DNA of 64,000 nt, from positions 868,001 to 932,000 of the forward strand of contig NZ_CP053661.1 of assembly GCF_013177315.1 (NCBI RefSeq), read 5' to 3'. How positions within the stretch are numbered: position 1 is the first letter of the stretch; every line of letters starts with the position of its first letter. The notes under the pieces were generated by a model that was not told the origin of the DNA, made no database searches, and saw only the letters and a program-made list of their open reading frames with translations. Positions 1-64,000 of the stretch are shown one piece after another. Source of the stretch: Thermoleptolyngbya sichuanensis A183. GTDB taxonomy: Bacteria > Cyanobacteriota > Cyanobacteriia > Elainellales > Elainellaceae. The translations under genes and the position numbers were made by a program.

Positions 1-710
1 CCAGCCCCTCGCCCAGCCAGCCCGTCGAGTTTGACCAGCGGCTCAATTTGCGGCCCGGTTCCAACACCACGGCACGGGGCAGTCTGCGAGATAATCAGAC
101 GATTAACTACCTAATTTCGATGGAAGCGGGGGAGACGCTGACGGCGCGGCTGGATGGCGACGGCGTGATCATGACGGTGCTGAATCCCGATCGCCAGCCT
201 GTGGACGGACAGGCTTCGCAGGTGTTGCAGTGGAGCGGCACGGCAGCCTATGCGGGGGATTACGTTGTGCAGGTGAAGCCGCTATCGGGCATTTCTCGAA
301 CGGACTATGCGTTGACTCTGAGTTTAGAAGGCGTGCCGCCGAGTCCCACGCCGCCACCACCGCCGCCGCCTGATCCGTCACCCACGCCAGAGCCACCGCC
401 GGAAGTCGATATCCGCACCGAAACGCTGAATCTGTCGCCGGGAGAGTCGCGGGAGGTAGACAACCAGGTGCGGGCGAATCGGATGCGTCGCTATCTGGTG
501 GATTTGCAGAGCGATCAGGGGTTAATCGTCGATATTATCCAGGGCAATGTGCAGGTCGAGATCCGCGACCCGAATGGGCGATCGCTCTCTAGTGCGTCGG
601 GCGGCACGCTGCAAATCGGGCCGGGGCTGTCGCAGTCGGGCCGCTACCAAATCGATGTCAGCGCCAACCAGACTGTGAACTACGTGCTGCGGGCGACAGC
701 GATTAACTAG
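1..710 (+). CDS. C-terminal part of a secreted PPC-domain protein (5' end outside window)
   Basis: The reading frame is open from base 3 with no stop before it, so the gene begins upstream and only about 235 C-terminal residues are visible. Two beta-rich modules resembling bacterial pre-peptidase C-terminal (PPC) domains are seen. Each has the pattern of a G-x-L-x-x-x-Q/N stretch, a nonpolar 'tArLdGdg' or 'LivDii' strand, an 'NPDRQ/DPNGR' turn and a terminal 'GxYxIxV' strand. A linker of about 25 residues, almost all proline, separates them. In cyanobacteria such tandem modules often sit at the end of secreted proteases or Ser/Thr kinases. The catalytic part is not visible, so no enzyme function is assigned. 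A strong terminator follows 47 bp after the stop. Confidence 0.75.
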   Translation, partial: SPSPSQPVEFDQRLNLRPGSNTTARGSLRDNQTINYLISMEAGETLTARLDGDGVIMTVLNPDRQPVDGQASQVLQWSGTAAYAGDYVVQVKPLSGISRTDYALTLSLEGVPPSPTPPPPPPPDPSPTPEPPPEVDIRTETLNLSPGESREVDNQVRANRMRRYLVDLQSDQGLIVDIIQGNVQVEIRDPNGRSLSSASGGTLQIGPGLSQSGRYQIDVSANQTVNYVLRATAIN

Positions 711-756
711 AATCGATTAACTAAGTAGATAGACCAGATTAAAAAACAGATCCCGA

Positions 757-800
757 ACCCTGCGCCGCCCGCTGCGCGGGCGGCGCAGGGTCTTTGGGTT
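757..800 (+). terminator. Strong intrinsic terminator
   Basis: A perfect 16-bp GC-rich stem (757-772 pairing with 776-791) has a 3-nt TGC loop and is followed by a T-rich run (ctttgggttttatattt). It ends the transcript of the PPC-domain gene that stops at 710. Confidence 0.9.
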
Positions 801-854
801 TTATATTTATTAATGTCCACCTACTTAGAACCATTAATCCTGATTTAGGCAGGC

Positions 855-1049
855 ATGAGAGATAGTTTGGGGCTATTGGCGAAGGTCATGGGCGGTTCTG
901 CCCTGGGGGCGATCGCCATCAAATACTTTCCACCGCTGGCGCTCGTGCCTGACAAGGTTGGCATCGTCTGGGCGATCGTGCTGACCCCGACGGGGGTGAT
1001 GGCGGCGCTGCTGTGCTGGCTCACCTGGCGGCGGCGGACATCGGCATAG
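855..1049 (+). CDS. Small two-helix membrane protein, hypothetical
   Basis: A 64-residue ORF starting with ATG. It contains two hydrophobic segments, about residues 8-31 (LAKVMGGSALGAIAIKYF onward) and 36-57 (VGIVWAIVLTPTGVMAALLCW), and ends in the basic tail WRRRTSA. That is the pattern of a small inner-membrane protein with a cytoplasmic positive C-terminus. No conserved family is recognised. It sits alone between the strong terminator at 757-800 and the repeat at 1088. A short hairpin (tgctgg/ccagca, 1060-1076) follows the stop. No convincing ribosome binding site precedes the ATG, so the call rests on composition alone. Confidence 0.5.
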   Translation: MRDSLGLLAKVMGGSALGAIAIKYFPPLALVPDKVGIVWAIVLTPTGVMAALLCWLTWRRRTSA

Positions 1050-1087
1050 GCGTGCAGAATGCTGGCACATCCAGCAGATGAATCCTT

Positions 1088-1180
1088 TAGGACTTACGCA
1101 TTTGCGATTAAGGTTTCTGGGTTTTGGACGATTTCTTGCGGGCTGCGCTTGCGAGAAATCGTCCAACTGCGTAAGTTCTA
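1088..1180. repeat. MITE-like inverted-repeat element, family A copy 1
   Basis: The ends are 13-bp inverted repeats with one mismatch (taggacttacgca at 1088-1100, tgcgtaagttcta at 1168-1180). The interior holds a second, perfect 11-bp inverted repeat (ggacgatttct/agaaatcgtcc). A related copy lies at 23061-23150. The element ends 5 bp from the stop codon of the minus-strand ATPase gene, so its hairpin could help terminate that transcript. Confidence 0.8.
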
Positions 1181-1185
1181 TCCTT

Positions 1186-3834
1186 CTAAAGCCAGGTCTT
1201 GAAGCGGCGGATATAGGCAGCTTTGACCCCGCGAGTGACCAGCCAGTAGCCGAGGAGAATGGCAAACAGCCAGAGGAAATAGCGGGCCGGCAGCGGCACC
1301 AGCCCAATACTCGCATCCACAGACGTAAAGGGGAGCAGCAGGGCGATCGCCATTACCAGCCCCGTCATCCCCAGCACGGGCAAGGCAGCCGTACTCTCCG
1401 TAAACGGAGCCTTAGCCGTGCGAATTAGATGAATAATCAGGGTTTGGGACAGCAGCCCATAGACAAACCAGCCCGACTGAAACAGCGCCGCATCGGCGGG
1501 CACATTGAACCCCAGCACCCCCCACAGCACCGCAAACGTCACATAGTCAAACATGGAACTGACAGGCCCGAGGCACAGCATGAACCGTCGCAAATCCCCC
1601 ACAGACCAGCGCTGGGGCTGGGCTAGGTAGGACTCATCCACTCGGTCAAAGGGAATCGCCGTTTGGGACAGGTCGTACAGCAGGTTTTGCACCAGCAGTT
1701 GCAGCGGCTGCATGGGCAAGAAGGGCAACAGGGCGCTGGCCCCCATCACGCTCAGCACATTGCCAAAGTTGGAGCTGGTCGCCATCTTCAGATACTTGAT
1801 GATATTGCCAAAGGTGCGGCGACCTTCCACGATGCCCTGCTCCAGCACCAGCAGGCTCTTTTCAAGCAAGATTACATCGGCCGACTCCTTGGCCACATCC
1901 ACCGCCGACTCTACCGAAATGCCCACATCCGCCTCTCGCAGAGCCAACGCATCGTTGACCCCATCGCCCAAATAGCCCACCGTATGTCCCTGCTGTTTGA
2001 GAACCTGCACAATTCGGGCTTTTTGCAGGGGCGATAGCTTGGCGAATAGGGTTGTGTTCTCGGCAACGGCGGCCAGTTCCTCATCGCTCATCGGGTCAAT
2101 CGCCGAGCCAAGGCAGACTTGCTGAACGGGCAGCCCGACTTCTTGACAAATCGTGCGGGCAACATGCTCATTGTCCCCAGTCAGCACCTTGACGCGCACG
2201 TTGTATTGCTGCAAGGCGGCGATCGCCCCCTTTGCCGTCTCCTGCGGCGGATCGAGAAACGTCAGGTATCCCACCAGCCTTAGCCCCGCCTCATCTGTCG
2301 GGTCGTAGTGATCCTGCGGCGCATCCAGCCGCTTGCAGGCCACAGCCAGCACCCGAAACCCCTGCTGGCTAAACTGCTGGGCTGTTTGGAGGGTCTGCTG
2401 ATGCAGCGCTTCGGTCAGGGGCGTTGGCTCTCCCTGATGCTGGATGTAGCTGCATAGACCCAGCACCTCTTCCACAGCCCCTTTGCAGATTAGCCGCGGA
2501 AAACCCTCCTGCTCGACCACCACAGACAGCCGCCGCCGCGCAAAATCGAAGGGCACTTCCCCCAGCTTGCGATGGGTCAACGCAGACTGGGACAAGGCAC
2601 TCGCGTCGGCCGCTTCCAAAATGGCATCGTCCAGTCGGTTTTGAATGCCCGTCTGGTAATAACTGTTCAAATAGGCATCGGCTAGCGGATCGGGGCTGGA
2701 CTGCCCCAGAGGGGCGATCGCACTGTGAAACGACACCTGGTTTTGGGTGAGCGTGCCCGTCTTGTCGGTACACAGCAGGTCAACTGCGCCCAGGTTTTGC
2801 ACCGCATCCAGCCGCTTGGCCAGCATCTGCTGTTGGGCCAGGGCACTGACCCCGCGCGTCAAGCCGATGCTGAGAATCAGAGGCAATAGCTCTGGCACCA
2901 GACCTACAGCAACCGCCACCCCAAAGATCAGGGAAGTTGTCCACTGCCCGCGAACCAGGCCGTTGAGCAAAACCGCGCTGGGAGCCATGATGGCGATGAA
3001 CCCGATCAGCAGCCAGGTGATCTGGTTGATACCCGTGTCAAAGCTAGTGGGCGATCGCCGTCCGATCAGCGCTTGCGACAGCCGTCCCAAATAGGTCTGC
3101 GCTCCGGTGGCGATCACCACGGCGCGAGCGCTGCCGCCCAATACCGTGGTTCCCATAAAGCAAAGATTGGGCAGCGTCCACCAGTCTCCGTTGGGCGATG
3201 TCGCAGCGCGAACGGCGCTGTATTTTTGCACCAGATCCGACTCCCCCGTGAGGATCGACTGGCCCACAAAGAAGTGATTGGCCTCCAGCAGCCGCACATC
3301 CGCAGGCACCATATCTCCCGGTGCCAGATGCACGACATCCCCCGGCACCAGCTTGCGAATGGGGACTTCCTGGCGACGCTCGGCCGGCAGCAGATCGTCG
3401 TAGCGGCTGACGGTGGCGGTGGTTTCGACCAGGGCCCGCAGCTTTTCGGCGGCGCGGCTAGAGCGATATTCCCGCGCAAACCGCAGCACCCCGCTGAGCA
3501 GCACGATCCCCAGGAGTAGCGCTGCACCCCGCAGATCGCGAGTGAGCCAGGCGGCGATCGCCAGCACCAGCAGCAGATACACAAACGGGCTATTGAAGGC
3601 GCGGAATAACTGCTGATACCAAGCGGGGGTAGTGTCGTGGGCAATTTCATTAGGCCCAAACTGGCGGCGACGCTGGCGGGCCTGCACGGCCGTTAGCCCG
3701 TAGGGATGGGTTTCAAGCTGGTTTAGCAGATGATGAGGATCAGTTTGAGCCGCGTTTACCGCAAGCGGCAGCAACGACCCGCCAGACGCAGCAGGCAGGG
3801 CGCGACGGGACGCAACAGAAAACCAGGAGGGCAT
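1186..3834 (-). CDS. mgtA: Magnesium-translocating P-type ATPase (type IIIB, MgtA-like)
   Basis: This 882-residue inner-membrane pump of the P3B class imports Mg2+ using ATP. In order it shows the actuator motif TGES (196-199), the M4 segment GLVPELLPLI (311-320; MgtA-type GLTPE-like), the phosphorylation site CTDKTGT (Asp357), TGDN (552-555) and the hinge GDGVNDA (623-629). After these come the family stretch ending KYLKMATSSNFGN and the C-terminal membrane helices. Length matches the family (about 900). The ATG at 3834 is preceded by a GAGGTG-type ribosome binding site (3843-3848 on the plus strand). The gene is divergent from the hydrolase at 4022 across 187 bp, and I see no recognisable Mg2+ riboswitch there. 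A Ca2+ P2-type pump is less likely because the M4 and C-terminal signatures are MgtA-like. Confidence 0.9.
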   Translation of the reverse strand: MPSWFSVASRRALPAASGGSLLPLAVNAAQTDPHHLLNQLETHPYGLTAVQARQRRRQFGPNEIAHDTTPAWYQQLFRAFNSPFVYLLLVLAIAAWLTRDLRGAALLLGIVLLSGVLRFAREYRSSRAAEKLRALVETTATVSRYDDLLPAERRQEVPIRKLVPGDVVHLAPGDMVPADVRLLEANHFFVGQSILTGESDLVQKYSAVRAATSPNGDWWTLPNLCFMGTTVLGGSARAVVIATGAQTYLGRLSQALIGRRSPTSFDTGINQITWLLIGFIAIMAPSAVLLNGLVRGQWTTSLIFGVAVAVGLVPELLPLILSIGLTRGVSALAQQQMLAKRLDAVQNLGAVDLLCTDKTGTLTQNQVSFHSAIAPLGQSSPDPLADAYLNSYYQTGIQNRLDDAILEAADASALSQSALTHRKLGEVPFDFARRRLSVVVEQEGFPRLICKGAVEEVLGLCSYIQHQGEPTPLTEALHQQTLQTAQQFSQQGFRVLAVACKRLDAPQDHYDPTDEAGLRLVGYLTFLDPPQETAKGAIAALQQYNVRVKVLTGDNEHVARTICQEVGLPVQQVCLGSAIDPMSDEELAAVAENTTLFAKLSPLQKARIVQVLKQQGHTVGYLGDGVNDALALREADVGISVESAVDVAKESADVILLEKSLLVLEQGIVEGRRTFGNIIKYLKMATSSNFGNVLSVMGASALLPFLPMQPLQLLVQNLLYDLSQTAIPFDRVDESYLAQPQRWSVGDLRRFMLCLGPVSSMFDYVTFAVLWGVLGFNVPADAALFQSGWFVYGLLSQTLIIHLIRTAKAPFTESTAALPVLGMTGLVMAIALLLPFTSVDASIGLVPLPARYFLWLFAILLGYWLVTRGVKAAYIRRFKTWL

Positions 3835-3988
3835 AGGGCAAACACCTCGCCAGAGGTCTGCTTTTCATGATGCCGTGCTGGGGCGATCGCCGACGTGTCC
3901 AGCCATACCCCGACCCATACAAGTCTGCTGCTACAAGCCTGCTGCATCCCAACGCTGCAAAAGTCAATTCCAGCACCCCTACCCTACC

Positions 3989-4014
3989 ATAGGCTGAATA
4001 GCCTATGCAGGAGG
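3989..4014 (+). promoter_or_regulatory. Inverted repeat (possible operator) and ribosome binding site
   Basis: The 18-bp inverted repeat ataggct-gaat-agcctat (3989-4006) is followed directly by a consensus ribosome binding site AGGAGG (4009-4014), 7 nt before the ATG at 4022. The repeat overlaps the 5' untranslated region and could be a repressor site or a small mRNA hairpin for the hydrolase/dioxygenase pair. Function is inferred from position only. Confidence 0.5.
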
Positions 4015-4021
4015 ATGCCCA

Positions 4022-4765
4022 ATGGTTCTCAAAACGGCCATCGTGGAAACTGAGGCAATCATCCCCACGCCCAGTGGAGAGATGCCCGCCTTTCTCTATC
4101 GCCCCGCTGCGCCCGCTGCGTCGGCCTCCAGCCCCGCCGTTCTCTTGCTGATGGAAGCCTTTGGGCTAACCCCCCACATTCGGGACGTAGCGACTCGCAC
4201 CGCCGCCAAGGGCTACGTCGTCCTCACGCCAGACCTGTACTACCGCGAATGGCCCCACAATAAATTTGGCTATGACGAGGTGGAACAGGCGATGGCAACC
4301 ATGTATCGCATGGATTTTGGGCAGCCCGTAGAACAGGACCTAAAGGCGGCGATCGCCTTCCTCAAGGCGCAACCCGACGTTTCACCCGACCGAATTGGCG
4401 TTACCGGGTTTTGCCTGGGCGGGGGGTTGACCTTTTTAACGGCGTGTCGATTTTCCAGCGACATCGCAGCGGCGGCTCCGTTTTACGGCATGGTATTGGA
4501 CGATTGGGTAGAGGCGATCAAAGACATCACTGTGCCCGTCTACCTGTTTCACGGCGGCGCTGATCCGTTTATTCCATCGGAGCGCGTACAGCACATCGAG
4601 GCGCGATTCAAAGACCTGGGCAAAGCGTATTGGCTCAAAGTGTATCCCGATGCCGACCACGGATTTTTCTGTCACGAGCGATCGTCCTACAATGCCGCCG
4701 CCGCTGAGGATGCGTGGCAAGCGCTAACCCAGTTTCTCCATCAACATCTCAACAGGGTTTCCTAA
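4022..4765 (+). CDS. Dienelactone hydrolase family protein
   Basis: A 247-residue alpha/beta hydrolase of the dienelactone hydrolase family. These cytoplasmic enzymes open lactone or ester substrates with a Cys-Asp-His triad. The triad is visible as Cys131 in GFCLGG, Asp181 in HGGADPFIP and His213 in DADHGFFC, and Glu45 in LMEAFG matches the Glu that tunes the nucleophile in this family. Length is typical. The start has a consensus AGGAGG 7 nt upstream. It lies 5 bp before the extradiol dioxygenase gene, so the two are almost certainly co-transcribed. Pairing a ring-opening dioxygenase with a lactone hydrolase suggests breakdown of an aromatic or lactone compound. The actual substrate cannot be read from sequence. 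Confidence 0.9.
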   Translation: MVLKTAIVETEAIIPTPSGEMPAFLYRPAAPAASASSPAVLLLMEAFGLTPHIRDVATRTAAKGYVVLTPDLYYREWPHNKFGYDEVEQAMATMYRMDFGQPVEQDLKAAIAFLKAQPDVSPDRIGVTGFCLGGGLTFLTACRFSSDIAAAAPFYGMVLDDWVEAIKDITVPVYLFHGGADPFIPSERVQHIEARFKDLGKAYWLKVYPDADHGFFCHERSSYNAAAAEDAWQALTQFLHQHLNRVS

Positions 4766-4770
4766 GTCTT

Positions 4771-5550
4771 ATGTCTCTTCCCACGCTCTTTGTCTCCCAC
4801 GGCGCACCGGATTTACCGCTCTATGAAACTGCGCCTGCCGTTGAATTTCTCAAGCATCTGGGCGCTCAGTGGCCGCGCCCCAAATCCATCCTCGCTGTGT
4901 CGGCCCACTGGGAGACGCGATCGCCCGCCGTGAGTATCGCGCCCCACCCAGAGACGATTCACGACTTTGGCGGCTTTCCACCAGAAACCTATGCCTTTCA
5001 ATATCCCGCACCCGGTGCGCCGGAACTGGCAGAGCGGGTAGAAAAACTGCTGACACAAGCGGGCATGAGCGTCACCCTCGACCCCAGTCGGGGACTCGAT
5101 CACGGTGCATGGGAGCCACTCATGCTGATGTATCCAGCAGCCGACATTCCCGTGACGCAGCTTTCGGTGCAGCCGCGGCTGGGCACGGCCCATCACCTGC
5201 AACTGGGCCGGGCGATCGCCCCACTCCGGGAGGACGATGTGCTGATCCTTGCCAGTGGGGCCGCCACGCACAACCTGCGGGCCTTTGGCGGCTATGCTTT
5301 CGACGCAGCCCCGCCCGCCTGGGTAGCAGCATTTGACCAGTGGCTCGCAGCGGCGATCGCCCAGGGAGACACTGACGCACTGCTGCACTATCGCCAAGTC
5401 GCCCCCCACGCCGCCGACAATCATCCCAGCGAGGAACACTTTTTGCCGCTGCTGGTGGCGATGGGGGCAGGGGGCGATCGCGGCATCCAACTTCATCACA
5501 GCACCACCTACGGCATCCTCAGCATGGCCGCCTATGGGCTTGTTCAATAA
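4771..5550 (+). CDS. Extradiol ring-cleavage dioxygenase, DODA/LigB type
   Basis: A 259-residue metal-dependent dioxygenase of the class III extradiol (LigB/DOPA 4,5-dioxygenase, YgiD) family, which cleaves catechol-type rings. Metal-ligand histidines are visible at His10 (FVSHGAPDL), His46 (VSAHWE), His111 (LDHGAWEPL) and His167 (ATHNL), the usual positions. I place the start at ATG 4771, giving MSLPTLFVSHG, 5 bp after the hydrolase stop. A longer frame from 4714 would overlap the hydrolase and only adds residues not typical of the family. In cyanobacteria some DODA homologues act on DOPA. The real substrate here is unknown. It forms a two-gene operon with the hydrolase. Confidence 0.9.
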   Translation: MSLPTLFVSHGAPDLPLYETAPAVEFLKHLGAQWPRPKSILAVSAHWETRSPAVSIAPHPETIHDFGGFPPETYAFQYPAPGAPELAERVEKLLTQAGMSVTLDPSRGLDHGAWEPLMLMYPAADIPVTQLSVQPRLGTAHHLQLGRAIAPLREDDVLILASGAATHNLRAFGGYAFDAAPPAWVAAFDQWLAAAIAQGDTDALLHYRQVAPHAADNHPSEEHFLPLLVAMGAGGDRGIQLHHSTTYGILSMAAYGLVQ

Positions 5551-5805
5551 AGCCAAACGTTCAAGGAAAAAATTAACGCTCCTGCGTCTGGCCACTGCTG
5601 ACGCGCCCCCTTTTGCATTAGCGTTGCATTAGCGTGCAAAGCGGTCATACCGATTCTCGATTCTGGATTTGCGACTTTGGATTTGCCATCTTAGATTGCC
5701 AGTTAGATTGCGAGTCAAACCTTTACGGAATGTCCAGCCGTTTCATTCATCGCCCCACTCAGGAGAAGTGATATCAGTATCAATGTCCGAATCAATGTCT
5801 GCATC

Positions 5806-5971
5806 GGGTGTATCCCACTTTTGTAACCCTCACCCTAAATCCCTTGTAACCCTCACCCTAAATCCCTCTCCCAAAGCGGGAGAGGGACTGCCAATCCGGC
5901 TCCCCTTCTCCCGTTTTGGGAGAAGGGGCTGGGGGATGAGGGCAAACTTGCAGAACTGGAATGCGCCCTCC
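5806..5971. repeat. TIR-bearing dispersed repeat, family B copy 1
   Basis: A 166-bp intergenic element with imperfect 20-bp terminal inverted repeats (starts gggtgtatcccact, ends gcgccctcc). Inside is the inverted repeat ctccccttctccc/gggagaaggggc. This copy carries a doubled ccctcaccctaaatccc stretch plus a ctctccc/gggagag arm that copy 2 (7975-8090) lacks. It lies in the 655-bp gap between the dioxygenase and helicase genes. Apart from this repeat and the hairpin at 6117-6156, I see nothing in that gap. Confidence 0.85.
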
Positions 5972-6116
5972 GCATCAATGTCCGAAGTCTTTACCCATCA
6001 TTCTTAATTTCTGACAAATCCCTCAAGAAATATTTTCAAAAATCAATGGTTGCCTTCATACCATTTTTTGCCAGACCGTTTATTCTAAACGGGAGGGTGG
6101 CTCCGATCATCCTCGC

Positions 6117-6156
6117 AGAAGCAGACAGCGGTGGGGGCTACTGGCTGTCTGCTTCT
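6117..6156. terminator. Large perfect hairpin between convergent genes
   Basis: A perfect 13-bp stem (agaagcagacagc at 6117-6129, gctgtctgcttct at 6144-6156) encloses a 14-nt loop. It lies 50 bp past the stop of the minus-strand helicase and downstream of the plus-strand dioxygenase. No clear T-run follows on either strand, so it may be a processing or anti-decay hairpin rather than a classical intrinsic terminator. Confidence 0.55.
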
Positions 6157-6205
6157 TGCATTTGGACGCATAGAACAACTCAGGGAAAAACTCAGGCATG
6201 TTGAG

Positions 6206-7801
6206 TCAGGCATTTTTGAGAAAAATCGCCTCCCAGCCGTGGGGGCCAAATTCTTTTTGAAACTCGCTGATCACCCAGGCAATCGACTTGCCCTGGCGCT
6301 GGGCAACGCGCATCAGGTAATTCTTATAGTTGTGCTTGTCTTCTAGCGTAGGCGATGCGCCAAAGATGGAGCCGAGGCACCAGGCATCCTTGGGCATACA
6401 GTTAAATTTTTCAAAAAAGCGGCGATCGCTCCAGGAGGGGGCCGCGCCTTCCTGATAGCTGCGCTTGCGCTGAGCATGGAAAAAGCGCAGCATTTCTTGC
6501 TCCTCGAGCATCCGCACCTGTTCGTCGCTCAGCACCTCTTCCAGGTCATCCAGACATACCTGGCTCTCGTCTCGCCATTCGTGCTTGCAGTCGGGGCAGG
6601 TCATCAAAAAAATGGGCACGATGCGGCCACAGGCAGGACACTGCTTAATAGGAGCGCTGCCGATGCCCTCGCCTTCTGTGTCTTCTCGCGTAGGCAGGTG
6701 ATAGAACTCGATGTCTTCGGGAAAGCCCAGCCGCGCCAGGTTGCCCGCCTGGTCAAGAATCGTGCCGTGCAGCTTGCCCGTGTGCGGCGCAATTCGCATG
6801 ACGCGGCCGATCTGCTGATGGTGCAGCGCCCGCGACTGGGTGGGCCGCAGCAGCAGCCCCACCTCCACGCTCGGCTCATCAAAGCCAATGCTGATCACAT
6901 TGCAGGAAGTCAGCACCAGAATGTGCCCGTCGCGCAGTTCGGCGTAGAGCTTCTGACGGTCTTTGATGGGCGTTTCGCCATCCACCGTTGCTGCGGGAAC
7001 ATTGGCCTGGTTAAAGGCTTCGGCAACGTGCCGTGCGTGTTCCACGTCTACACAAAAGGCGATCGTGCGCTTGTCGGGAACAAGCCGTAGCCATTCTTCC
7101 ACAATGCGTTCCACCAGTTCGGGGCGATCGCACGCATTTTTCAGCGCCCGCTCGTCATAGTCGCCCGCCACCGTGCCCACGCCCGACAGGTCAATCTGAT
7201 GCTCCGGTGACAACCCATAATACTTCATTGGCGCGAGATAGCCCATCTTTTGCAGCACCGACGGCACTGGCGAAGCTACCAGCGTTTCCATATGGTCGCC
7301 CAGTTGCGCTTTGCCCAGGCGATAGGGCGTGGCCGTCAGCGCCAGATGCACCGCCTGGGGATGGGTTTTGTAAAGCACCTGTTGCCCTACCTGGCTAAAG
7401 ACCGTCGTATGCGCTTCGTCAAACAGCACCACATCGGCGTGCCACTTTTTCCACCAGTGGCGCTTGGTCATGGTTTGCACGCTGGCAATCTGGATTGGCG
7501 CAGTCGGGTCTTCTTTCCAGCCCGCCTTAATAAAGCCGCAGTGCAGCCCAAAAGCCTGCATCTTGTCGTAGGTCTGCCCCACCAGCACATCCAGATGCAC
7601 CAAAAACAGCAGCCGACAGCCCCGCGCCTCCGCATGGGCGCAGATTTGCCCGGCGATCACCGTTTTCCCTGCGCCCGTCCCAGCAATCACCGCTACGCGC
7701 TTATAGCCCTCGCCCAGCTTGTTGTAGAGATCCTTAATCAACTGCACCTGATAGGGGCGCAGCGTCGGCGGCGTGGGAGCGGTCGCGTTTTGGGCAGTCA
7801 T
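6206..7801 (-). CDS. DEAD/DEAH-box (SF2) helicase with C-terminal zinc ribbon
   Basis: About 531 residues starting MTAQNATAPTPPTLRPYQ at ATG 7801; the frame extends 8 codons further upstream without a better start. Helicase motifs are clear: Q-like RPYQ, Walker A GTGAGKT, motif II FDEAH, motif III TATPYR, then a RecA2 domain with GFDEP and the arginine-finger motif QQIGRVMR. A four-cysteine zinc ribbon follows (CPACG...CPDC). The C-terminal 120 residues resemble no domain I recognise. The layout matches the COG1061/SSL2-like helicases found in cyanobacteria and phages. A role in DNA repair or recombination is likely but unproven. The gene stands alone, flanked by repeats on both sides. Confidence 0.85.
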   Translation of the reverse strand: MTAQNATAPTPPTLRPYQVQLIKDLYNKLGEGYKRVAVIAGTGAGKTVIAGQICAHAEARGCRLLFLVHLDVLVGQTYDKMQAFGLHCGFIKAGWKEDPTAPIQIASVQTMTKRHWWKKWHADVVLFDEAHTTVFSQVGQQVLYKTHPQAVHLALTATPYRLGKAQLGDHMETLVASPVPSVLQKMGYLAPMKYYGLSPEHQIDLSGVGTVAGDYDERALKNACDRPELVERIVEEWLRLVPDKRTIAFCVDVEHARHVAEAFNQANVPAATVDGETPIKDRQKLYAELRDGHILVLTSCNVISIGFDEPSVEVGLLLRPTQSRALHHQQIGRVMRIAPHTGKLHGTILDQAGNLARLGFPEDIEFYHLPTREDTEGEGIGSAPIKQCPACGRIVPIFLMTCPDCKHEWRDESQVCLDDLEEVLSDEQVRMLEEQEMLRFFHAQRKRSYQEGAAPSWSDRRFFEKFNCMPKDAWCLGSIFGASPTLEDKHNYKNYLMRVAQRQGKSIAWVISEFQKEFGPHGWEAIFLKNA

Positions 7802-7885
7802 GCACGAAGCGTTGTGGGCAAGCAACAGGCAAAATCTCTAAGGCTTACTGTAGCAAAGGACGGCCCGGAATAGAGTTCGCGTGTA

Positions 7886-7921
7886 CTGGAAGCCGCTAGA
7901 ACCTTGTGCTGCGGCTTCCAG
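7886..7921. other. Perfect 11-bp inverted repeat upstream of the helicase gene
   Basis: ctggaagccgc (7886-7896) pairs perfectly with gcggcttccag (7911-7921) around a 14-nt loop. It lies 85 bp upstream of the helicase start and just before repeat B copy 2. There is no T-run. It could be an operator or a relic of a mobile element. Confidence 0.5.
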
Positions 7922-7974
7922 AAAACGAGTCACCCATCGCGATCAAAAAGCTCAGCGAAAGGGTAGTCCCTACA

Positions 7975-8090
7975 GGGTGTATCCCACTTTTGCAACCCTC
8001 ACCCTAAATCCCTTCTGGCTCCCCTTCTCCCGTTTTGGGAGAAGGGGCTGGGGGATGAGGGCAAACTTGCAGAACTGGGATGCGCCCTCC
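7975..8090. repeat. TIR-bearing dispersed repeat, family B copy 2
   Basis: A 116-bp element nearly identical to the outer parts of copy 1 (5806-5971): the same gggtgtatcccactttt start, the same ccccttctcccgttttggg hairpin and the same ending cagaactgggatgcgccctcc-like terminus. The ends match as inverted repeats at about 16 of 20 positions. It abuts the insertion sequence remnant that starts at 8098. Confidence 0.85.
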
Positions 8091-8097
8091 CCCCTGT

Positions 8098-8539
8098 TTG
8101 ACTGACAAAACAGGTTAAAGCTGGAACGAAAGCCAGGAGGGAAGCAGAGCTTGATTTACGCTGCCTCAATCAACGGCTTGTACAGGCGATGGACGTTCAG
8201 ACGACTGTTGTGCAGCCAGCGGCTTAGCCGTCGTTGTTTGCTTTGTGCCTGCACTCCTCGACAGGGGACATAGGGCAAGCCACCGCGTCAGGTTGACCTC
8301 TCCGCGCTGGAGTAAGGCGATGACCATCCACAGGCAGGTCGTCAGATGCCCACGATGCGCTCAGGGTACCGATTGACCCAGCCAAGTGTTCAAGGCATTG
8401 TAGAGAGGGGAGTTCACAACATCTATGCTTTTGAGTGGTATCTAAGCTTAGAACGCTGGCTCCCCTCTCTCTCCTCAGTTCTCTGAAACTACAGCACCAC
8501 AAGCTGTTCAGCAGCTTATAGACAACTTTTGTCAGTCAA
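8098..8539 (-). mobile_element. Decayed insertion sequence with 13-bp perfect TIRs
   Basis: The ends are perfect 13-bp inverted repeats, ttgactgacaaaa (8098-8110) and ttttgtcagtcaa (8527-8539). They enclose 442 bp carrying a degraded transposase fragment on the minus strand. A full element of this kind would be over 1 kb, so most of the transposase has been deleted internally while both ends survive. Confidence 0.75.
8156..8450 (-). pseudogene. Transposase N-terminal fragment (IS4-like, DDE type), frameshifted
   Basis: Reading the minus strand in pieces gives NSPLYNALNTWLGQSVP, a stop, then HLTTCLWMVIALLQRGEV and NLTRWL. After a frame change come LPYVPCRGVQAQSKQRRL and SRWLHNSRLNVHRLYKPLIE, ending in a stop. 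The ordered run resembles, from memory, the N-terminal region of an IS4-like transposase family common in cyanobacteria. At least one in-frame stop and one frameshift are present and the catalytic DDE part is missing, so it is dead. It lies inside the TIR-bounded element. Confidence 0.7.
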
Positions 8540-8589
8540 CCAGCCCTCAACCTGCCATGGCATCAAGGCGACAACATGATGACTCCCTA

Positions 8590-8729
8590 AGAGCTAATTT
8601 ATGAAGCAAATCTTAAGAAGCCTGAAACTCTTGGCATGTGTGGCTTTGAGGTCATGTTTGCCCAGGAAAAGCGGTTTCTCGGAAATCCTTGATTAACAAG
8701 GCTTTCAGGCTCCTTTACAAATTAGCTCT
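8590..8729. mobile_element. 140-bp nested inverted-repeat element (MITE-like)
   Basis: The outer ends are a perfect 11-bp inverted repeat (agagctaattt 8590-8600, aaattagctct 8719-8729). A perfect 9-bp inner pair follows (agcctgaaa 8619-8627, tttcaggct 8703-8711). There is no coding potential inside. The nested TIR pattern and position beside another IS remnant suggest a second non-autonomous element. The family is not recognised. Confidence 0.6.
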
Positions 8730-8781
8730 CATCTGGTGATCTGTCTCGTTTTATCAGCCTAGGTTTGCGAGTGGCTACAAG

Positions 8782-8812
8782 ATTTGGAACTAATTTGGAA
8801 CGAATTTGGAAT
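8782..8812 (+). promoter_or_regulatory. Three atttggaa repeats at 11-bp spacing upstream of the amidohydrolase
   Basis: The 9-mer atttggaac occurs at 8782, 8793 and, with a final t, 8804, exactly one helical turn apart. The repeats lie 113-143 bp upstream of the start at 8925. Helically phased copies are typical of transcription factor sites, but no factor is identified. Confidence 0.4.
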
Positions 8813-8924
8813 TAAATCCTAATTGCAGATTTTGTAGCAAAGTGCATCGAGCTAGCTTTGAAATTTAGCTCGCTTTGGAAAAGCTACTGAGTTTACGTTA
8901 AGTCGTGAATAGGTCGTAAGGCAT

Positions 8925-10337
8925 ATGGGTTCCCGATTTCGATACTCGGCTATCTTAGGAGTCGTTTTACTCATTCTGATTGGTCTGGCAACGCAGGTGG
9001 GCTGGGCGCAGAGCCAACCTGCTGTGACCCTTCCAAATCCGGGCATCAATCGCGTTTTGTTTCAAAATGTGCGGGTGTTTGATGGCACCTCTCCTCGGCT
9101 TTCGGGCCCGACCAATGTACTAGTCATTGACAATAAAATCGAGCGCATTTCTACCTCGCCAATTCCGGTTCCTGCCGATCTCCGCACCCTCCTGATCAAC
9201 GGGGAAGGCAAAGTGCTGATGCCGGGATTGATCGATGCCCATGTTCACCTGTTTCTGGAAGGGGTTGCGGGTCAGGCGGCTCTGTTCGAGGCGGGGGCTG
9301 GGGGAGATGCCCTGGTTCAGCAGGTGTTTCGGGCTGCGGCTGAGAGTTCTACTCAGATGCTGATGAACGGGTTTACGAGTGCGCGGGACATGGCGGGGCC
9401 GGTGTTTGATCTGAAGAAGGCGATCGACCAGGGTCAACTCGCGGGGCCGCGACTCTGGCCGTCGGGCGCGATGATTTCTCAAACGTCGGGCCATGGGGAC
9501 TTTCGCACGCTGGATGAACTGCTCCGAACGCCGACTTCGGAACTGAGTCTGGCTGAGAGATATGGCGTGGGGGCGATCGCCGATGGTGTGCCCGAAGTCC
9601 TCCGGGCAACCCGTGAGCAGCTAATGCGGGGGGCTACTCAAATCAAGCTGGCGGCGGGTGGCGGTGTGGCTTCGGTCTATGACCCCCTCGATGTATCCCA
9701 ATACACCGAGGATGAATTTCGCGCTGCCGTGGATGCGGCCGCAGATTGGAACACCTACGTCACGGTTCATGCCTATACGCCAAGAGCAATTCAGACTGCG
9801 ATTCGAGCCGGGGTGAAGTGTATTGAACATGGTCAGTTGATGGATGAGCCAACGGCCAGACTGATGACCGAAAAGGGAGTCTGGCTGAGTATGCAGCCCT
9901 TTCTAGATGACGAAGATGCCAACCCCTATCCCGAAGGCAGTGAAAGCCGCAGGAAGCAGTTGCAAGTGGCAGAGGGCACGGATATTTCCTACGGGCTAGC
10001 CAAGAAATACAACATCAAAACTGCTTGGGGAACCGACATCCTGTATGACCCTGCAAAAACGGCTCGTCGGGGCAGGCTGCTGTCGAAAATGGTGCGCTGG
10101 TATACGCCTGCGGAAGTGCTGAAGATGGCAACGCACGACAATGCAGAACTGCTGGCGATGTCTGGGCCACGCAATCCCTATCCAGGCAAGCTCGGTGTGG
10201 TCGAAGAGGGCGCTCTGGCAGATTTGCTGTTGGTGAATGGCGACCCTCTGGAAAACATTCGGCTGATTGATAATCCTGCTGAAAACTTCCTGGTGATTAT
10301 GAAAGACGGCAAGATTTACAAAAATCTGCTGAGCTAA
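8925..10337 (+). CDS. Exported amidohydrolase (imidazolonepropionase/prolidase-like)
   Basis: A 470-residue metal-dependent amidohydrolase with an N-terminal signal peptide: a hydrophobic core at residues 8-25, likely cleaved after VGWAQ near residue 29. The first metal motif is DAHVHLF (His106, His108), preceded by the usual small beta domain (NVRVFDGT, then VLMPGLIDAHVH). Further ligands fit HAYTPRAIQTAI, CIEHGQLMD and the late Asp in TAWGTDILYD. The family hydrolyses cyclic amides, dipeptides such as Xaa-Pro/Xaa-Arg, or synthetic esters, and the substrate here is open. The start ATG at 8925 has only a weak AAGG ribosome binding site. The gene is monocistronic, behind 200 bp with phased repeats. 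Confidence 0.85.
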   Translation: MGSRFRYSAILGVVLLILIGLATQVGWAQSQPAVTLPNPGINRVLFQNVRVFDGTSPRLSGPTNVLVIDNKIERISTSPIPVPADLRTLLINGEGKVLMPGLIDAHVHLFLEGVAGQAALFEAGAGGDALVQQVFRAAAESSTQMLMNGFTSARDMAGPVFDLKKAIDQGQLAGPRLWPSGAMISQTSGHGDFRTLDELLRTPTSELSLAERYGVGAIADGVPEVLRATREQLMRGATQIKLAAGGGVASVYDPLDVSQYTEDEFRAAVDAAADWNTYVTVHAYTPRAIQTAIRAGVKCIEHGQLMDEPTARLMTEKGVWLSMQPFLDDEDANPYPEGSESRRKQLQVAEGTDISYGLAKKYNIKTAWGTDILYDPAKTARRGRLLSKMVRWYTPAEVLKMATHDNAELLAMSGPRNPYPGKLGVVEEGALADLLLVNGDPLENIRLIDNPAENFLVIMKDGKIYKNLLS

Positions 10338-10351
10338 TAGGGATTCTCTGG

Positions 10352-10388
10352 CTCATCCATCTGGCTTCTAGGAGGACAGATGGATGAG
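10352..10388 (+). terminator. 12-bp stem hairpin after the amidohydrolase gene
   Basis: ctcatccatctg (10352-10363) and cagatggatgag (10377-10388) form a perfect 12-bp stem with a 13-nt loop, 14 bp past the stop codon. A T-run is lacking, so termination may be imperfect. Confidence 0.6.
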
Positions 10389-10735
10389 ATTGCATTGCGC
10401 TCCGGTTCTTGCATCCAATCTGCAACCCGTGGTTCCGTCCAATGGTCTAAATTGTCGAATTCTAAGCTTGTTGCCCACTGCTTTACTGATATCTTGTGAA
10501 ATGTTTTGCTGAAGTTTTAGGTCTGTTGAGCTGGTTTTACGAAACTTCGGTTTTGACAAACTCGCTTCACTGAACTTTGGTTTCACTTAACTTTGTGCTA
10601 TGTGTTTTGCATTTCAATTTGCCATTTTTCAGAGTTTTTATCATGCTTCGCCAATTTGCATTGTCCTGGGGGTATTGTTCTCAGCATCTTTCCCAAACTG
10701 GGGGGCTGGAGGAGTGTCGGTCATCCAAGAGGCGC
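10389..10735. other. Intergenic leader, no gene seen
   Basis: About 350 bp upstream of the disrupted outer-membrane gene. It contains several loose repeats of the words aacttcggttt, aactttggttt and aactttgtg between 10535 and 10600, possibly part of a promoter region. No coding sequence or RNA gene is supported. Confidence 0.5.
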
Positions 10736-12170
10736 ATGAGGGCGATCGCCCAGACGCTCTCTATTGCAGCGTCGGTGGCGGCGGTCGTATGGGTTGCCCC
10801 AGCCCACGCCACGGAACCGCGTCCATCCGCCCCCGAATCGGCTGAATTCATTCACCGGGATACTCCAGAAAGTCCAGCACTGGCGGCGGTTTCTGAAGAT
10901 GCTGCCCTAGGAGAGTTGCACGAAACCTCTAAGTTTTCATCCATCACCCTGCATCCTGATTCCATCCCCGCTGCTTCCTCTCAGCCCGAACCTACAACCA
11001 TTGCAGACCTTCAAATCCAGCAAATCCAGCAAATCCAGCAAATCCAGCGGGAAACCCCTGCACAGCCGCCAGCGCTCGAACCGCAGCCACAACTCACTGC
11101 ACAGTTGCTTCTAGATGAGTTGCCAGCCGCAGAACCCATTGTTGATGAATTTTCCCTGGATGAATCGTCCCTGGCGCAGACCTCGCTTGATCCGCTGGCT
11201 GAGCCATCTGAGCCTGCGCTGGAGCCTGTTGACCTGCCGGAACTGGAACCCGCCGATTTGCCCGAAGGTGAGTTTTCTTCTGAATCTGCACCCTTTGATC
11301 CTAAAGGACAGTTGGCTGGTTCCGCGGGGTCTGGAGGGTCTAGATCGGGCAGCCGCTGGCAGGTTACTGTAGAGCCGTATTTCTTTATCCCACTGGATGT
11401 GAGGGCAGACATTTCGGCCGTGGGGCGATCGACTACAATTCGGGCCGACCTAGACGACTTTTTGAACCTCGATCGCGCCTTCGATGGCGGCCTGCGGGTT
11501 GATGCCCAGAACGGGCGATTTGGGATTTTGCTCGATGGCTTCTATCTGTCGCTGGCCCAGAGTGGCACGCTGCCCGTCACGTTCCCAGCAGGAAGCCTTC
11601 TGCGCTTTGGCATTCCCTTTGAGGTAGAGGGCCGGGCCGATGCCAGTGCCTCTCTGCGCCAGGGCAAGATCGATTTGGCCGCCTACTACCGCGTGGTTAA
11701 TCGATCCCTGCGGCGATCGCCCACCCCCGCTAACCCGTTCCCCTTTCTGGTCGTCGATCCCATTCTCGGACTCCGCACCAATATTTCGAGACAGGAAATT
11801 GAAGTGGACGAGGTGCGGATCGGCCCCAACACCATCCCAATCAGGCCCCAACACCATCCCAATCAATCGAGAATTCAGTTCCTCCCGCACTACCCTTGAG
11901 CCGCTGGTGGGGCTTCGAGTGGGGCTACAGCTTTCGCCACGCTGGAGCCTGGGTCTGGAAAGCACCGTGTCTGGGTTCAACATCAACGCCGAACGCGACA
12001 CCACTTTTAATTTTCAGACTGGCGTGGGCTACAGCTTTTCTCGCTCCGTCACTCTGCGGGTAGCCTACGTTTACAATAGCTACGAATTTTGCGACGGCAG
12101 CGGCCTCAGACGCAGCGAAATCGACCTGGATCAGCACGGCCTAGGACTGTGGCTATCTATTCGCTTCTAG
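10736..12170 (+). pseudogene. Outer-membrane beta-barrel-type protein gene, split by a frameshift
   Basis: The gene encodes an exported protein: signal peptide MRAIAQTLSIAASVAAVV ending near APAHA, a long Pro/Glu/Leu-rich disordered region (about residues 30-195, with four tandem QIQ-type units from a 9-bp repeat at 11012-11047), then a beta-rich region typical of small outer-membrane barrels (alternating strands such as RWQVTVEPYFFIPLDV and SVTLRVAYVYNSY, ending with aromatic F after GLWLSIRF). The start ATG 10736 has an AAGAGG ribosome binding site. The first frame stops at 11899 and the barrel continues in another frame from about 11865 to 12170. The cause is a 22-bp tandem duplication at 11822-11865: deleting one copy restores an uninterrupted frame through IGPNTIPINREFSS. 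As sequenced, the last barrel strands are lost. Confidence 0.8.
11822..11865 (+). repeat. 22-bp perfect tandem duplication causing a frameshift
   Basis: Two exact 22-bp copies lie head to tail at 11822-11843 and 11844-11865 (starting ggccccaacacc). Since 22 is not a multiple of 3, the extra copy shifts the frame of the outer-membrane protein gene. The sequence after the second copy is exactly in frame with the sequence before the first if one copy is removed. Confidence 0.95.
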
Positions 12171-12208
12171 GGTTCTGTTCTGGGATTCTGAGCCAGGGCA
12201 GCGCCGGA

Positions 12209-13324
12209 CTATCGGGCGGCGGAACCTCCAGCCGGAAGGTAGCCCTGCTCAGTCAAAAATGCTTCGAGGGCGGCAGGAAAGTCGGGATATCGATAGACAA
12301 CCTGCCCGTCTTTGTAGATTTCTAGACCCCAGTCTGAGGTGCGATCGTAGTTGGCAAGCATAAATGCCCAGCCCTGCTCATATTCGCCCAGCAGGATCAT
12401 CTGCGCCACGTAGCCCGCCAGAATGCCGTTGACTTCGTTGGTGTCTGCTTGAACGGTCAGTACGGCTTCGCGCATCTGGTTGGCGATCGCCCGCAGTTCT
12501 GCTGGATGTTGCCGGGTCACGTCTACAAGCTGCCCGTCTTGCAGCGCCCAGATTTGGGAGGGCGGAAACGAGCCAGCGTAGCTGCTAAAGGCATAGAGAA
12601 AGGCATTGTCAAATGCGACAAACTCTAGTCGCCCATCGCCATCTAGATCTCGAAAGCTGCCGCCTTCGCCATCGCGGAAGCCTGTGTCGGTTGTCTCGAA
12701 GCGATCGCCCTGCCAGCGGTGGATGATGTGGGAGGTGCAGCAGTGCGCTCCGCCGGAATAGGTGCGGATGATCACTTCAGCCGTGCCGTCTGCATCTAGG
12801 TCTTGCAAACTTACTCCACCGTAGGCCGTGCTTTCCTGGGTTTGTTCTAGCTGGGGCTGCCCGTTATACAGCAGCGTATACTGGACTTCGCCGCCCCAGG
12901 CTTCGGCATCTTGGCGATAGCGAAAGCGCACCTGCACTGGCCCTTCATGCAGTTCTCTCGGCTGCTCTAGCGCGTCGTTCAGTTCTACCTCAGTCGCCTT
13001 GGTCGTTGTGGCAGCTACGTCGCTGGCTGGCTCGCCTGCGAGTACATTCTGGGTCTCAACCCCAGTCGCCTCAATCGCCGTTTCAGCGCAACTGCTCAGG
13101 CATAGCGCGATCGCCACAGAGAGCGATCGCCGCCAAACATTCGTCCCGTGGCTCCACCCGCGATTGATAAATTGGCTGGGCAAATCACTGGGTAAACCAC
13201 TGGGCAAATCACTCGCCGAGTCACTGGGCAAATTACTCGGCGAATCAGTTGATAATCGCTGCCATTTTCCTGCACTTCGGCTCATCCCGCCCTCCAGAAG
13301 AAACAGACCCTGCATCAGAGTCAT
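12209..13324 (-). CDS. Putative lipoprotein with FG-GAP/EF-hand-like DxDxDG repeats
   Basis: A 371-residue protein of unknown function. A hydrophobic stretch at about 66-79 ends in the lipobox-like LSSC (Cys79). Two calcium-type loops, DLDADGTAEV and DLDGDGRLEF, resemble the VCBS/FG-GAP-like repeats of cyanobacterial secreted proteins, and between them is a GGAHCCTS motif. The C-terminus ends in YKDGQVVYRYPDF-like strands. The segment before the lipobox is unusually long and carries a four-residue repeat (LPSD/LPSG) encoded by six 12-bp tandem units at 13176-13247. ATG 13324 has GAGGGAG upstream; an alternative ATG at 13285 also has GGAGGG. A start near the lipobox was sought but no start codon exists there. 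Confidence 0.65.
   Translation of the reverse strand: MTLMQGLFLLEGGMSRSAGKWQRLSTDSPSNLPSDSASDLPSGLPSDLPSQFINRGWSHGTNVWRRSLSVAIALCLSSCAETAIEATGVETQNVLAGEPASDVAATTTKATEVELNDALEQPRELHEGPVQVRFRYRQDAEAWGGEVQYTLLYNGQPQLEQTQESTAYGGVSLQDLDADGTAEVIIRTYSGGAHCCTSHIIHRWQGDRFETTDTGFRDGEGGSFRDLDGDGRLEFVAFDNAFLYAFSSYAGSFPPSQIWALQDGQLVDVTRQHPAELRAIANQMREAVLTVQADTNEVNGILAGYVAQMILLGEYEQGWAFMLANYDRTSDWGLEIYKDGQVVYRYPDFPAALEAFLTEQGYLPAGGSAAR
13176..13247 (-). repeat. Six 12-bp tandem units inside the lipoprotein gene
   Basis: Six consecutive 12-bp units (consensus ctgggcaaatca on the plus strand, with variants ctcgccgagtca and ctcggcgaatca) encode a four-residue LPSD-like repeat. As a multiple of three, the array can change length without breaking the frame. 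Confidence 0.85.
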
Positions 13325-13449
13325 CCAATAAGACTCCCTCTAGATCAGCGTACTAACGGTTCTCCTCAAGATCCGGGCGCTTCCGTCGTCGAGCTTTAAT
13401 GCCTTCAAACCTTGAAAGTACAGATGCACGATTTGTTTGCCCATCGCCA

Positions 13450-13602
13450 CTAGCGCGACTGGCCTGCTGCCTGAATCTCCGCACCCACTCGCGCGATCAA
13501 AGGAACACTCCCAAACAGCGCCAGCGTTCCACCCACCGTTGCCACGCACAGAAACAGACCCAGTAACCGACTTGCCATCGCCTCAGAGATCCTCAGCTTC
13601 AT
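13450..13602 (-). CDS. Small single-helix membrane protein, hypothetical
   Basis: A 50-codon ORF, too short for usual gene calling, starting MKLRISEAMASRLLGLFLCV and ending EIQAAGQSR. One strong hydrophobic helix (about residues 11-37) follows a basic, amphipathic N-terminus. Translation signals are good: AAGGAG 6 nt before the ATG at 13602, and an AT-rich attata stretch just upstream that could be a -10 box. It is divergent from repeat B copy 3. No family is recognised. The alternative is a chance ORF, but the ribosome binding site and hydrophobic composition argue for a real small protein. Confidence 0.5.
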   Translation of the reverse strand: MKLRISEAMASRLLGLFLCVATVGGTLALFGSVPLIARVGAEIQAAGQSR

Positions 13603-13658
13603 AAGCGCTCCTTCCCTATAATTTGCACCGTTGCACTGTTGTACCTGTATGTATCTGT

Positions 13659-13825
13659 ACGCAATGTGCAGCTTTGCCGATCCCCCTCACCCTTTTCTGG
13701 TATGCCGCAGACTTTGAGCTATCTCCCAGCGGAGGAGAGGGACTTCAAGCCTCTCTTGCTCCCCTTCTCCCGACTTGAGAGAAGGGGTTGGGGGATGAGG
13801 GCAGTTTGCAAGCTGCACATCGCGT
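13659..13825. repeat. TIR-bearing dispersed repeat, family B copy 3 (variant ends)
   Basis: A 167-bp element sharing the core ccccttctccc...gagaaggggttgggggatgagggc with copies 1 and 2 but with different termini. Here the inverted ends are acgcaatgtgcagctttgc (13659 onward) and the complement of gcaagctgcacatcgcgt (ending 13825). It appears to be a subfamily with its own TIR. Confidence 0.8.
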
Positions 13826-14196
13826 TATCTGTATCAGTCAGACCTGCTCCGGTCACACCTGCTTCGGTCATTCCCGCTTAATTCGCATCTGTCCTAAGTT
13901 GCATCTGTGTTTAACACACGTTCACGCAAGAGACATCCTTGAATTCAGTTGCAGTTTCAATGTTTACATTTCTCAACAAAGTGCAGCATAGTCCATTTGG
14001 CGGAATCTGGCAAAATCGCCAGCCGTGTCAGCCGATGGGTGCATAGCCCGTTTACCATGCCATCAACAGCACGCCCACCCGACCTGCTTTTACCTACGAA
14101 CTCATTCCAAAAAAGGATTTAGTTTTTGGCGTTTCATGCCATGCTTTCTTCAGCATTGTGATCGGCACTGTCCGCCGTCTTGACTCATCTCGGCTT
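13826..14196. other. Intergenic region before deoC, no gene seen
   Basis: About 370 bp between repeat B copy 3 and deoC. It must hold the deoC promoter, but I find no convincing -35/-10 pair, RNA gene or coding sequence. The stretch ccaaaaaaggatttagtttttgg (14107-14129) is a weak imperfect hairpin. Confidence 0.4.
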
Positions 14197-14898
14197 ATGC
14201 CAGGTTCTCACTCCGATATCGACCTCGCCGCGTTTATTGATCAGGCGCTGCTCAGCCCAGTGGCCACGTCTGAGCAAGTGGCCGAGTGTTGCGAAGCCGC
14301 TGACCGCTTCAAGTTTGCAGCAGTGTGCGTGTTTCCGGCGCATGTCCGGCAGGCGGTGTCTCTGCTGCACCACAAATCGCCCCAAGTCTGCACCGTGATT
14401 GGCTTTCCGACGGGTGCGTCTACCTCTGCGACCAAGCTTTATGAAGCTCAAGAAGCCGTCGAAAATGGCGCAACTGAACTGGATGTGGTAATCAACCTGG
14501 GCTGGCTGCGGGAAGGCAAAACCGACGCGCTGCACCGAGAACTGGCGGAAATTTGCGAGGCAACGGGGCAAACGGTCAAGGCAATTCTGGAATTGGGCCT
14601 GCTAACTCCGACAGAAAAGCGGCTGGCGGCAGAGATTTGTATGGATGCGGGAGCCGCCTATTTGAAAACCAGCACGGGCTGGAATGGGGGGGCAACGGTT
14701 GCCGATGTGCGCCTGCTGAAGGAGATCGTGCGCGATCGCATTGGCATCAAAGCCTCCGGCGGCATCCGCACGGCCCAGCAGGCCCTTGACCTGATCCGGG
14801 CAGGAGCCACCCGCATCGGCACCTCTCGCGGCCCAGAGTTGGTTCAGCAGTTTGATACCCTGGATCGAGGCGCTTCGGGAGGGAGCGACGAAAGGTGA
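14197..14898 (+). CDS. deoC: Deoxyribose-phosphate aldolase
   Basis: A 233-residue class I aldolase that reversibly cleaves 2-deoxyribose-5-phosphate to acetaldehyde and glyceraldehyde-3-phosphate in deoxynucleoside breakdown. The Schiff-base lysine is Lys157 in [10 protein letters not shown], the second catalytic lysine is Lys185 in [10 protein letters not shown], and the acidic partner is Asp96 in [10 protein letters not shown]. Length fits the DeoC/FbaB family. I chose ATG 14197 ([19 protein letters not shown]). A GTG at 14158 in the same frame is possible but adds residues unlike the family. Neither has a clear ribosome binding site. recO follows after 75 bp on the same strand, so the two are probably co-transcribed. 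Confidence 0.92.
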
Positions 14899-14973
14899 AG
14901 TAACGGATTACCTGAGCTTTTATTCCCCTCCATACGCCACTCCCCTGCCCCCCATCACTCCCTCCCTCTCCCC

Positions 14974-16143
14974 ATGAGCGGCACTTACAAAACCGTTGGA
15001 ATCAACCTCAAAGGAATGCCGATGGGCGAGAGCGATCGCCTCCTGACCGTGCTGACTCGCGAACACGGGCTGATTCGGTTGGTGGCTCCCGGATCGCGTA
15101 AACACGAGTCCAGCCTGCGGGGACGCAGCGGCCTGTTTGTGGTAAACCAACTGCTGATTGCCAAGGGACGGACGCTAGACAAGATTATTCAGGCAGAAGG
15201 GATCGAGGCTTTCACGGGGCTGAGCCAGGATTTGCGAAAGCTCACCGCTGGGCAATATCTGGCAGAATTGGCACTTTGTCAGGCACTCAGCAACCAGCCG
15301 CAGGATGAACTGTTTACCCAGCTCAGTGAGTCCCTGCGCCGCATCGAGCAGTTGCCTGCTAGCGTCACCCTGCTTTGTTTGGTGCAAGCGACCTACCAGT
15401 TGCTAACACTAGCGGGCGTTGCGCCGCAGGTTCATACTTGTTGCGTGACTCAGCAGCCGATTGTGCCACCCGATGGGGTGAGTCCTGAGGGAAGGGGTGA
15501 CTCAGAGGTTGAGGGATGGCGGGCAGGATTTCACGCAGCGGCCGGCGGGGTCGTGTCCTGGGAGGTGCTGTCCCGCCTAGAGCCTGGGGAGATTCTCTCT
15601 GAAAATCCATCTGAAAATCCGCAGGATTCGCAAAATCCGCATAACCCTGCCCTAGCATCGACGGCCGCTGTGCTTGAGAATAGAGAGAGCCTGAATGCTG
15701 CTGTTCGCCCCAAGCCAAAGCCTATTAAAAAGGTCAAAGCATCCGGCGATTCTATGACTCCCGCAGCAAAAGGCCGCGCTACGCTGGCAGAACCGGAAGG
15801 ACGATATGCGATCGCCCGCTCCCTGCCCAAATCCACTGCTGGATCTCGCCTGGGTACGCCCATCTCGTCCGCTGAGCTTGCGGCTTTGCAGCGCCTGAGT
15901 GATCCGGAGTTGCTTTCCATGTGGATGCAGGCAAACTGGATGCAGACAAACGGGTTGCCAGCGCCCGCTTCCCTGTCGGCTTATAAGACCCCAGAGGAAG
16001 TCTGGCTGCGGGTGGAGCGGCTGCTGCGCCACTATGCCCAGTACCATTTTGACCGCCCGATTCAGTCAGCCGCCCTGATCGAAACCTGCTTTGCGGCTGT
16101 TTCGCCCTCGTCCTGTTTACCTACGCAAGATGCAACGGATTGA
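14974..16143 (+). CDS. recO: DNA repair protein RecO with a low-complexity insertion
   Basis: A 389-residue RecO, the annealing/RecA-loading mediator of the RecFOR pathway. The N-terminal OB fold is clear (YKTVGINLKGMPMGESDRLL, then TVLTREHGLIRLVAPGSRK). The helical C-terminal part follows (ALCQALSNQPQDELFTQLSE, LLRHYAQYHFDR at the end). Between them, roughly residues 165-300, is an insertion rich in Ser, Pro, Asn and Glu (for example SENPSENPQDSQNPHNP) that most bacterial RecO of about 240-270 residues lack. Its last 14 bp overlap the start of the MFS gene, so translation may be coupled. Confidence 0.88.
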   Translation: MSGTYKTVGINLKGMPMGESDRLLTVLTREHGLIRLVAPGSRKHESSLRGRSGLFVVNQLLIAKGRTLDKIIQAEGIEAFTGLSQDLRKLTAGQYLAELALCQALSNQPQDELFTQLSESLRRIEQLPASVTLLCLVQATYQLLTLAGVAPQVHTCCVTQQPIVPPDGVSPEGRGDSEVEGWRAGFHAAAGGVVSWEVLSRLEPGEILSENPSENPQDSQNPHNPALASTAAVLENRESLNAAVRPKPKPIKKVKASGDSMTPAAKGRATLAEPEGRYAIARSLPKSTAGSRLGTPISSAELAALQRLSDPELLSMWMQANWMQTNGLPAPASLSAYKTPEEVWLRVERLLRHYAQYHFDRPIQSAALIETCFAAVSPSSCLPTQDATD

Positions 16144-17845
16144 TCCTGACCTGGTTCCTCTGCGGATGATCGCTTCTGATCAAGCGGGCGATCGCCCCCA
16201 GCCGCTCACCACTGCTGAGCGGCACAGTCCCAATAGCTATCGAGGCCAGGTCGGACAGTGGGAATCCTCTACACCCGATGATCCGTCACCCCTCCAGAAC
16301 ACGGCGAAAAATGGCAAGTTGCCGGAGAATGGCCAGTCTTCTCAAAATGGCAAGGCGGCGGATACCCCTGATTTTGCCCTGCCTGAACCCTCGGCTGCGT
16401 CTCTGCTGGAAACCAGCCCAGAACCCAGCGGACACCAAGCCGACGAACCTGCCAAACCGGGCGCTGTCACTATCCACGCGGGAAAATCTATAGGAGACGA
16501 CTCTCAGGACTCCGACACGCCAGAATCGGAGCGCGGCTTTTTGCCCGTGCTGCGAAACCGCAACTTTTTGGCGCTGTGGAGTGGGCAGGTGTTTTCCCAG
16601 CTTGCCGACAAGGTCTACCTGGTGCTAATGATCATGCTCATCACCAGCCGCTTTCAGTCTGCGGGGCAAACGGTGAGCGGCTGGGTGTCGTCGGTGATGG
16701 TGGCGTTCACCATTCCGGCGGTGCTGTTTGGCTCGGTAGCTGGCGTGTTTGTCGATCATTGGTCTAAAAAAGCCGTGCTGGTGGCGACGAACCTGCTGCG
16801 GGGCGGACTGGTGCTAGTATTGCCGCCGCTGCTGTGGATTTCTCAGGGCTGGTCGCCACTGGCGGGCATTCCGGTTGGCTTTTTGGCGCTGCTGAGCGTG
16901 ACGTTTCTGGTGTCCACGCTGACGCAATTTTTCGCCCCGGCAGAGCAGGCGGCGATTCCCATGCTGGTAGAGCGCAAGCATCTGCTGTCTGCCAATTCGC
17001 TCTATACGACCACCATGATGGCATCGGTGATCGTTGGGTTTGCCGTGGGGGAACCGCTGCTGGCGCTGGCCGATGGGGCGATCGCCCACGTTGCGTCCCA
17101 GTTTGGGCTAACCCTGAACATCGGCAAGGAACTCATTGTTGGTCTAAGCTACGCCCTGGCAGGCCTGCTGCTGCTGCTGATCCAGCCGCACGAAACCATT
17201 GACCAGTCCAAAGACGACCTGCCCCCCGTCTGGGAAAACATCCGCGACGGGCTGCGCTATCTGAAACAGCAACGGCGAGTGCGGGCGGCGCTGATCCAGC
17301 TCATTGTGCTGTTCTCTATTTTTGCGGCGCTGGCAGTGCTGGCGGTGCGGCTGGCGGAGGTGATGCCCGCCATCAAGTCATCGCAGTTTGGCTTCTTGCT
17401 GGCGGCGGGTGGGGTCGGCATGGCGCTGGGCGCAGTGACTCTGGGGCATTCGGGCATGCGCCTGCGGAGACATCGCCTCAGCCTCTACGGGGCGCTGGGC
17501 ATGGGTGCAGCCCTGGCGGCGCTGTCCTTCTTTACGCAGCAGTTGGTGCCGACGCTGCTGCTGCTGGTGCTGTTTGGCGCTTGCGCGGCGATCGTGGCGA
17601 TTCCGCTGCAAACGGTGATTCAAGAAGAAACGCCAGAAGAGATGCGGGGCAAGGTGTTTGGGCTGCAAAATAACGCGGTGAACATTGCCCTCAGTCTGCC
17701 GCTGGCGCTGGCGGGCGTGGCAGAAACGCTACTAGGGCTGCGAGTAGTGTTTCTGGGGCTGGCCGCAGTGGCGATCGCCGCAGGTGTCCTCACCCAATCC
17801 GTCGGCGGCTCCGATCCTGCCACCGTATCGCAAACGATTAAATGA
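16130..17845 (+). CDS. MFS transporter with long disordered N-terminus
   Basis: About 571 residues. The first roughly 136 are charged and Ser/Pro-rich without predicted structure. Then come the usual 12 hydrophobic helices of a major facilitator, opening with FLPVLRNRNFLALWSGQVFS and including SLYTTTMMASVIVGFAVGEP and GFLLAAGGVGMALGAVTLG. The sequence is closest in look to the MFS_3/EntS-type drug or siderophore exporters. Substrate unknown. I chose ATG 16130, which overlaps the recO stop by 14 bp. A TTG at 16091 is in frame but deeper inside recO. It lies 58 bp upstream of the glycosyltransferase gene. Confidence 0.85.
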   Translation: MQRIDPDLVPLRMIASDQAGDRPQPLTTAERHSPNSYRGQVGQWESSTPDDPSPLQNTAKNGKLPENGQSSQNGKAADTPDFALPEPSAASLLETSPEPSGHQADEPAKPGAVTIHAGKSIGDDSQDSDTPESERGFLPVLRNRNFLALWSGQVFSQLADKVYLVLMIMLITSRFQSAGQTVSGWVSSVMVAFTIPAVLFGSVAGVFVDHWSKKAVLVATNLLRGGLVLVLPPLLWISQGWSPLAGIPVGFLALLSVTFLVSTLTQFFAPAEQAAIPMLVERKHLLSANSLYTTTMMASVIVGFAVGEPLLALADGAIAHVASQFGLTLNIGKELIVGLSYALAGLLLLLIQPHETIDQSKDDLPPVWENIRDGLRYLKQQRRVRAALIQLIVLFSIFAALAVLAVRLAEVMPAIKSSQFGFLLAAGGVGMALGAVTLGHSGMRLRRHRLSLYGALGMGAALAALSFFTQQLVPTLLLLVLFGACAAIVAIPLQTVIQEETPEEMRGKVFGLQNNAVNIALSLPLALAGVAETLLGLRVVFLGLAAVAIAAGVLTQSVGGSDPATVSQTIK

Positions 17846-17903
17846 TGATTAAATTCTTGTATTCATACCCCAACTTTTCTCAATTATTCTTTCGATAAGT
17901 TGA

Positions 17904-19106
17904 ATGCATATTGCTTGGCTTGGCAAAAAATCTCCTTTCTGTGGCAATGTCACCTACGGGCGCGAAGTCACAAACGCGCTCCTAGAGAGGGGGCATCAGG
18001 TTAGCTTTCTCCACTTTGCCCAGGAGGAATTCCCTCCAGAATCTCAGGCAGAGCCTCCGGAGGAAATCCAGGAAGAACTTCAAGAAGTCTCCATTCCCTG
18101 TCTCTACAAGTCACAGATCTACACCATTCCCTCGCCCAAGTCGAGCAAAGTGCTGACCCAGGCGCTCCAGCGGCTCAAACCCGACCTAGTTCATGCGTCT
18201 CTGACGCTCTCGCCGCTGGATTTTGTGCTGCCAGAAATTTGCGAAGAGCTAAACCTACCGCTAGTCTCCACATTTCACCCACCCTTTGACCGCAAGCGTC
18301 GCAACCTGACATCGGGCACCCAGCACTTGATGTATCAGCTCTACGCGCCATTTCTGGCCCACTACCACCGGGTCATCATCTTCTCTGAAATTCAGCGCGA
18401 ATTGCTGGTGCGGCTGGGAGTTCCGGATAACCGTTTGGCGGTGATTCCCAACGGCGTAGACGTGGAGAAATATTCACCCGGCCCATCGAACATCAAAGCA
18501 GAATTGGATGCCCGTCGCCTGTTTGTTTACCAGGGGCGCATCGCAACCGAAAAGAATGTAGAAGCGCTGCTCAAGGCATGGAAACAGTCGGAAATGCCCC
18601 CCGGCAGTAAGTTGGCGATCGTGGGCAATGGGCCGCTTGCGCCGACGCTGCGCCCGTTTTATGGCGAAGATCTGGGCATCGTGTGGCTGGGCTTTGTTGC
18701 CAATGAGCAGCGGCGTATTGAAATCCTGCGGGGAGCCGATGTGTTCATTCTGCCTTCTCTAGTGGAAGGTCTGTCGCTGTCGCTGCTGGAGGCCATGGCC
18801 TGCGGGGTCGCCTGCATGGCAACGGATGCCGGGGCCGATGGCGAAGTGCTGGAGGCAGGCGCGGGCATCGTCCTCAGCACTCAGCGCGTGCTGTCTCAGT
18901 TGCAAACGCTGCTGCCGCTGTTTGGCGATCATCCCGAAATGACGTTGCTGCTGGGGCAAAAGGCCCGCCAGCGCGTGCTAGATCGCTATACCCTCAGCCG
19001 TAACATCAGCCGACTCGAAGATCTGTATCGACAGGTGCTAGCCCAGCATCGAACTCAGCTGATCTCGTCGCCCCCGTCGATTCAGCGAAACTGGTACAGC
19101 CACTAG
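17904..19106 (+). CDS. Glycosyltransferase family 4 (conserved cyanobacterial)
   Basis: A 400-residue GT-B fold, retaining GT4 glycosyltransferase. The N-terminal Rossmann half starts MHIAWLGKKSPFCGNVTYG and includes the family stretch FHPPFDRKRRNLTSGTQ. The nucleotide-sugar half has VIPNGVDVEKYSPG, LFVYQGRIATEKNVEALLKA and the ExxxxxxxE element in PSLVEGLSLSLLEAMACG. The sequence looks highly conserved across cyanobacteria. A role in membrane glycolipid synthesis, such as digalactosyl-diacylglycerol synthase DgdA, is possible, but I cannot tell the acceptor from sequence, so no symbol is given. It is in the same direction as recO and the MFS gene. Confidence 0.85.
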   Translation: MHIAWLGKKSPFCGNVTYGREVTNALLERGHQVSFLHFAQEEFPPESQAEPPEEIQEELQEVSIPCLYKSQIYTIPSPKSSKVLTQALQRLKPDLVHASLTLSPLDFVLPEICEELNLPLVSTFHPPFDRKRRNLTSGTQHLMYQLYAPFLAHYHRVIIFSEIQRELLVRLGVPDNRLAVIPNGVDVEKYSPGPSNIKAELDARRLFVYQGRIATEKNVEALLKAWKQSEMPPGSKLAIVGNGPLAPTLRPFYGEDLGIVWLGFVANEQRRIEILRGADVFILPSLVEGLSLSLLEAMACGVACMATDAGADGEVLEAGAGIVLSTQRVLSQLQTLLPLFGDHPEMTLLLGQKARQRVLDRYTLSRNISRLEDLYRQVLAQHRTQLISSPPSIQRNWYSH

Positions 19107-19173
19107 ACAGCCACTTGTCTGCTCAGTCCTCTTGACTTTATTGCATCAGAATCATTTCAGAAATTCTCTGTGC

Positions 19174-19179
19174 TATGAT
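19174..19179 (+). promoter_or_regulatory. Candidate -10 box upstream of secE-nusG-ribosomal cluster
   Basis: TATGAT at 19174-19179 is a near-consensus -10 element in the 296-bp gap between the glycosyltransferase and secE. There is no good -35 at 17 bp. The rest of the gap shows no tRNA or ORF; the tRNA-Trp often found before secE is absent. Confidence 0.35.
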
Positions 19180-19402
19180 GGGAAAGCGCAATTTGGGCCT
19201 AGAGGGGTTGCTGCTGCGGCTGGGTGTGCCTTGGATAGGCTAAGCAGGGATAAAAAACGTTTAGAGTGATTCTGCACTCTGACTTATTCTGTCTCTCTTT
19301 GCAATCTGGTGTGAAGCGCTCTGACGCTGGTAGGCAGGTCGTCCGCTCTGGAAGATGCGCGTTTTTCTCCATCTATTCCCCGTTCAGGCAAGGAGTGTGA
19401 TC

Positions 19403-19681
19403 GTGGCAGAGAAAAAAGAGGAAACGGCTCAGGATGTCGTCAAGTCTGCGGAGACGAAGCCTGCAAAGGGGGCTGACTCAAAGGCGATCGCCGAAAAATC
19501 AGGGTTTAACATTTCTGAGTTCCTCAAAGGAACCAAAGAAGAATTGGATAAGGTCGTCTGGCCGAGCCGCCAGCAGTTGGTCAGTGAATCGCTTGCCGTC
19601 ATCCTGATGGTGACCCTCTCCGCTACGATCATTTATCTATTTGATAATTTCTTCATCTGGGCTGCCGGAAAGGTGTTCTAA
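19403..19681 (+). CDS. secE: Preprotein translocase subunit SecE
   Basis: A 92-residue SecE, the clamp subunit of the SecYEG channel in the cytoplasmic (and probably thylakoid) membrane. The start is GTG 19403 (VAEKKEETAQDVVK), preceded by AAGGAG 7 nt upstream; a longer frame from 19355 lacks such a site. A charged N-terminus is followed by the conserved amphipathic segment FLKGTKEELDKVVWPSRQQL and a single transmembrane helix near the C-terminus (AVILMVTLSATIIYLFDNFF). nusG follows 14 bp later, the near-universal secE-nusG order. Confidence 0.95.
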   Translation: MAEKKEETAQDVVKSAETKPAKGADSKAIAEKSGFNISEFLKGTKEELDKVVWPSRQQLVSESLAVILMVTLSATIIYLFDNFFIWAAGKVF

Positions 19682-19695
19682 GGGGGTTCTGAATC

Positions 19696-20349
19696 ATGCT
19701 TGCATCGGATGAGTCAGACAATCTGCTGTCTGTTGAGGAAGAAGCCGCCAATACCGAGCATTACGAAGATGAGTCGTCGCCCCGTGGAACGCCCCGTTGG
19801 TATGCCGTCCAGGTTGCCTCAGGCTGCGAAAACCGGGTCAAGATGAACTTGGAGCAGCGAATCGAGACGCTCGATGTAGCCGATCGCATTCTCCAAATTG
19901 AGATTCCCCAAACGCCAATCCTAAAGCCGCAAAAGGGCAACAAACCCAAAGAGGCAGCAGAAAAAGTGTTTCCGGGATATGTCCTGATCCGCATGGTGAT
20001 GGATGACGAAGCATGGCAGGTCGTGAAAAACACGCCCAACGTCATTAACTTCGTTGGCGCAGAGCAGAAGCGCCGCTATGGACGGGGGCGCGGGCATGTT
20101 AAGCCAATGCCGCTCGGTCATTCGGAGGTAGAGAGAATCTTCAAGCGTGCCCAAGAGCAAAAGCCAGTCGTCAAAATTGATATGGCGGCTGGGGACAAGA
20201 TCGTGGTCTTGTCGGGGCCGTTTAAGGATTTTGAAGGTGAGGTGATTGAGGTCAGCCCAGAGCGCAGCAAGCTCAAGGCACTGCTCTCAATCTTCGGGCG
20301 AGATACCCCGGTCGAGTTGGAATTTAACCAGGTTCAAAAGCAGAGTTAG
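19696..20349 (+). CDS. nusG: Transcription termination/antitermination factor NusG
   Basis: A 217-residue NusG that binds RNA polymerase and couples it to Rho or the ribosome. An acidic N-terminal extension of about 30 residues precedes the NGN domain ([20 protein letters not shown], then [20 protein letters not shown] and [10 protein letters not shown]). The C-terminal KOW domain reads [20 protein letters not shown]. It lies between secE and rplK in the conserved order, with 7 bp to rplK. Confidence 0.96.
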
Positions 20350-20356
20350 TGGGGCA

Positions 20357-20782
20357 ATGGCAAAAAAGGTAGTCGCGATTATTAAACTGGCAATTGATGC
20401 AGGCAAAGCAAACCCTGCGCCGCCGATCGGCCCTGCGCTGGGTCAGCACGGGGTCAATATCATGATGTTCTGCAAGGAATATAATGCCAGGACGGCTGAT
20501 CAGGCTGGCATGGTGATTCCGGTAGAAATTTCGGTGTTTGAAGACCGCAGCTTTACGTTTGTGCTGAAAACGCCTCCGGCATCCAAGCTGATTGCCAAGG
20601 CAGCTAAGATTGACCGGGGGTCGGGTGAGCCAAACAAGAAGAAGGTTGGTTCAATTACTCGCGCTCAACTGCGGGAAATCGCCCAGACGAAACTGCCTGA
20701 CCTGAACGCGAACGACGTTGAGGCGGCGATGAAAATTGTGGAAGGCACGGCCCGGAACATGGGTGTGACGATTGCCGACTAG
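20357..20782 (+). CDS. rplK: 50S ribosomal protein L11
   Basis: A 141-residue L11 of the GTPase-associated centre, starting [20 protein letters not shown] with the hallmark [19 protein letters not shown]. Its C-terminal RNA-binding domain ends [13 protein letters not shown]. The ATG at 20357 is the family start; a longer open frame from 20246 runs inside nusG and is not used. It lies 7 bp after nusG and 115 bp before rplA. Confidence 0.97.
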
Positions 20783-20897
20783 AATCGGCGCGATTGAGTT
20801 TTGTGTGATTGAGTTTGCTGTTTGGTTTGCTTTGTTGAACTCGTTCATGATTCGGGGGAGGGCGATCGCCCGTTAACACCCCAAGGAGACTCTCAAA

Positions 20898-21614
20898 ATG
20901 GTGAAAAAGGTATCGAAGCGCTTGCGGGAACTGCAAGCCAAGGTTGAGGATCGCCCCTACGCCCCGCTAGAGGCGCTTGCCCTGCTCAAGGAAACCGCTA
21001 CGGCGAAGTTCCCGGAATCTGCCGAAGCCCATATCCGCTTGGGGATCGATCCCAAGTACACGGATCAGCAGCTCCGAACCACGGTGGCACTGCCCAAGGG
21101 CACGGGTCAGGTCGTGCGGGTGGCAGTTATTGCTCGCGGCGAGAAGGTGACAGAAGCCACGAATGCAGGGGCAGATTTGGCGGGATCTGAGGAGCTAATC
21201 GACGAAATCCAGAAAGGCATGATGGATTTTGACGTGCTGATTGCCACGCCAGACGTGATGCCGCAGGTGGCAAAGCTGGGTCGTCAGCTTGGGCCTCGTG
21301 GTCTGATGCCCTCTCCCAAGGGCGGCACGGTGACCTTTGATCTGGCTCAAGCCATTGACGAATTTAAAGCGGGTAAGCTGGAGTTTCGGGCTGACAAGTC
21401 GGGCATTGTTCATGTGATGTTTGGCAAAGCCAGCTTTTCGCCCGACGACCTGCTGATCAACCTGAAGGCGCTGCAAGAAACCATCGACCGCAACCGTCCT
21501 TCGGGCGCGAAGGGTCGCTACTGGCGAACGATGTACGTCGCTGCCACGATGGGGCCTTCGATCGAAGTGGACATTGCGGCACTGCGCGACATGAAGGCGA
21601 GTGACGCAGCCTGA
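20898..21614 (+). CDS. rplA: 50S ribosomal protein L1
   Basis: A 238-residue L1 of the ribosomal stalk. It has the split domain I ([20 protein letters not shown], then [20 protein letters not shown]) and the central Rossmann-like domain with the motif [18 protein letters not shown]. The start ATG 20898 is preceded by AAGGAG. L1 commonly represses its own operon by binding the mRNA, but I could not identify a clear L1 mimic site here. The L10 leader follows. Confidence 0.97.
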
Positions 21615-21689
21615 GCGCTGAGTCTTCATCCAAGGAGCCAAGGAGCCGTTTCTTTTAGGCTTGTTTCCAATCTCAGGAGCATAAACGCC

Positions 21690-21862
21690 GATTCAAAGTT
21701 TGACCGTTTTACAACTGAATCCTGGTGGCCAGAGACAGCAGGGGCAAATGGCTTAATCATCCTGCCGAGGTCAAGTGTTGATGTTGGGTTAGAACTCGCC
21801 AAATGGTGGAGTGGTTAACTCTGTCTGGACTTGCCCTGGCGATCGCCGGGGCTTTTTCTTTT
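21690..21862 (+). ncRNA. Ribosomal protein L10 leader RNA
   Basis: The gap between rplA and rplJ carries the hallmark sequences of the L10(L12)4-binding leader: agagacagcagg (21731-21742) and cctgccgaggt (21761-21771), whose cctgc can pair with gcagg. A strong terminator-like hairpin follows at 21833-21862. Excess L10 binding this element would reduce rplJ-rplL expression. The start of the element is approximate. An Rfam L10_leader covariance search would confirm. Confidence 0.8.
21833..21862 (+). terminator. Attenuator-type terminator built on a HIP1 site, upstream of rplJ
   Basis: gccctggcga/tcgccggggc (21833-21852) is a near-perfect 20-bp palindrome with one G.U pair, centred on the HIP1 motif GGCGATCGCC. 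It is followed directly by tttttctttt. Located between the L10 leader and rplJ, it probably sets the ratio of rplK-rplA to rplJ-rplL transcripts. Confidence 0.8.
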
Positions 21863-21933
21863 CGTTTCATGTACAGGATTCAGCGCAACCAAGTTTGGTG
21901 ATTCACACCCAAAGCTAAGGAGGTGAGACAGAG

Positions 21934-22467
21934 ATGGGTAGAACACTAGAGGACAAAAAAGAGATTGTCGCAGAACTCAAAGAGAGTTTGAGCCAGTCTC
22001 AAATGGCCGTCGTGATTGACTACAGGGGGCTAACCGTTGCCGAAATTACCGATTTGCGGCGGCGGCTGCGTCCTTCGGGAACAGAGTGCAAAGTAACCAA
22101 GAACACGCTCATGCGGATTGCCGTGCAGGGCGACGCAACTTGGGAACCGATGACAGCTCTGTGCAAAGAGTCTTCGGCCTTTTTGCTAATCAAAGAAGAC
22201 GTAGGCGGCGCGATCAAAGCCTATCAGGAGTTTCAGAAGGTCTCTAAAAAGACCGTGCTGCGCGGCGGCGTAATGGAAGGGCGTGCCCTGACCGAAGACG
22301 ACGTGAAAGCCATCGGCGATCTGCCGTCGAAGGAACAACTGATGGGGCAAATTGCAGGCGCAATCAACGCGGTGGCGACCAAGGTGGCTGTGGGCATCAA
22401 GGAAGTGCCGTCTTCGCTGGCTCGCGTGACGCAGGCGATCGCCGACAAGGACAAAGATGCTGCCTAG
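21934..22467 (+). CDS. rplJ: 50S ribosomal protein L10
   Basis: A 177-residue L10, the base of the L7/L12 stalk and the autoregulator that binds the upstream leader. It starts [20 protein letters not shown] and contains the conserved [20 protein letters not shown] and [11 protein letters not shown]. The C-terminal helix that anchors L7/L12 dimers is present. The ribosome binding site AAGGAGGTGA is strong. It is co-transcribed with rplL, 102 bp downstream. Confidence 0.97.
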
Positions 22468-22569
22468 TGGAGTGTGTAGCCCGGTTGGGGCGATCGCGCT
22501 TTGACCAATGGTTCCAATGTTTGCTCCTATCGTTTCGTGGTTTGGAAATTCAACTCGTAGAGGAAAACT

Positions 22570-22968
22570 ATGTCTACTGCAACCGATGAAATTTTGGAAA
22601 AGCTCAAGACGCTGACCCTGCTGGAAGCGGCCGAGCTGGTGAAGCAAATCGAAGAAGCCTTCGGCGTGACGGCTGCGGCTCCTGTTGGCGGCATGATGAT
22701 GATGGCTCCGGGCGCGGGCGGTGGCGCGGCTGCGGCTGAGGAAGTCGAAGAAAAGACCGAATTCGACGTGATTCTCGAAGACGTACCTGCCGACAAGAAG
22801 ATCGCCGTGCTGAAGATCGTCCGTGAACTGACGGGTCTGGGTCTGAAGGAAGCCAAGGAAGTGGTGGAATCCACGCCCAAGGCTGTACGCGAAGGAGTGC
22901 CCAAGGAAGCCGCCGAAGAAGCCAAGAAGAAGCTGGAAGAAGCCGGTGGCAAGGTCGCCATCAAGTAG
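22570..22968 (+). CDS. rplL: 50S ribosomal protein L7/L12
   Basis: A 132-residue L7/L12, the multicopy stalk protein that recruits translational GTPases. The N-terminal dimerisation helix ([20 protein letters not shown]) is followed by an Ala/Gly/Met-rich hinge and the C-terminal domain ([20 protein letters not shown], then [20 protein letters not shown]). AGAGGA precedes the ATG. In cyanobacteria rpoB is usually not next in line; here a repeat and a bidirectional terminator follow instead. Confidence 0.97.
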
Positions 22969-23060
22969 GGTTTGGGGGTTAGAAGTCAGCATTAAAGGCT
23001 TTGCCTCTGGCATCTGATCCCTCGTTTCTACAGCCTTGATTCCTACAAACCTAAAAAAGA

Positions 23061-23150
23061 CAGGACTTACGCACTTGCGATAGGCTTTCTGGGTTTTGGA
23101 CAATTTCTCGTGGGCTGCGCCCGCGAGAAATCGTCCAACCGCGTAATTCA
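23061..23150. repeat. MITE-like inverted-repeat element, family A copy 2
   Basis: About 90 bp, clearly related to copy 1 at 1088-1180: the same caggacttacgca start, the same tttctgggttttgga centre and the inner inverted repeat gacaatttctcg/cgagaaatcgtcc. The right TIR is more degraded (gcgtaattca). It sits between rplL and the terminator at 23157. Confidence 0.8.
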
Positions 23151-23156
23151 TAAAAG

Positions 23157-23187
23157 AGGTCGTCCCAATTTGCGACGACCTTTTTTG
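23157..23187. terminator. Bidirectional terminator between rplL and the avtA-like gene
   Basis: aggtcgtc (23157-23164) pairs with gacgacct (23174-23181) around a 9-nt loop, with a T-run (tttttt) on the plus side and the complementary aaaaga stretch giving a T-run on the minus side. It can end both the ribosomal-protein operon and the convergent minus-strand transcript. Confidence 0.85.
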
Positions 23188-23229
23188 ATGGCTTGCTTTT
23201 GCTGGTTTGCGTTTTTGCCGATGCGACGG

Positions 23230-24531
23230 CTAACGGGCTGCCAGTTCTGTTTGGCTGATGCTCGATTGAGCATAGACCCGATCGGCGACTTGCGCGAGTC
23301 GGCGCATTGCCTCAGCCAGCTCCGACTCGGAGGCAGTCAGGCTGATCCGGAAGCATTCCTGCGTGTGGGTCCAGTCCTCTTGCAGGCCGGGGAAAAACGG
23401 GCTACCGGGTACGACGATTACTCCCGCCTGCTTCAGCTGCTGATAAAACTCCCAATCGCTCATTGGCAAGTCTTTGAGCCAGAGCCACGCAAAGATCGCC
23501 CCTTCGCCCCGATGCAAGAACCAGGGTAGGTTTGTGGGCATGGCCTCGTCTAGCGTAGCCTCTAGGGCGGCAAATTTCTGCTGATAGTGGGGGCGGATGA
23601 CCTGCTCGGAAATGGCGGCTAAGCGACCAGAGCGAATAGCACGGGAGGCGATCGCCTGTCCATAGCGGGGCGAATGCAGACAGAGATTCGTGAGAAATGC
23701 CTCCAGGTGTTGAATCACACGCTCGTCGCCAATGGCAATGCCCACGCGCTCACCAGGCAATCCTGCTTTTGAGAGGCTGGTGCAATGAACAATATTTGGG
23801 CCAAAAATCGGTGTCATCTCGGTGAAATTTAAACACGGGAACGGCGGCGCATAGGCCGAATCGACAAACACAGGCACATCGTAGGGTTCCGCCATTGCCG
23901 CGATTTTCCGCACCTCATCATCCGTCAGCACGTTGCCCGTGGGGTTGCAGGGCCGAGAAAACAGCACAAAGCCCGTGGTTGCGTTGATTTCAAGCTGGTC
24001 AAAGTTGGGGCGATACTTGAAGCGATGGGCGGCGGCATCGATTTCTAAACGGGGGCGATAGGCCCGCAGCGCTTCGGGAATCAGCGTCACGCCGCCATAG
24101 CCTGTATAGTCCGGGCTGAGGGGCAGCACGATCTGCTTCAGCCGTCCGTCGGTGGTGTAGCCGCCTAGCGCGTTTGCTGCCAAAAAGTAGAGCGACTGGC
24201 TACCGGGGGTGATGAGAATGTTGCGATCGCCCAGGTTCAGCCCATACCGCTGATTGTAGTCTGCGATTACGGCCTCAATGAGCGGCTGATAGCCCTGGCT
24301 AGAGCCATAGCGACACACCACCTCGCCATATTCAGGGCTGTCCAGCAGTTCTATCGTACAGTCGCGCCAAAGCTGCTCCACCTCTGGTAAAATCACCGGA
24401 TTGCCCGCACTCAGGTTGATAAACTCGCGTCCCTGGGCAGTTCGCAGCGTTTCGATAATGTCCTTCATAATCGCCCGCACCCCGGTCAGGTGGGACATCT
24501 GTTCGCCAAACTGAGTGAGAGCAGGACGCAT
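23230..24531 (-). CDS. avtA: Valine-pyruvate transaminase-like class I aminotransferase
   Basis: A 433-residue PLP-dependent aminotransferase that interconverts amino acids and keto acids. The start MRPALTQFGEQMSHLTGVRA (ATG 24531) aligns with the start of AvtA-type enzymes. The frame extends upstream but that part is not family-like. The opening FGEQMSHLTGVRAIMKDIIE and the phrase INLSAGNPVILPEVEQLWRD are AvtA features, and the PLP lysine is in TSLSKAGLPGERVG. The C-terminal Arg for the substrate carboxylate lies in ECFRISLT. Substrate preference (Val/Ala/pyruvate) is inferred from the family. It is the last gene of the minus-strand run starting with the ATP-grasp gene at 29063, after a 285-bp gap. 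Confidence 0.75.
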   Translation of the reverse strand: MRPALTQFGEQMSHLTGVRAIMKDIIETLRTAQGREFINLSAGNPVILPEVEQLWRDCTIELLDSPEYGEVVCRYGSSQGYQPLIEAVIADYNQRYGLNLGDRNILITPGSQSLYFLAANALGGYTTDGRLKQIVLPLSPDYTGYGGVTLIPEALRAYRPRLEIDAAAHRFKYRPNFDQLEINATTGFVLFSRPCNPTGNVLTDDEVRKIAAMAEPYDVPVFVDSAYAPPFPCLNFTEMTPIFGPNIVHCTSLSKAGLPGERVGIAIGDERVIQHLEAFLTNLCLHSPRYGQAIASRAIRSGRLAAISEQVIRPHYQQKFAALEATLDEAMPTNLPWFLHRGEGAIFAWLWLKDLPMSDWEFYQQLKQAGVIVVPGSPFFPGLQEDWTHTQECFRISLTASESELAEAMRRLAQVADRVYAQSSISQTELAAR

Positions 24532-24816
24532 AGGCGGGTAAGGGGTGAGGGGTGAGAGATGGGGAAAGACGGCTCCGAAACGCTGACTCGAACAGGGATC
24601 GACGGGATGTAGGAAGAGGCAAGCGGCACCAATCCTTTGCACCTGAGCCTCGACTCCAGATCGGCCTCCAGATTTATATCCAGATTTAATGTCCAGATTT
24701 ATGTAATGTGCGCGACAAAAGGGCTTCTGTCAATCCGACAGTTGGGGCGATTTTTGGATGGAATTGTTCTGGGCGGCGGGCAAACTTGAGAGGGAGGAGG
24801 GCGATCGCCCTTGTTT

Positions 24817-25527
24817 CTAACCCAAACCGCCCAGCCCAACTTGTTCCACCAAAGCAGAGGCCAGCAGGGCGCTGCCGATGGGCACGGTGAGATTATCGAT
24901 GCCCCATTTTGAGAAAGTTTCGAGAACCGTCGCGGCGATCGCCACCAGGGCCGCCACGCCCCACAGCGCCGCGGTTCCCTGAGAAATTCCCAGCACCAGC
25001 CCACCGACCAAAAAACTCGCCAGCGCCATCGTCAGCGTCCCTTCCCAGCTTTTTTCGATGTCGCCAATTTTGTAGCGGCGTTGCCCCAAGGACTGGCCCA
25101 CCAGCGCCGCCAGCCCGTCGCCCCACGCCATGATCAAAATGCCGAGCGCAGCATAGTGCGGACGCGCCTGCCAGAACAGGGCAATCAGCACGCCGATGCT
25201 GACGGCATAGAAAAAAGTGCCCAGGCTCTTGCGCCCGACGCTGTTGATCCCAGGCAGAATCGGGAACCGATAGGACACCAGCGCCACCAGGCTAAACAAC
25301 ACCGAAAAGCTCAGCCCCACCCAGGGCGGAATCTTGAGCCACCAGGCAATCAGAATCACGTTACCGGTGCCGATGTGGACGATTTTGCGGACGGTTTCCG
25401 GCTCCAATAGCTGAAACCGATTTAGCCCTTCCGCCAGCAGCGTAATTCCCGCCACCCACAGCGCCGCCGCCGCCAGTTGCAGCCACAGCGGCGGAGCAGA
25501 TGCATACCAGGGGAGGGCACTCAGCAA
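24817..25527 (-). CDS. Phytol/polyprenol kinase family protein (VTE5-like)
   Basis: A 236-residue membrane protein with about six to seven hydrophobic helices, of the CTP-dependent dolichol/phytol kinase family. Family signatures are RKIVHIGTGNVILIAWW near residue 46, GDGLAALVGQSLGQRRYKIG with its acidic-basic nucleotide-binding residues, and KSWEGTLTMALASF. In cyanobacteria the homologue (slr1652-type) phosphorylates phytol released from chlorophyll, feeding tocopherol and chlorophyll synthesis. Its neighbours do not obviously relate to that, so co-transcription with the ParA gene (57 bp away) may be incidental. Confidence 0.85.
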   Translation of the reverse strand: MLSALPWYASAPPLWLQLAAAALWVAGITLLAEGLNRFQLLEPETVRKIVHIGTGNVILIAWWLKIPPWVGLSFSVLFSLVALVSYRFPILPGINSVGRKSLGTFFYAVSIGVLIALFWQARPHYAALGILIMAWGDGLAALVGQSLGQRRYKIGDIEKSWEGTLTMALASFLVGGLVLGISQGTAALWGVAALVAIAATVLETFSKWGIDNLTVPIGSALLASALVEQVGLGGLG

Positions 25528-25584
25528 GGGTTATCCTTTGGTGGAATATCTGGTGGAGTATCCATCCGGCGAGCCACGCGGCAA

Positions 25585-26346
25585 CTAGGCCATGACCTGA
25601 TGGGCGATCGCCTCTACCACGTTCGTCAGCGGATTGTTGGGATACTTCATTGTAAAAATGCCCGTGCTAGCCAGCACCATCATGTCGTCCGAATGGGGCA
25701 AAATGCCTGCCACAGGCGCATCGTAGGTTTCCTCAATGCGCTGCTTGAGTTGGTTAAAATCCAGCACTTGCGGAGCCTTGTTCACGACGATTAGCAGCTT
25801 GGGCACTTCCAGCTTGCGGGCCACATCCACCGTCACTGCTGTCCCCTGATAGTCCTGCTGGTCGGGACGCAGAATCAGCACCAGCACATCAGAAATCGTG
25901 ATCGACAAGAGGGTTTCTTCGTTCAGTCCGGGGTGCGTGTCGATAAACAGATAGTCGAGCTTGAGGGTTTCGATCAGTTCCCGAAAGCCCTCATTCAGCA
26001 GCCCCACGTCGTAGCCCTCGCGCAGCACGCGGGCAATTTCTCCTGCCTTGACGCTGGAGGGGACGAGGTAGACTTTGCTGCGATCGCCCCCCTTGCCTTC
26101 CAGCACCGAGGTCACGTCGTAGGCTACATCAGAAATCGAGCGCCGCCCCCAGAGGTAATCATTGAGCGATCGCTCCATGTCGTCTTCTGCAAAGCCAAAC
26201 AGGACATGGATTCCGGGGGACTGAATATCCGTGTCTACAATGCCCACGCGATAGCCCTGCCGCGCAATCATGGTGGCCAGATTTGCGGTCGTGTTGGACT
26301 TTCCGGTGCCGCCTCGATAGGAGTGAACGGAAACCACTTTGGACAT
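25585..26346 (-). CDS. ParA/MinD-like P-loop ATPase
   Basis: A 253-residue deviant-Walker ATPase. It starts MSKVVSVHSYRGGTGKSNTT at ATG 26346, which has GAGG 7 nt upstream; a longer open frame from 26514 adds a non-family N-terminus. Walker A is YRGGTGKSNTT (residues 10-20), the A' motif VDTDIQSPG with Asp40 follows, and Walker B is LFIDTHPGL. The C-terminal stretch IAHQVMA is short, without an obvious amphipathic membrane-targeting helix, unlike MinD. Proteins of this kind position plasmids, proteins or compartments. No ParB-like partner is visible in the window. It is embedded in the kamA/ATP-grasp run. Confidence 0.85.
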   Translation of the reverse strand: MSKVVSVHSYRGGTGKSNTTANLATMIARQGYRVGIVDTDIQSPGIHVLFGFAEDDMERSLNDYLWGRRSISDVAYDVTSVLEGKGGDRSKVYLVPSSVKAGEIARVLREGYDVGLLNEGFRELIETLKLDYLFIDTHPGLNEETLLSITISDVLVLILRPDQQDYQGTAVTVDVARKLEVPKLLIVVNKAPQVLDFNQLKQRIEETYDAPVAGILPHSDDMMVLASTGIFTMKYPNNPLTNVVEAIAHQVMA

Positions 26347-26534
26347 GAAAAACCTCGAAGAAAATGCGTCGGCGGGGCGGGTAGGAAATGGTAGACCCGG
26401 AAATGATAGATCGGAAATGGCGGGTACTGGCAGCCGATCCAGATCAATACAGCTCGATACAGACCGATCGATTCGATGCAGTAAAGAGCGATACAGAAAG
26501 AGTGATACGGGCAATCGCTCAATCCCGGATGCTG

Positions 26535-27629
26535 CTAGTATCCGTCTGATTTGGCAAGGCGGAGGATTTCACCCTGATAATTTTCCAGCCAGTAGCCCTG
26601 CTCGTCACGATGAACCTGGGTTTCCCACAAGGGAATTTTGCCTAGTTTCGTAGTGACGATATATTGGGGCACGGCAAATCCGGTGGTATGACCCATTAAT
26701 CCTCGCATGATTTCTCGCCCTTTTTCCACACTGGTGGCGAAGTGCGACACGCCCGTCACGTTGTCGCAATGATAGAGATAGTAAGGGCGGACGCGGATTT
26801 TGAGCAGTCCATGCAGGAGCGATCGCATGGTCTCTAGGTCATCGTTGATGCCCTTCAGCAGCACGCTCTGGTTTTGCACCGGGATGCCGTGCCGCAGGAG
26901 GCGATCGCACGCTTCAGCCGCTTCCGGCGTGATCTCCTTGGGATGGTTGAAATGCGTATTCAGCCAGATGGGATGATATTTCTCCAGCATGGCGCAAAAC
27001 GCTGGCGTAATCCGCATCGGCAGCAGCACCGGATAGCGACTGCCAATCCGAATCACCTCTACGTGGGGAATCTTCCGCAATCGGGAAATAATCAGCTCCA
27101 GCTTTTCGTCAGAATAGGTCAGCGGATCACCGCCCGTCAGCAGCACGTCGCGGATTTCGGGATGGCTGGCGATATAGTCAAAATCCTGCTCCCAGGAGGC
27201 TGCCTCGCTGGTTTCAAAATATGTGCCCTCCAGGTCGGTCGTGTGAAACTTGCGGGTGCAGTGGCGGCAGTATACAGCGCATACCTCCGTCACCAGCAGC
27301 ACGATGCGATCGGGATATTTGTGAACGACGCGGTTCGTTTTGCGATAAACCGTGTCGCCGACCGGGTCGGGTTCCGCGCCAGGAAAGAACTGGAACTCTT
27401 GCAGCGCGGGCACAGACTGGAGGCGAATCGGGCAGTTGGGATCGTCGCGATCCATCAGCGAGGCATAGTAGGGCGTGATGCTCCAGCGATATTTCCCAGC
27501 CGAAGCCCGGATTGCCTCTGCCTCGTTGGGTGTGACGTGGACCCACTGCTGCAAGTCTTCGAGGGTCTGGATGCGGTGCTGAAGCTGCGATCGCCAGTCT
27601 GACCAAACCAAATCCTGTGTTTTCGGCAT
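26535..27629 (-). CDS. KamA family radical-SAM aminomutase with altered active site
   Basis: A 364-residue radical S-adenosylmethionine enzyme of the lysine 2,3-aminomutase family, which moves an alpha-amino group to the beta carbon using PLP and a [4Fe-4S] cluster. The cluster cysteines are Cys117, Cys121 and Cys124 (CAVYCRHC), and the PLP lysine is probably Lys331 in KLGKIPL. From memory of the clostridial enzyme, the substrate aspartate equivalent to D293 is kept (Asp289, YHCDN), but the D330 equivalent is Thr326. The GGGG loop before the PLP lysine is two residues shorter. The usual C-terminal extension of about 50 residues is also missing. A different or modified substrate is therefore likely, so I withhold the symbol. 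No acetyltransferase partner (AblB/YodP) is adjacent; an ATP-grasp ligase lies 111 bp upstream instead. Confidence 0.85.
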   Translation of the reverse strand: MPKTQDLVWSDWRSQLQHRIQTLEDLQQWVHVTPNEAEAIRASAGKYRWSITPYYASLMDRDDPNCPIRLQSVPALQEFQFFPGAEPDPVGDTVYRKTNRVVHKYPDRIVLLVTEVCAVYCRHCTRKFHTTDLEGTYFETSEAASWEQDFDYIASHPEIRDVLLTGGDPLTYSDEKLELIISRLRKIPHVEVIRIGSRYPVLLPMRITPAFCAMLEKYHPIWLNTHFNHPKEITPEAAEACDRLLRHGIPVQNQSVLLKGINDDLETMRSLLHGLLKIRVRPYYLYHCDNVTGVSHFATSVEKGREIMRGLMGHTTGFAVPQYIVTTKLGKIPLWETQVHRDEQGYWLENYQGEILRLAKSDGY

Positions 27630-27740
27630 TGATGAATTCCCCCGATTTCAGCCAAAATTTACGACAAAGGGCTTCAGTTACGCAGATTTGCGCGGTTAGT
27701 CCCTGAGAATCGAAATTTCTACACTTTGCTGCCCTGTCGC

Positions 27741-29063
27741 TTAGAGAGATAGTCGAGTTGTGAGCGCGTGTTGGAGAGCCAGCGCATCAGCCTGATTGGC
27801 CGCCAGAATGGCGTAGCCGATTTGATGCCGGACTAGCCCCGCGCTGTTTGTGATCACCACGCCCCAGCCCGAAGCTTGCGGAAACAGCAGATCGGCGATC
27901 GCCCTTTCCAGGTCAGCCCAGCAGTTCACCGCAGGACATGGCGCACTGGTGCGGCTGAGCAGGGTCGCTGTTTGCGCCCGGCGCTCTCCCAGCAAAAACC
28001 GTGCCAATTCATACACATGCGTTCCTCCAGTGCGGCGGGCATTTACCTCCAACAGGTATAGGGTTCCCGCATCATCCACAATTCCATCGAGATCGAAGTG
28101 CCCAATGTAGCCCATTGCCTGGAGTTTTTTGCCGACTTCTAAGGCGGCGGCACTCAGGTCGGCATACCAGGATGCATCGGCCCAGGACGGGCTGACCAGT
28201 TCCCCTGCATAAGCGCCCGATGGCAGCACCTGCTGGGCGCAAATGGCCGCCAGATAGGGCGGCTCAGCTCGATTCGCAGGTACGACGACTTCTGCTGAAG
28301 GAGAAAGCGCCTGAGCGCTAGGAATCTGCGCCTCCACAATCAGCAGATCATTGGCGTAGTAAGGATTTTGCCGGAGTGTTGATTGCATTTCGTCCAGGCT
28401 GGGGGCGGCTTCTGGGCGAAACACCGTATGCCCAATGCCCAAAAAGCCCGTATTGGCCTTGACGATGCAGCCCTGACCGCGCCGAAGAAACGTGTGGGCG
28501 ATCACCCCTGCTTCTTCCACACTCCGCGCCACATAGCCCTCCGGCAGCCAATTCCCCATCCACTGCCCCACCAGCATCCGAAAGCCCAGCTTCGTCTGCA
28601 CATACTCCCGCAGCCACAGCCGATCGGGGGCAGGACTTTCCGGCAGGTACACCGTCAGCCCATAGGTCTGTCGCAGCAGATCCGCCAGCTTGTGAACCGC
28701 AGGCGTAGTGGCGTAGGGAATGAGTTGCAGTGCGCCCGCATCGTCTGCAAAATCTACGATCCGCTGGAGCAGCGCAGACTCTCGCAAAATATCGGCACAG
28801 ATGGAATCTGAGGAACGCTCCGGGCAGGCGTGCTGAAGCTGCGAATAGCCCAGCCGATCTCGCAAATAGTCCACATGAGCAACGGGCGCTTCGGTGATCA
28901 CCAGCTTGCGATCGCCCAGCCACAAGAGCGATCGCTCATTGGCCACCCGAAATCCGCGAATCAGCGCCTCCCGCCTTGCCAAATCTGGCTCTCGATAAAG
29001 CAGATAGCCGTTTGCCTCTAGCGTATTGCCCAGAATGACTAAGGGAGTGGTAGGTGCGAGCAT
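27741..29063 (-). CDS. ATP-grasp ligase with pre-ATP-grasp N-domain
   Basis: A 440-residue protein of the carboxylate-amine ligase superfamily, which joins an acyl phosphate to an amine. The N-terminal half (to about residue 160) looks like the pre-ATP-grasp domain of peptide ligases such as PGM1. The ATP-grasp domain shows CIVKANTGFLGIGHTVF (nucleotide-binding lysine and glycine loop), then YIGHFDLDGIVDDAGTLYLL and EVNARRTGGTHVYELARFLL with the metal-binding Glu and Asn. The Arg-Arg-Thr-Gly-Gly-Thr-His run is diagnostic of that subgroup. Substrates are unknown. Its position directly upstream of the aminomutase suggests an amino acid or beta-amino acid as amine donor, which is inference. Confidence 0.8.
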   Translation of the reverse strand: MLAPTTPLVILGNTLEANGYLLYREPDLARREALIRGFRVANERSLLWLGDRKLVITEAPVAHVDYLRDRLGYSQLQHACPERSSDSICADILRESALLQRIVDFADDAGALQLIPYATTPAVHKLADLLRQTYGLTVYLPESPAPDRLWLREYVQTKLGFRMLVGQWMGNWLPEGYVARSVEEAGVIAHTFLRRGQGCIVKANTGFLGIGHTVFRPEAAPSLDEMQSTLRQNPYYANDLLIVEAQIPSAQALSPSAEVVVPANRAEPPYLAAICAQQVLPSGAYAGELVSPSWADASWYADLSAAALEVGKKLQAMGYIGHFDLDGIVDDAGTLYLLEVNARRTGGTHVYELARFLLGERRAQTATLLSRTSAPCPAVNCWADLERAIADLLFPQASGWGVVITNSAGLVRHQIGYAILAANQADALALQHALTTRLSL

Positions 29064-29130
29064 GATTGGGATTGAGCAGGTGATTGAGCAGGTGAATGGT
29101 GACGCAGCCTGGCAAATGCCAAGACCATTT

Positions 29131-29237
29131 GGCTTGAGCAGATCAGCTCGAGTAAATCAGCTTGAGCAGATCAGCTTGAGCAGATCAGCTTGAGTCAATT
29201 GGCTGAGCAGATCAGCCTGCGTCAATTGGCTGAGCAG
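29131..29237. repeat. Degenerate 14-bp tandem repeat between operons
   Basis: The word cttgagcagatcag and close variants recur five to six times in 107 bp. Three nearly perfect 14-bp steps lie at 29147-29190, followed by two longer units containing gtcaattggctgagcag. It fills the gap between the HAMP sensor gene and the ATP-grasp gene, where a promoter for the latter is expected. No ORF. Confidence 0.75.
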
Positions 29238-29281
29238 GTGAATGGCTACGCCGCGTCGCCAGGCAACAACTCACCCCAAAT

Positions 29282-30346
29282 TTATTCTTCCATTGGCCGA
29301 TTTCGCAGCCTCCGCGCCTTAACGACCAAATCCTGAAAGAAATCAGTTTCCACAATTTCCCGCACCTGCTTTTGGCGTTTTACCTGGTCGATTTCGATTT
29401 TGAGGCTGGCGACCTGCTGTTTGAGGGATTCTTCCCGTTGGCGCACTTTGTCTACCATGAGTTGGAACACGCGAGCAAGGGTAGAAATTTCGTCCTGCAC
29501 CTCGCTTTTGCTCAGTGCAGTGAGATCCTGGCTATAGTCGCCTTCCCCGATGCGCTCGGCGGCGGCGGATAGTTCCTTCAGCGGGCGAGACAAAATGCCC
29601 GACAGCAGGTAGACCAGGCTAAACAGCGTGCCGTAGGTTGCCAAAAACGACAGCAAAAGGCGATCGCGCAATTGTTGCTGTACTTCAAATACGTGATCGG
29701 CTTCGATGTCGGCTCCCAGCACAGCGACGATTTTTCCATTCTTGTCGCGGATGGGGGTGTAGGCGGAAATCCAGCTTCCCCACTGGTCAGTGTAGAGGTC
29801 GCGGTTGACCGTTTCGCCCTCCTGAAAGGCTCGCAGCGAGTAGGGTGAGGGCTTGTCGGGTTCCAAAAACGGCAGCGCCCGTTCTGGCAAAAATCGCCAG
29901 AGGGAATCCACCAGGTATATCGCCTCCAGTTCATCGCCTGTCGTGGCTGGTTTGCCGATGCGGCGGTTTTCGCTCGGCTTGCCCAAGATGAAGCTGTAGG
30001 CGTAGACATTGGGCGAAATGCGGTGCGCGGTTTCAAACCATTCCAACTGGTGCAGATAGCGCGGATCGTCTGAAAAGCCCTCTGCGTTGCGTTCGCCCGT
30101 TTTATACAGTGCCAGCAGTTCCTCTGCGTCGATGTCGTGGGCAGTGCCAATGGCGGTACTTTCCAGATCTTGCTTGAGGCGGGCGATCGCCTTTTCGGTG
30201 GAAAAGTTGTAGAACCACCAATACACCACCGCAAACACCGTGCTGAACACCAGCGTAAAGCCCGTGAGCAGTTTCCAGCGGAGACTCCAAAAGCGCTGTC
30301 TCTCCGCCAGTTTGGCAGCAGATGCAGAGGAGGTGATCTGGCTCAT
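29282..30346 (-). CDS. HAMP-domain membrane sensor without output domain
   Basis: About 354 residues from ATG 30346 (MSQITSSASA; a GTG at 30361 is in frame). A transmembrane helix (LLTGFTLVFSTVFAVVYWWF) precedes a periplasmic Cache-like domain of about 190 residues (YLHQLEWFETAHRISPNVYA, then DQWGSWISAYTPIRDKNGK). A second helix, a HAMP domain (LSRPLKELSAAAERIGEGDY) and a coiled coil ending RQKQVREIVETDFFQDLVVK follow. No kinase, cyclase or methyl-accepting domain is present. The sensor domain is clearly paralogous to that of the histidine kinase at 43390-45324. It starts immediately after the transporter gene stop (30363), so the two form an operon and the transporter or its cargo may be the signal. 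Confidence 0.85.
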   Translation of the reverse strand: MSQITSSASAAKLAERQRFWSLRWKLLTGFTLVFSTVFAVVYWWFYNFSTEKAIARLKQDLESTAIGTAHDIDAEELLALYKTGERNAEGFSDDPRYLHQLEWFETAHRISPNVYAYSFILGKPSENRRIGKPATTGDELEAIYLVDSLWRFLPERALPFLEPDKPSPYSLRAFQEGETVNRDLYTDQWGSWISAYTPIRDKNGKIVAVLGADIEADHVFEVQQQLRDRLLLSFLATYGTLFSLVYLLSGILSRPLKELSAAAERIGEGDYSQDLTALSKSEVQDEISTLARVFQLMVDKVRQREESLKQQVASLKIEIDQVKRQKQVREIVETDFFQDLVVKARRLRNRPMEE

Positions 30347-30362
30347 GGCAACCTTTTGCACG

Positions 30363-31709
30363 CTAAAACTCCAGTTTGTCGAGGACGCTCTTGCCGCGCT
30401 GACGACGCTTTAGCCGCCAGTTGAGCAGGCTTTTGTCATACACGGCTCGCATCTGCAACACGGCCCACAGCGACAGCAGCGCCATTAGCCCAGCAACGCC
30501 CAGATACAGCAGGTGAGGAGGCAGGCGATCGCCCCATCCCAAGCGCCCCACCAGCAAGATGGCTCCCGTCATCAGCGCTCCCAGAATACTGCCCAAGGAA
30601 ACCAAGTAGCTGTCTAGCAACAGGCTCACCCGCCCCCGCCGCTCCTCTGGAACCAGTCCGGCAAAGGCTTTGCGAGCAGTTTCGTCGATGCTGTACTGAG
30701 GGAGTTTTTGCAGCGACACTCCGGCGATCGCCCCGCCCAGTCCCGGCATTGCCAGCATCGCCGAAGCGCCCAGCAGGCTGCTGACGGGCTGAACCAGGAA
30801 CAGATCCTTAAGCTGGAGATGGGTAATCAGCCGCTGGGTCAGGAAGGTCTGGATGCCCAGATAGGCGACCGTGCGCCCCAGCGTGAACAGGCTGAGGAAG
30901 GTTTGGTAGGTGCCCGCATTGGCGATCGCCCCGCCCGACACCGCATAAAATCGGTATTCCACAATCGTTTCGCAGACGATCATCGCCAGAATGGAAACCA
31001 TCAAATAGCGGAACGCAGGCACCTGGCTAACAAACTCCCAGCCCTCAGACAGGGCCTCACGCAGAGTTTCCGACTTTTGCTGAATCTGCCGCAATTTGGT
31101 GTCCTTCAGCCCCATTTCCAGCCCTACATACATCAGGAAATAGAGCAGGATATTCAGCATCAGCAGTTCCTCTGGCTTGATCTGCAAATGCAAAAATAGC
31201 CCCGGCGACAGCGCCGTAATCCCAATTCCTACAAGGCTGCCTGCAAATCCCAGGCTGCCCAATAGGGGAAATAGCCGCTTGCTCTGTGCCACGTCAAACA
31301 CATCGCTCGACAGCACCCAAAACGCCATCGGGAAGAAAATCAACTGCTGATCCGACAGCAGATAAAACAGCCCGTAGTTCAGCCAGCCGGGGGTTCTCAG
31401 CAAAAACATCAGCCGCAACACCATGAACGACAGCGCCAAAATCGCGCTGATGCCGCGCACCATCGTCAGTCGATCAAACCGATCGACCCAGAGAGACTGT
31501 AATCCCGTCATGGCGATGGTAATCAGGCTGCTGAGAACCAGCACCACCAAAAATTGCGACGGCCCCACGTCTACCAGAAAGTTGCTCAGGGAGGCGATTT
31601 CCGACACCTTTTGGGCGAGGGCATTGGCAAACAGCGCAAAGCCCAGCGTCAGCACCAGCCTGGTTTCGTCGGCTCGCACGTTCAGAAATTGATTAACATT
31701 CAAGGGCAT
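30363..31709 (-). CDS. Npt1/MFS-type nucleotide transporter-like membrane protein
   Basis: About 448 residues starting MPLNVNQFLNVRADETRLVL at ATG 31709. The open frame reaches 31934 but that stretch is repeat-derived. It has 10-12 hydrophobic helices. The N-terminal phrases ANALAQKVSEIASLSNFLVD and SDQQLIFFPMAFWVLSSDVF, and the cytoplasmic middle with DETARKAFAGLVPEERRGRV, are typical of the cyanobacterial Npt1/Npt2-like (ATP/ADP carrier-related) family. Transport of nucleotides is not proven for these proteins. It is upstream of, and almost overlapping, the HAMP sensor gene. The region above its start contains three exact 15-bp repeats. Confidence 0.75.
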   Translation of the reverse strand: MPLNVNQFLNVRADETRLVLTLGFALFANALAQKVSEIASLSNFLVDVGPSQFLVVLVLSSLITIAMTGLQSLWVDRFDRLTMVRGISAILALSFMVLRLMFLLRTPGWLNYGLFYLLSDQQLIFFPMAFWVLSSDVFDVAQSKRLFPLLGSLGFAGSLVGIGITALSPGLFLHLQIKPEELLMLNILLYFLMYVGLEMGLKDTKLRQIQQKSETLREALSEGWEFVSQVPAFRYLMVSILAMIVCETIVEYRFYAVSGGAIANAGTYQTFLSLFTLGRTVAYLGIQTFLTQRLITHLQLKDLFLVQPVSSLLGASAMLAMPGLGGAIAGVSLQKLPQYSIDETARKAFAGLVPEERRGRVSLLLDSYLVSLGSILGALMTGAILLVGRLGWGDRLPPHLLYLGVAGLMALLSLWAVLQMRAVYDKSLLNWRLKRRQRGKSVLDKLEF

Positions 31710-32078
31710 GGCAAGGGCATGGGTGATTCCGCAGTTCTGGGAGGATTCCGGCGAAAGCCAGCACAGGGTCGCGATCGCGGAGATGCAGGGCGAACCTTGC
31801 CCAAAGCGCCAGGCATATTCGCTGACGGCATATTCGCTGACGGCATATTCGCTGACAACGCTCTTGGCGGCCCAACTTGGGTTTGATCCAGAGTTCCTTG
31901 CAACCTGCACGGGCGATCGCCACTGGAGAGGCACCCCTACATCACGACGCTGTGTCTAATGAAGTTCGCAGTCTGTCCTATTTCGTAGGTTGCCCGGAAT
32001 CGGAGCGAGTTCACCAGCCTGACAACAAGCTTTCGTGAAGGAACGCGCCTCCAGAATTGGGGATTTGAAGCCCGGTGT
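31710..32078. other. Intergenic region with 15-bp triple repeat
   Basis: A 369-bp gap between the transporter gene and the HAD gene, both on the minus strand. The only structure seen is the triple repeat at 31812-31856 and several HIP1 sites. No tRNA or ORF is supported. Confidence 0.5.
31812..31856. repeat. Three exact 15-bp tandem repeats
   Basis: The unit ggcatattcgctgac occurs three times without a mismatch (31812, 31827, 31842). Read in the minus-strand open frame it would encode SEYAV repeats, but this lies upstream of the likely start codon at 31709. It may change transcription spacing. Confidence 0.9.
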
Positions 32079-32753
32079 TTAGGAATGGGTAGGTTGCAGA
32101 CTCCTGGCTGATTCCAGCAGGCTCCACAGACGCGGATCGGTGAAGTCCTGAACCACCAGCAGCGTACCCAACTGGGTTAGTTCCTCGGCCGAATGGGTTG
32201 CTGCGATGCCGATTGTGGGAATGCCCGCACCCACCGCCGAGCGAATCCCAGAGGGCGAATCCTCAAAGGCGATCGCCTCGGTTGCCAACACGCCCAGACA
32301 GTCCAGCGCCGTTTGGTAGGGCAGCGGATCGGGCTTGCCCTTGGGCAACTCATCACCCAGCACCACTACCGAAAACAGCGGCTCTAGGGCCAGGGTTTTC
32401 ATCATGAACGCTGCATTTTCCACGGGCGCATTCGTCACCACAGCCCGCTGCAACTCGTGATGCTGCATCCAGTGCAATACGTCCCAGAGTCCCGGCGTTG
32501 GTTCCATGCCCGTGGCCTGTTCGCGGAATCGGGCCTCTTTTTCGGCACTCAGCTTTGCACCCGCCTCTGCCGATAAGTGCGGCAGCAAATCGCGGACAAT
32601 CTGCTCGTTCAGCCGCCCGCTGAAGTGGGCATCATAAAACTCGCGGTCGATTTCCATGCCCAACTCTGCCATCACCGCCTTCCAGGTTTGGTAGTGCAGC
32701 GGGTCTGTGTTGGCAACGGTTCCATCCAGGTCAAACAATAGCGCTTTCAACAT
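32079..32753 (-). CDS. HAD-superfamily phosphatase/phosphoglucomutase-like hydrolase
   Basis: A 224-residue HAD hydrolase (subfamily IA), beginning MLKALLFDLDGTVANTD with the nucleophile Asp9 and acid/base Asp11. Motif II is AVVTNAPVEN, motif III Lys is in KGKPDPLPYQTA, and motif IV is AIAFEDSPSGIRSAVGAG. The helical cap between motifs I and II includes FSGRLNEQIVRDLLPHL, as in beta-phosphoglucomutase-like enzymes that act on small sugar phosphates. The substrate is not predictable. It is transcribed alone, away from the TetR gene across a low-complexity spacer. Confidence 0.85.
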   Translation of the reverse strand: MLKALLFDLDGTVANTDPLHYQTWKAVMAELGMEIDREFYDAHFSGRLNEQIVRDLLPHLSAEAGAKLSAEKEARFREQATGMEPTPGLWDVLHWMQHHELQRAVVTNAPVENAAFMMKTLALEPLFSVVVLGDELPKGKPDPLPYQTALDCLGVLATEAIAFEDSPSGIRSAVGAGIPTIGIAATHSAEELTQLGTLLVVQDFTDPRLWSLLESARSLQPTHS

Positions 32754-32815
32754 ACCAAACGTCCCTCTGCCTGCGTCTTGTCACCCGCAGTATGACAGAA
32801 AGAAGAGAGGGAAAG

Positions 32816-32915
32816 GATTTTGGGTTTTGGATTTTGAGTTTTGGATTTTGGGCGAGGCAAGTCAACAATCCAAACTCTAAAATCGGCAATCTAAAAATCG
32901 GCAATCTAAAATCGC
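32816..32915. repeat. Low-complexity repeat spacer
   Basis: Tandem gattttgggttttg / gattttgagttttg units (14 bp) are followed by three aatcggcaatctaaa-type units. It resembles the ttttggatttt/aaatccaaaa filler repeats common between cyanobacterial genes. It is non-coding; a short ORF over it is an artefact. Confidence 0.75.
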
Positions 32916-32916
32916 T

Positions 32917-33540
32917 TCATGCTTCGCTGGAGTCTGCCAGCACGCCGTGGAGAAAGATATCGGCGATGCCTTCGGCCATTTCCTGCATGGCGGCGGGGGA
33001 GGACTGTTCGGGCATAATCGTGTCGCGGCTAAAGCCTGCCACCGTAAACATCCCTAGAAATACCTGGGCAACCGTGCGCGGGTTCATGCGGCGATAGATG
33101 CCGTTGTCCATCGCGGTCTGGAAGAAGGCTTCGGCGACATCGGTCATTTTGCTGATGACTTCGGTCTGGATGCGATCGCGCAAATCGGGATGAAACTGTG
33201 CTTCCAAAAAGCACACCCGCAGCATGTCGGCGTTTTGGTGCAGGTTCAGCATTCGCTTTCGCATCACCTGGGCGATCGCCCTAGAGCTACCCATTTCGCT
33301 GAGTTCTGTCAGCAAGTCGGTGAGCAGTCCCACCCAGCCTTGGGTTACAACTTCCACCAAAATTGCTTTCTTGTTTTCAAAGTGTCGAAACAGCGTCCCC
33401 TCGGCCACCCCTGCTTCGATTGCCAGATCGTGTGTCGTTGTGCCGTCGTAGCCCCGCCGCGCAAACAGCCGCTGCGCCGCCCGCAGGATGCGCGTGCGCG
33501 TTTCGCCTTCGGTCTGGGGGGGTCGCTGAAAGAGAGGCAT
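32917..33540 (-). CDS. TetR family transcriptional regulator
   Basis: A 207-residue one-component regulator starting MPLFQRPPQTEGETRTRILR at ATG 33540. The N-terminal helix-turn-helix matches the TetR signature (ILRAAQRLFARRGYDGTTTH, DLAIEAGVAEGTLFRHFENK). The C-terminal ligand-binding domain is unlike any I can name. It lies 162 bp downstream of nadD on the same strand, with the HAD gene beyond. No efflux pump or obvious target is adjacent, so its regulon is unknown. An earlier in-frame start at 33633 has a Pro/Ser-rich tail and is unlikely. Confidence 0.88.
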   Translation of the reverse strand: MPLFQRPPQTEGETRTRILRAAQRLFARRGYDGTTTHDLAIEAGVAEGTLFRHFENKKAILVEVVTQGWVGLLTDLLTELSEMGSSRAIAQVMRKRMLNLHQNADMLRVCFLEAQFHPDLRDRIQTEVISKMTDVAEAFFQTAMDNGIYRRMNPRTVAQVFLGMFTVAGFSRDTIMPEQSSPAAMQEMAEGIADIFLHGVLADSSEA

Positions 33541-33702
33541 AGCGCCAGTCGGAGGGGACGGGGAGCGGGGGAGATAGAGAGAGTTGTGGGGTAAGTGGTC
33601 AAGAAATGGAAGACGGAAGGGCGATCGCCCCACCGCTTATCCGTATGCAACATTGTCGATCGGGAAACCCAGAAAAGACACACCTGTTACAGAAATTAGG
33701 GA

Positions 33703-34380
33703 TTAGGGCACTGAATAAAGCTGCTTCTCTTCGATGTATTCGCGCACGGCATCGGGGACGAGGGTGTGAATAGACAGGCGATCGCCCACGCGCTGCCGGA
33801 TTTGGCTAGAGGAAATGTCTAGCGGCGACAGGTCGAGCTGCTGCCAGCGGATGTCAATCCCCTGGGACTGGAGAATCTGGACGGTGGCGGCAGGAGTGGT
33901 AGCGGGAGTAGCAGCGGCAGTGGCGGCAAGGCTACTGGGACGGCGCGGCGCAACCAGCCAGGTGCAGCGGGGAATGAGTTCCCGACGACGATACCAGCGG
34001 GGCAGCGTGGCAAAGGCATCCTGCCCGATAACCCAAAACCATTGATTATCGGCAGCTTCGATTTCATGATCGTTACTTATATATTGCGTGTATTGCGTTT
34101 CTAGCTGATGGAGCAGGTCGATGGCGTAGGAGCGATCGCCCGCTGTTTTGGGATCGACGCAGCAGAGTGCAAAGGACTTGTGAGGCGCGATCGCCCGCTT
34201 CACTAGTTCCAGCCGATGGGCGATCGACACCAGATCCTGTCCCTGGCGATGGGGCGGCACCGCCGCAGGAACCCACAGCACCCGGTCGAGTTGCACTTGG
34301 CGCAAAGCAGACTCCGCGATATGCAGATGCCCAAAATGGGGTGGGTTAAACGTGCCTCCAAAAATGCCCAGACGTTGCAT
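33703..34380 (-). CDS. nadD: Nicotinate-nucleotide adenylyltransferase
   Basis: A 225-residue NadD, which adenylates nicotinate mononucleotide in NAD+ synthesis. The nucleotidyltransferase signature GGTFNPPHFGHLHIAESA is at residues 8-25, and the C-terminal ISSSQIRQRV motif binds the phosphate. A central NAD-binding loop contains an Ala/Thr-rich insertion (AATAAATPATTPAAT, about residues 152-166), longer than in most NadD. It is on the minus strand, upstream of the TetR gene. Confidence 0.92.
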   Translation of the reverse strand: MQRLGIFGGTFNPPHFGHLHIAESALRQVQLDRVLWVPAAVPPHRQGQDLVSIAHRLELVKRAIAPHKSFALCCVDPKTAGDRSYAIDLLHQLETQYTQYISNDHEIEAADNQWFWVIGQDAFATLPRWYRRRELIPRCTWLVAPRRPSSLAATAAATPATTPAATVQILQSQGIDIRWQQLDLSPLDISSSQIRQRVGDRLSIHTLVPDAVREYIEEKQLYSVP

Positions 34381-35504
34381 AGGGGTTTGAAATCACGGGC
34401 AGGACATCTCAAGCCTGTCCGAATCTTGTCCTGAAATCAAACTTGTCCTGAAATCAGGGACGTGGGCGCTGTATTCATGAGTATTGCCAGATAACAGAAC
34501 TGTCGAGCGGCGGACTTGCCCGCTTCTGCTATTATCAGGGGTCGCCATTATCAGGGTCATTCGATGGGCGCGTCGGGATGTATCCCATTGCTTGGCGACT
34601 TGCTTGGCAACTGCTTGGCGACTTGCTTGGCAACGAGGTGCATCGGGGCGATCGCCCAATCAAGCCACTCCCTCAGACTGTGGTACGCCTCAAGACAGGC
34701 TCAAAGATTCAGCAATTTCAGCAATTACCGTAATAAATTTGGGAATCTTGAGTAAGATTGTGTAAATTCCAGCCTACCTCTGAGGCAACCAGTAGTTTTT
34801 CAAGTCTTTGTGGTGCAACAAGACAAAATTCTCTAGGGCAGAGTTCTTTAGGGAATTTTGCAGAAAGTTCAGATTTGCAGAAAGTTCAGAGCTGATTAAG
34901 TGTCGGTTCAAGCGTTTATACACAATCTATGTCTCGTTTCGGAGTGTGTCGATTAAGAACTGGGAGGATCGGGCAAAGCTGGATCTTAATCCGCCTCGCG
35001 CGGGCAAAAGCAGAGCAGATTTTGCATTGCCTTGCCCCTACGAACGCTCCATGAAACAGCCAGTCAGGGGCTTCAGAGGTTTACCAAATGCTGACTTTCA
35101 AGGAGTTCCTAAACTCAACTAAATGAGTCTATGAACTAGATTTGTGCAGTTATTCAAGGCAATACTTTAGAGGCAAGTTTTAGATCGGCAGGTAGGCTGA
35201 CTTTTTACTTGACTCTTTTTACAAAGCGCTGCAAGTTGGCAGTCATTATCGGCAGTTATTCAATGGGGGCACCTAGTTCTTAATTTGGTTCTTTCAGATG
35301 ATGCTTCGTTTAGTCGTCAACCCTATTTGGCTCAAGATTTGGCTCAAGATATTAACCAACCAGTTATTTGAGCCATTCAGCCCCTCGGTCAATACCTCTG
35401 ATCTGACTCAGGACGTGAATCGCCCCATTAGCTATCCCGAAAAAGTAATTCTTGCTATGATATCGCGTGACATTGTGTGGTGTGGTGTAGAAGGAGTGAG
35501 GACG
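34381..35504. other. 1.1-kb intergenic region before murC
   Basis: No credible gene was found. Open frames here have no family match, poor composition and no ribosome binding site. It contains an exact 23-bp tandem duplication at 34589-34634 and several near-duplicates of caatttcagcaatt. The murC promoter must lie in the last few hundred bp. A non-coding RNA cannot be excluded. Confidence 0.5.
34589..34634. repeat. Exact 23-bp tandem duplication
   Basis: Two identical 23-bp copies (starting tgcttggcgacttgcttgg) lie at 34589-34611 and 34612-34634. Each copy is itself two near-identical 11-12-bp halves, so the array is four related units. Confidence 0.9.
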
Positions 35505-37061
35505 TTGAATCCTGTTGATTTTAGCGGTATGCCGTTCCATTTCATCGGCATCGGCGGTATTGGTATGTCGGCGCTTGCCTACATCCTAGCCAAGCGGAAC
35601 CTGCCCGTCTCTGGGTCAGATATCTGCCTAAATGACATTACTCGAAGATTGCAGGCAGAAGGCGCTCATATCTTTTTGAGCCAGGATGCCTCTAACCTGG
35701 AATTTTTTGGAGCGGATGCCAACGGCAAAGCAGTGGTGCGGGCTGTTCCCGAAGAAGCTGGCAATCTGGCCGTGATTAGCGTGGGTGCAGAACCCGTGGC
35801 TCGTGGGGCGATCGCCCCGAATCCCGCCCCTAGTTCCCAACTCTTGCCGCAGGTTATTTGCTCAACCGCTATTAACCCCAATAATTCTGAATACCGGGCA
35901 GCACTAGACTTGGGCTGTCCGATTTTTCATCGTTCTGACCTGCTGGCGGCGCTGATGCAGGAATATCGCGGCATCGCTGTTGCGGGCACCCACGGCAAAA
36001 CCACTACCAGCAGCATGATTGGCTATCTGCTGCTGCGGGCAGGGATTGACCCGACAATTGTGGTCGGGGGCGAGGTCAGCGCCTGGGAGGGCAATGCGCG
36101 ACTGGGGCAGGGCGAGTATCTGGTGGCTGAGGCGGACGAGTCGGACGGTTCGCTGGTGAAGCTGGCGGCTGAAATCGGCGTGATCACCAATATCGAGCTA
36201 GATCATCCCGACCACTATGCCACGGTGGATGAAGTGGTCAAAACCTTCCAAGCCTTTGCTGATAACTGCAAGGTGCTGGTGGGCTGCTGGGATTGTGACC
36301 TGCTGCGGGCGGAAGTGCCGCCGCATATCAGCTACAGCCTCAATCCTGCCTTGGGCGCTGATTACACGGTGGATCAGGTGGTGTATGGAGCCGCAGGGAC
36401 GACGGCCCGCGTGTGGGAGCGGGGCACGCTGCTGGGTACGCTGAAGCTGACGGTGCTGGGTCGCCACAACCTGAGCAATGCCCTGGCGGCGATCGCCGTG
36501 GGTCGCCATCTCAACCTGGAATTTGACCAAATCGCCACGATTCTCAAGAGCTTTCAGGGGGCCCGTCGTCGGTTCGAGCTGCGCGGCGAAGCCAACGAAA
36601 TCCTCTTTATCGACGACTACGCCCACCATCCCAGCGAAATTCAGGTGACGCTGGCGGCGGCGCGGCTGCGAGTCGAGTCTTTTGCCAGCGAGCAGCGGCG
36701 CGTGGTGGCGATCTTCCAGCCCCACCGCTATAGCCGCACGCAGGTCTTTTTGGAAGAATTTTCTCGGTCGTTTGGCGATGCCGATTTAGTAATTACCACC
36801 GACATCTACAGCGCAGGCGAAGTCAATCCGACGGGGATTTCTGGAGAAGACCTGGCAACGGCGATCGCCCAGCACCATCCCAACGTCATTTACCAGCCCA
36901 CGCTGAATGACGTGTCTGCCTTCCTGGCCCGCGCCCTCAAGCCGGGGGACTTGGCGCTGTTCCTGGGTGCGGGCAACCTAAACCGGATCATTCCAGAACT
37001 GGTGTCTGCCCATCAAACCCTGGAAGCCCAGACCGCACTGGCAAGCTATCAGTCTGCCTAA
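35505..37061 (+). CDS. murC: UDP-N-acetylmuramate-L-alanine ligase
   Basis: A cytoplasmic Mur ligase that adds L-Ala to UDP-MurNAc. N-terminal Rossmann domain: PFHFIGIGGIGMSALAYILA. P-loop: VAGTHGKTTTSSMI. Central ligands: EADESDGS and NIELDHPDHY. C-terminal domain: DDYAHHPSEIQ and FQPHRYSRTQ. I place the start at TTG 35505 (MNPVDFSGMPFHFIG, 518 residues), which has AAGGAG 8 nt upstream and fits the family. Open frame continues to 35298 but those 69 residues are not MurC-like. ATG 35529 is the alternative. murB follows on the same strand. Confidence 0.93.
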   Translation: MNPVDFSGMPFHFIGIGGIGMSALAYILAKRNLPVSGSDICLNDITRRLQAEGAHIFLSQDASNLEFFGADANGKAVVRAVPEEAGNLAVISVGAEPVARGAIAPNPAPSSQLLPQVICSTAINPNNSEYRAALDLGCPIFHRSDLLAALMQEYRGIAVAGTHGKTTTSSMIGYLLLRAGIDPTIVVGGEVSAWEGNARLGQGEYLVAEADESDGSLVKLAAEIGVITNIELDHPDHYATVDEVVKTFQAFADNCKVLVGCWDCDLLRAEVPPHISYSLNPALGADYTVDQVVYGAAGTTARVWERGTLLGTLKLTVLGRHNLSNALAAIAVGRHLNLEFDQIATILKSFQGARRRFELRGEANEILFIDDYAHHPSEIQVTLAAARLRVESFASEQRRVVAIFQPHRYSRTQVFLEEFSRSFGDADLVITTDIYSAGEVNPTGISGEDLATAIAQHHPNVIYQPTLNDVSAFLARALKPGDLALFLGAGNLNRIIPELVSAHQTLEAQTALASYQSA

Positions 37062-37237
37062 CAGTCTGCTTGAAGCTCTATCAGTCTGCCTGAAAGTCTG
37101 CCTAAAACGGTCGTCTTCCGGCAGCATAGCGGTCAGTTCTGGGGTCGATGCCAGGGTCAGCGCTGAGAGCTTCTGGCGCAGATTCTCGCAGGGGTGCTTT
37201 GGGCCCGGTTCAATCCGGGTTTAAACTGAAAAGCGGC

Positions 37238-38317
37238 ATGAATCAGAACGGTGCAGCAAGAAGCCGTCTGCCATTTTGCCGCGCTCGGAGTCTTGTCCCG
37301 GGGTCTTGGCCTGGAGTCTTGACTCAGAGTCTTGTGCGCTCTAGCGCCTGCACTGCGTTTCCTCAGGTTATAACATTGGCCAACCCAGTCCCTCAGCCCA
37401 GTTTTGAACCTCGCGTTCCCTTTACGCCCATTGGTGCGACCTGTGCGGTTCGCCCGATGGTTTCTCTAGCCGGGTTCACGTCTTACCGAGTCGGTGGGCC
37501 AGCGGAATGGTTCGTCTCGCCGCGCACCGTGGAGGATTTGCGGGCGTGCTTTGCCTGGGCAACGGCGGAAGGGCTGCCCCTCACGCTGCTGGGGCTGGGG
37601 TCTAACCTGCTGGTGAGCGATCGCGGCTTGCCAGGGCTGGTCATTTGTACGCGCCATCTGCGCCAAACCCAGTTTGATGAAGAAACTGGACGGCTGACGG
37701 CCGCCGCAGGAGAACCGATCGCCCGTCTAGCCTGGAAAGCGGCGGATCGGGGCTGGGCCGGGCTGGAGTGGGCCGTGGGCATCCCTGGCACCGTTGGCGG
37801 CGCAGTGGCCATGAACGCAGGCGCACACCAGGCTTGCACCGCCGATATTTTGGTAAAGGCTCAGCTGGTGACGCAAGCGGGTGAAACGCAGGAACTCTCG
37901 CCAGCGGATCTAGGCTTTCGCTATCGCACGTCCATTCTTCAAGGCGACACCAGCCGTTTGGTGACGCAGGCAACCTTCCAGCTCTGCCCTGGTGCGGGCG
38001 CTGCGGTGGTGACGGCTGAAACCCGCGCCTGCCAGGAGCGCCGCCACGCCACTCAGCCCTACCATTTGCCCAGTTGCGGCAGTGTCTTTCGCAACCCCGA
38101 ACCGCGCACGTCGGGCTGGCTCATCGAGCAAACCGGGCTAAAGGGCTTCCAGATTGGCGGGGCGCAGGTGTCGCCTATGCACGCGAACTTCATCGTGAAC
38201 CTGGGCAACGCCACCGCTAGTGACGTGTACCGCGTGATTCGCCATGTCCAGGAAAAAGTCTCCCAGCGTTGGGACATTACACTGGAGCCAGAGGTGAAGA
38301 TTTGGGGAGAGTTTTAG
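37238..38317 (+). CDS. murB: UDP-N-acetylenolpyruvoylglucosamine reductase
   Basis: MurB, a flavoenzyme that reduces the enolpyruvyl group to lactyl in peptidoglycan precursor synthesis, using NADPH. FAD-binding segments: TSYRVGGPAEW, LLGLGSNLLVSDRGLPGLVI and WAVGIPGTVGGAVAMNAGA. The catalytic Ser lies in SCGSVFRNP, and the final Glu is in LEPEVKIWGEF (type I MurB). Starts are ambiguous: the frame is open to 37148, ATG 37238 gives 359 residues, and homology to the family proper begins only near FTPIGATCAVRPMVSLAGF, so a 50-residue tail remains. It follows murC in the same direction, as is usual in cyanobacteria. Confidence 0.9.
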   Translation: MNQNGAARSRLPFCRARSLVPGSWPGVLTQSLVRSSACTAFPQVITLANPVPQPSFEPRVPFTPIGATCAVRPMVSLAGFTSYRVGGPAEWFVSPRTVEDLRACFAWATAEGLPLTLLGLGSNLLVSDRGLPGLVICTRHLRQTQFDEETGRLTAAAGEPIARLAWKAADRGWAGLEWAVGIPGTVGGAVAMNAGAHQACTADILVKAQLVTQAGETQELSPADLGFRYRTSILQGDTSRLVTQATFQLCPGAGAAVVTAETRACQERRHATQPYHLPSCGSVFRNPEPRTSGWLIEQTGLKGFQIGGAQVSPMHANFIVNLGNATASDVYRVIRHVQEKVSQRWDITLEPEVKIWGEF

Positions 38318-38347
38318 TGGCTCACCAACACTAGAACCAGTCGGGCG

Positions 38348-38926
38348 CTAGAATCCGTCGGGATCGGTCGGGGCGATCGCACTCTTCAACGGCGACGGCA
38401 ACTGCGGGTTGTTTGCCGCTGGTAGCCCGTTGCCCAGATCAGGATTTGCCGTGCGGATCTGGCGCATCAGCGTTGCCATCTCGATCGCGCTCATGGCGTA
38501 ATCCCAACCCTTATTGCTCTTGATGCCCGCTCGCTCCAGCGCTTGCTGCATCGAGTCTGTCGTCAACACGCCAAACACGACCGGCACCCCCGTTTGAAAC
38601 GAGGCAGCTGCAATGCCCTTCGACACCTCGCCTGCTACATAGTCAAAATGGGGCGTTTGCCCTTTGATGACTGCGCCGATGCAGATGATCGCGTCATAAC
38701 GGCGAGTCAGCGCCAGTTGCCGCGCCACCTGCGGAATCTCAAAAGAACCTGGCACCCAGGCATAATCGACCTGAGTGCCCTGCGGATCTGGATCAATGCC
38801 GTGGCGCTTCAGGCAGTCCTGACAGCCCTCCAGCAGCTTACCCGTTACCAAATCGTTGAACCGCCCAATCACGATGGCAAAGCGCAACGACTCGGTTTGG
38901 GTAAACGTTCCCTCAAAAACGGCCAT
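38348..38926 (-). CDS. ribH: 6,7-dimethyl-8-ribityllumazine synthase
   Basis: A 192-residue lumazine synthase, the penultimate riboflavin enzyme, forming a capsid of pentamers. Conserved: [45 protein letters not shown] with the catalytic His, [18 protein letters not shown] and the [15 protein letters not shown] helix. A C-terminal tail of about 35 residues after RQIRTANPD is rich in Pro/Asn. It lies 20 bp downstream of psbZ, an order I recall as frequent in cyanobacteria, so the two form an operon. It is convergent with murB, 30 bp apart. Confidence 0.95.
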
Positions 38927-38946
38927 GAATTTACCAGACTTGGTTT

Positions 38947-39135
38947 CTATACCACGAAATAATTCAGCACACCGACCACAATCACCAGCGCCACCCAGGC
39001 AAAGGAACCCAGGAATAGAAGCTGCTTGGACTGATCCCAGTTGCGGGGCGAAGCGTAGGCCACAGGCACTCCCACCACCATCACAAACGACAGCAAGACC
39101 AGAGCGGCAAGCGCAAGCTGGAACAAAATGGACAT
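38947..39135 (-). CDS. psbZ: Photosystem II protein PsbZ
   Basis: A 62-residue two-helix thylakoid protein at the edge of the photosystem II core. The sequence [40 protein letters not shown], then [20 protein letters not shown] is diagnostic. The start ATG 39135 has GGAGGA upstream; an in-frame start at 39153 would add six non-family residues. It is upstream of ribH on the minus strand. Confidence 0.96.
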
Positions 39136-39242
39136 CGCGTTTCCTCCCAACACAGCTAAAGATGAAATGTTATAAGGCAGACTAGAAGCAAACCCCGTGC
39201 CCCAATAGCCCCAGTAGTTAAGCTATCAGAAATTGAACCCTC

Positions 39243-42050
39243 ATGGATCTCATCCTCTGCCATACCACGGCTGATTTCGACACGCTGGGTGCGGCGGTCG
39301 GGCTGTCGCGGCTGTGGGCGGGGGCGAGGATTGTGCTGACCGGGGGCAGTCATCCTGCGGTCAAGGAATTTTTGGCACTGCACCGGGATGAGTATGCGCT
39401 GATCGAGCGGCGGGCCGTGAACCCGCAAAATATTCGGGCGATCGCCGTAGTAGACACACAATGGCGCGATCGCCTCGGCAAAGCAGCGGAATGGCTAGGT
39501 CTCCCGGTAGAAATCACCGTTTACGACCATCATCCAGAGGGCGGCGGCGACATTCCTGCCAAAACGCAGCAGATCGAAGCTGTCGGGGCAACCACGACCC
39601 TGATCGCGGAAGCTTTGCAGCAGCGCCAAATTCGCCTCACGCCTGCGGAAGCAACGGTGATGGCGCTGGGGATTCATGTCGATACGGGGTCGCTGACCTA
39701 CGACCATACCACCGTGCGCGATGCGGCGGCGCTCACCTGGCTGATGCAGGAGGGTGCGACCGTGCAGGCGATCGCCGCCTATGTGGAACCGGGTCTGTCG
39801 CCCCAGCTTCAAGACTTGCTGGCGATCGCCCTCGATCAGCTCCACACCGAAACCGTGCAGGGCTATCGATTGGCGTGGGTGCTGCTGCCCACGGCAGACT
39901 ATATTCCCGGCCTCTCCAGCCTGACCAGCCACCTGACCACGCTGACGGAAAGTGACATGCTGCTGCTGGCGGCGCAGTATGGCCAAGTTGAATCGGGCGA
40001 GTCGGAGGAACGCCTGGGCGAGTCGCGTCTGACGGTGATCGGGCGCAGTCGCGGCGCAGTGGCAGACCTGGGGGCCCTGTTCAAGCCGCTGGGTGGCGGG
40101 GGGCATCCCACGGCAGCGGCGGTAACGCTGCGAACGAGCGCTCCTCAAGCCACGCTAACGGAACTGGTGCAGCGGCTACGCACTGCGATTCCAACCCCGC
40201 CCACGGCCCGCAGCCTGATGTCGTCCCCCGTCCGCACCATTCGTCCCGATGTCACCATTGCCGAGGCCCAGCGAATTCTGTTGCGCTATGGGCATTCTGG
40301 TCTGTCGGTGGTAGACGAGCAGGATCGGCTGGTGGGCGTGATTTCTCGCCGCGATCTGGACATTGCCTTTCACCACGGCTTTGGGCACGCCCCGGTTAAG
40401 GGCTACATGACGACGAATGTGAAAACCATCACCCCTAGTACGCCGCTGCCAGAAATCGAATCGCTCATGGTGACCTACGACATTGGGCGACTGCCTGTGC
40501 TGGAGGGCGATCGCCTAGTGGGCATTGTGACGCGGACGGACGTGCTGCGGCAGGTGTGGCAGCAGCGGGAAGGCGAGGCGCTGAATGGCACAACCGGGCG
40601 CGGCGGCCTGTGTCCGCTGCCGGAGGCGATTTGGGAGATGCTGGGCGATCGCCTCGTGCCCGCCCTGTGGGACATTTTGCGAGACACGGCCGACCTAGCC
40701 GCAGCGCGGGGCTGGCAGCTATACATGGTGGGCGGGTCGGTGCGCGATTTGCTGCTGCAAACCCACGGGCCGCTGCTGTTGCCAGACATTGACTTAGTTG
40801 TAGACGGCTTTCACCAGGCGGCCGATCAGGCAGCAGGTGTAGAACTGGCGCGATCGCTCCAGCAGCAGCATCCCGAAGCCCGCCTCCAGGTTCACGGCAA
40901 ATTTCAAACCGCCGCCCTCACCTGGCATCACCATCCCCAGCTTGGCTCGCTCTGGGTCGACATCGCCACCGCCCGCACCGAATTTTATCCCTACCCCGCT
41001 GCCAACCCCGAAGTCGAAGCCAGCTCAATTCGCCAGGATCTCTATCGCCGCGATTTCACCATCAACGCAATGGCAATTCGTCTGACCCAACCGCGCCGGG
41101 GGGAACTGCTCGACTTCTTCGGCGGCATTTTGGATTTGCGCGATCGCCAGATTCGAGTCCTCCACGCCAACAGCTTTATCGAAGACCCCACCCGCATCTA
41201 TCGAGCGGTGCGCTTTGCTGTGCGCCTGGGGTTCACCCTCGACCCGCAAACGGAGGCGCAAATTCGCCATGCGATCGCCAGCGGGGTCTATTTCCGCATT
41301 CAGGAAGAAATGAACCGGGCCCCAGCGCTGCAAACCCGTCTGCGGCGCGAACTCAAGTTCATCCTGGAAGCGCCCTACTGGAAAGCAGCCATTCGGCAAC
41401 TGGCTGACCTGGACGCACTGCGCTGCCTGCACCCCGCCCTGACGCTGGACGCAGAACTGTGGCGGCAACTGCGCTTGGGCGATCGCTGGCTGACCCGGTT
41501 TGACCCTGACCATCGGCTAGAACACTGGCTACTGCTGCTAGAAGTGGCGATCGCTCACCTGCCCGCCGATTCCGCCACAGACGCACCGGAACCTGCTGCA
41601 CCCAACGATCCGTCTAGCGTCCGAGAGCGCATCGCCGCTGGACTCCAGCTTCCTGCCGACAGCATCCAGCGCCTCGCTAGCCTGCACGCCGTTGAAACTG
41701 CCCTGGATGACTTTGAGCAGTCAATGCACCACTCTGCCGAACCGCTGCGTCCCAGCCAGATCGTGCGCCACTTCGCCGCCTATGACCTGCCCACGCTGGC
41801 CCTGCTAACGGTTCGCAGCCCGCGCCCCCGCCGCCGCCTAATCTGGCACTATCTCACCGTCTGGTCGCAAGTGAAACCGCCCCTCGACGGCAACGACCTC
41901 AAGCGCCTTGGATACAAACCCGGCAAGCAGTTCAAACCCATGCTAGATAGGCTGTTGGCGGCGACGCTGGACGGCGAGTTGCAGGGCGACCCAGAGACCC
42001 TGCGCCAACAGGCAGAGCATCTCCTAGCTTGCCAATTTCCCCAGCGCTAG
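39243..42050 (+). CDS. DHH-CBS-tRNA nucleotidyltransferase (A-adding/poly(A) polymerase-like) fusion
   Basis: A 935-residue multidomain enzyme. In order: a DHH phosphoesterase domain (CHTTADFDTLGA, DHHPEGGGD at about 95-103, HVDTGSL) with a DHHA1 part ending GGGGHPTAAAV; a CBS pair (PVRTIRPDVTIAEAQRILLR..., TTNVKTITPSTPLPEIESLM); and the class II nucleotidyltransferase head (YMVGGSVRDLL, DIDLVVDG with the catalytic Asp pair) with RNA-binding neck/body domains. Class II enzymes repair the tRNA CCA end or add poly(A). Cyanobacteria commonly use separate CC- and A-adding enzymes, and this fusion is probably the A-adding one, which is family knowledge rather than proof. The DHH domain may be an exonuclease or nucleotidase. 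Confidence 0.9.
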   Translation: MDLILCHTTADFDTLGAAVGLSRLWAGARIVLTGGSHPAVKEFLALHRDEYALIERRAVNPQNIRAIAVVDTQWRDRLGKAAEWLGLPVEITVYDHHPEGGGDIPAKTQQIEAVGATTTLIAEALQQRQIRLTPAEATVMALGIHVDTGSLTYDHTTVRDAAALTWLMQEGATVQAIAAYVEPGLSPQLQDLLAIALDQLHTETVQGYRLAWVLLPTADYIPGLSSLTSHLTTLTESDMLLLAAQYGQVESGESEERLGESRLTVIGRSRGAVADLGALFKPLGGGGHPTAAAVTLRTSAPQATLTELVQRLRTAIPTPPTARSLMSSPVRTIRPDVTIAEAQRILLRYGHSGLSVVDEQDRLVGVISRRDLDIAFHHGFGHAPVKGYMTTNVKTITPSTPLPEIESLMVTYDIGRLPVLEGDRLVGIVTRTDVLRQVWQQREGEALNGTTGRGGLCPLPEAIWEMLGDRLVPALWDILRDTADLAAARGWQLYMVGGSVRDLLLQTHGPLLLPDIDLVVDGFHQAADQAAGVELARSLQQQHPEARLQVHGKFQTAALTWHHHPQLGSLWVDIATARTEFYPYPAANPEVEASSIRQDLYRRDFTINAMAIRLTQPRRGELLDFFGGILDLRDRQIRVLHANSFIEDPTRIYRAVRFAVRLGFTLDPQTEAQIRHAIASGVYFRIQEEMNRAPALQTRLRRELKFILEAPYWKAAIRQLADLDALRCLHPALTLDAELWRQLRLGDRWLTRFDPDHRLEHWLLLLEVAIAHLPADSATDAPEPAAPNDPSSVRERIAAGLQLPADSIQRLASLHAVETALDDFEQSMHHSAEPLRPSQIVRHFAAYDLPTLALLTVRSPRPRRRLIWHYLTVWSQVKPPLDGNDLKRLGYKPGKQFKPMLDRLLAATLDGELQGDPETLRQQAEHLLACQFPQR

Positions 42051-42181
42051 CGCTGAAAATCGCGGTAAATTGCTGTAAACATAGGAGCATCCCGATCACG
42101 GTAGGATGGTTGGGAATGGTGAAGTATTCTAAACAGCGCGGCGGCTGTTCTTCACAAGCAATCCATGGCCATCCTCTGGAA

Positions 42182-43165
42182 ATGCTTGCCCAACAATCCG
42201 CAGTGATCCTCCCCACAACTCCGCCTATGACTCCACCCAACGACTCTGGCTCCAATTCCATCACCCCATCCGACCGCATCGACGTAGAGATGAACGGCAG
42301 CGGGGCTAGCAGCAGTGGCAACCAATCGCCTCTGGAGTCATCTCAGGCAACGCTCCAAGAAACGACTCAAGAAACAACTCAGGCAACGACTCAGGCAGCA
42401 TCCCAAAAGCCGCCCCAAAAGCTGCACCAGAAGCTACCTCAGGGGGCGATCGCCGATGCAGCAAGGGGAAAGCCCAAAACAACGATCATAGTTTCGCCAG
42501 CTATAGTTTCGCCAGCTATAGTTTCGCCAACCTCTGCGCCCCCATCGTCTGGCAAGGGCAGACAGGGCTGGCTAATCGCGTCGCTGCTGCTAACCTCTGT
42601 GGTTGCTGGTCTAGGGGGTGCAGCCTTGGGCTGGGCCATCCGCCACCACTCTCAAAATCCTCATGCCGGAGAGCCACCGGCGCTGCTCGATCCGTTCGTG
42701 AATAATGAGCAATCCTTTCCGCCGATCGAAGGCTGGGTGGGAGATGACCCAGTCAGGCGGTATTCCCCAGAAGCCTTTTCGGAAGAGGTGCTACCCGAAG
42801 CGCCCCCTCATACAGCACCGATTCGAGAACGACAGTTTCAAGAGTCTCCTCCAATCCAGACCCGCCGCCAAATTCCAGAAGAGTTCGCCGATCCATCAGG
42901 TCTTCCCCCAGTCGATGAACCGGCCTGGGCCGCGCCAGATACGGTTCCTGTAGAGCCACCTCCTCAAGTTTCACAGCCCCCCGCCCCTTCCCGCTTTTCG
43001 TCGGAGCCTGCTCCGCCTGAACCTCCCCCTCCTGTGCAAGCGCCTCCTCTCTCAGAGAGCATTCACAAAACCAAGCCCAGTTCCGACATACCCGAACCCC
43101 CTCGACAAACTCAGTCCGTCGAAATCCCGGTTTTGCCAGCCCCCTCGTCGCCGTCCTCTCCCTAG
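42182..43165 (+). CDS. Proline-rich single-pass membrane protein, hypothetical
   Basis: A 327-residue protein with no recognised domain. The N-terminal region is Ser/Thr/Gln-rich (TTQETTQATTQ) with an internal 15-bp tandem repeat encoding IVSPA at 42488-42532. One clear transmembrane helix follows (GWLIASLLLTSVVAGLGGAA), then a 170-residue Pro/Glu-rich domain (PPQVSQPPAPSRFSSEPAPP). Start assignment is uncertain: 42182 is one of several in-frame ATGs (others at 42116, 42227). Such proteins may span the periplasm as spacers, which is inference. It is 131 bp after the nucleotidyltransferase stop, same strand. Confidence 0.6.
   Translation: MLAQQSAVILPTTPPMTPPNDSGSNSITPSDRIDVEMNGSGASSSGNQSPLESSQATLQETTQETTQATTQAASQKPPQKLHQKLPQGAIADAARGKPKTTIIVSPAIVSPAIVSPTSAPPSSGKGRQGWLIASLLLTSVVAGLGGAALGWAIRHHSQNPHAGEPPALLDPFVNNEQSFPPIEGWVGDDPVRRYSPEAFSEEVLPEAPPHTAPIRERQFQESPPIQTRRQIPEEFADPSGLPPVDEPAWAAPDTVPVEPPPQVSQPPAPSRFSSEPAPPEPPPPVQAPPLSESIHKTKPSSDIPEPPRQTQSVEIPVLPAPSSPSSP
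42488..42532 (+). repeat. Three 15-bp tandem units in the proline-rich protein gene
   Basis: atagtttcgccagct at 42488-42502 and 42503-42517, then atagtttcgccaacc at 42518-42532. Two are exact and the third has two differences. Encodes IVSPA x3. Confidence 0.9.
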
Positions 43166-43389
43166 CCCCCCGGCCCCTGCCTTTTTTGGGCTGCTCAGAG
43201 AGAGGAAGCCATTGCCACAAGCTAGCGGCTCAGGACATCCCAACGAATGGATGCTCTGAAGTGAGAGTTTTTCGCGGGTTATTCTGTTAAACGATTGAAA
43301 AATCGGGCATCTTAAGTAGTGAGATTCATCGCGAGATTCAGCACATCCCAGCGCTGGCCTTCCTAACCTGGATCGAGAGTGTGCCAGTT

Positions 43390-45324
43390 ATGTCCTTAGA
43401 CTTTTTGCCGCGCAGTGGCCGCTTTAGCTGCTCTACTTCACAGCCTCGCTCTCCATTTATCAGCCTCCAGTTCAAGCTCATGTTGGGCTTTGCGCTGGTC
43501 AGCGGGCTGGTTTTTGTCGGGTTATACGGCTGGCTTTATAGCAAAGCTTTAAATCGGGTGAGGGAGGGGCTAAGGCAGGACATGGTGAATACGCTGGACG
43601 GGGCGATCGCCGGTGTTGATGCGACCGAGTTTTCCCAGCTTTCCCAGTTGCCTGCGCCGCAGGGCGAGCCAGTGCCCGCCTCAAACCCGCTCTATCAGCG
43701 CCATCAAGAATGGCTGATCCGAATTCACAACGTAGAGCCACGGGCCAATCCTTATACCTTGGTGAAGGGAGCCAAACCCTACGAAGCACTCTGGATTGGG
43801 GATAGCTTGCGAGTCTTGCAGCCGGAGAACGCCACAAGCTTTCGGGAAGCCTACCTCGCCACACCGGACGAAACTCGCCTCTATCAGGGATTTTCGGAGG
43901 TGACGCTGACGCTCTCGCCCTACACCGACTCTTGGGGAAACTGGATTTCTGCCTATGGCCCGATTAAAAATGCTGAAGGGCAGGTGATTGGGCTGCTGGG
44001 GATCGATTTTCAGGCTGACGAGATCTACAGTGTTGAGCGAGACATTCGCAAAAGCTTGGCGATCGCCTTTGGCAGCACCTACCTGCTGCTGCTGGGTCTG
44101 GTGGCGCTGCTGGCTCGCTCCTTTACGCGACCGATTATCGATCTGACCGATGCCACCGAGCAAATGAGCCAAGGCGAGTACGATCGGGCGCTGACACAGT
44201 TTCATCGTCGCTATGTGCGAGATGAGATTAGCCAACTGGCAAGCAGCTTTGAGCGGATGGTAGAGCAGGTGCAGCAGCGCGAGGCAGACCTGGCCAGCGC
44301 CAACAGCAACCTGGAAGAACAAGTCCGGCAACGCACCCAGGAGCTAGAAGAGAACAACGCCCACCTTGAGCAAACCCTGCGAGATCTCAAGGCCACTCAG
44401 TCGCAACTGATTCAAACGGAAAAGATGTCGAGTTTGGGGCAGCTTGTGGCAGGTCTAGCCCATGAGATTAACAATCCCCTAAGCTTCATTCAGTCCAATT
44501 TGCTCCATGCCCGCGAGTACATGCAGTGCTTATTGGAGATGCTGAACCTTTATCAGACCCATCTCCAAAAGGTGCCAGCGATCTGCGAAAAGGCAGAGGA
44601 ACTAGGGCTGGAATTCATTCAGGATGATCTGCCCAAGCTGCTGGGGTCGATGCAGGTTGGCACGCAGCGGATTAGTGAAATCGTGCGATCGCTCCGTGTG
44701 TTTGCCCGGTTGGATGAGTCTGAGGTCAAGTCCGTTGATCTGCATGAAGGGCTGGACAGTACGCTGCTGTTGCTCAATAGCCGTCTCCGGGGCACTCCTA
44801 GTCGAGCAGGTATCCGCATTGTTCGGGAATACGGCGATCTGCCGCTTGTCGAGTGCTACGCCGGACAGATTAACCAGGTGTTTATGAACCTTTTGAGCAA
44901 CGCGGTCGATGCTCTGGAGGCGATGCGAGAACAGGTGGATGGTTTACGCAGCGCCGCTGGGCAGGCTCATTCCCCGGCATACTGCATGGACTGGGCCAAG
45001 GATTTATTGCCAGAGGAACAAGACGAGATTCCCACCATCTGGATTAGAACCCGTCTGGTCGAAGGGAATCGCGTCTCGGTGTGCATCGCAGACAATGGAA
45101 TTGGCATTTCGACGGACGTGCAGCAGCGGATCTTTAATCCCTTTTTCACCACTAAACCTGTGGGACGCGGAACCGGGCTGGGGCTATCAATTTGCCATCA
45201 AATCATTACCGAGCGCCACGGCGGTACGCTGAAATGCACCTCTTGCCCCGCTGAGGGGTCAGAATTTTGCTTTGAGATTCCGCTGAAGCTGCCTGCCAAC
45301 CAGCCCCAACAGACCCAGGCTTAG
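43390..45324 (+). CDS. Sensor histidine kinase with Cache-like domain and HAMP
   Basis: About 644 residues. It has an N-terminal helix (FKLMLGFALVSGLVFVGLYG), a periplasmic Cache-like domain (NPLYQRHQEWLIRIHNVEPR, then TDSWGNWISAYGPIKNAEGQ), a second helix, HAMP (FTRPIIDLTDATEQMSQGEY), and a coiled coil with repeated Glu/Gln. The kinase core has the H-box LAHEINNPLSFIQ and ATP-binding boxes NQVFMNLLSNAVDAL (N), IADNGIGIS (G1) and GRGTGLGLSICHQI (G2). No response regulator is adjacent. The sensor domain matches that of the HAMP protein at 29282-30346 in several stretches, so both probably sense the same class of ligand. I used ATG 43390; a GTG at 43381 is three codons upstream. Confidence 0.92.
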   Translation: MSLDFLPRSGRFSCSTSQPRSPFISLQFKLMLGFALVSGLVFVGLYGWLYSKALNRVREGLRQDMVNTLDGAIAGVDATEFSQLSQLPAPQGEPVPASNPLYQRHQEWLIRIHNVEPRANPYTLVKGAKPYEALWIGDSLRVLQPENATSFREAYLATPDETRLYQGFSEVTLTLSPYTDSWGNWISAYGPIKNAEGQVIGLLGIDFQADEIYSVERDIRKSLAIAFGSTYLLLLGLVALLARSFTRPIIDLTDATEQMSQGEYDRALTQFHRRYVRDEISQLASSFERMVEQVQQREADLASANSNLEEQVRQRTQELEENNAHLEQTLRDLKATQSQLIQTEKMSSLGQLVAGLAHEINNPLSFIQSNLLHAREYMQCLLEMLNLYQTHLQKVPAICEKAEELGLEFIQDDLPKLLGSMQVGTQRISEIVRSLRVFARLDESEVKSVDLHEGLDSTLLLLNSRLRGTPSRAGIRIVREYGDLPLVECYAGQINQVFMNLLSNAVDALEAMREQVDGLRSAAGQAHSPAYCMDWAKDLLPEEQDEIPTIWIRTRLVEGNRVSVCIADNGIGISTDVQQRIFNPFFTTKPVGRGTGLGLSICHQIITERHGGTLKCTSCPAEGSEFCFEIPLKLPANQPQQTQA

Positions 45325-45499
45325 GCTTAGGCAAGTAGAACTTATGCGGTTGGTCGCCAGTCCGAGCAAAGGCGGAGAGAGTTGGAGGAATTGAGGGAAC
45401 TCTGAATTAGGCCGTAGCTGCTCAGACTGGCTGAAAGATGAGCCATCAGACCAACAGGCTGTCGGCGCGGCTCATTCCTTCTACTTTGGAGATATTGCT

Positions 45500-45946
45500 A
45501 TGGGTTTGTTCGACCGAATGTTTGGCGTACAAAACACAGTTCAGGAAACCTTTAGCCCAGCCGAAGCCTATGCAGCGATCGCCCTGGCCGCAGTTGCTTC
45601 TGACGGCTATCTGGCAGACGAGGAGCTATCGGGTCTGATGAGTACGCTGAACCGCATGCAGCTCTTCCGGAGCTATTCAAGCGACATTATGCGACGGATG
45701 TTTGACAAGCTGTTCAGCATCCTGCGGCGGGATGGGGTCGGCGTTTTGTTTGCGATCGCCAAAGACTCTCTCCCCTTTGAACTGAAGGAATCGGCCTTTG
45801 CAGTTGCCACCGATCTGGTTTTGGCCGACGGCCGTGTCACCCAGGAAGAGCAGCAGTTTCTCAACGATCTCTATCAAGCCCTTGGCATTTCCGAAGCCGC
45901 GGCCGAGAAGATTGTAGACGTAATGCTCATTAAAAATCGCGGCTAG
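45500..45946 (+). CDS. TerB-like tellurite resistance family protein
   Basis: A 148-residue, all-helical protein with the TerB/DjlA-N-like fold: two pseudo-repeats with acidic loops, AVASDGYLADEELSGLMSTL and DLVLADGRVTQEEQQFLNDL, that can bind a metal. It starts MGLFDRMFG. Despite the name, members are mainly stress or membrane-associated scaffolds. It follows the histidine kinase on the same strand (175-bp gap) and is closed by a HIP1-based terminator, so it may be separately transcribed. TerC, a functional neighbour elsewhere, is 9.5 kb away here. Confidence 0.85.
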   Translation: MGLFDRMFGVQNTVQETFSPAEAYAAIALAAVASDGYLADEELSGLMSTLNRMQLFRSYSSDIMRRMFDKLFSILRRDGVGVLFAIAKDSLPFELKESAFAVATDLVLADGRVTQEEQQFLNDLYQALGISEAAAEKIVDVMLIKNRG

Positions 45947-45970
45947 GTTGCAAGTCGGTTCATCGTAAGA

Positions 45971-46007
45971 GGCGATCGCCCAGCGCAAGAGGCGATCGCC
46001 CTTTTTT
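45971..46007 (+). terminator. Terminator made from two HIP1 palindromes
   Basis: GGCGATCGCC occurs at 45971-45980 and again at 45991-46000, 10 nt apart, followed by cTTTTTT. Because the sequence is self-complementary, copy 1 can pair with copy 2, giving a 10-bp stem with loop cagcgcaaga and a T-run, a classical intrinsic terminator for the TerB-like gene. The flanks form a 15-bp direct repeat (aagaggcgatcgccc). Confidence 0.85.
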
Positions 46008-46013
46008 ATCGCT

Positions 46014-46730
46014 CTACTCCCGACACCCAGCCGCACGAAACTGCTCCATCAGCGCTGTGGGCCAGGTGGGGTCGATCGCAGGGGGCCGCTGGGACGCATA
46101 GACCTGCATGTTTCCCGTTGGCTCCACCGTTGCCAGAAACTCGCTGTCGTAGTTTGAGACCGTCACTTGCCGCAAGAGCGATCGCGTAGACTGCGTATTG
46201 CTAGCCAGCAGTTGCCCCTCCGCCACCTGCGCCACGGAAAACTCTAGCGGCGTGTCATACACCTCAAACGGCACGGTTGCCGTTTCCTGCTTGCTATAGC
46301 GCACCAGGCACACGCGCCCTGGTACTTCCGACGGAAACACCGTCATAAAGTAATGGGGCAGCATATCCCACTCTTTGGCCCAGGTTCCCAAAAACGGGGC
46401 CATGTCTGGGTCTGTCTCTGCCCAGGTTTGCCGATAGGCGACCAGTTCTGAAGAAATCGGCGACCCCACTGAACCAATCTTGCCCAGCCCCAGCAAGTCC
46501 AGATCGGACTGAATCCGCTGCTGCATCTCGGCCTCTGCCTGACGGAGTGCGTCTTCTGTCAGCGGCGGCCGTAGCGGCGCATCGACAGGATGCAGCACCA
46601 CAGCAGGATCGGGAGTGGCTGCGTCGGGCGCAGACGGGGTGCAGGCTATGGCCGTTCCCAGCCCCGCCGTCAGCACCACGGCCGCCGCCCACTTCACCCG
46701 AATTGCATGAGTCATCAATCGTTTTGCCAT
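46014..46730 (-). CDS. Putative lipoprotein, hypothetical
   Basis: About 238 residues from ATG 46730 (MAKRLMTHAIRVKWAAAVVL). The hydrophobic core is followed by the lipobox TAIAC near residue 30, typical of a lipoprotein attached to a membrane. The mature part is acidic with segments such as FLGTWAKEWDMLPHYFMTVF and PGRVCLVRYSKQ and no known domain. Start choice: the frame is open to 46826, but that start lies inside the terminator of the upstream CHRD gene at 46811-46844, so a downstream start is certain. ATG 46715 is the alternative. It is convergent with the TerB-like gene. Confidence 0.65.
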   Translation of the reverse strand: MAKRLMTHAIRVKWAAAVVLTAGLGTAIACTPSAPDAATPDPAVVLHPVDAPLRPPLTEDALRQAEAEMQQRIQSDLDLLGLGKIGSVGSPISSELVAYRQTWAETDPDMAPFLGTWAKEWDMLPHYFMTVFPSEVPGRVCLVRYSKQETATVPFEVYDTPLEFSVAQVAEGQLLASNTQSTRSLLRQVTVSNYDSEFLATVEPTGNMQVYASQRPPAIDPTWPTALMEQFRAAGCRE

Positions 46731-46810
46731 AACCCTCGTAGCCCAGACCATCAATTTCTGGGGTCTTCTTTTATTAGGTCTACAATTTCTGGCAGCAGGT
46801 TCCGCAATGA

Positions 46811-46844
46811 AAAAGCCCCACTTCACCGATTGGGAAGTGGGGGC
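46811..46844 (-). terminator. Intrinsic terminator after the CHRD-domain gene
   Basis: On the minus strand, gcccccacttc (reading from 46844) pairs with gaagtggggc around caatcggt-type loop bases, with one bulged G, then a run of Ts (gcttttt). It ends the CHRD gene 99 bp past its stop. Confidence 0.85.
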
Positions 46845-46942
46845 AGACCTTTCTGCTTGAGAGCCAACTTGTCAAGAGCCAGCGGAGAACCAACGTCCTT
46901 TAGACCCGGAGGAACGGGCGGAGGCTTGGGCGAGTCCGGGCG

Positions 46943-47545
46943 TTAGTAAGGACGCAGCACGCCGCGCAGTTCGCCGGCCCGGTTGCGCGTGGTGTGAAGA
47001 TCAAGATAGAGATTGCCGCTTTCCAGCGCTTGCCGTTGTTCTGGCGTGAGGGTGTATTCTCCCGCAAAGCGACCGTCGCGATCGCCCCTCATCGTCACCG
47101 TCAGCGCATACTGGAAGGGGCCGTTGGCGGTGGGTTCGCCCCGATGGATATGCACGGCTGAGGTGATGTTGGGGTTGGGCGGATCGGTGGGGTCAACGGT
47201 ATAGTCGCGCAGGGGACCAGCCAAATTGCGAAAGTCGCCCCGCACCACCAGGCGATCGCCCGCCAGCACGGCCCCGGCCACACCTGTCGCCCGACCAGAG
47301 GGAGACGCGCCCACCACTGCACCCCGGCTCAGGGTTGCCGAAAAGCGCTGTAAAGAAGAGCGGGTCATCCCCTGCGCCAGCAGCACAGTTTCTGCCTGAC
47401 GCACCTCTGCGATGGGGGCGGGGTCTGCCGGACGCATCCTGCCAGAGACGGCTTGGGCCAGGGACGGGGTAGACAGCCCCATGAGAGATAGGCACGTCAG
47501 CGCACCCAGAACGAAATGGAAAAGAATCTTTTTGGGATGAATCAT
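46943..47545 (-). CDS. Secreted CHRD domain protein
   Basis: A 200-residue exported protein from ATG 47545 (MIHPKKILFHFVLGALTCLS). The signal peptide likely ends after PSLA near residue 31. The mature part is a CHRD domain, a beta-sandwich named after chordin. Family elements: FSATLSRGAVVGASPSGRAT, GVAGAVLAGDRLVVRGDFRN, SAVHIHRGEPTANGPFQYAL and ESGNLYLDLHTTRNRAGELR. Function in bacteria is unknown; the fold suggests an extracellular or periplasmic binding role. A TTG at 47579 is in frame. A good terminator follows (46811-46844). Confidence 0.85.
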   Translation of the reverse strand: MIHPKKILFHFVLGALTCLSLMGLSTPSLAQAVSGRMRPADPAPIAEVRQAETVLLAQGMTRSSLQRFSATLSRGAVVGASPSGRATGVAGAVLAGDRLVVRGDFRNLAGPLRDYTVDPTDPPNPNITSAVHIHRGEPTANGPFQYALTVTMRGDRDGRFAGEYTLTPEQRQALESGNLYLDLHTTRNRAGELRGVLRPY

Positions 47546-47811
47546 GGCTTTGAGGCGTTCGATAGCGCTTGGAATCAAGACTCGCGATGAATCCTAATGA
47601 ACACTACGCCCAAAACTGCTGTTTGGATGTGTGATTTCATCCTTAGCCTGGAATCTGCATCAGAAATCTGTACCCAGCCCGACAGAATTTATCAAAAGAC
47701 AGGGGATAATGCTCTCTGTTCTGGGTGAGGCGATCGCCAGTATTTGAACCCATCACGACTGGTCGTGCGCTGCTCAAGCAAAGGCGCTGCTTAGATTGAG
47801 GAAGGCTGTTC

Positions 47812-49050
47812 ATGAAAGTGCAAGATTTAAAGGGAAAAACCGTTGCGTTTGCCGGGTCGGGCGGGCTAGATAGCTGCACCATTACGCGCTGGCTGACAAA
47901 CCAGGGCGTAAACGTGGTGTGCTTTACGGCCGACCTGGGGCAGCCGGATGAAGAAGACATGGATGCGGTGCGCCAGCGGATGCTGAAGGCGGGCGCGGTG
48001 GACTTTGTGCTGCTGCCTGTGCGAGAGGCGATCGCCGAAGACGGCCTCAAGGTGATCCAGTCGCAGGCCTGCTACGAAGGGCGCTACTGGAACACCACGG
48101 GAATCGCCCGCTGTTCCCTGACCAAGGCAATGATTCTGGAAATGAAGCAGCGCGGGCTGACGATTTTTAGCCACGGCGCAACGGGGCGCGGCAACGACCA
48201 GGTGCGGTTTCAGCTAATTACCAATATGCTGGCTCCAGAGTTTGAGGTGTATGCACCCTGGCGCGACGAGAGCTTTCTGGCGCGGTTCCCCGGCCGCAGC
48301 GAGATGATTGATTTCTGTCAGGAAAACGGGCTGCCCGTGACGGCTACCAAAGACAAGCCCTATTCCACCGATGCCAACCTGCTGGGGTTGACGCATGAAT
48401 CGGGAATGCTGGAGGCGCTGACCACCCCGGCCCAGTTTGTGAAGCCGATTATGGGCTGCTATCCGCAGGATGCGCCCGACACGCCAGAAGCTTTTACCGT
48501 GCGGTTTGAAAAGGGTCGTCCGGTGAGCGTGAATGGGGAATCGGTGAATCTGGTGGATGCGTTTTTGAAGACGAATGCGATCGCCGGAAAGCACGGCATC
48601 GGCATCGGCACGCACCTGGTCGAAAACCGCTTTGTGGGCATCAAGTCGCGCGGCGTATACGAAAGCCCCGGCGTAGAAACCCTGGGCACTTGCTATGCTT
48701 ATCTGCTGCAACTGATTCTGGATCGGCGGGCGCGGGAGTTTTATGACCAGCTTTCGCTCCTGGTGGCCAAGCAAATCTATCAGGGCTACTGGTTTGACCG
48801 GGCAACGCAGATGATGCTGGCGGCGATCGCCAACACGGCCGAACTCGCCACCGGAACCATCAGCGTGTCCCTTTACAAAGGCAATATCTCCTTCGTGGCG
48901 GCCGACGACGTGCCCCACATCCTCTATTCCGAAGAAAACGCCTCAATGGAGGGCGTGGGCGACTATAACCACGGCGACTCGGAGGGGCTGCTGCGGGTCT
49001 TTGGCGTGAGCGCCCGCGTGTTGGCCACCAGCGGTCAGGTCGGTCTTTGA
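47812..49050 (+). CDS. Argininosuccinate synthase-related protein (paralogue)
   Basis: A 412-residue member of the adenylating amidoligase (PP-loop) family closest to argininosuccinate synthase. ASS motifs are present but altered: the PP-loop reads VAFAGSGGLDSCTI rather than FSGGLDTS, followed by FTADLGQPDEEDMDAVRQRM, SHGATGRGNDQVRFQL and KPYSTDANLLGLTHESG. The layout follows the long, E. coli-type ArgG. Cyanobacteria normally encode a canonical ArgG elsewhere with the AYSGGVDTS loop, so this is probably a second, functionally divergent copy and a different substrate is possible. It has its own upstream gap (about 270 bp) and a 12-bp hairpin downstream, so is likely monocistronic. Confidence 0.8.
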   Translation: MKVQDLKGKTVAFAGSGGLDSCTITRWLTNQGVNVVCFTADLGQPDEEDMDAVRQRMLKAGAVDFVLLPVREAIAEDGLKVIQSQACYEGRYWNTTGIARCSLTKAMILEMKQRGLTIFSHGATGRGNDQVRFQLITNMLAPEFEVYAPWRDESFLARFPGRSEMIDFCQENGLPVTATKDKPYSTDANLLGLTHESGMLEALTTPAQFVKPIMGCYPQDAPDTPEAFTVRFEKGRPVSVNGESVNLVDAFLKTNAIAGKHGIGIGTHLVENRFVGIKSRGVYESPGVETLGTCYAYLLQLILDRRAREFYDQLSLLVAKQIYQGYWFDRATQMMLAAIANTAELATGTISVSLYKGNISFVAADDVPHILYSEENASMEGVGDYNHGDSEGLLRVFGVSARVLATSGQVGL

Positions 49051-49087
49051 AGAACTGAGGACTGCGTTGAACGTGGGCCGAAACCCG

Positions 49088-49138
49088 GATGCGAGTTGAT
49101 TGTTTGTGTGCGATGCACCCAAGCAGTCAACTCGCATC
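49088..49138 (+). other. Perfect 12-bp inverted repeat after the ASS-related gene
   Basis: gatgcgagttga (49088-49099) pairs with tcaactcgcatc (49127-49138) across 27 nt, followed by tctagagttttg. It may terminate the upstream gene weakly or be a remnant of a mobile element end. Confidence 0.5.
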
Positions 49139-49715
49139 TCTAGAGTTTTGCGCTTTGGCAGGCTAAACATCGGCAGGCGAAATCCTAACGTTTTAGCACA
49201 ATCCGATACCGCGCCTTGCCCGATACCAGATGCTCAAGGGCTTCGTTAAGCAAACTAAGCAAGCAATGAAGAACTGGAGGAAGAACTGGAGCGGTGGATA
49301 AATCACCAATCAGATGAACAGGGATTCACCCACGCCGCCGCTGATGATAAGGGGGGTTTTGAGGGAGCAACAATCCTATGTCTGGATGCCTATGTCTGGA
49401 TGATTCCGTATCCTCTGCGCCTTGTCGATCCCCAGTTGGGCGGCTAGAGTCTTAATGAGTGCATCCAGCTTGGGCATTTTGCGGATGGGGATGGAGTTGC
49501 GCGATCGCCCCTTGGTAGGATAAATACGAGGGCGATCGCCACCTCAAAACCCCGTCAGATGCTTCTCCTAAGCCCTCATTGCATGGTTCGTTGCATAAGA
49601 TGCACAGGAGATGCATAGGACTGTCGAATTCATTGGCTGTGAATCCGTAATGGCGTTTGGGTAACTTGAAAGAAGTTGAGTCAGACGCATCGCCCTGTTT
49701 CTACCTGGAACTGCC
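49139..49715. other. Intergenic region upstream of the adenylate cyclase
   Basis: About 580 bp with no supported gene. It has an exact 14-bp duplication (cctatgtctggatg, 49375-49402) and three HIP1 sites at 49500-49540. On the minus strand a 33-codon open frame (MPKLDALIKTLAAQLGIDKA) is seen near 49380-49480. It may be a fragment of a lost gene; no match is recognised. Confidence 0.45.
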
Positions 49716-52454
49716 ATGAGCGCCCCCTCCTCGCATCTACATTCCACATCCTCCCCATCGGCCGACCCGCTTGATGGGGACAATGCAACGGTTACGGTAG
49801 AGGTAGAAGTCCTCACCGATGGTTCGAGTGCTGGGCAATTGAGTGGGCGATCGCAGCCGCCAGAATCACCCGCTTCCCCCCCCGTCCCTCCCCCCAATCC
49901 AAACAGCGACCCAAGCGCCACCAGCCCCTCCAGCAGACCCAACCCCGGCAGCGCCCTGGCCACCACCAAGGGATCTTTCTCGTCCTTTCTCGCGCCGCTG
50001 ACCCAGGATACGTTCAAGCAGGTCGTTACCGATGTTGAGCAAAAGCTAAGAGTGGTTAATCAAACCCTCTCGATGCTCGACAACCTGATGGATTCTCAGG
50101 GATTTGATGCCATCTTGAACGAGATGCTGCATTCCATCACCCTGAAAACGGGGGAACTGCTGAACGCCGATCGCGCCACTATTTTTCTCCTAGACGACGA
50201 GAAAGACGAACTGTGGGCGATCGTCGCCGAAGACGAAAACGGCAATAACCTGGAACTGCGAATTCCCAAGCATGTCGGCATTGCGGGCGAAGTCGCCACC
50301 ACCAAGCAGGTCGTCAACATTCCCTACGACTTTTACAACGATCCCCGCTCTAAGGCGGCTCAGGCGCTCGACAAGAAAAATCACTACCGCACTTACACCA
50401 TGCTGGCCATGCCCCTGCTGAACGATCAGGGCGACTTGGTGGCCGTCGTGCAACTGATCAACAAGCTCAAGCCCAACTGTGATTTGCAAGCGCACCTAGA
50501 CGAGCGCATCGACCTGGGCGGCTTTACCGCGCAAGATGAGCAGGTGTTTGAAGAGTTTGCGCCCTCGATCCGGCTGATTCTGGAATCGTCCCGCTCGTTC
50601 TACAAGGCAACCCAGCAGCAGCGGGCCGCCTCGGCGCTGATGAAGGCGACCAAATCTCTCAGCCAGAGCAGCCTAGATCTGGAGGAAACCCTGGGACGCG
50701 TGATGGAAGAGGCCCAGGAACTGATGCAGGCCGATCGCAGCACGCTTTGGCTCTTGGATCGCGACCAGCACCAGCTCTGGACAAAGCTGCCGATCAACGG
50801 CGTGCTGCAAGAAATTCGCATCCCGATGGATGCAGGCTTTGCGGGGCAGGTGGCGATGTCGGGTGAGCCAGTCCTCATTCCCTACGACCTCTACAACCAC
50901 CCCAACTCCGACACTGCCAAGGAAACCGACAAAAAGACGGGCTATCGCACATGCAGCATGTTGTGTATGCCCGTGTTCAACGCAGATGGCGAACTAATCG
51001 CCGTCACTCAACTGATCAATAAGAAAAAGCAGGGCGACCATCCGCCCTACGATCCGGCAAACTATCCTGAAGCGCCGGAGATCTGGCGGGCTAGCTTTAA
51101 CCGAAACGATCAGGAGTTCATGCAGGCGTTCAACATTCAGGCGGGTGTGGCGCTGCAAAACGCCAAGCTGTTCGCCACGGTGAAGCAGCAGGAGCAACTC
51201 CAGCGCGATATTCTGCGATCGCTCTCTAACAGCGTTATCTCCACCGACAAAGAGGGACGCATCATCGCCGCCAACGAAAGCGCCCGTAAACTGCTGGGTC
51301 TGAGCGACACTGACCCGCTGGAGGGGCTGCACGCCGAGGAACTGATTGGGCTGGAAAAGGGGGATTTTTCCAAGTGGTTCAAAATGGCGCTCATGCCAAC
51401 AGATGACAAGTGCCGTCAGCAGTATTACCCGGATCAAACGCTGAACGCGGTCAAAGGCGTGGAGCAGCACAGCATTAACCTGTCGATTAACACCATCGCC
51501 GATGCGAGTGACCCAGAGCAGGTGTCGGGAGCGCTGGTGGTGATGGACGACATCAGCGGCGAAAAGCGGCTAAAAAGCACCATGTCGCGCTATATGTCGC
51601 AGGAAGTGGCGCAGTTGCTCTTTGAGAACCCCAACGCTGCCAAAATGGGGGGCGATCGCAAAGAAGTGTCTGTCCTGTTTTCCGACATTCGCAGCTACAC
51701 CACGCTGACCGAGAGCATGACCGCCGAAGAGGTGGTCGAAATGCTGAACCAGTATTTCGAGAGCATGGTAGACGCGGTGTTTACCTATAAGGGCACGCTG
51801 GACAAGTACATCGGTGATGCCATCATGGCGGTGTTTGGGTCGCCGCTGCCCTTGGACGACCACGAGTGGATGGCCGTACAAACGGCGATCGAGATGCGGC
51901 ACCGACTTGCCGCGTTCAACGCCGACCGGGTACAGCGCCAAAAGCCACCGATTCGGATCGGCATCGGCATCAACTCCGATATCGTCATCAGCGGCAACAT
52001 CGGCTCCAGCCGCCGCATGGAGTTCACGGCCATTGGCGATGGGGTTAACTTGGGGTCGCGCCTGGAAAGCGCCAGCAAGCAATACGGCACCGACATCATC
52101 ATCAGCGAGAACACCTACAAGCCTTGCGCCGATCGGGTCTGGGCGCGAGAGCTAGACTGTATCCGGGTGAAGGGCAAGACGCAGCCCGTCAGCATTTATG
52201 AACTCGTTGGGCTGCGTGACGAAATCATTCCCGACGAGAAAAAGCGGCTGATTGACCTCTATCACGAAGGGCGCAAGCATTACCTGAATCGCGATTTCGT
52301 TAAAGCGATGAGCGCTTTTGCCACGTTGCTGCAAGACGTGAACAACGAAGACAAAGCCGCCAAGCTCCACCTCGACCGCTGCACCCACTGGCTCAGCCAT
52401 CCGCCCAACGACGAAACTTGGCAAGACGGCGTGTGGACCATGACGGAGAAGTGA
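49716..52454 (+). CDS. cyaB: Class III adenylate cyclase, GAF-GAF-PAS architecture (CyaB type)
   Basis: A 912-residue cytoplasmic cyclase making cAMP from ATP. A disordered Pro/Ser-rich N-terminus (1-95) precedes GAF-A (about 125-290), GAF-B (315-485), PAS (500-615) and the catalytic domain (645-815). Metal aspartates are Asp657 (FSDIRSYT) and Asp701 (GDAIMAVFG). The ATP-specificity Lys697 is in TLDKYIG, with Thr771 in FTAIGDGVN. The NKFDE signature of cyclic-nucleotide-binding GAF domains is complete in GAF-A (N249, K250, F270, D274, E275). In GAF-B it is N435, K436, F461, D465 with Gln466 in place of Glu. The order matches Anabaena CyaB1/CyaB2, where GAF domains bind cAMP and give positive feedback. 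That this holds here is inference. Confidence 0.93.
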   Translation: MSAPSSHLHSTSSPSADPLDGDNATVTVEVEVLTDGSSAGQLSGRSQPPESPASPPVPPPNPNSDPSATSPSSRPNPGSALATTKGSFSSFLAPLTQDTFKQVVTDVEQKLRVVNQTLSMLDNLMDSQGFDAILNEMLHSITLKTGELLNADRATIFLLDDEKDELWAIVAEDENGNNLELRIPKHVGIAGEVATTKQVVNIPYDFYNDPRSKAAQALDKKNHYRTYTMLAMPLLNDQGDLVAVVQLINKLKPNCDLQAHLDERIDLGGFTAQDEQVFEEFAPSIRLILESSRSFYKATQQQRAASALMKATKSLSQSSLDLEETLGRVMEEAQELMQADRSTLWLLDRDQHQLWTKLPINGVLQEIRIPMDAGFAGQVAMSGEPVLIPYDLYNHPNSDTAKETDKKTGYRTCSMLCMPVFNADGELIAVTQLINKKKQGDHPPYDPANYPEAPEIWRASFNRNDQEFMQAFNIQAGVALQNAKLFATVKQQEQLQRDILRSLSNSVISTDKEGRIIAANESARKLLGLSDTDPLEGLHAEELIGLEKGDFSKWFKMALMPTDDKCRQQYYPDQTLNAVKGVEQHSINLSINTIADASDPEQVSGALVVMDDISGEKRLKSTMSRYMSQEVAQLLFENPNAAKMGGDRKEVSVLFSDIRSYTTLTESMTAEEVVEMLNQYFESMVDAVFTYKGTLDKYIGDAIMAVFGSPLPLDDHEWMAVQTAIEMRHRLAAFNADRVQRQKPPIRIGIGINSDIVISGNIGSSRRMEFTAIGDGVNLGSRLESASKQYGTDIIISENTYKPCADRVWARELDCIRVKGKTQPVSIYELVGLRDEIIPDEKKRLIDLYHEGRKHYLNRDFVKAMSAFATLLQDVNNEDKAAKLHLDRCTHWLSHPPNDETWQDGVWTMTEK

Positions 52455-52547
52455 GGATTAAGGGGTCAGGGGTCAGGGATCAGGAACTATGGGTCGGGGA
52501 TTAGAGGCTGAGCAGACAAGCTAACAACGGGGCTTATGCAAGGGGGC

Positions 52548-53189
52548 TTATGCAAGCTCTGCCTCAAAAGCGCGCAGGGCGCTGCTTGAGCCTTGGCTCC
52601 AGGCTAGCTCGACATAGCGGGGGATCAACTGCTTGACCGCAATATCTGGAAAAATGCCGCTGACCTCGCTTTCCTGATAGTGTTCGCTGTCGAAGATGTA
52701 GATTCGCAGGCCCTGACTCCGATAAATCCAGAGTTCTGGAATGGCGATCGCCTCATAATCTGCTGGCTGAGTAAAAGACGTGAGATCGACCTCAAGCGCT
52801 AGATCCGGCGGAGGATCAATTTCCAAATCGATACGTTCTTTACCCAAAATAGCCAATCGATTTTGGATGTAAAAACAGGCATCGGGTTCTACTCCGGTTT
52901 GGCTGACTCGCTTCAGCGTGAGGGGATCGAAGGCGTGCCAGTCTTGGTTCTGATGCCGCAGCAGCGCCTTCACCAAATCAGTGAGGGTAGCGGAGCGGTT
53001 GCTATGGCCAGGCAAAGGAGCCATCAAACGAATTTCCTGTTTCTTGACTCCAAAGTAGACTTTGACCGCAGCGCGATCGCGACGGCTTGACAACAGCCCT
53101 TCGTAATCTGCCCAGCTTTGATGACGCAAGATCACCTCACTACCCGGCGGTAGTTCAATTCCATCGGGGCTAATGGTCAAATTCATCAA
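52548..53189 (-). CDS. Uma2 family endonuclease (DUF820)
   Basis: A 213-residue PD-(D/E)XK-type nuclease-fold protein, very common in cyanobacteria, often in many copies. The catalytic-type residues are in GVEPDACFYIQN and PPPDLALEVDLTS (Asp/Glu-X-Asp). The C-terminal IAIPELWIYRSQGLRIYIFD and the upstream VYFGVKKQEIRLMAPLPGH are family-typical. Activity and role (restriction, mobile-element linked, or decayed) are unknown. The start ATG doublet at 53189/53186 is not resolved. It is alone on the minus strand, 93 bp from the cyclase stop. Confidence 0.9.
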   Translation of the reverse strand: MMNLTISPDGIELPPGSEVILRHQSWADYEGLLSSRRDRAAVKVYFGVKKQEIRLMAPLPGHSNRSATLTDLVKALLRHQNQDWHAFDPLTLKRVSQTGVEPDACFYIQNRLAILGKERIDLEIDPPPDLALEVDLTSFTQPADYEAIAIPELWIYRSQGLRIYIFDSEHYQESEVSGIFPDIAVKQLIPRYVELAWSQGSSSALRAFEAELA

Positions 53190-53293
53190 GAAGCCTGTTG
53201 GGTTGGGTTTGTGAAGTTGGCACCAGATACTTGACGACCCTTAATTCTAATCCTTAGCTCATTGCCCTGAGCAAGCCATCCCTGATTTTCATT

Positions 53294-53971
53294 TTATTCT
53301 TCCTCTCGTGGGGTGGGCAGCGTCAGGTTATAGCGTAGCGCCAGCATTCGGAGCAGAACGATGGTGCAAAACCCGGCAACGGTGGCGATCGCCATATCCA
53401 CCTGCCACAGCACCAGCACCAGATAAACCCAGCAGCCGACAAAGGCACAGGTGGCGTAGAGCGTGGCGGTTTTGCGAAAGACCACGGGAATCTGCACCAG
53501 CAAGATATCGCGCAATACGCCGCCCACCACGCCCGTAATCACGCCCAGCAGCGACGCGGTGAACGGCGGCATTCGATATTCCAGCGCAAAGGCCGTACCG
53601 GAAATGCTGAACAGCGCTAGCCCAAAGGCATCCAACAGCGCAAAGACTCGATAGGCAGGCGCTTTGACTGGCTTCAGCAGGCGCGACCCGTAGACATATA
53701 GCGCCGCCAGCAGCAGCACCAGCACCGCATAGCCCTCATAGCGTACCCAAAAGAACGGTCGCCGATCCAGCAGCACATCGCGCAAGGTTCCGCCCCCAAA
53801 GGCATTCACAAAGGCGATCGCATACACACCCACCAGATCCAGCCCTTTCTTGCGAGCAGCGATCATCCCCGATAGGGCTGAGGTGATCACGGCCGACACT
53901 TCTAGCGGATATTGCACCATGGCGAAGCGTTCGAGTTGAGCGGCGATCGCATCTATCGCATCTAGAGACAT
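53294..53971 (-). CDS. UPF0126 trimeric intracellular cation (TRIC) channel-like protein
   Basis: A 225-residue, seven-helix membrane protein of the UPF0126/TRIC family, whose bacterial members form homotrimeric potassium-type channels. The two inverted repeats each have the pore motif: FGGGTLRDVLLDRRPFFW and VGGVLRDILLVQIPVVF. Length is typical. It is on the minus strand, 104 bp downstream of Uma2 and not obviously linked to it. The TGA/TAA end is followed by the Pro/Ser-rich gene on the same strand. Inferred role is ion homeostasis; no direct evidence in the sequence. Confidence 0.92.
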   Translation of the reverse strand: MSLDAIDAIAAQLERFAMVQYPLEVSAVITSALSGMIAARKKGLDLVGVYAIAFVNAFGGGTLRDVLLDRRPFFWVRYEGYAVLVLLLAALYVYGSRLLKPVKAPAYRVFALLDAFGLALFSISGTAFALEYRMPPFTASLLGVITGVVGGVLRDILLVQIPVVFRKTATLYATCAFVGCWVYLVLVLWQVDMAIATVAGFCTIVLLRMLALRYNLTLPTPREEE

Positions 53972-54004
53972 CAGAGGATTAAGCAGAGGATGAAGCGCTG
54001 TGGG

Positions 54005-55060
54005 TCAGGGATTGGGCTGAGACTTGAGAAAATCCAGAAAGTCGTAGAGTTCGGTTTCGTTGAGTTCCTGGCGCGATCGCTTGCTGTAGGTCGCTTTCAG
54101 GTGTTCGCGGCCGCGCTTGGCATCCCACCCCAGGCGGCGCAGTTCCACATCGGTCTGGGCGAGGATATCGGAAAAGTCGATGGAGGCGGGGGCGGGGCCA
54201 GGCGGCGCGGGTTCGGGGTTGGGCGGCGGGCTAGCGGACTTCTTGCGAGAGGGTTTGGCGCTGATCTGTGAGGCAGGTTTGGTGATTTGGGACAAATCGA
54301 CGGGTTCGGAGGCTTCTGAAAAACCGTCGTCGGATGCGGAAATATGGGCGTAAAAATCTGCCACGACGGGGCCAGAGTCTAGCTCGTCTTCAGGCGGCAG
54401 GGGCGGGTCAAGCGGGTCGGGTTTGTCCCAGTCGCTCTCTGTGGGGAGTGTCGCCGCTTCGGTGACAAAGTCACGCGCTGGGGCAATCGGCGGCATCGCA
54501 GACCCCGCACTCTCCACGGGCAAACTGGCGCTGGGCAAACCGCTCGGTGAACGATTCCAGGCTGCATCCATCGGCGCAAATTCAGGCGTTTGGCCATCAG
54601 TCTCGCCAATTTGCCCGCCCGATTGCCCCCTCAACTGCCCGCCCGGTTGCCCACCGATTTGCCCCGTTACTTGCCCCGTTACTTGCCCCGTTACTTGCCC
54701 AGGAGTCTGAACAGAGGTCTGAGCAGGGGTCTGAACAGAGGTTTGGACAGCGGCCGTTGATCCGTCATTCATGCCCAATCCATGCAGCCCCAACGCCTGG
54801 AGCGATCGCCCCCGTGCCCGGTCTTCTGCGTCTTCGATACTGGCGCTTTCGGCCAGCCCAGTGGCCAGCGTCAGCCCACCCATGATTACGCTAGCCCGCA
54901 CGATATAACGCCCGTTTTGCACGGTCAGCAGGTCGGTAATCAGGCTAGCGAAGGGATACACAGCCCGAAATCGCGCCAGCAGTGCGGGCAAGTTCTCAGG
55001 CAAATTCTCAGGCAAGTTCTTAAGCAGGTTTCTAGCAGAATCAGCAGAAAAGGACGACAT
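54005..55060 (-). CDS. Low-complexity protein with possible Rad52-like N-terminal domain
   Basis: A 351-residue protein starting MSSFSADSARNLLKNLPENL at ATG 55060. Residues about 30-100 (YPFASLITDLLTVQNGRYIV, RASVIMGGLTLATGLAESAS, IEDAEDRARGRSLQALGLHG) have the beta-beta-beta-alpha look of Rad52-type single-strand annealing domains. The middle 190 residues are Gly/Gln/Pro/Ser-rich with 12-bp tandem repeats (GQVTGQVTGQVT). The last 60 (ILAQTDVELRRLGWDAKRGR, EHLKATYSKRSRQELNETEL, YDFLDFLKSQPNP) form a conserved-looking helical domain seen, to my memory, in other cyanobacterial proteins. A DNA annealing or tRNA-unrelated role is possible but unproven. A longer frame to 55159 adds a non-family N-terminus. 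Confidence 0.6.
   Translation of the reverse strand: MSSFSADSARNLLKNLPENLPENLPALLARFRAVYPFASLITDLLTVQNGRYIVRASVIMGGLTLATGLAESASIEDAEDRARGRSLQALGLHGLGMNDGSTAAVQTSVQTPAQTSVQTPGQVTGQVTGQVTGQIGGQPGGQLRGQSGGQIGETDGQTPEFAPMDAAWNRSPSGLPSASLPVESAGSAMPPIAPARDFVTEAATLPTESDWDKPDPLDPPLPPEDELDSGPVVADFYAHISASDDGFSEASEPVDLSQITKPASQISAKPSRKKSASPPPNPEPAPPGPAPASIDFSDILAQTDVELRRLGWDAKRGREHLKATYSKRSRQELNETELYDFLDFLKSQPNP
54661..54741 (-). repeat. 12-bp tandem repeats within the low-complexity protein gene
   Basis: Three exact copies of gccccgttactt (54661-54696) are followed by three related 12-mers of the type tctgaacagagg (54706-54741). A further three 12-mers of the type aagttctcaggc lie at 54990-55025 in the same gene. 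All are in frame multiples. Confidence 0.9.
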
Positions 55061-55334
55061 GACCAAGCACGGGAGGGAACGATTCGGAGAAGCAGGAACG
55101 ATTCGGAGAAGCAGTGTAGCAGCGGGCGCGTTTGCATAGTGCGATCGCCTCCTCACCATACCCGGATTTCAGCCCAACGAAGCGAGTCGGGTCGAGGTCG
55201 GATTTCATGCACGGGTCAGACGTTTTTGCTGAACCCGCAAAAGCTTTGGATTCATCCCTGGAATTTTCTGAGACAAAGATTTGGGTTTAAATTCGATATG
55301 CTGTGAGAGACGCAGTTTGTCAAACTTGCGTTGA

Positions 55335-55360
55335 TCTGCTGCTTTTTAGCAGAGTTTTTT
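55335..55360 (+). terminator. Candidate attenuator in the terC leader
   Basis: tctgct (55335-55340) pairs with agcaga (55348-55353) around a 7-nt loop, followed by gTTTTTT. It lies about 70 bp upstream of the terC start. It may be a leader terminator. It does not have the conserved bases of a yybP-ykoY manganese riboswitch. Confidence 0.5.
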
Positions 55361-55430
55361 ACAGATTCTTGCAGACATTCTGCTGTTTGCGTTTGCTGTT
55401 TGCGTTGCTGTTTGCCTAGAGATTGCCGCC

Positions 55431-56246
55431 ATGCTAGATAGATTGCTCGACTTGTCTCCCAACCTGGGTGTAGACACGTTCCTTCTGCTGACGGTGCTGG
55501 TGGCCCTCGAAACGCTGCTATCCGCCGACAATGCGATCGCGCTGGCGGCCATCGCCCAAGGGCTAGACGGCAAAAAAATGCAGCGAGACGCGCTGAATTT
55601 GGGGCTACTCGTCGCGTTTATTTTTCGGGTCATCCTGATTCTGACGGCAACCTGGGTGATTCGGTTTTGGCAGTTTGAGCTGGCGGGTGCGCTCTATTTG
55701 CTCTGGCTGGTGTTCAAGTATTTCACCTCCGATGAAACAGAGGACGGCGAACACCACCACCACGGGCCGCGCTTTACATCACTCTGGCAGGCCATTCCGA
55801 TGATTGCGATTACGGATCTGGCGTTTTCGCTGGATAGCGTTACCACGGCAATCGCCCTGTCTCAGGAAGTGTGGCTGGTGCTAACGGGCGGGCTGATCGG
55901 GATTCTCACGCTGAGGCTATTGGCGGGGCTATTTATCCGCTGGCTGGATGAATATACCCATCTGGAAGACGCGGGCTACATCACCGTGGGGCTGGTGGGG
56001 CTACGCCTATTGATTAAGGTGTTTAACGACAGCCTGGTGCCGCCCCAGTGGGCAATGATTTCGGTGATTGCGCTGCTGTTTGTCTGGGGCTTTTCGGAGC
56101 GCAAACCGGAGGCGATCGCCGCTGAATCTGGCTCTGCGCCCCTTGCTGAAGCCCACACCCCACCCGATCCGCCGCCGCTCGAAGTTCCTTCTGGGGCAAA
56201 GCCAGAAGCCGATGAGCGCGAGGCGCAAGAAATTTCTGCGGACTGA
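55431..56246 (+). CDS. TerC family integral membrane protein
   Basis: A 271-residue membrane protein with seven or more helices. The two family repeats hold the acidic metal-binding motifs LSADNAIALAAIA (residues about 29-41) and DLAFSLDSVTTAIAL. The central cytoplasmic loop TEDGEHHHHGPRF has a His4 run that could bind metal. TerC/Alx proteins export Mn2+ or act in metal and membrane homeostasis; cyanobacterial ones are thought to affect photosystem assembly. The C-terminal 45 residues are disordered. The leader carries a candidate attenuator and a loose gctgtttgcgtt repeat. Confidence 0.88.
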   Translation: MLDRLLDLSPNLGVDTFLLLTVLVALETLLSADNAIALAAIAQGLDGKKMQRDALNLGLLVAFIFRVILILTATWVIRFWQFELAGALYLLWLVFKYFTSDETEDGEHHHHGPRFTSLWQAIPMIAITDLAFSLDSVTTAIALSQEVWLVLTGGLIGILTLRLLAGLFIRWLDEYTHLEDAGYITVGLVGLRLLIKVFNDSLVPPQWAMISVIALLFVWGFSERKPEAIAAESGSAPLAEAHTPPDPPPLEVPSGAKPEADEREAQEISAD

Positions 56247-56338
56247 GCCAAAGATAGCGCCCAAATAGCGCCAAATAGCCCCTAGATCGCTCCTAAATAG
56301 CTCATAATAGCCCCTCAGCTACAGCGTGATACAGCGTT

Positions 56339-58900
56339 ATGGATACTCTGCTGTCTTCAAGTCCAGTGGCGATCGCCCCACCGCGCTGCCCAGACCTGCT
56401 GGCCCCCGCCGGCAACTGGGACTGCGCCCGTGCTGCGGTCGAAAACGGAGCCGACGCAATCTATTTCGGGCTGGATCGGTTTAATGCGCGAATGCGGGCG
56501 CAAAACTTTACCGAAGCCGATTTGCCGGAATTGATGGCATTTCTACATCGGCGCGGCGTGAAGGGCTATGTCACGCTGAACACGCTGGTCTTTCCGGCAG
56601 AACTCGCCGAAGCCGAGCAGTATGTGCGAACTATGATCGCGGCAGGCGTAGATGCGGCGATTGTTCAAGATATCGGCATTTGCCGCCTAATTCGCCACCT
56701 GTCGCCCGACTTCCCCATCCACGCCTCCACGCAGATGACCATCACCAGCGCTGCCGGGGTCGCCTTTGCCCAAGCGCTGGGCTGCAACTTGGTGGTGCTG
56801 GCCCGCGAGTGTTCGCTGAAGGATATCCGAAAGATCCGGCAGCAACTGGGCGATTCCCTCAGGGATCGCGGCGCGAATCGCGCGATGTCCATGCCGCTGG
56901 AAGTTTTTGTCCACGGGGCGCTTTGCGTCGCCTACTCTGGGCAATGCCTGACCAGCGAATCCCTCGGCGGCCGCTCTGCCAACCGGGGCGAGTGTGCCCA
57001 GGCCTGTCGAATGCCCTACGATCTCATTGCAGACGGGCAGAAGGTGGATTTGGGCGATCGCCACTATTTGCTCAGCCCCCAGGATCTATCTGGACTCGAC
57101 GTATTGCCCGACCTGGTAGCCACAGGCGTAGCCTGCCTGAAAATCGAAGGTCGCCTGAAATCGCCAGAATACGTCGCCAACGTCACGCGGGTCTATCGCA
57201 ACGCGCTTGATCGCGTTTGGCAGATGGTTTCAGAGCGCCAGAGCGATGAATTCGCAGCACGCCCCAGCGCCTCATCTCCTGAAGACCGCTACAACCTCGA
57301 AATGGCTTTCTCTCGCGGCCTCTACACGGGATGGTTTCGCGGCATCAACAACCAGGAACTTGTCCATGCGCGATTTGGCAAAAAGCGGGGCGTATATCTG
57401 GGCGAAGTGACCCGCCTCCGCAACGAGCGAGCCATGATCAGGCTCCAGGCTCCGCTAAAACCGGGCGATGGTGTGGTGTTCGACAGCGGCCACCCCGATG
57501 CCCCGGAAGAAGGCGGCCGGGTGTATTCCGTCGAAATGCAGGGTAACGAAGCAACGCTCACCTTTGGGCGCGGCGCAATAGACTGGCGGCGGGTGCGCGT
57601 GGGCGATCGCCTCTGGAAAACCAGTGACCCCGAACTGGATCGTCAGCTTCGCCAGAGCTATGCAGGCGACACGCCCAAGGTCCAAAGACCGATTGCCATT
57701 GAAGTGCATGGGGAAGCGGGGCAGCCGCTGGTGGCGATCGCCCGCGACGAACAGGGCCACATCGCCCAGATAGAATCGGAACTGCCACTGGCGATCGCCC
57801 AAACCCAGCCCCTCACCACCGAACGCCTGCGGGCACAACTGGGACGGCTCGGCAACACGCCCTTCTATCTCGACTCCCTGCAAAATCACCTGGGCAACGC
57901 CACCATGCTGCCCCTCAGCGAACTCAACCGCCTTCGTCGGGAACTCGTCGCCCAGCTCGAAGCCCAGCGCGCCCAGCCAAAACCCTGGCATCTCAACCCC
58001 CATGCCACCCTGCACACCCTCCTGCCCGCTGCTCCTGCTCCCTCCTGCTCTCCCGCATCCACCAACCTAATCGCCCTCACCCGCACCCTGCCACAACTTC
58101 AGGCCGCCCTCACTGCCGGACTCCGCACGCTCTACTGCGAATTTGAAGACCCGCGCAAATACCGCGAAGCGGTCGGGCTGGTTCGGAGTCACCCCAACTC
58201 TGACTCCCTGGAAATTTTCGTTGCGCCGCCCCGCATCACCAAACCCAGCGAAACCTGGATCTTGCGGCAGGTGAAGAATGCCCAAGCAGATGGCTATTTA
58301 GTGCGAAACTACGACCATCTCCAGTTCTTCGCCGACCAGCGCCGTATCGGCGATTTTTCGCTGAATGTGGCCAACGCGCTCTCCGCCGACTACTTTCAAC
58401 GGGCGGGGCTAGAGCGACTCACCGCGTCCTACGATCTCAACCTCCAGCAGCTAGAGGGCCTATTGACCAGTTGCCCACCAGACTGGTTTGAGGTCACGAT
58501 TCATCAGCACATGCCCATGTTTCACATGGAACACTGCGTCTTTTGCGCGTGTCTGTCCCTTGGGACAGACTATACAAACTGTGGTCGCCCCTGCGAAAAG
58601 CAGGTAGTCAAGTTGCGCGATCGCACGGGCACAGAGCATATCCTGCAAGCCGACGCAGGCTGTCGCAACACCGTATTTAACGGCACTGCCCAAACTGGAG
58701 CAGAAGCGGTTCATCGACTTATGCAGCTTGGGGCACAGGCGTTTCGCCTAGAATTTCTCAACGAAACGCCTGCTCAGGTCATGCAAACCATCCAGCGATA
58801 TCAAGCGCTGCTGGAGGGAACATTAAGCGGAACTGCGCTGTGGAAAGATCTCAAGCTACAAAATCAGCTCGGCGTGACGCGGGGAACCCTCAATTCTTAA
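56339..58900 (+). CDS. U32 family peptidase (RlhA-type, DUF3656)
   Basis: An 853-residue U32 protein. The N-terminal TIM-barrel domain is clear: DLLAPAGNWDCARAAVENGA, DAIYFGLDRFNARMRA and the U32 signature EVFVHGALCVAYSGQCLTS with two cysteines. The C-terminal half (EFFVAPPRITKP region) holds a second cysteine-rich area, CVFCACLSLGTDYTNCGRPC, as seen in longer U32 proteins. Several U32 members are not proteases but RNA-modifying enzymes (RlhA hydroxylates 23S rRNA C2501; TrhP modifies tRNA), using an iron-sulfur cluster and prephenate. The DUF3656-like C-terminus makes rRNA hydroxylation plausible. The start ATG 56339 is clean. Nothing adjacent suggests another function. Confidence 0.85.
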   Translation: MDTLLSSSPVAIAPPRCPDLLAPAGNWDCARAAVENGADAIYFGLDRFNARMRAQNFTEADLPELMAFLHRRGVKGYVTLNTLVFPAELAEAEQYVRTMIAAGVDAAIVQDIGICRLIRHLSPDFPIHASTQMTITSAAGVAFAQALGCNLVVLARECSLKDIRKIRQQLGDSLRDRGANRAMSMPLEVFVHGALCVAYSGQCLTSESLGGRSANRGECAQACRMPYDLIADGQKVDLGDRHYLLSPQDLSGLDVLPDLVATGVACLKIEGRLKSPEYVANVTRVYRNALDRVWQMVSERQSDEFAARPSASSPEDRYNLEMAFSRGLYTGWFRGINNQELVHARFGKKRGVYLGEVTRLRNERAMIRLQAPLKPGDGVVFDSGHPDAPEEGGRVYSVEMQGNEATLTFGRGAIDWRRVRVGDRLWKTSDPELDRQLRQSYAGDTPKVQRPIAIEVHGEAGQPLVAIARDEQGHIAQIESELPLAIAQTQPLTTERLRAQLGRLGNTPFYLDSLQNHLGNATMLPLSELNRLRRELVAQLEAQRAQPKPWHLNPHATLHTLLPAAPAPSCSPASTNLIALTRTLPQLQAALTAGLRTLYCEFEDPRKYREAVGLVRSHPNSDSLEIFVAPPRITKPSETWILRQVKNAQADGYLVRNYDHLQFFADQRRIGDFSLNVANALSADYFQRAGLERLTASYDLNLQQLEGLLTSCPPDWFEVTIHQHMPMFHMEHCVFCACLSLGTDYTNCGRPCEKQVVKLRDRTGTEHILQADAGCRNTVFNGTAQTGAEAVHRLMQLGAQAFRLEFLNETPAQVMQTIQRYQALLEGTLSGTALWKDLKLQNQLGVTRGTLNS

Positions 58901-59569
58901 CCTACTTTTCTCTTGACCCACTTTTCTGGAGACATCCTCCCTAGATTCGCAAGATTCGCAGGCTGGTTTGTCAATTTAGTTTGTGAATTTTTGATGAACT
59001 TATGCCTTCTTTCCTGAAAGGAAGCATAAACCTCGACTAGGCATTAAAAAATCCCGGATCAACTCCCTTAGGATTTCTTCATCTTGTGCCGATTTCTCGT
59101 ATAGTTTTGACAGGGTTTTCAAGCTGAGACATTAGGTACATGTGTCTTCTAGTCAATCTCTGGGTAACCTGATTGAGGAACCGCGACCAGCGGCTTATGC
59201 CCCCTTGCTCGCTGTCACGACTTCCGGGTGTGCCCTAGTTGTGAAAGTAGTGTGTAGTGGTTTGGAGTGATATGGTGAGACGTTGCATTACAAGGCGTTG
59301 CGTTGTGGATCACGGTCGATCCTCCCTTTCCCTTGGGACTTGTCTACAGATGCGCTTTTGACTCTGGTAAACCGCTGACCGCTAGAAGGCGCGGCTCAGC
59401 GCGATAGGCGGACTAGCACATCCGCTTTTGAGGATGAAGCGCACTCCTTAGGTGCTTTTGCCAAAAGTAAAAATCGGGGCTTTTTGGGTCAGCTCATTCG
59501 ATCTGCTCAAGCTCGACATTTTCTGCTTGATCTGACCCGACTTGTCCTGTTGCTTTTGCCCCTCTCAAG
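58901..59569 (+). other. Long non-coding gap with a promoter-like site; possible small RNA
   Basis: A 670-bp gap without an ORF. TTGACA at 59107-59112 is a consensus -35 with cattag (59130-59135) 17 bp on as a weak -10. The following 300 bp are GC-structured (for example gggtaacc, cttccgggtg) without codon bias. A nested hairpin follows: gggtcag (59486-59492)/ctgaccc (59532-59538) outside tcaagc/gcttga. I could not match it to tmRNA, RNase P, SRP or 6S RNA by eye. Confidence 0.4.
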
Positions 59570-61201
59570 GTGATTTGGAGTCTTTTAGATTTGGGTTTCT
59601 TGCAGGTTCTCATGCTTCCATTTTTGCCACTGTTTCCCCTAGCTCAAGCCACCCCGGCCGAGGTCTACATCCCTACGCCACCTCCACCGACCCCACGACT
59701 CAGCCATGTGGTCGAAGCTCAAGAGGTGCGCCCACTGCCGGGGCAGCTTGATTCGGTGCCAGTGTTTAACAGCAACAGCCCGGAACTAGTGCAGCAAGAA
59801 GGCATCTTGCTATCCACCTTTCCCCCGCAGGGGATGCGCGTTCCCTCTGCCCACTTGAACTACGCCTTTGAAGGGCGCTTTGACGTGTTCGCCCATCACA
59901 TTGCAAAAGGGCGCACGCCAACCGACGTGCGGACGCTCTACATTGGGCTTCTGGCCTACAATCCATCCGATCGCCCGGTGACGATTCAGGTTCATCAGTC
60001 TGCGAGTTACCTGAGCCAGGAAGCCCCGTTCTACGATCTGCCCTCCTACGTGGCAAACGCCGGACCCACGGTGTTTGCAGGGCCAGGCAGCCGCACCATG
60101 GGCGACATCTTGCGAGGGCTGAGCCAAGCCATTTTGCCGGAGCGGGTGACGATTCCACCCCGGTATGTGCAACTGCTGCTAAACGAACCCATTCCCCTGC
60201 GGAGCTTGCAGTCTTACCGCAATCGTGAGCCGTTGCCCATTGTCGATCCGGAGGATATGGGGCTAGACGCGGCAGAGGCAGCCGATGTTGTGCAAAACGG
60301 TGAGGCGCGTCGCCCGGCTCGTCCATCCAATGCCAATCTGCCCATCAACGGGCGATCGGCGCTGCTGCACTTGTCCAGCGATGGCCCCGTGCATCTGGCG
60401 AGTTTGGGCATGTTTGCCAGGGTGAATGGCAACGGCACCGAGCGATCGCCCCGCATGGAGGAGTGGCTGGCACTCTTGCAGCAGGGCGATGTGGCTGGGC
60501 CGCGCGATCGCGTTCCAACGCCGCCCAATGCCCGCCAAATTGGTCGGTTTTATTACAGCCGGGTATCTGGCGTGACGCAGGGTTCTCGCTGGGATGCTGT
60601 GCTGACGGATGGCGATGGGGTTGATCACTTGACGATTCCCCAGCGGGGCGGAGCGATTTCCTATGCAATTAGCACGGTCGATCGGCACACCCTGGGCACT
60701 GGGCAAATTCAGAGTGCGCCCATGCTGGTTCGTTATCCAGATACTGCCTATCGGGGGCATGGCAACTATGGCGTGCGCTACAACCTGACGCTGCCGCTGT
60801 ATAACAACACCAATCAGGAGCAGACTGTGGCGCTGCTGTTCCAAACGCCAATGAAGGACGAATCGCTGCGGGGTCAGGCATTGCGGTTCCTGAGTCCGCC
60901 CGATCGCCGCATCTTTTTCCGAGGGACGCTGCGGCTGCGATATGTGAACGATTGGGGAGTGGCCCAGACCCGCTATGTGCATGTGGTGCAGCGACGAGGA
61001 CAGCAAGGTGAGCCGCTGTTGACCTTAAATCTGAGACGGGGCGATCGCCGTCAGGTGCAGGTTGAACTGCTCTACCCGCCCGATGCCACGCCACCCCAAG
61101 CGCTCACCATCCAAACACTGGCACCAGAACAAGCGCCTCGGCCGACCCCGCAAGAAGAAGGCGGTACAGCCGTTACGCTGGAAGCCTCTCCTCAGCCGTA
61201 G
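59570..61201 (+). CDS. DUF3370 family exported protein
   Basis: A 543-residue cyanobacterial protein of unknown function. The N-terminus (IWSLLDLGFLQVLMLPFLPL) is a signal peptide likely cleaved after PLAQA. The GTG at 59570 is the longest start; ATG 59612 is the alternative and still retains a short signal. The mature part is all-beta: FNSNSPELVQQEGILLSTFP, HLNYAFEGRFDVFAHHIAKG, IGLLAYNPSDRPVTIQVHQS, then TDGDGVDHLTIPQRGGAISY and RGHGNYGVRYNLTLPLYNNT, which I recall as DUF3370 hallmarks. A C-terminal Pro/Glu tail follows. Location is probably outer membrane or periplasm. It is transcribed alone. Confidence 0.85.
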   Translation: MIWSLLDLGFLQVLMLPFLPLFPLAQATPAEVYIPTPPPPTPRLSHVVEAQEVRPLPGQLDSVPVFNSNSPELVQQEGILLSTFPPQGMRVPSAHLNYAFEGRFDVFAHHIAKGRTPTDVRTLYIGLLAYNPSDRPVTIQVHQSASYLSQEAPFYDLPSYVANAGPTVFAGPGSRTMGDILRGLSQAILPERVTIPPRYVQLLLNEPIPLRSLQSYRNREPLPIVDPEDMGLDAAEAADVVQNGEARRPARPSNANLPINGRSALLHLSSDGPVHLASLGMFARVNGNGTERSPRMEEWLALLQQGDVAGPRDRVPTPPNARQIGRFYYSRVSGVTQGSRWDAVLTDGDGVDHLTIPQRGGAISYAISTVDRHTLGTGQIQSAPMLVRYPDTAYRGHGNYGVRYNLTLPLYNNTNQEQTVALLFQTPMKDESLRGQALRFLSPPDRRIFFRGTLRLRYVNDWGVAQTRYVHVVQRRGQQGEPLLTLNLRRGDRRQVQVELLYPPDATPPQALTIQTLAPEQAPRPTPQEEGGTAVTLEASPQP

Positions 61202-61258
61202 GCAGTTCTTTGGGGACAGAATCACATCTGCAACCCCTAAACTTCAACCCCTAAATTT

Positions 61259-63016
61259 CTAAATTCCGTGGCTCTTGCCGATCACCCAATGCCGCCGGAA
61301 AAAGCGCGACAGGCTGGACTCTTGCAGCGACAGGCAAATCGGGCGACCGTGGGGGCAGGTGCGTGGGTTGCGGGTCTGCTGCCAGCGATCGAGGAGGGTT
61401 TGCAGTTCGGGTAGGGTCAGCGGCGTGCCATTGCGGATAGCCGTGCGGCAGGCCGTTGCTACCAGCGCCGTTTCCAAATCGCCGCCCAAGCTGAGTTCCA
61501 GCAGGGCCTCCGTACAATCTTCCCGCTGCGCCAGCGGAGCCGGAGCCGTGCGGATGGCCCACAGTGCTTCTCCGAAGGGTTCCACCGTCAGCCCAATGCG
61601 GACGAGTTGTTCGACCTGGGCCGTCGCGAGGTTGGGCAATAGCGCAGGCGGATCGAGGGGCACTACGGTCCAGCGATCGCACAGTTCTTCATACAACACC
61701 CGCTCATGGGCAATGTGCTGCTCAATCAGCCAGATGCCTGCGGGGTGTTCTGCCAAGATGTACATGTTATGAACCTGGGCGATCGCCCGCAGCGGAGTGG
61801 GCGCGGAAGAAGGCGGGAACGCAGGCACAGAAGCTTCCTCAGAAGATTCTTCACGAGACTCCTCGCCGATGGGCTGGTTCGGTTCGTCCAGTCTGCCCAG
61901 CCTGTAGCCCCCGCCAGACTCGGCAGCCCTCAGCACTTGCCCTAGGCGCTGGCTATGGGCAGCGTCGCTGAGGCTATGGGCATGAAGGCTGAGGGCGTGG
62001 GCGATCGCCTCCTGCACCTGCGCTTGCAGCCGATCTAGTTCCTTTAGGTAAATCTCGGCTTTGGCCGGGTGGCGATTCCAGTCAATTTGCTCCGGCGGCA
62101 GATGCAGATGCAAGAAGCAAACGGGATGGCGATCGCGCGGCAGCGTCCGGCGAAACGCGCCCAGGATCGTCTGCTCCAGTTCTGGAAGCTGAACGACCCG
62201 CCCATTCACTGCCACCTTTACCCAATCTGGGCGGCGGCGATGGCAGCGGTCGGGTAGACCAATCAGGAATGTGGAGCGCGGGGGATGGGGCGTGCTGGCA
62301 TCCTCACCACTCCCATCCGCCCTCAACCCAACTCCCAACTCAACCTCCACCAAATCCCCCGGCTGCACGTCCCGCAGGATTTGGGGCAGGATCTGTCTCG
62401 CCGTCTGGCTGGCCCACAGGCTAAACCAGGGGCGATCGCCCTGCTGAACCACCCACGTCACCTGCGGATGGCCCAGCGCCAGATGATAGACCACCTGCTG
62501 GATGGCGCGGAGTTGTTGGGTCATCGGCGGCAATCCCTCGCGGCGGGGCAGCCAGTTGCCAAACAGGTGCGAAACCGTGACCACCGTGCCAGGGGCGATC
62601 GCCACCGTGGTTTCCAAGACGGGGTTGCCCTGGCAGTCGTAGCGCACCCACCAGCCTTCCGTCGAGCCTGCTAGACGGCTGCCAATTTCCAGATCGGCTA
62701 ATTGCGCCAAACTATGCAGCGCCTCGCCCCGAAAGCCCAGACTGCGGATGTTCCACAAGTCTTCGCTAGCGTGAATTTTGCTGGTGCTGTGGGGCGCGGC
62801 TGCTCGGCGCAAATCGGTATGGCTCATGCCGCTGCCATTGTCCGCCACGCGCAGCGACCACCGCTCGGGCCATACGGCAATGCTGACGTGAGTTGCGCCC
62901 GCGTCCAGCGCGTTTTCCGCCAGCTCTCGCACCACCGCCCCCAGCGAGTCGATCACCTCGCCCGCTGCAATGAGATTGACGACTGCTTCTGAAAGGGGCT
63001 GGATGGATTGCGTCAT
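61259..63016 (-). CDS. mutL: DNA mismatch repair protein MutL
   Basis: A 585-residue MutL. The GHKL ATPase has ELAENALDAG (Asn35), ADNGSGM and RSLGFRGEAL (94-100). The central low-complexity linker (about 375-405) precedes the C-terminal dimerisation/endonuclease domain. The endonuclease motif, DQHAxxERxxYE in active enzymes, is EQHIAHERVLYE here at 432-443, with Glu for the first Asp. Later motifs CRTAIRNG and CPHGRP match the zinc-coordinating segments of endonuclease-type MutL. I recall the Glu variant in other cyanobacteria. No mutS is in the window. It starts ATG 63016. Confidence 0.93.
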   Translation of the reverse strand: MTQSIQPLSEAVVNLIAAGEVIDSLGAVVRELAENALDAGATHVSIAVWPERWSLRVADNGSGMSHTDLRRAAAPHSTSKIHASEDLWNIRSLGFRGEALHSLAQLADLEIGSRLAGSTEGWWVRYDCQGNPVLETTVAIAPGTVVTVSHLFGNWLPRREGLPPMTQQLRAIQQVVYHLALGHPQVTWVVQQGDRPWFSLWASQTARQILPQILRDVQPGDLVEVELGVGLRADGSGEDASTPHPPRSTFLIGLPDRCHRRRPDWVKVAVNGRVVQLPELEQTILGAFRRTLPRDRHPVCFLHLHLPPEQIDWNRHPAKAEIYLKELDRLQAQVQEAIAHALSLHAHSLSDAAHSQRLGQVLRAAESGGGYRLGRLDEPNQPIGEESREESSEEASVPAFPPSSAPTPLRAIAQVHNMYILAEHPAGIWLIEQHIAHERVLYEELCDRWTVVPLDPPALLPNLATAQVEQLVRIGLTVEPFGEALWAIRTAPAPLAQREDCTEALLELSLGGDLETALVATACRTAIRNGTPLTLPELQTLLDRWQQTRNPRTCPHGRPICLSLQESSLSRFFRRHWVIGKSHGI

Positions 63017-63132
63017 CCGGTTTGCTGGGTCAAGACAGAACCCCTAACATTTTGCCTAATTTTGCAATTTACGGGTTAACCTCGATCTTTCGATCCACCC
63101 TCCAAACGCGCCAATCCAAACTCGCCAATCGC

Positions 63133-63225
63133 TAGTGTCCTTAGTTTTTCGCCACTTCGATCTGGCGACCGCTATGGCTGCTCTTGATTGGTCATTTTGG
63201 GGGTGGCGAATAAATCGGGACACTA
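63133..63225. mobile_element. 93-bp IS630/Tc1-mariner-like MITE
   Basis: The left end tagtgtccttagtttttcg (63133 onward) and the complement of the right end, ttcgccac... reading back from cacta at 63225, are inverted over about 23 bp with 19 matches. Both ends carry TA, the target duplication of the IS630/Tc1-mariner family (TA|GTGTCC...GGACAC|TA). There is no transposase. It lies between mutL and smpB, 46 bp from smpB. Confidence 0.75.
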
Positions 63226-63244
63226 ACCAAAATCGAAAATCAAC

Positions 63245-63280
63245 ATTCCCACCTATCGCTTCATTCCCACCTATCGCTTC
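63245..63280 (-). repeat. 18-bp exact tandem duplication over the smpB stop codon
   Basis: attcccacctatcgcttc occurs at 63245-63262 and 63263-63280. The smpB stop (cta on the plus strand) is in the second copy at 63271-63273. The extra copy lies downstream and repeats a second stop in the same frame. The protein is unaffected. Confidence 0.95.
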
Positions 63281-63735
63281 ATTGCCCGCTGCATCTCTCG
63301 CTTGGCTTGCTTCTGCTTCAGGTCTTCGCGCTTATCGTGCAGCTTTTTGCCGCGTGCCAGCGCCAGAGAAACTTTGACCCAGCCGCGCTTGAGGTACATT
63401 TTCAGCGGCACCAGGGTCAGGCCCTGCTGTTCGACTTTGCCAATCAGTTTGCGAATTTCCTGGCGGTGCATCAGCAGCTTGCGGGTGCGGCGGGGGTCGT
63501 GGTTGAAATATTGGCTGGCGGTGTCATGGGGTGAAATGTGGACATTGTGCAGCCATACTTCGCCGTTGCGGATGAGGGCGAAGCCGTCGCGCAGGTTGGC
63601 CTTGCCCGCCCGCACAGACTTGACCTCTGTGCCGACTAGCTCAATGCCGGCCTCAAAGGTTTCCAGAATCTCGTATTCAAACCGAGCTTGTCGGTTTTCT
63701 GCCACCACTTTGTAGCCGTCGCCGTTGTCTGCCAT
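63271..63735 (-). CDS. smpB: SsrA-binding protein SmpB
   Basis: A 154-residue SmpB, which delivers tmRNA to stalled ribosomes. It starts MADNGDGYKVVAENRQARFE at ATG 63735. The OB-fold core is conserved: FEAGIELVGTEVKSVRAGKA, SYNPHD-type HISPHDTASQYFNHDPRRTR, KLLMHRQEIRKLIGKVEQQG and GWVKVSLALARGKKLHDKRE. The C-terminal tail DLKQKQAKREMQRAMKR is the lysine/arginine-rich helix that enters the decoding centre. The TTG at 63759 would add eight residues and is less likely. The tmRNA gene is not in this window. Confidence 0.95.
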   Translation of the reverse strand: MADNGDGYKVVAENRQARFEYEILETFEAGIELVGTEVKSVRAGKANLRDGFALIRNGEVWLHNVHISPHDTASQYFNHDPRRTRKLLMHRQEIRKLIGKVEQQGLTLVPLKMYLKRGWVKVSLALARGKKLHDKREDLKQKQAKREMQRAMKR

Positions 63736-63768
63736 GCGCTCTCGCTCAAAATTACCCAACGCCTTGTG

Positions 63769-64000
63769 TTACTCGACCACGATTTTCCACTCGTGTAGCT
63801 CGTAGCTGACGCAGCCATTTTGCACTAGTGGGTCTTGCGCCACGATCGCCCTAGCTTCTTCCATCGAGTCTGCCTGAAACAGCAGCATTCCTCCGCCCCG
63901 CTCGGCCCAGTACCCGGTTTTAGCCTGATGCCCTTTGGCGATCAGGTCACGGACAAACTGCTTGTGGGCTGGCACAGATTGATCAAACGTTGCCTTGTCC
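63769..64000 (-). CDS. YciI family protein (5' end outside window)
   Basis: Partial, about 76 residues. The frame continues through the right edge with no start (DKATFDQSVPAHKQFVRDLI). This is a YciI-like dimeric alpha+beta protein, as judged from HKQFVRDLIAKGHQAKTGYW, GGGMLLFQADSMEEARAIVA and QDPLVQNGCVSYELHEWKIV. The family has an active-site-like His/Asp pair and unknown function in most members. It ends 33 bp from the smpB start, same strand, so they may share a transcript. Confidence 0.8.
   Translation of the reverse strand, partial: DKATFDQSVPAHKQFVRDLIAKGHQAKTGYWAERGGGMLLFQADSMEEARAIVAQDPLVQNGCVSYELHEWKIVVE

Follow-up and report, generated by a model that had tools for sequence, protein, structure and literature searches.

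The window analysed here is the whole 64,000-nucleotide stretch of the Thermoleptolyngbya sichuanensis A183 genome. An earlier note on it had described a minus-strand run of five genes, for an ATP-grasp ligase, a KamA-like aminomutase, ParA, a VTE5 kinase and the transaminase AvtA; all five ORFs were located on the minus strand at the positions first claimed, and the spacing of 111 bp between KamA and the ligase upstream of it is correct by coordinates. The same-strand run extends upstream of the ATP-grasp gene to a Cache-HAMP gene and then a carrier-like gene, giving the following features:

30363..31709, minus strand: carrier-like membrane protein, distant relative of ATP/ADP carriers (NTT/TLC), conserved cassette member (start inferred from homologs)
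29282..30361, minus strand: Cache-HAMP membrane sensor (Pfam HAMP, AlphaFold2 model, Foldseek)
27741..29063, minus strand: ATP-grasp ligase, predicted distant relative of PGM1, 8ynd and BesA, accessory to the cassette
26535..27629, minus strand: KamA-family radical SAM/PLP enzyme, arginine 2,3-aminomutase type (TIGR04468)
25585..26346, minus strand: ParA/MinD-superfamily ATPase (Pfam ParA/AAA_31/CbiA; full ORF 25585-26514)
24817..25527, minus strand: VTE5-like membrane protein, outside the conserved cassette
23230..24531, minus strand: AvtA valine-pyruvate transaminase (NF006967; full ORF 23230-24642, the start at 24531 being a guess), outside the conserved cassette

The carrier-like and sensor genes are 1 bp apart and the remaining gaps are 57-285 bp, and a promoter and terminator scan of the locus gave about as many sites as did shuffled sequences. 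The most likely start of ParA is 26346 (MSKVVSVHSYRGG), because its homologs align from about there and not over most of the preceding 56 residues.

Against the NCBIfam arginine 2,3-aminomutase model TIGR04468, KamA scored 662.5 bits (cut-off 600). Its alignment to the lysine 2,3-aminomutase (LAM) structure 2a5h retains CxxxCxxC, K331 and R126, which we take to be the cluster motif, the PLP lysine and the carboxylate-binding arginine, respectively, and LAM Asp293 is retained as D289; LAM Asp330, presumably the residue that binds the lysine side chain, is T326 in the window KamA. Of the 60 arginine-type loci compared (L058-L116 and L120), 58 have Thr at this position, L114 has Asp and L115 has Ala. 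Among 32 Chloroflexota rows that are 46-50% identical, 31 keep the Asp and L200 has Pro. Three other assignments were rejected, namely lysine 2,3-aminomutase AblA (TIGR03820, 401.7 against a cut-off of 525.4), glutamate 2,3-aminomutase (TIGR04368, 404.1 against 650) and EF-P lysylation EpmB (TIGR03821, 244.6 against 369.3). Membership of the same superfamily, with a 2a5h match at E = 1e-107, would suit the usual KamA/EpmB roles of lysine 2,3-aminomutase or EF-P lysylation, but the scores against TIGR03820 and TIGR03821 and the change of Asp330 to Thr make these roles very unlikely here. The KamA family named in the earlier note stands, and the beta-amino acid is most likely beta-arginine and not beta-lysine, TIGR04468 being the sole model passed; there is a strong case from sequence that the substrate would be arginine. 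Two further cassette KamAs that were scored (L061, 671 bits; L066, 617 bits) also pass the arginine model, and for the "lysine-type" KamAs scored (L019, L197 and L250) the lysine model was the best match, yet below its cut-off.

The arginine 2,3-aminomutase reaction of blasticidin S biosynthesis was reportedly described by Prabhakaran et al. in 1988 (as cited in PMC5572114). The window KamA resembles that enzyme in passing TIGR04468 and in its radical SAM/PLP architecture, and it has the Asp330-to-Thr signature in common with actinobacterial arginine-type loci. Unlike the blasticidin S type, however, it sits with a sensor, a carrier-like protein and ParA. It is 56-70% identical to the KamAs of 46 arginine-type loci outside Cyanobacteria and Chloroflexota, and in the KamA tree the cassette rows of these two phyla form one group (support 99/98), with an NRPS-linked Tolypothrix row inside it.

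The ligase did not reach the gathering cut-off of Pfam PreAtp-grasp (26.0 bits; cut-off 27.5). A four-row profile of it (A1) matched 8ynd at E = 2.3e-14 and PGM1 (3wvq) at E = 3.5e-10, and the best Foldseek matches of its structure model, which is of modest confidence (pLDDT 62.6), were the same PGM1-type proteins (E = 4e-15, TM about 0.5, rmsd about 11 Å). Nine residues are invariant in four homologs (K158, K202, E244, E258, D324, D326, E339, N341 and R343). The protein thus resembles PGM1, the ATP-grasp peptide ligase 8ynd/8ynq and BesA (8yi6) in profile, fold and retained ATP-grasp residues, but it is 17-20% identical to them on structural alignments and falls far below the cut-off of the BesA equivalog model NF042917 (27.7 bits; cut-off 750). 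By sequence and model it is distantly related to PGM1 and BesA, and the pre-ATP-grasp/PGM1-like label given to it earlier agrees with the profile and fold matches, though not with the Pfam cut-off. A D-Ala-D-Ala-ligase-like (Ddl-like) amidoligase of PF07478 was considered and rejected, Pfam and profile comparison indicating the PGM1 kind. PGM1, the pheganomycin peptide ligase, couples a guanidino acid to a peptide, according to the accessible part of the source (PMC8939145).

The Cache-HAMP protein has a Pfam HAMP match of 42 bits, and among the 50 Foldseek matches listed for its AlphaFold2 model (pLDDT 78.5), most were the sensor domains of sensor kinases and chemoreceptors. The model predicts a long helix, an extracellular Cache-like domain, HAMP, a coiled coil and a conserved C-terminal tail, with no recognised output domain. 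The carrier-like protein scored below the Pfam TLC cut-off (17.6 bits; cut-off 21) and its Chloroflexota homolog in L069 matched no Pfam family, and a nine-row profile matched the solved ADP,ATP carrier 9j3n at E = 2.5e-6. For ParA, Pfam places the protein in the superfamily, and the best of the curated ParA/MinD equivalog and subfamily models, TIGR01969, gave 83 bits against a cut-off of 201.75. Its RGGTGKS, which we take to be the deviant Walker A motif, begins with Arg in place of the signature lysine presumably expected in ParA/MinD partition ATPases, as it does in L055, L056 and L057. Neither Pfam nor NCBIfam assigned the VTE5-like protein to a family at E = 0.001 (another Pfam family matched at E = 0.78), and the name "VTE5 kinase" is left with motifs as its basis.

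Arginine-type KamA has the sensor, the carrier-like protein or ParA, or more than one of them, no further than 1.1 kb away in 12 of the 14 loci from Cyanobacteria and Chloroflexota. In the 46 remaining arginine-type loci, none of the three was found at that distance in the available flanking DNA; the window proteins served as queries in this comparison, which could therefore overlook diverged homologs from distant phyla. The partner set is kept across the two phyla, with a gene order that differs between them. In 7 of 14 other loci of these phyla, a ParA of 62-93% identity lies no more than 1.2 kb from KamA. In the 36 genomes of the family, the sensor (at least 60% identity) occurs in six, KamA in six and both in five (hypergeometric p = 9e-5), and the ATP-grasp occurs in four and together with KamA in three (p = 0.010), both values ignoring shared ancestry. 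The VTE5-like gene adjoins KamA in one of 63 loci, that of a same-genus MAG (81% identity), and AvtA in none of the 63, some contigs ending early. These two genes are outside the conserved cassette, and the Cache-HAMP and carrier-like genes belong to the unit more than they do. In short, the natural unit is not the first five genes, and KamA goes with the upstream Cache-HAMP and carrier-like genes and the downstream ParA. Of the gene order whose conservation was to be checked, KamA with ParA and the ATP-grasp pairing recur elsewhere and the other two genes are not kept; AvtA is a valine-pyruvate transaminase (NF006967, 702 bits; cut-off 402).

A merely incidental neighbourhood of separate same-strand housekeeping genes would be in keeping with the poor conservation of the VTE5-like and AvtA genes here, with the gap lengths (the 1-bp junction excepted) and with the lack of recognised operon signals in the scan. 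It is nevertheless quite unlikely in view of the 12 of 14 loci against 0 of 46, and of the PGM1-like ATP-grasp, which abuts KamA or the sensor in all five genomes where it was found. ParA, which had been suggested to place the product or enzyme complex, is conserved beside KamA; however, the overlooked sensor/carrier module is conserved about equally, so that a signalling role looks likelier than ParA merely positioning an enzyme complex.

The modules also occur apart. KamA-type ParA (79-84%) is present without KamA in G004, G009, G417 and G418, as are sensor modules in G404 and G416-G418, and in LEGE 07170 (G424) the sensor and carrier are on a different contig from the ligase, KamA and ParA. 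Sensor or ParA loci of relatives have OTC, ArgJ, Lrp/AsnC and LysE genes, a basic-amino-acid-type binding protein and an arginase-family gene nearby. In Elainella, STAS, isoamylase/GlgX-like, RsbW-like and SpoIIE genes, which we take to be an IcfG-type cluster, directly precede the KamA cassette; this resembles IcfG/Hmp-type partner-switching clusters (STAS, RsbW, SpoIIE phosphatase), which are absent beside the window cassette.

The PGM1-like ATP-grasp is present in four of the 36 family genomes, and when 386 genomes from across the phylum were sampled, it scored above 40 bits in one, its own. It also lies upstream of KamA in the cyanobacteria LEGE 07170 and MO_188.B28, so the pairing is not limited to this genome, and a Ddl-like ATP-grasp adjoins KamA in two Chloroflexota cassette loci and in Rhodopila. 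A same-strand ATP-grasp within 1 kb of KamA is found in 4 of the 14 cyanobacterial and Chloroflexota loci, PGM1-like in L061 and L063 and Ddl-like in L066 and L067, whereas the 46 other loci have a single case (Rhodopila, L114); with both ligase kinds searched, none was found near KamA in 8 of the 14, and in L058 and L060 the contigs end too near KamA to judge. Ddl-like matches 1.9-3.3 kb from KamA occur in L072 (weak), L074 (opposite strand) and L081. The Rhodopila locus is one of the clearest KamA-ligase pairs, though its KamA is just under the arginine cut-off (596; cut-off 600) and has Asp at position 330. In the same-genus genome G001, the ATP-grasp and KamA are on separate contigs with the same short repeat at both ends, and their adjacency is therefore no more than plausible. 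In G404, a 47% ATP-grasp lies beside the sensor where the contig ends, and KamA was not found in the assembly, rated 99% complete. The ATP-grasp is thus an accessory cassette member, and its pairing with KamA is nonetheless recurrent.

For lysine-type KamAs, a Ddl-like ATP-grasp is no further than 1.5 kb away in six of nine loci of the same phylum (the sixth being G350) and in four of the 28 from Chloroflexota (10 of 37 in both phyla). KamA-SET-Ddl and KamA-Ddl runs occur in L247-L252, where no sensor, carrier-like or ParA matches were found beside KamA. As far as the accessible text goes, a lichen Nostoc has a D-Ala-D-Ala ligase operon, with LAM and SET among the paper's abbreviations (PMC5987646); there, too, an ATP-grasp amide ligase is apparently encoded with a KamA-family aminomutase, but the ligase is Ddl-like (PF07478) and the KamA is apparently not of the arginine type. 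The earlier remark that such a pathway was not one known to be described therefore seems too strong for the general idea, one such operon apparently being published. Of the ligase-aminomutase pathway itself, KamA beside a PGM1-class ligase holds, and not in this genome alone.

KamA and the ligase might instead make a conventional secondary metabolite, such as a small peptide antibiotic or a siderophore-like compound, and have been captured beside an unrelated sensor, carrier-like and ParA module. Tolypothrix, whose KamA clusters with the cassette rows in the tree, has an NRPS gene beside its arginine-type KamA, and in Amycolatopsis (L081) KamA occurs with B12 radical SAM and cupin genes and the Ddl-like ligase. 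The window cassette, however, showed no neighbouring NRPS gene, and the same partners stay with KamA in two phyla although the genes are rearranged, but were found in 0 of the 46 other arginine-type loci, which renders this origin unlikely. It is also doubtful that beta-arginine or a derivative is a compatible solute or nitrogen-rich reserve, with the module sensing osmotic or amino-acid status and the ATP-grasp as an occasional tailoring enzyme. A precedent exists in N-epsilon-acetyl-beta-lysine, an osmolyte made via lysine 2,3-aminomutase and an acetyltransferase according to the part of the source available (PMC2412884); many cassettes show no ligase, and relatives' sensor or ParA loci lie near arginine and amino-acid genes. 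But neither the window ORFs tested nor the annotated subset of cassette neighbours yielded a recognisable acetyltransferase, and two kinds of ATP-grasp are present instead.

We favour, tentatively and with a probability of about 0.45, a biosynthesis-plus-sensing cassette in which arginine would become beta-arginine, beta-arginine would be built into an amide at the cost of ATP, and this pathway would be linked to the sensor module. KamA would shift the amino group of L-arginine from the alpha to the beta carbon. The PGM1-like ATP-grasp would activate a carboxylate as an acyl phosphate and couple beta-arginine with another amine or amino acid, and the product would be a small amide or dipeptide of beta-arginine. 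The Cache-HAMP protein would respond to a small ligand outside the cell, for which this product or a related basic amino acid is plausible, and its conserved tail would signal to the ParA-type ATPase. What the carrier-like protein moves may be the product or a nucleotide. Gene order, protein families, intact catalytic motifs in KamA and the ligase, and the company of KamA in two phyla can be read from the sequence; beta-arginine as the ligase substrate is proposed with moderate confidence, the signalling link with moderate to weak confidence, and the nature of the product is a prediction. A bolder and rather improbable version is a cell-to-cell or self-sensing system, in which KamA and the ATP-grasp would make a beta-arginyl amide (beta-lysyl with lysine-type KamA), the adjacent membrane protein would export it, and the Cache-HAMP receptor would sense it and drive the ParA-type ATPase; such a beta-amino-acid signal would be a class of bacterial signal not found in the literature searches made.

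Beta-arginine is known mainly from antibiotics such as blasticidin S. If the favoured cassette reading is true, cyanobacteria and Chloroflexota would produce it in a conserved setting that includes a receptor, which would open a concrete route to a new metabolite and possibly to a ligand of orphan Cache-HAMP sensors. The repeated pairing of KamA with two ATP-grasp subfamilies suggests a general beta-amino-acid amide chemistry, which the names "lysine 2,3-aminomutase" and "D-Ala-D-Ala ligase" may mask.

All five ORFs that the earlier note had placed on the minus strand were found at the positions it gave. Together with the genes upstream of them, the features are as follows.

30363-31709, minus strand, carrier-like membrane protein, 1 bp before the HAMP protein gene
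29282-30361, minus strand, HAMP protein (sensor), upstream of the ATP-grasp gene
27741-29063, minus strand, ATP-grasp ligase, first of the five in 5' to 3' order
26535-27629, minus strand, KamA, second
25585-26514 (ORF; likely start 26346), minus strand, ParA, third
24817-25527, minus strand, VTE5-like membrane protein, fourth
23230-24642 (ORF), minus strand, AvtA, fifth

The genome containing the window is a single contig of 5,525,100 bases. No Rfam family matched at gathering score between 23000 and 32500. A signal scan gave four promoter-like sites versus 4.2 expected and 11 terminator-like sites versus 9.1 expected; because these counts are near expectation, we make no statement on operon structure. 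Between the sensor gene and the ATP-grasp gene lie 14-bp tandem-like repeats (29132-29231). The name VTE5 has no family support, and both AvtA and the VTE5-like protein were rejected as pathway steps, since neither is conserved beside KamA. An argininosuccinate synthase (TIGR00032; 47812-49050, plus strand) lies about 18 kb from the cassette with no evident link to it.

The window KamA exceeds the NCBIfam cut-off for arginine 2,3-aminomutase (662.5 versus 600 bits) and falls below those of the lysine, glutamate and EpmB models. In an alignment to the solved lysine 2,3-aminomutase (LAM) 2a5h, the cluster cysteines, K331 (the PLP lysine), R126 (the arginine that binds the carboxylate) and D289 (Asp293 of LAM) are preserved. 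Asp330 of LAM, one of the two ligands of the lysine side chain, is replaced by Thr326. Threonine occupies this position in 58 of the 60 arginine-type loci, a label assigned by identity and tree; among 32 Chloroflexota rows with 46-50% identity, 31 have aspartate there. For these arginine-type loci, the arginine model was scored on four proteins: those of the window, of L061 (a cyanobacterial locus) and of L066 (a Chloroflexota locus) pass, and that of Rhodopila (L114), which retains Asp330, lies 4 bits under the cut-off (596). For three lysine-type KamA proteins scored, the lysine model was the best match, yet below its cut-off. A beta-lysine or EF-P role for the window KamA was rejected on the basis of the family cut-offs and the Asp330-to-Thr replacement.

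Among 386 sampled genomes of the phylum, the arginine-model cut-off was exceeded in the own genome only, and KamA of 78-100% identity was found in six of the 36 genomes of the own family, own included. A scan of 84,980 species, each represented by a single genome, yielded 63 loci: eight cyanobacterial, six from Chloroflexota, 46 other arginine-type (56-70% identity) and three distant. The scan is non-exhaustive because it relies on short exact peptide patterns. Loci L117-L119 (KamA 33-36%) were excluded from the tree and the arginine-type counts, and L195 and L196, repeats of L066 and L069, were counted once. Neighbors were determined by tblastn with the window proteins; for Streptomyces loci, whose GC content is high, naive ORF prediction gives wrong frames (merged in cluster c0), and these predictions were excluded. 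Of the 14 loci from cyanobacteria and Chloroflexota, 12 have the sensor, the carrier-like protein or ParA no more than 1.1 kb from KamA; taken singly, the partners are present in eight (sensor, within 600 bp), eight (carrier-like, within 1.5 kb) and seven (ParA, within 1.2 kb). The other two loci are that of Tolypothrix, with an NRPS gene, and that of MO_188.B28, where only the ligase accompanies KamA. None of the three partners was detected within 1.1 kb in the 46 other arginine-type loci, several of which are shortened by contig ends, lying within 1.1 kb of KamA in five (L080, L084, L093, L107 and L112).

The gene order in Elainella is carrier-sensor-KamA-ParA, and the window has the same order plus the ligase before KamA. 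Three Chloroflexota loci show carrier-KamA-sensor-ParA and a fourth KamA-sensor-carrier; in a fifth genome (G425), one contig ends with ParA, ParA, the carrier and the start of a D-Ala-D-Ala-ligase-like (Ddl-like) gene, and another begins with a Ddl-like end, KamA and the sensor. The tree of KamA joins the rows of cyanobacteria and Chloroflexota, including Tolypothrix, in one group of 15 (support 99/98); 14 rows are labelled "cassette" in the tree, among them L063 (ligase only) but not L062. We read the cassette of KamA, sensor, carrier-like protein and ParA as one ancestral unit that moved or was inherited between the two phyla, in either direction.

In the model of the HAMP protein (pLDDT 78.5), long helices flank an extracellular Cache-like domain (about residues 60-225), and HAMP, a coiled coil and a tail follow. 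The majority of the 50 Foldseek matches listed are sensor domains from kinases or chemoreceptors, and they include receptors for amino acids. A histidine-kinase-like protein elsewhere in the window (43381-45324) has a sensor part 33-35% identical to this protein. The last 55 or so residues of the tail (DFFxDLxxKAR; 29282-29461) recur without a Cache domain in four loci (L160, L161, L162 and L163), encoded near ParA paralogs; as these loci were selected for closeness of both matches, no count is given. The tail is possibly a ParA-docking tail. The carrier-like membrane protein resembles ATP/ADP carriers. The window ParA belongs to the ParA/MinD superfamily, is under each curated cut-off among the matches listed, and carries arginine where the first lysine of the Walker A motif would be. 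In two loci (L064:6307-7413 and L054:8458-9261), a further ParA, more divergent, is encoded upstream of the carrier-like gene; that of Elainella has RAGTGQS as Walker A, which makes ATP hydrolysis doubtful. In Elainella, the cassette comes after STAS, isoamylase/GlgX-like, RsbW-like and SpoIIE-phosphatase genes.

ParA as the sole partner of KamA was rejected, since ParA of 79-84% identity occurs without KamA in four genomes (G004, G009, G417 and G418). Sensor modules without KamA lie beside Lrp/AsnC, LysE-superfamily translocator, M23 peptidase and ornithine carbamoyltransferase genes in one genus (G416-G418; Pfam-tested in G417), and beside LysE, M23 and ArgJ in G404. The LysE-type protein is closer to homoserine/threonine exporters and below cut-off, so that "arginine exporter" would be an overstatement.

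The window ATP-grasp is a distant relative of PGM1/8ynd/BesA by profile and also by Foldseek, the latter with a model whose confidence is modest (pLDDT 62.6) and with TM near 0.5 and rmsd near 11 A. Its ATP-grasp residues do not vary across four homologs. This PGM1-like ligase is rarer, occurring in four of the 36 family genomes (own, the same-genus MAG G001, G404 and LEGE 07170), with matches of only 19-31 bits in ten others; among the 386 sampled genomes of the phylum, the own copy alone exceeds 40 bits. MO_188.B28 is a fifth bearer, and in all five genomes the ligase abuts KamA or the sensor. LEGE 07170 (G424) has the ATP-grasp, KamA and ParA together, the carrier and sensor on a separate contig, and a basic-amino-acid-type binding protein (sub-threshold TIGR01096 match) upstream of the ligase. 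In MO_188.B28, the ATP-grasp, KamA and an EamA transporter are together, with an arginase-family gene upstream on the opposite strand. In G404, the carrier, sensor and ATP-grasp are followed by the contig end, and no KamA was found in this genome in the search of the 36 family genomes. In G001, one contig carries the carrier, sensor and ATP-grasp, and another KamA, ParA and the VTE5-like gene; a short repeat just after the ligase recurs just before KamA at the contig end, which suggests that an insertion or an assembly break probably separates the two genes. The repeat is MITE-like with inverted parts (L052:5104-5209 and L053:1-100) and also occurs at window 722-827.

A second ATP-grasp subfamily, the Ddl-like ligases (PF07478), also accompanies KamA. 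In two Chloroflexota cassettes (L066 and L067) such a ligase lies directly upstream of KamA in place of the PGM1-like one, and Rhodopila has KamA, a Ddl-like ligase, a SET protein and a LysE translocator. For lysine-type KamA of the own phylum, a Ddl-like ligase lies within 1.5 kb, at times with one intervening gene, in six of the nine loci L017-L025, the best-scoring further matches of the phylum sample, the sixth being that of G350; a match in the 1.5-kb flanks was found in six of the 29 loci L017-L045 (L018-L021, L025 and L035). In Chloroflexota, where 158 genomes gave a match, the 28 best-scoring lysine-type loci were examined, and four of them have one within 1.5 kb. Loci L225-L231, chosen for a Ddl-like match, were kept out of these counts. 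Some lysine-type loci with a Ddl-like ligase also contain SET genes, GNAT genes or another Ddl. A run of KamA, Ddl, Ddl and GNAT-like genes was seen in two Chloroflexota genomes (L254:6308-10086 and L255:8216-11961), the second Ddl and GNAT being recognized by Pfam in L254 only. A 348-aa protein lies between the lysine-type KamA and the Ddl-like ligase (L250:9948-10994 and L252:6744-7790) in G145 and G350, two cyanobacterial genomes from the same family; we take it to resemble an amidinotransferase, and neither Pfam nor NCBIfam gave a match for the L250 copy.

The earlier note proposed that a beta-amino acid made by KamA is coupled by ATP-driven amide formation. Since PGM1-like and Ddl-like ligases both occur beside KamA, the pairing arose with at least two ATP-grasp subfamilies, which is the main support for this proposal; it is also not confined to the own genome, the ATP-grasp and KamA being adjacent in LEGE 07170 and MO_188.B28. 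Against it, neither kind of ligase is near KamA in eight of the 14 cyanobacterial and Chloroflexota loci, and the DNA of two others (L058 and L060) ends too near to KamA to show one. Where a cassette has no adjacent ligase, beta-arginine might be used as such, or the ligase might be encoded elsewhere; Elainella and Spirulina, searched with the L067 Ddl-like protein only, gave weak matches elsewhere in their genomes. What is established for the cassette is genes, motifs and conservation alone. Most likely, KamA would convert arginine to beta-arginine, and ATP-driven amide formation would come next wherever a ligase is present; the receptor of the module may read a small extracellular molecule, with its ParA partner acting downstream. 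A more novel reading, of the cassette as a signalling system built on a beta-amino-acid product, is less likely.

A D-Ala-D-Ala ligase operon has been described in Nostoc, in a paper that has LAM and SET among its abbreviations (PMC5987646). In the open-access literature, no report was found of a cyanobacterial aminomutase with an ATP-grasp or with an amidinotransferase, nor of arginine aminomutase as a radical SAM enzyme; for aminomutase and ATP-grasp in general, there were only reports judged unrelated from their titles. Nor was a report found, in the part of that literature searched, of an arginine-type KamA with the sensor/ParA cassette. Arginine 2,3-aminomutase, PGM1-type ligases and the Ddl-type ligase operon are each already known separately.
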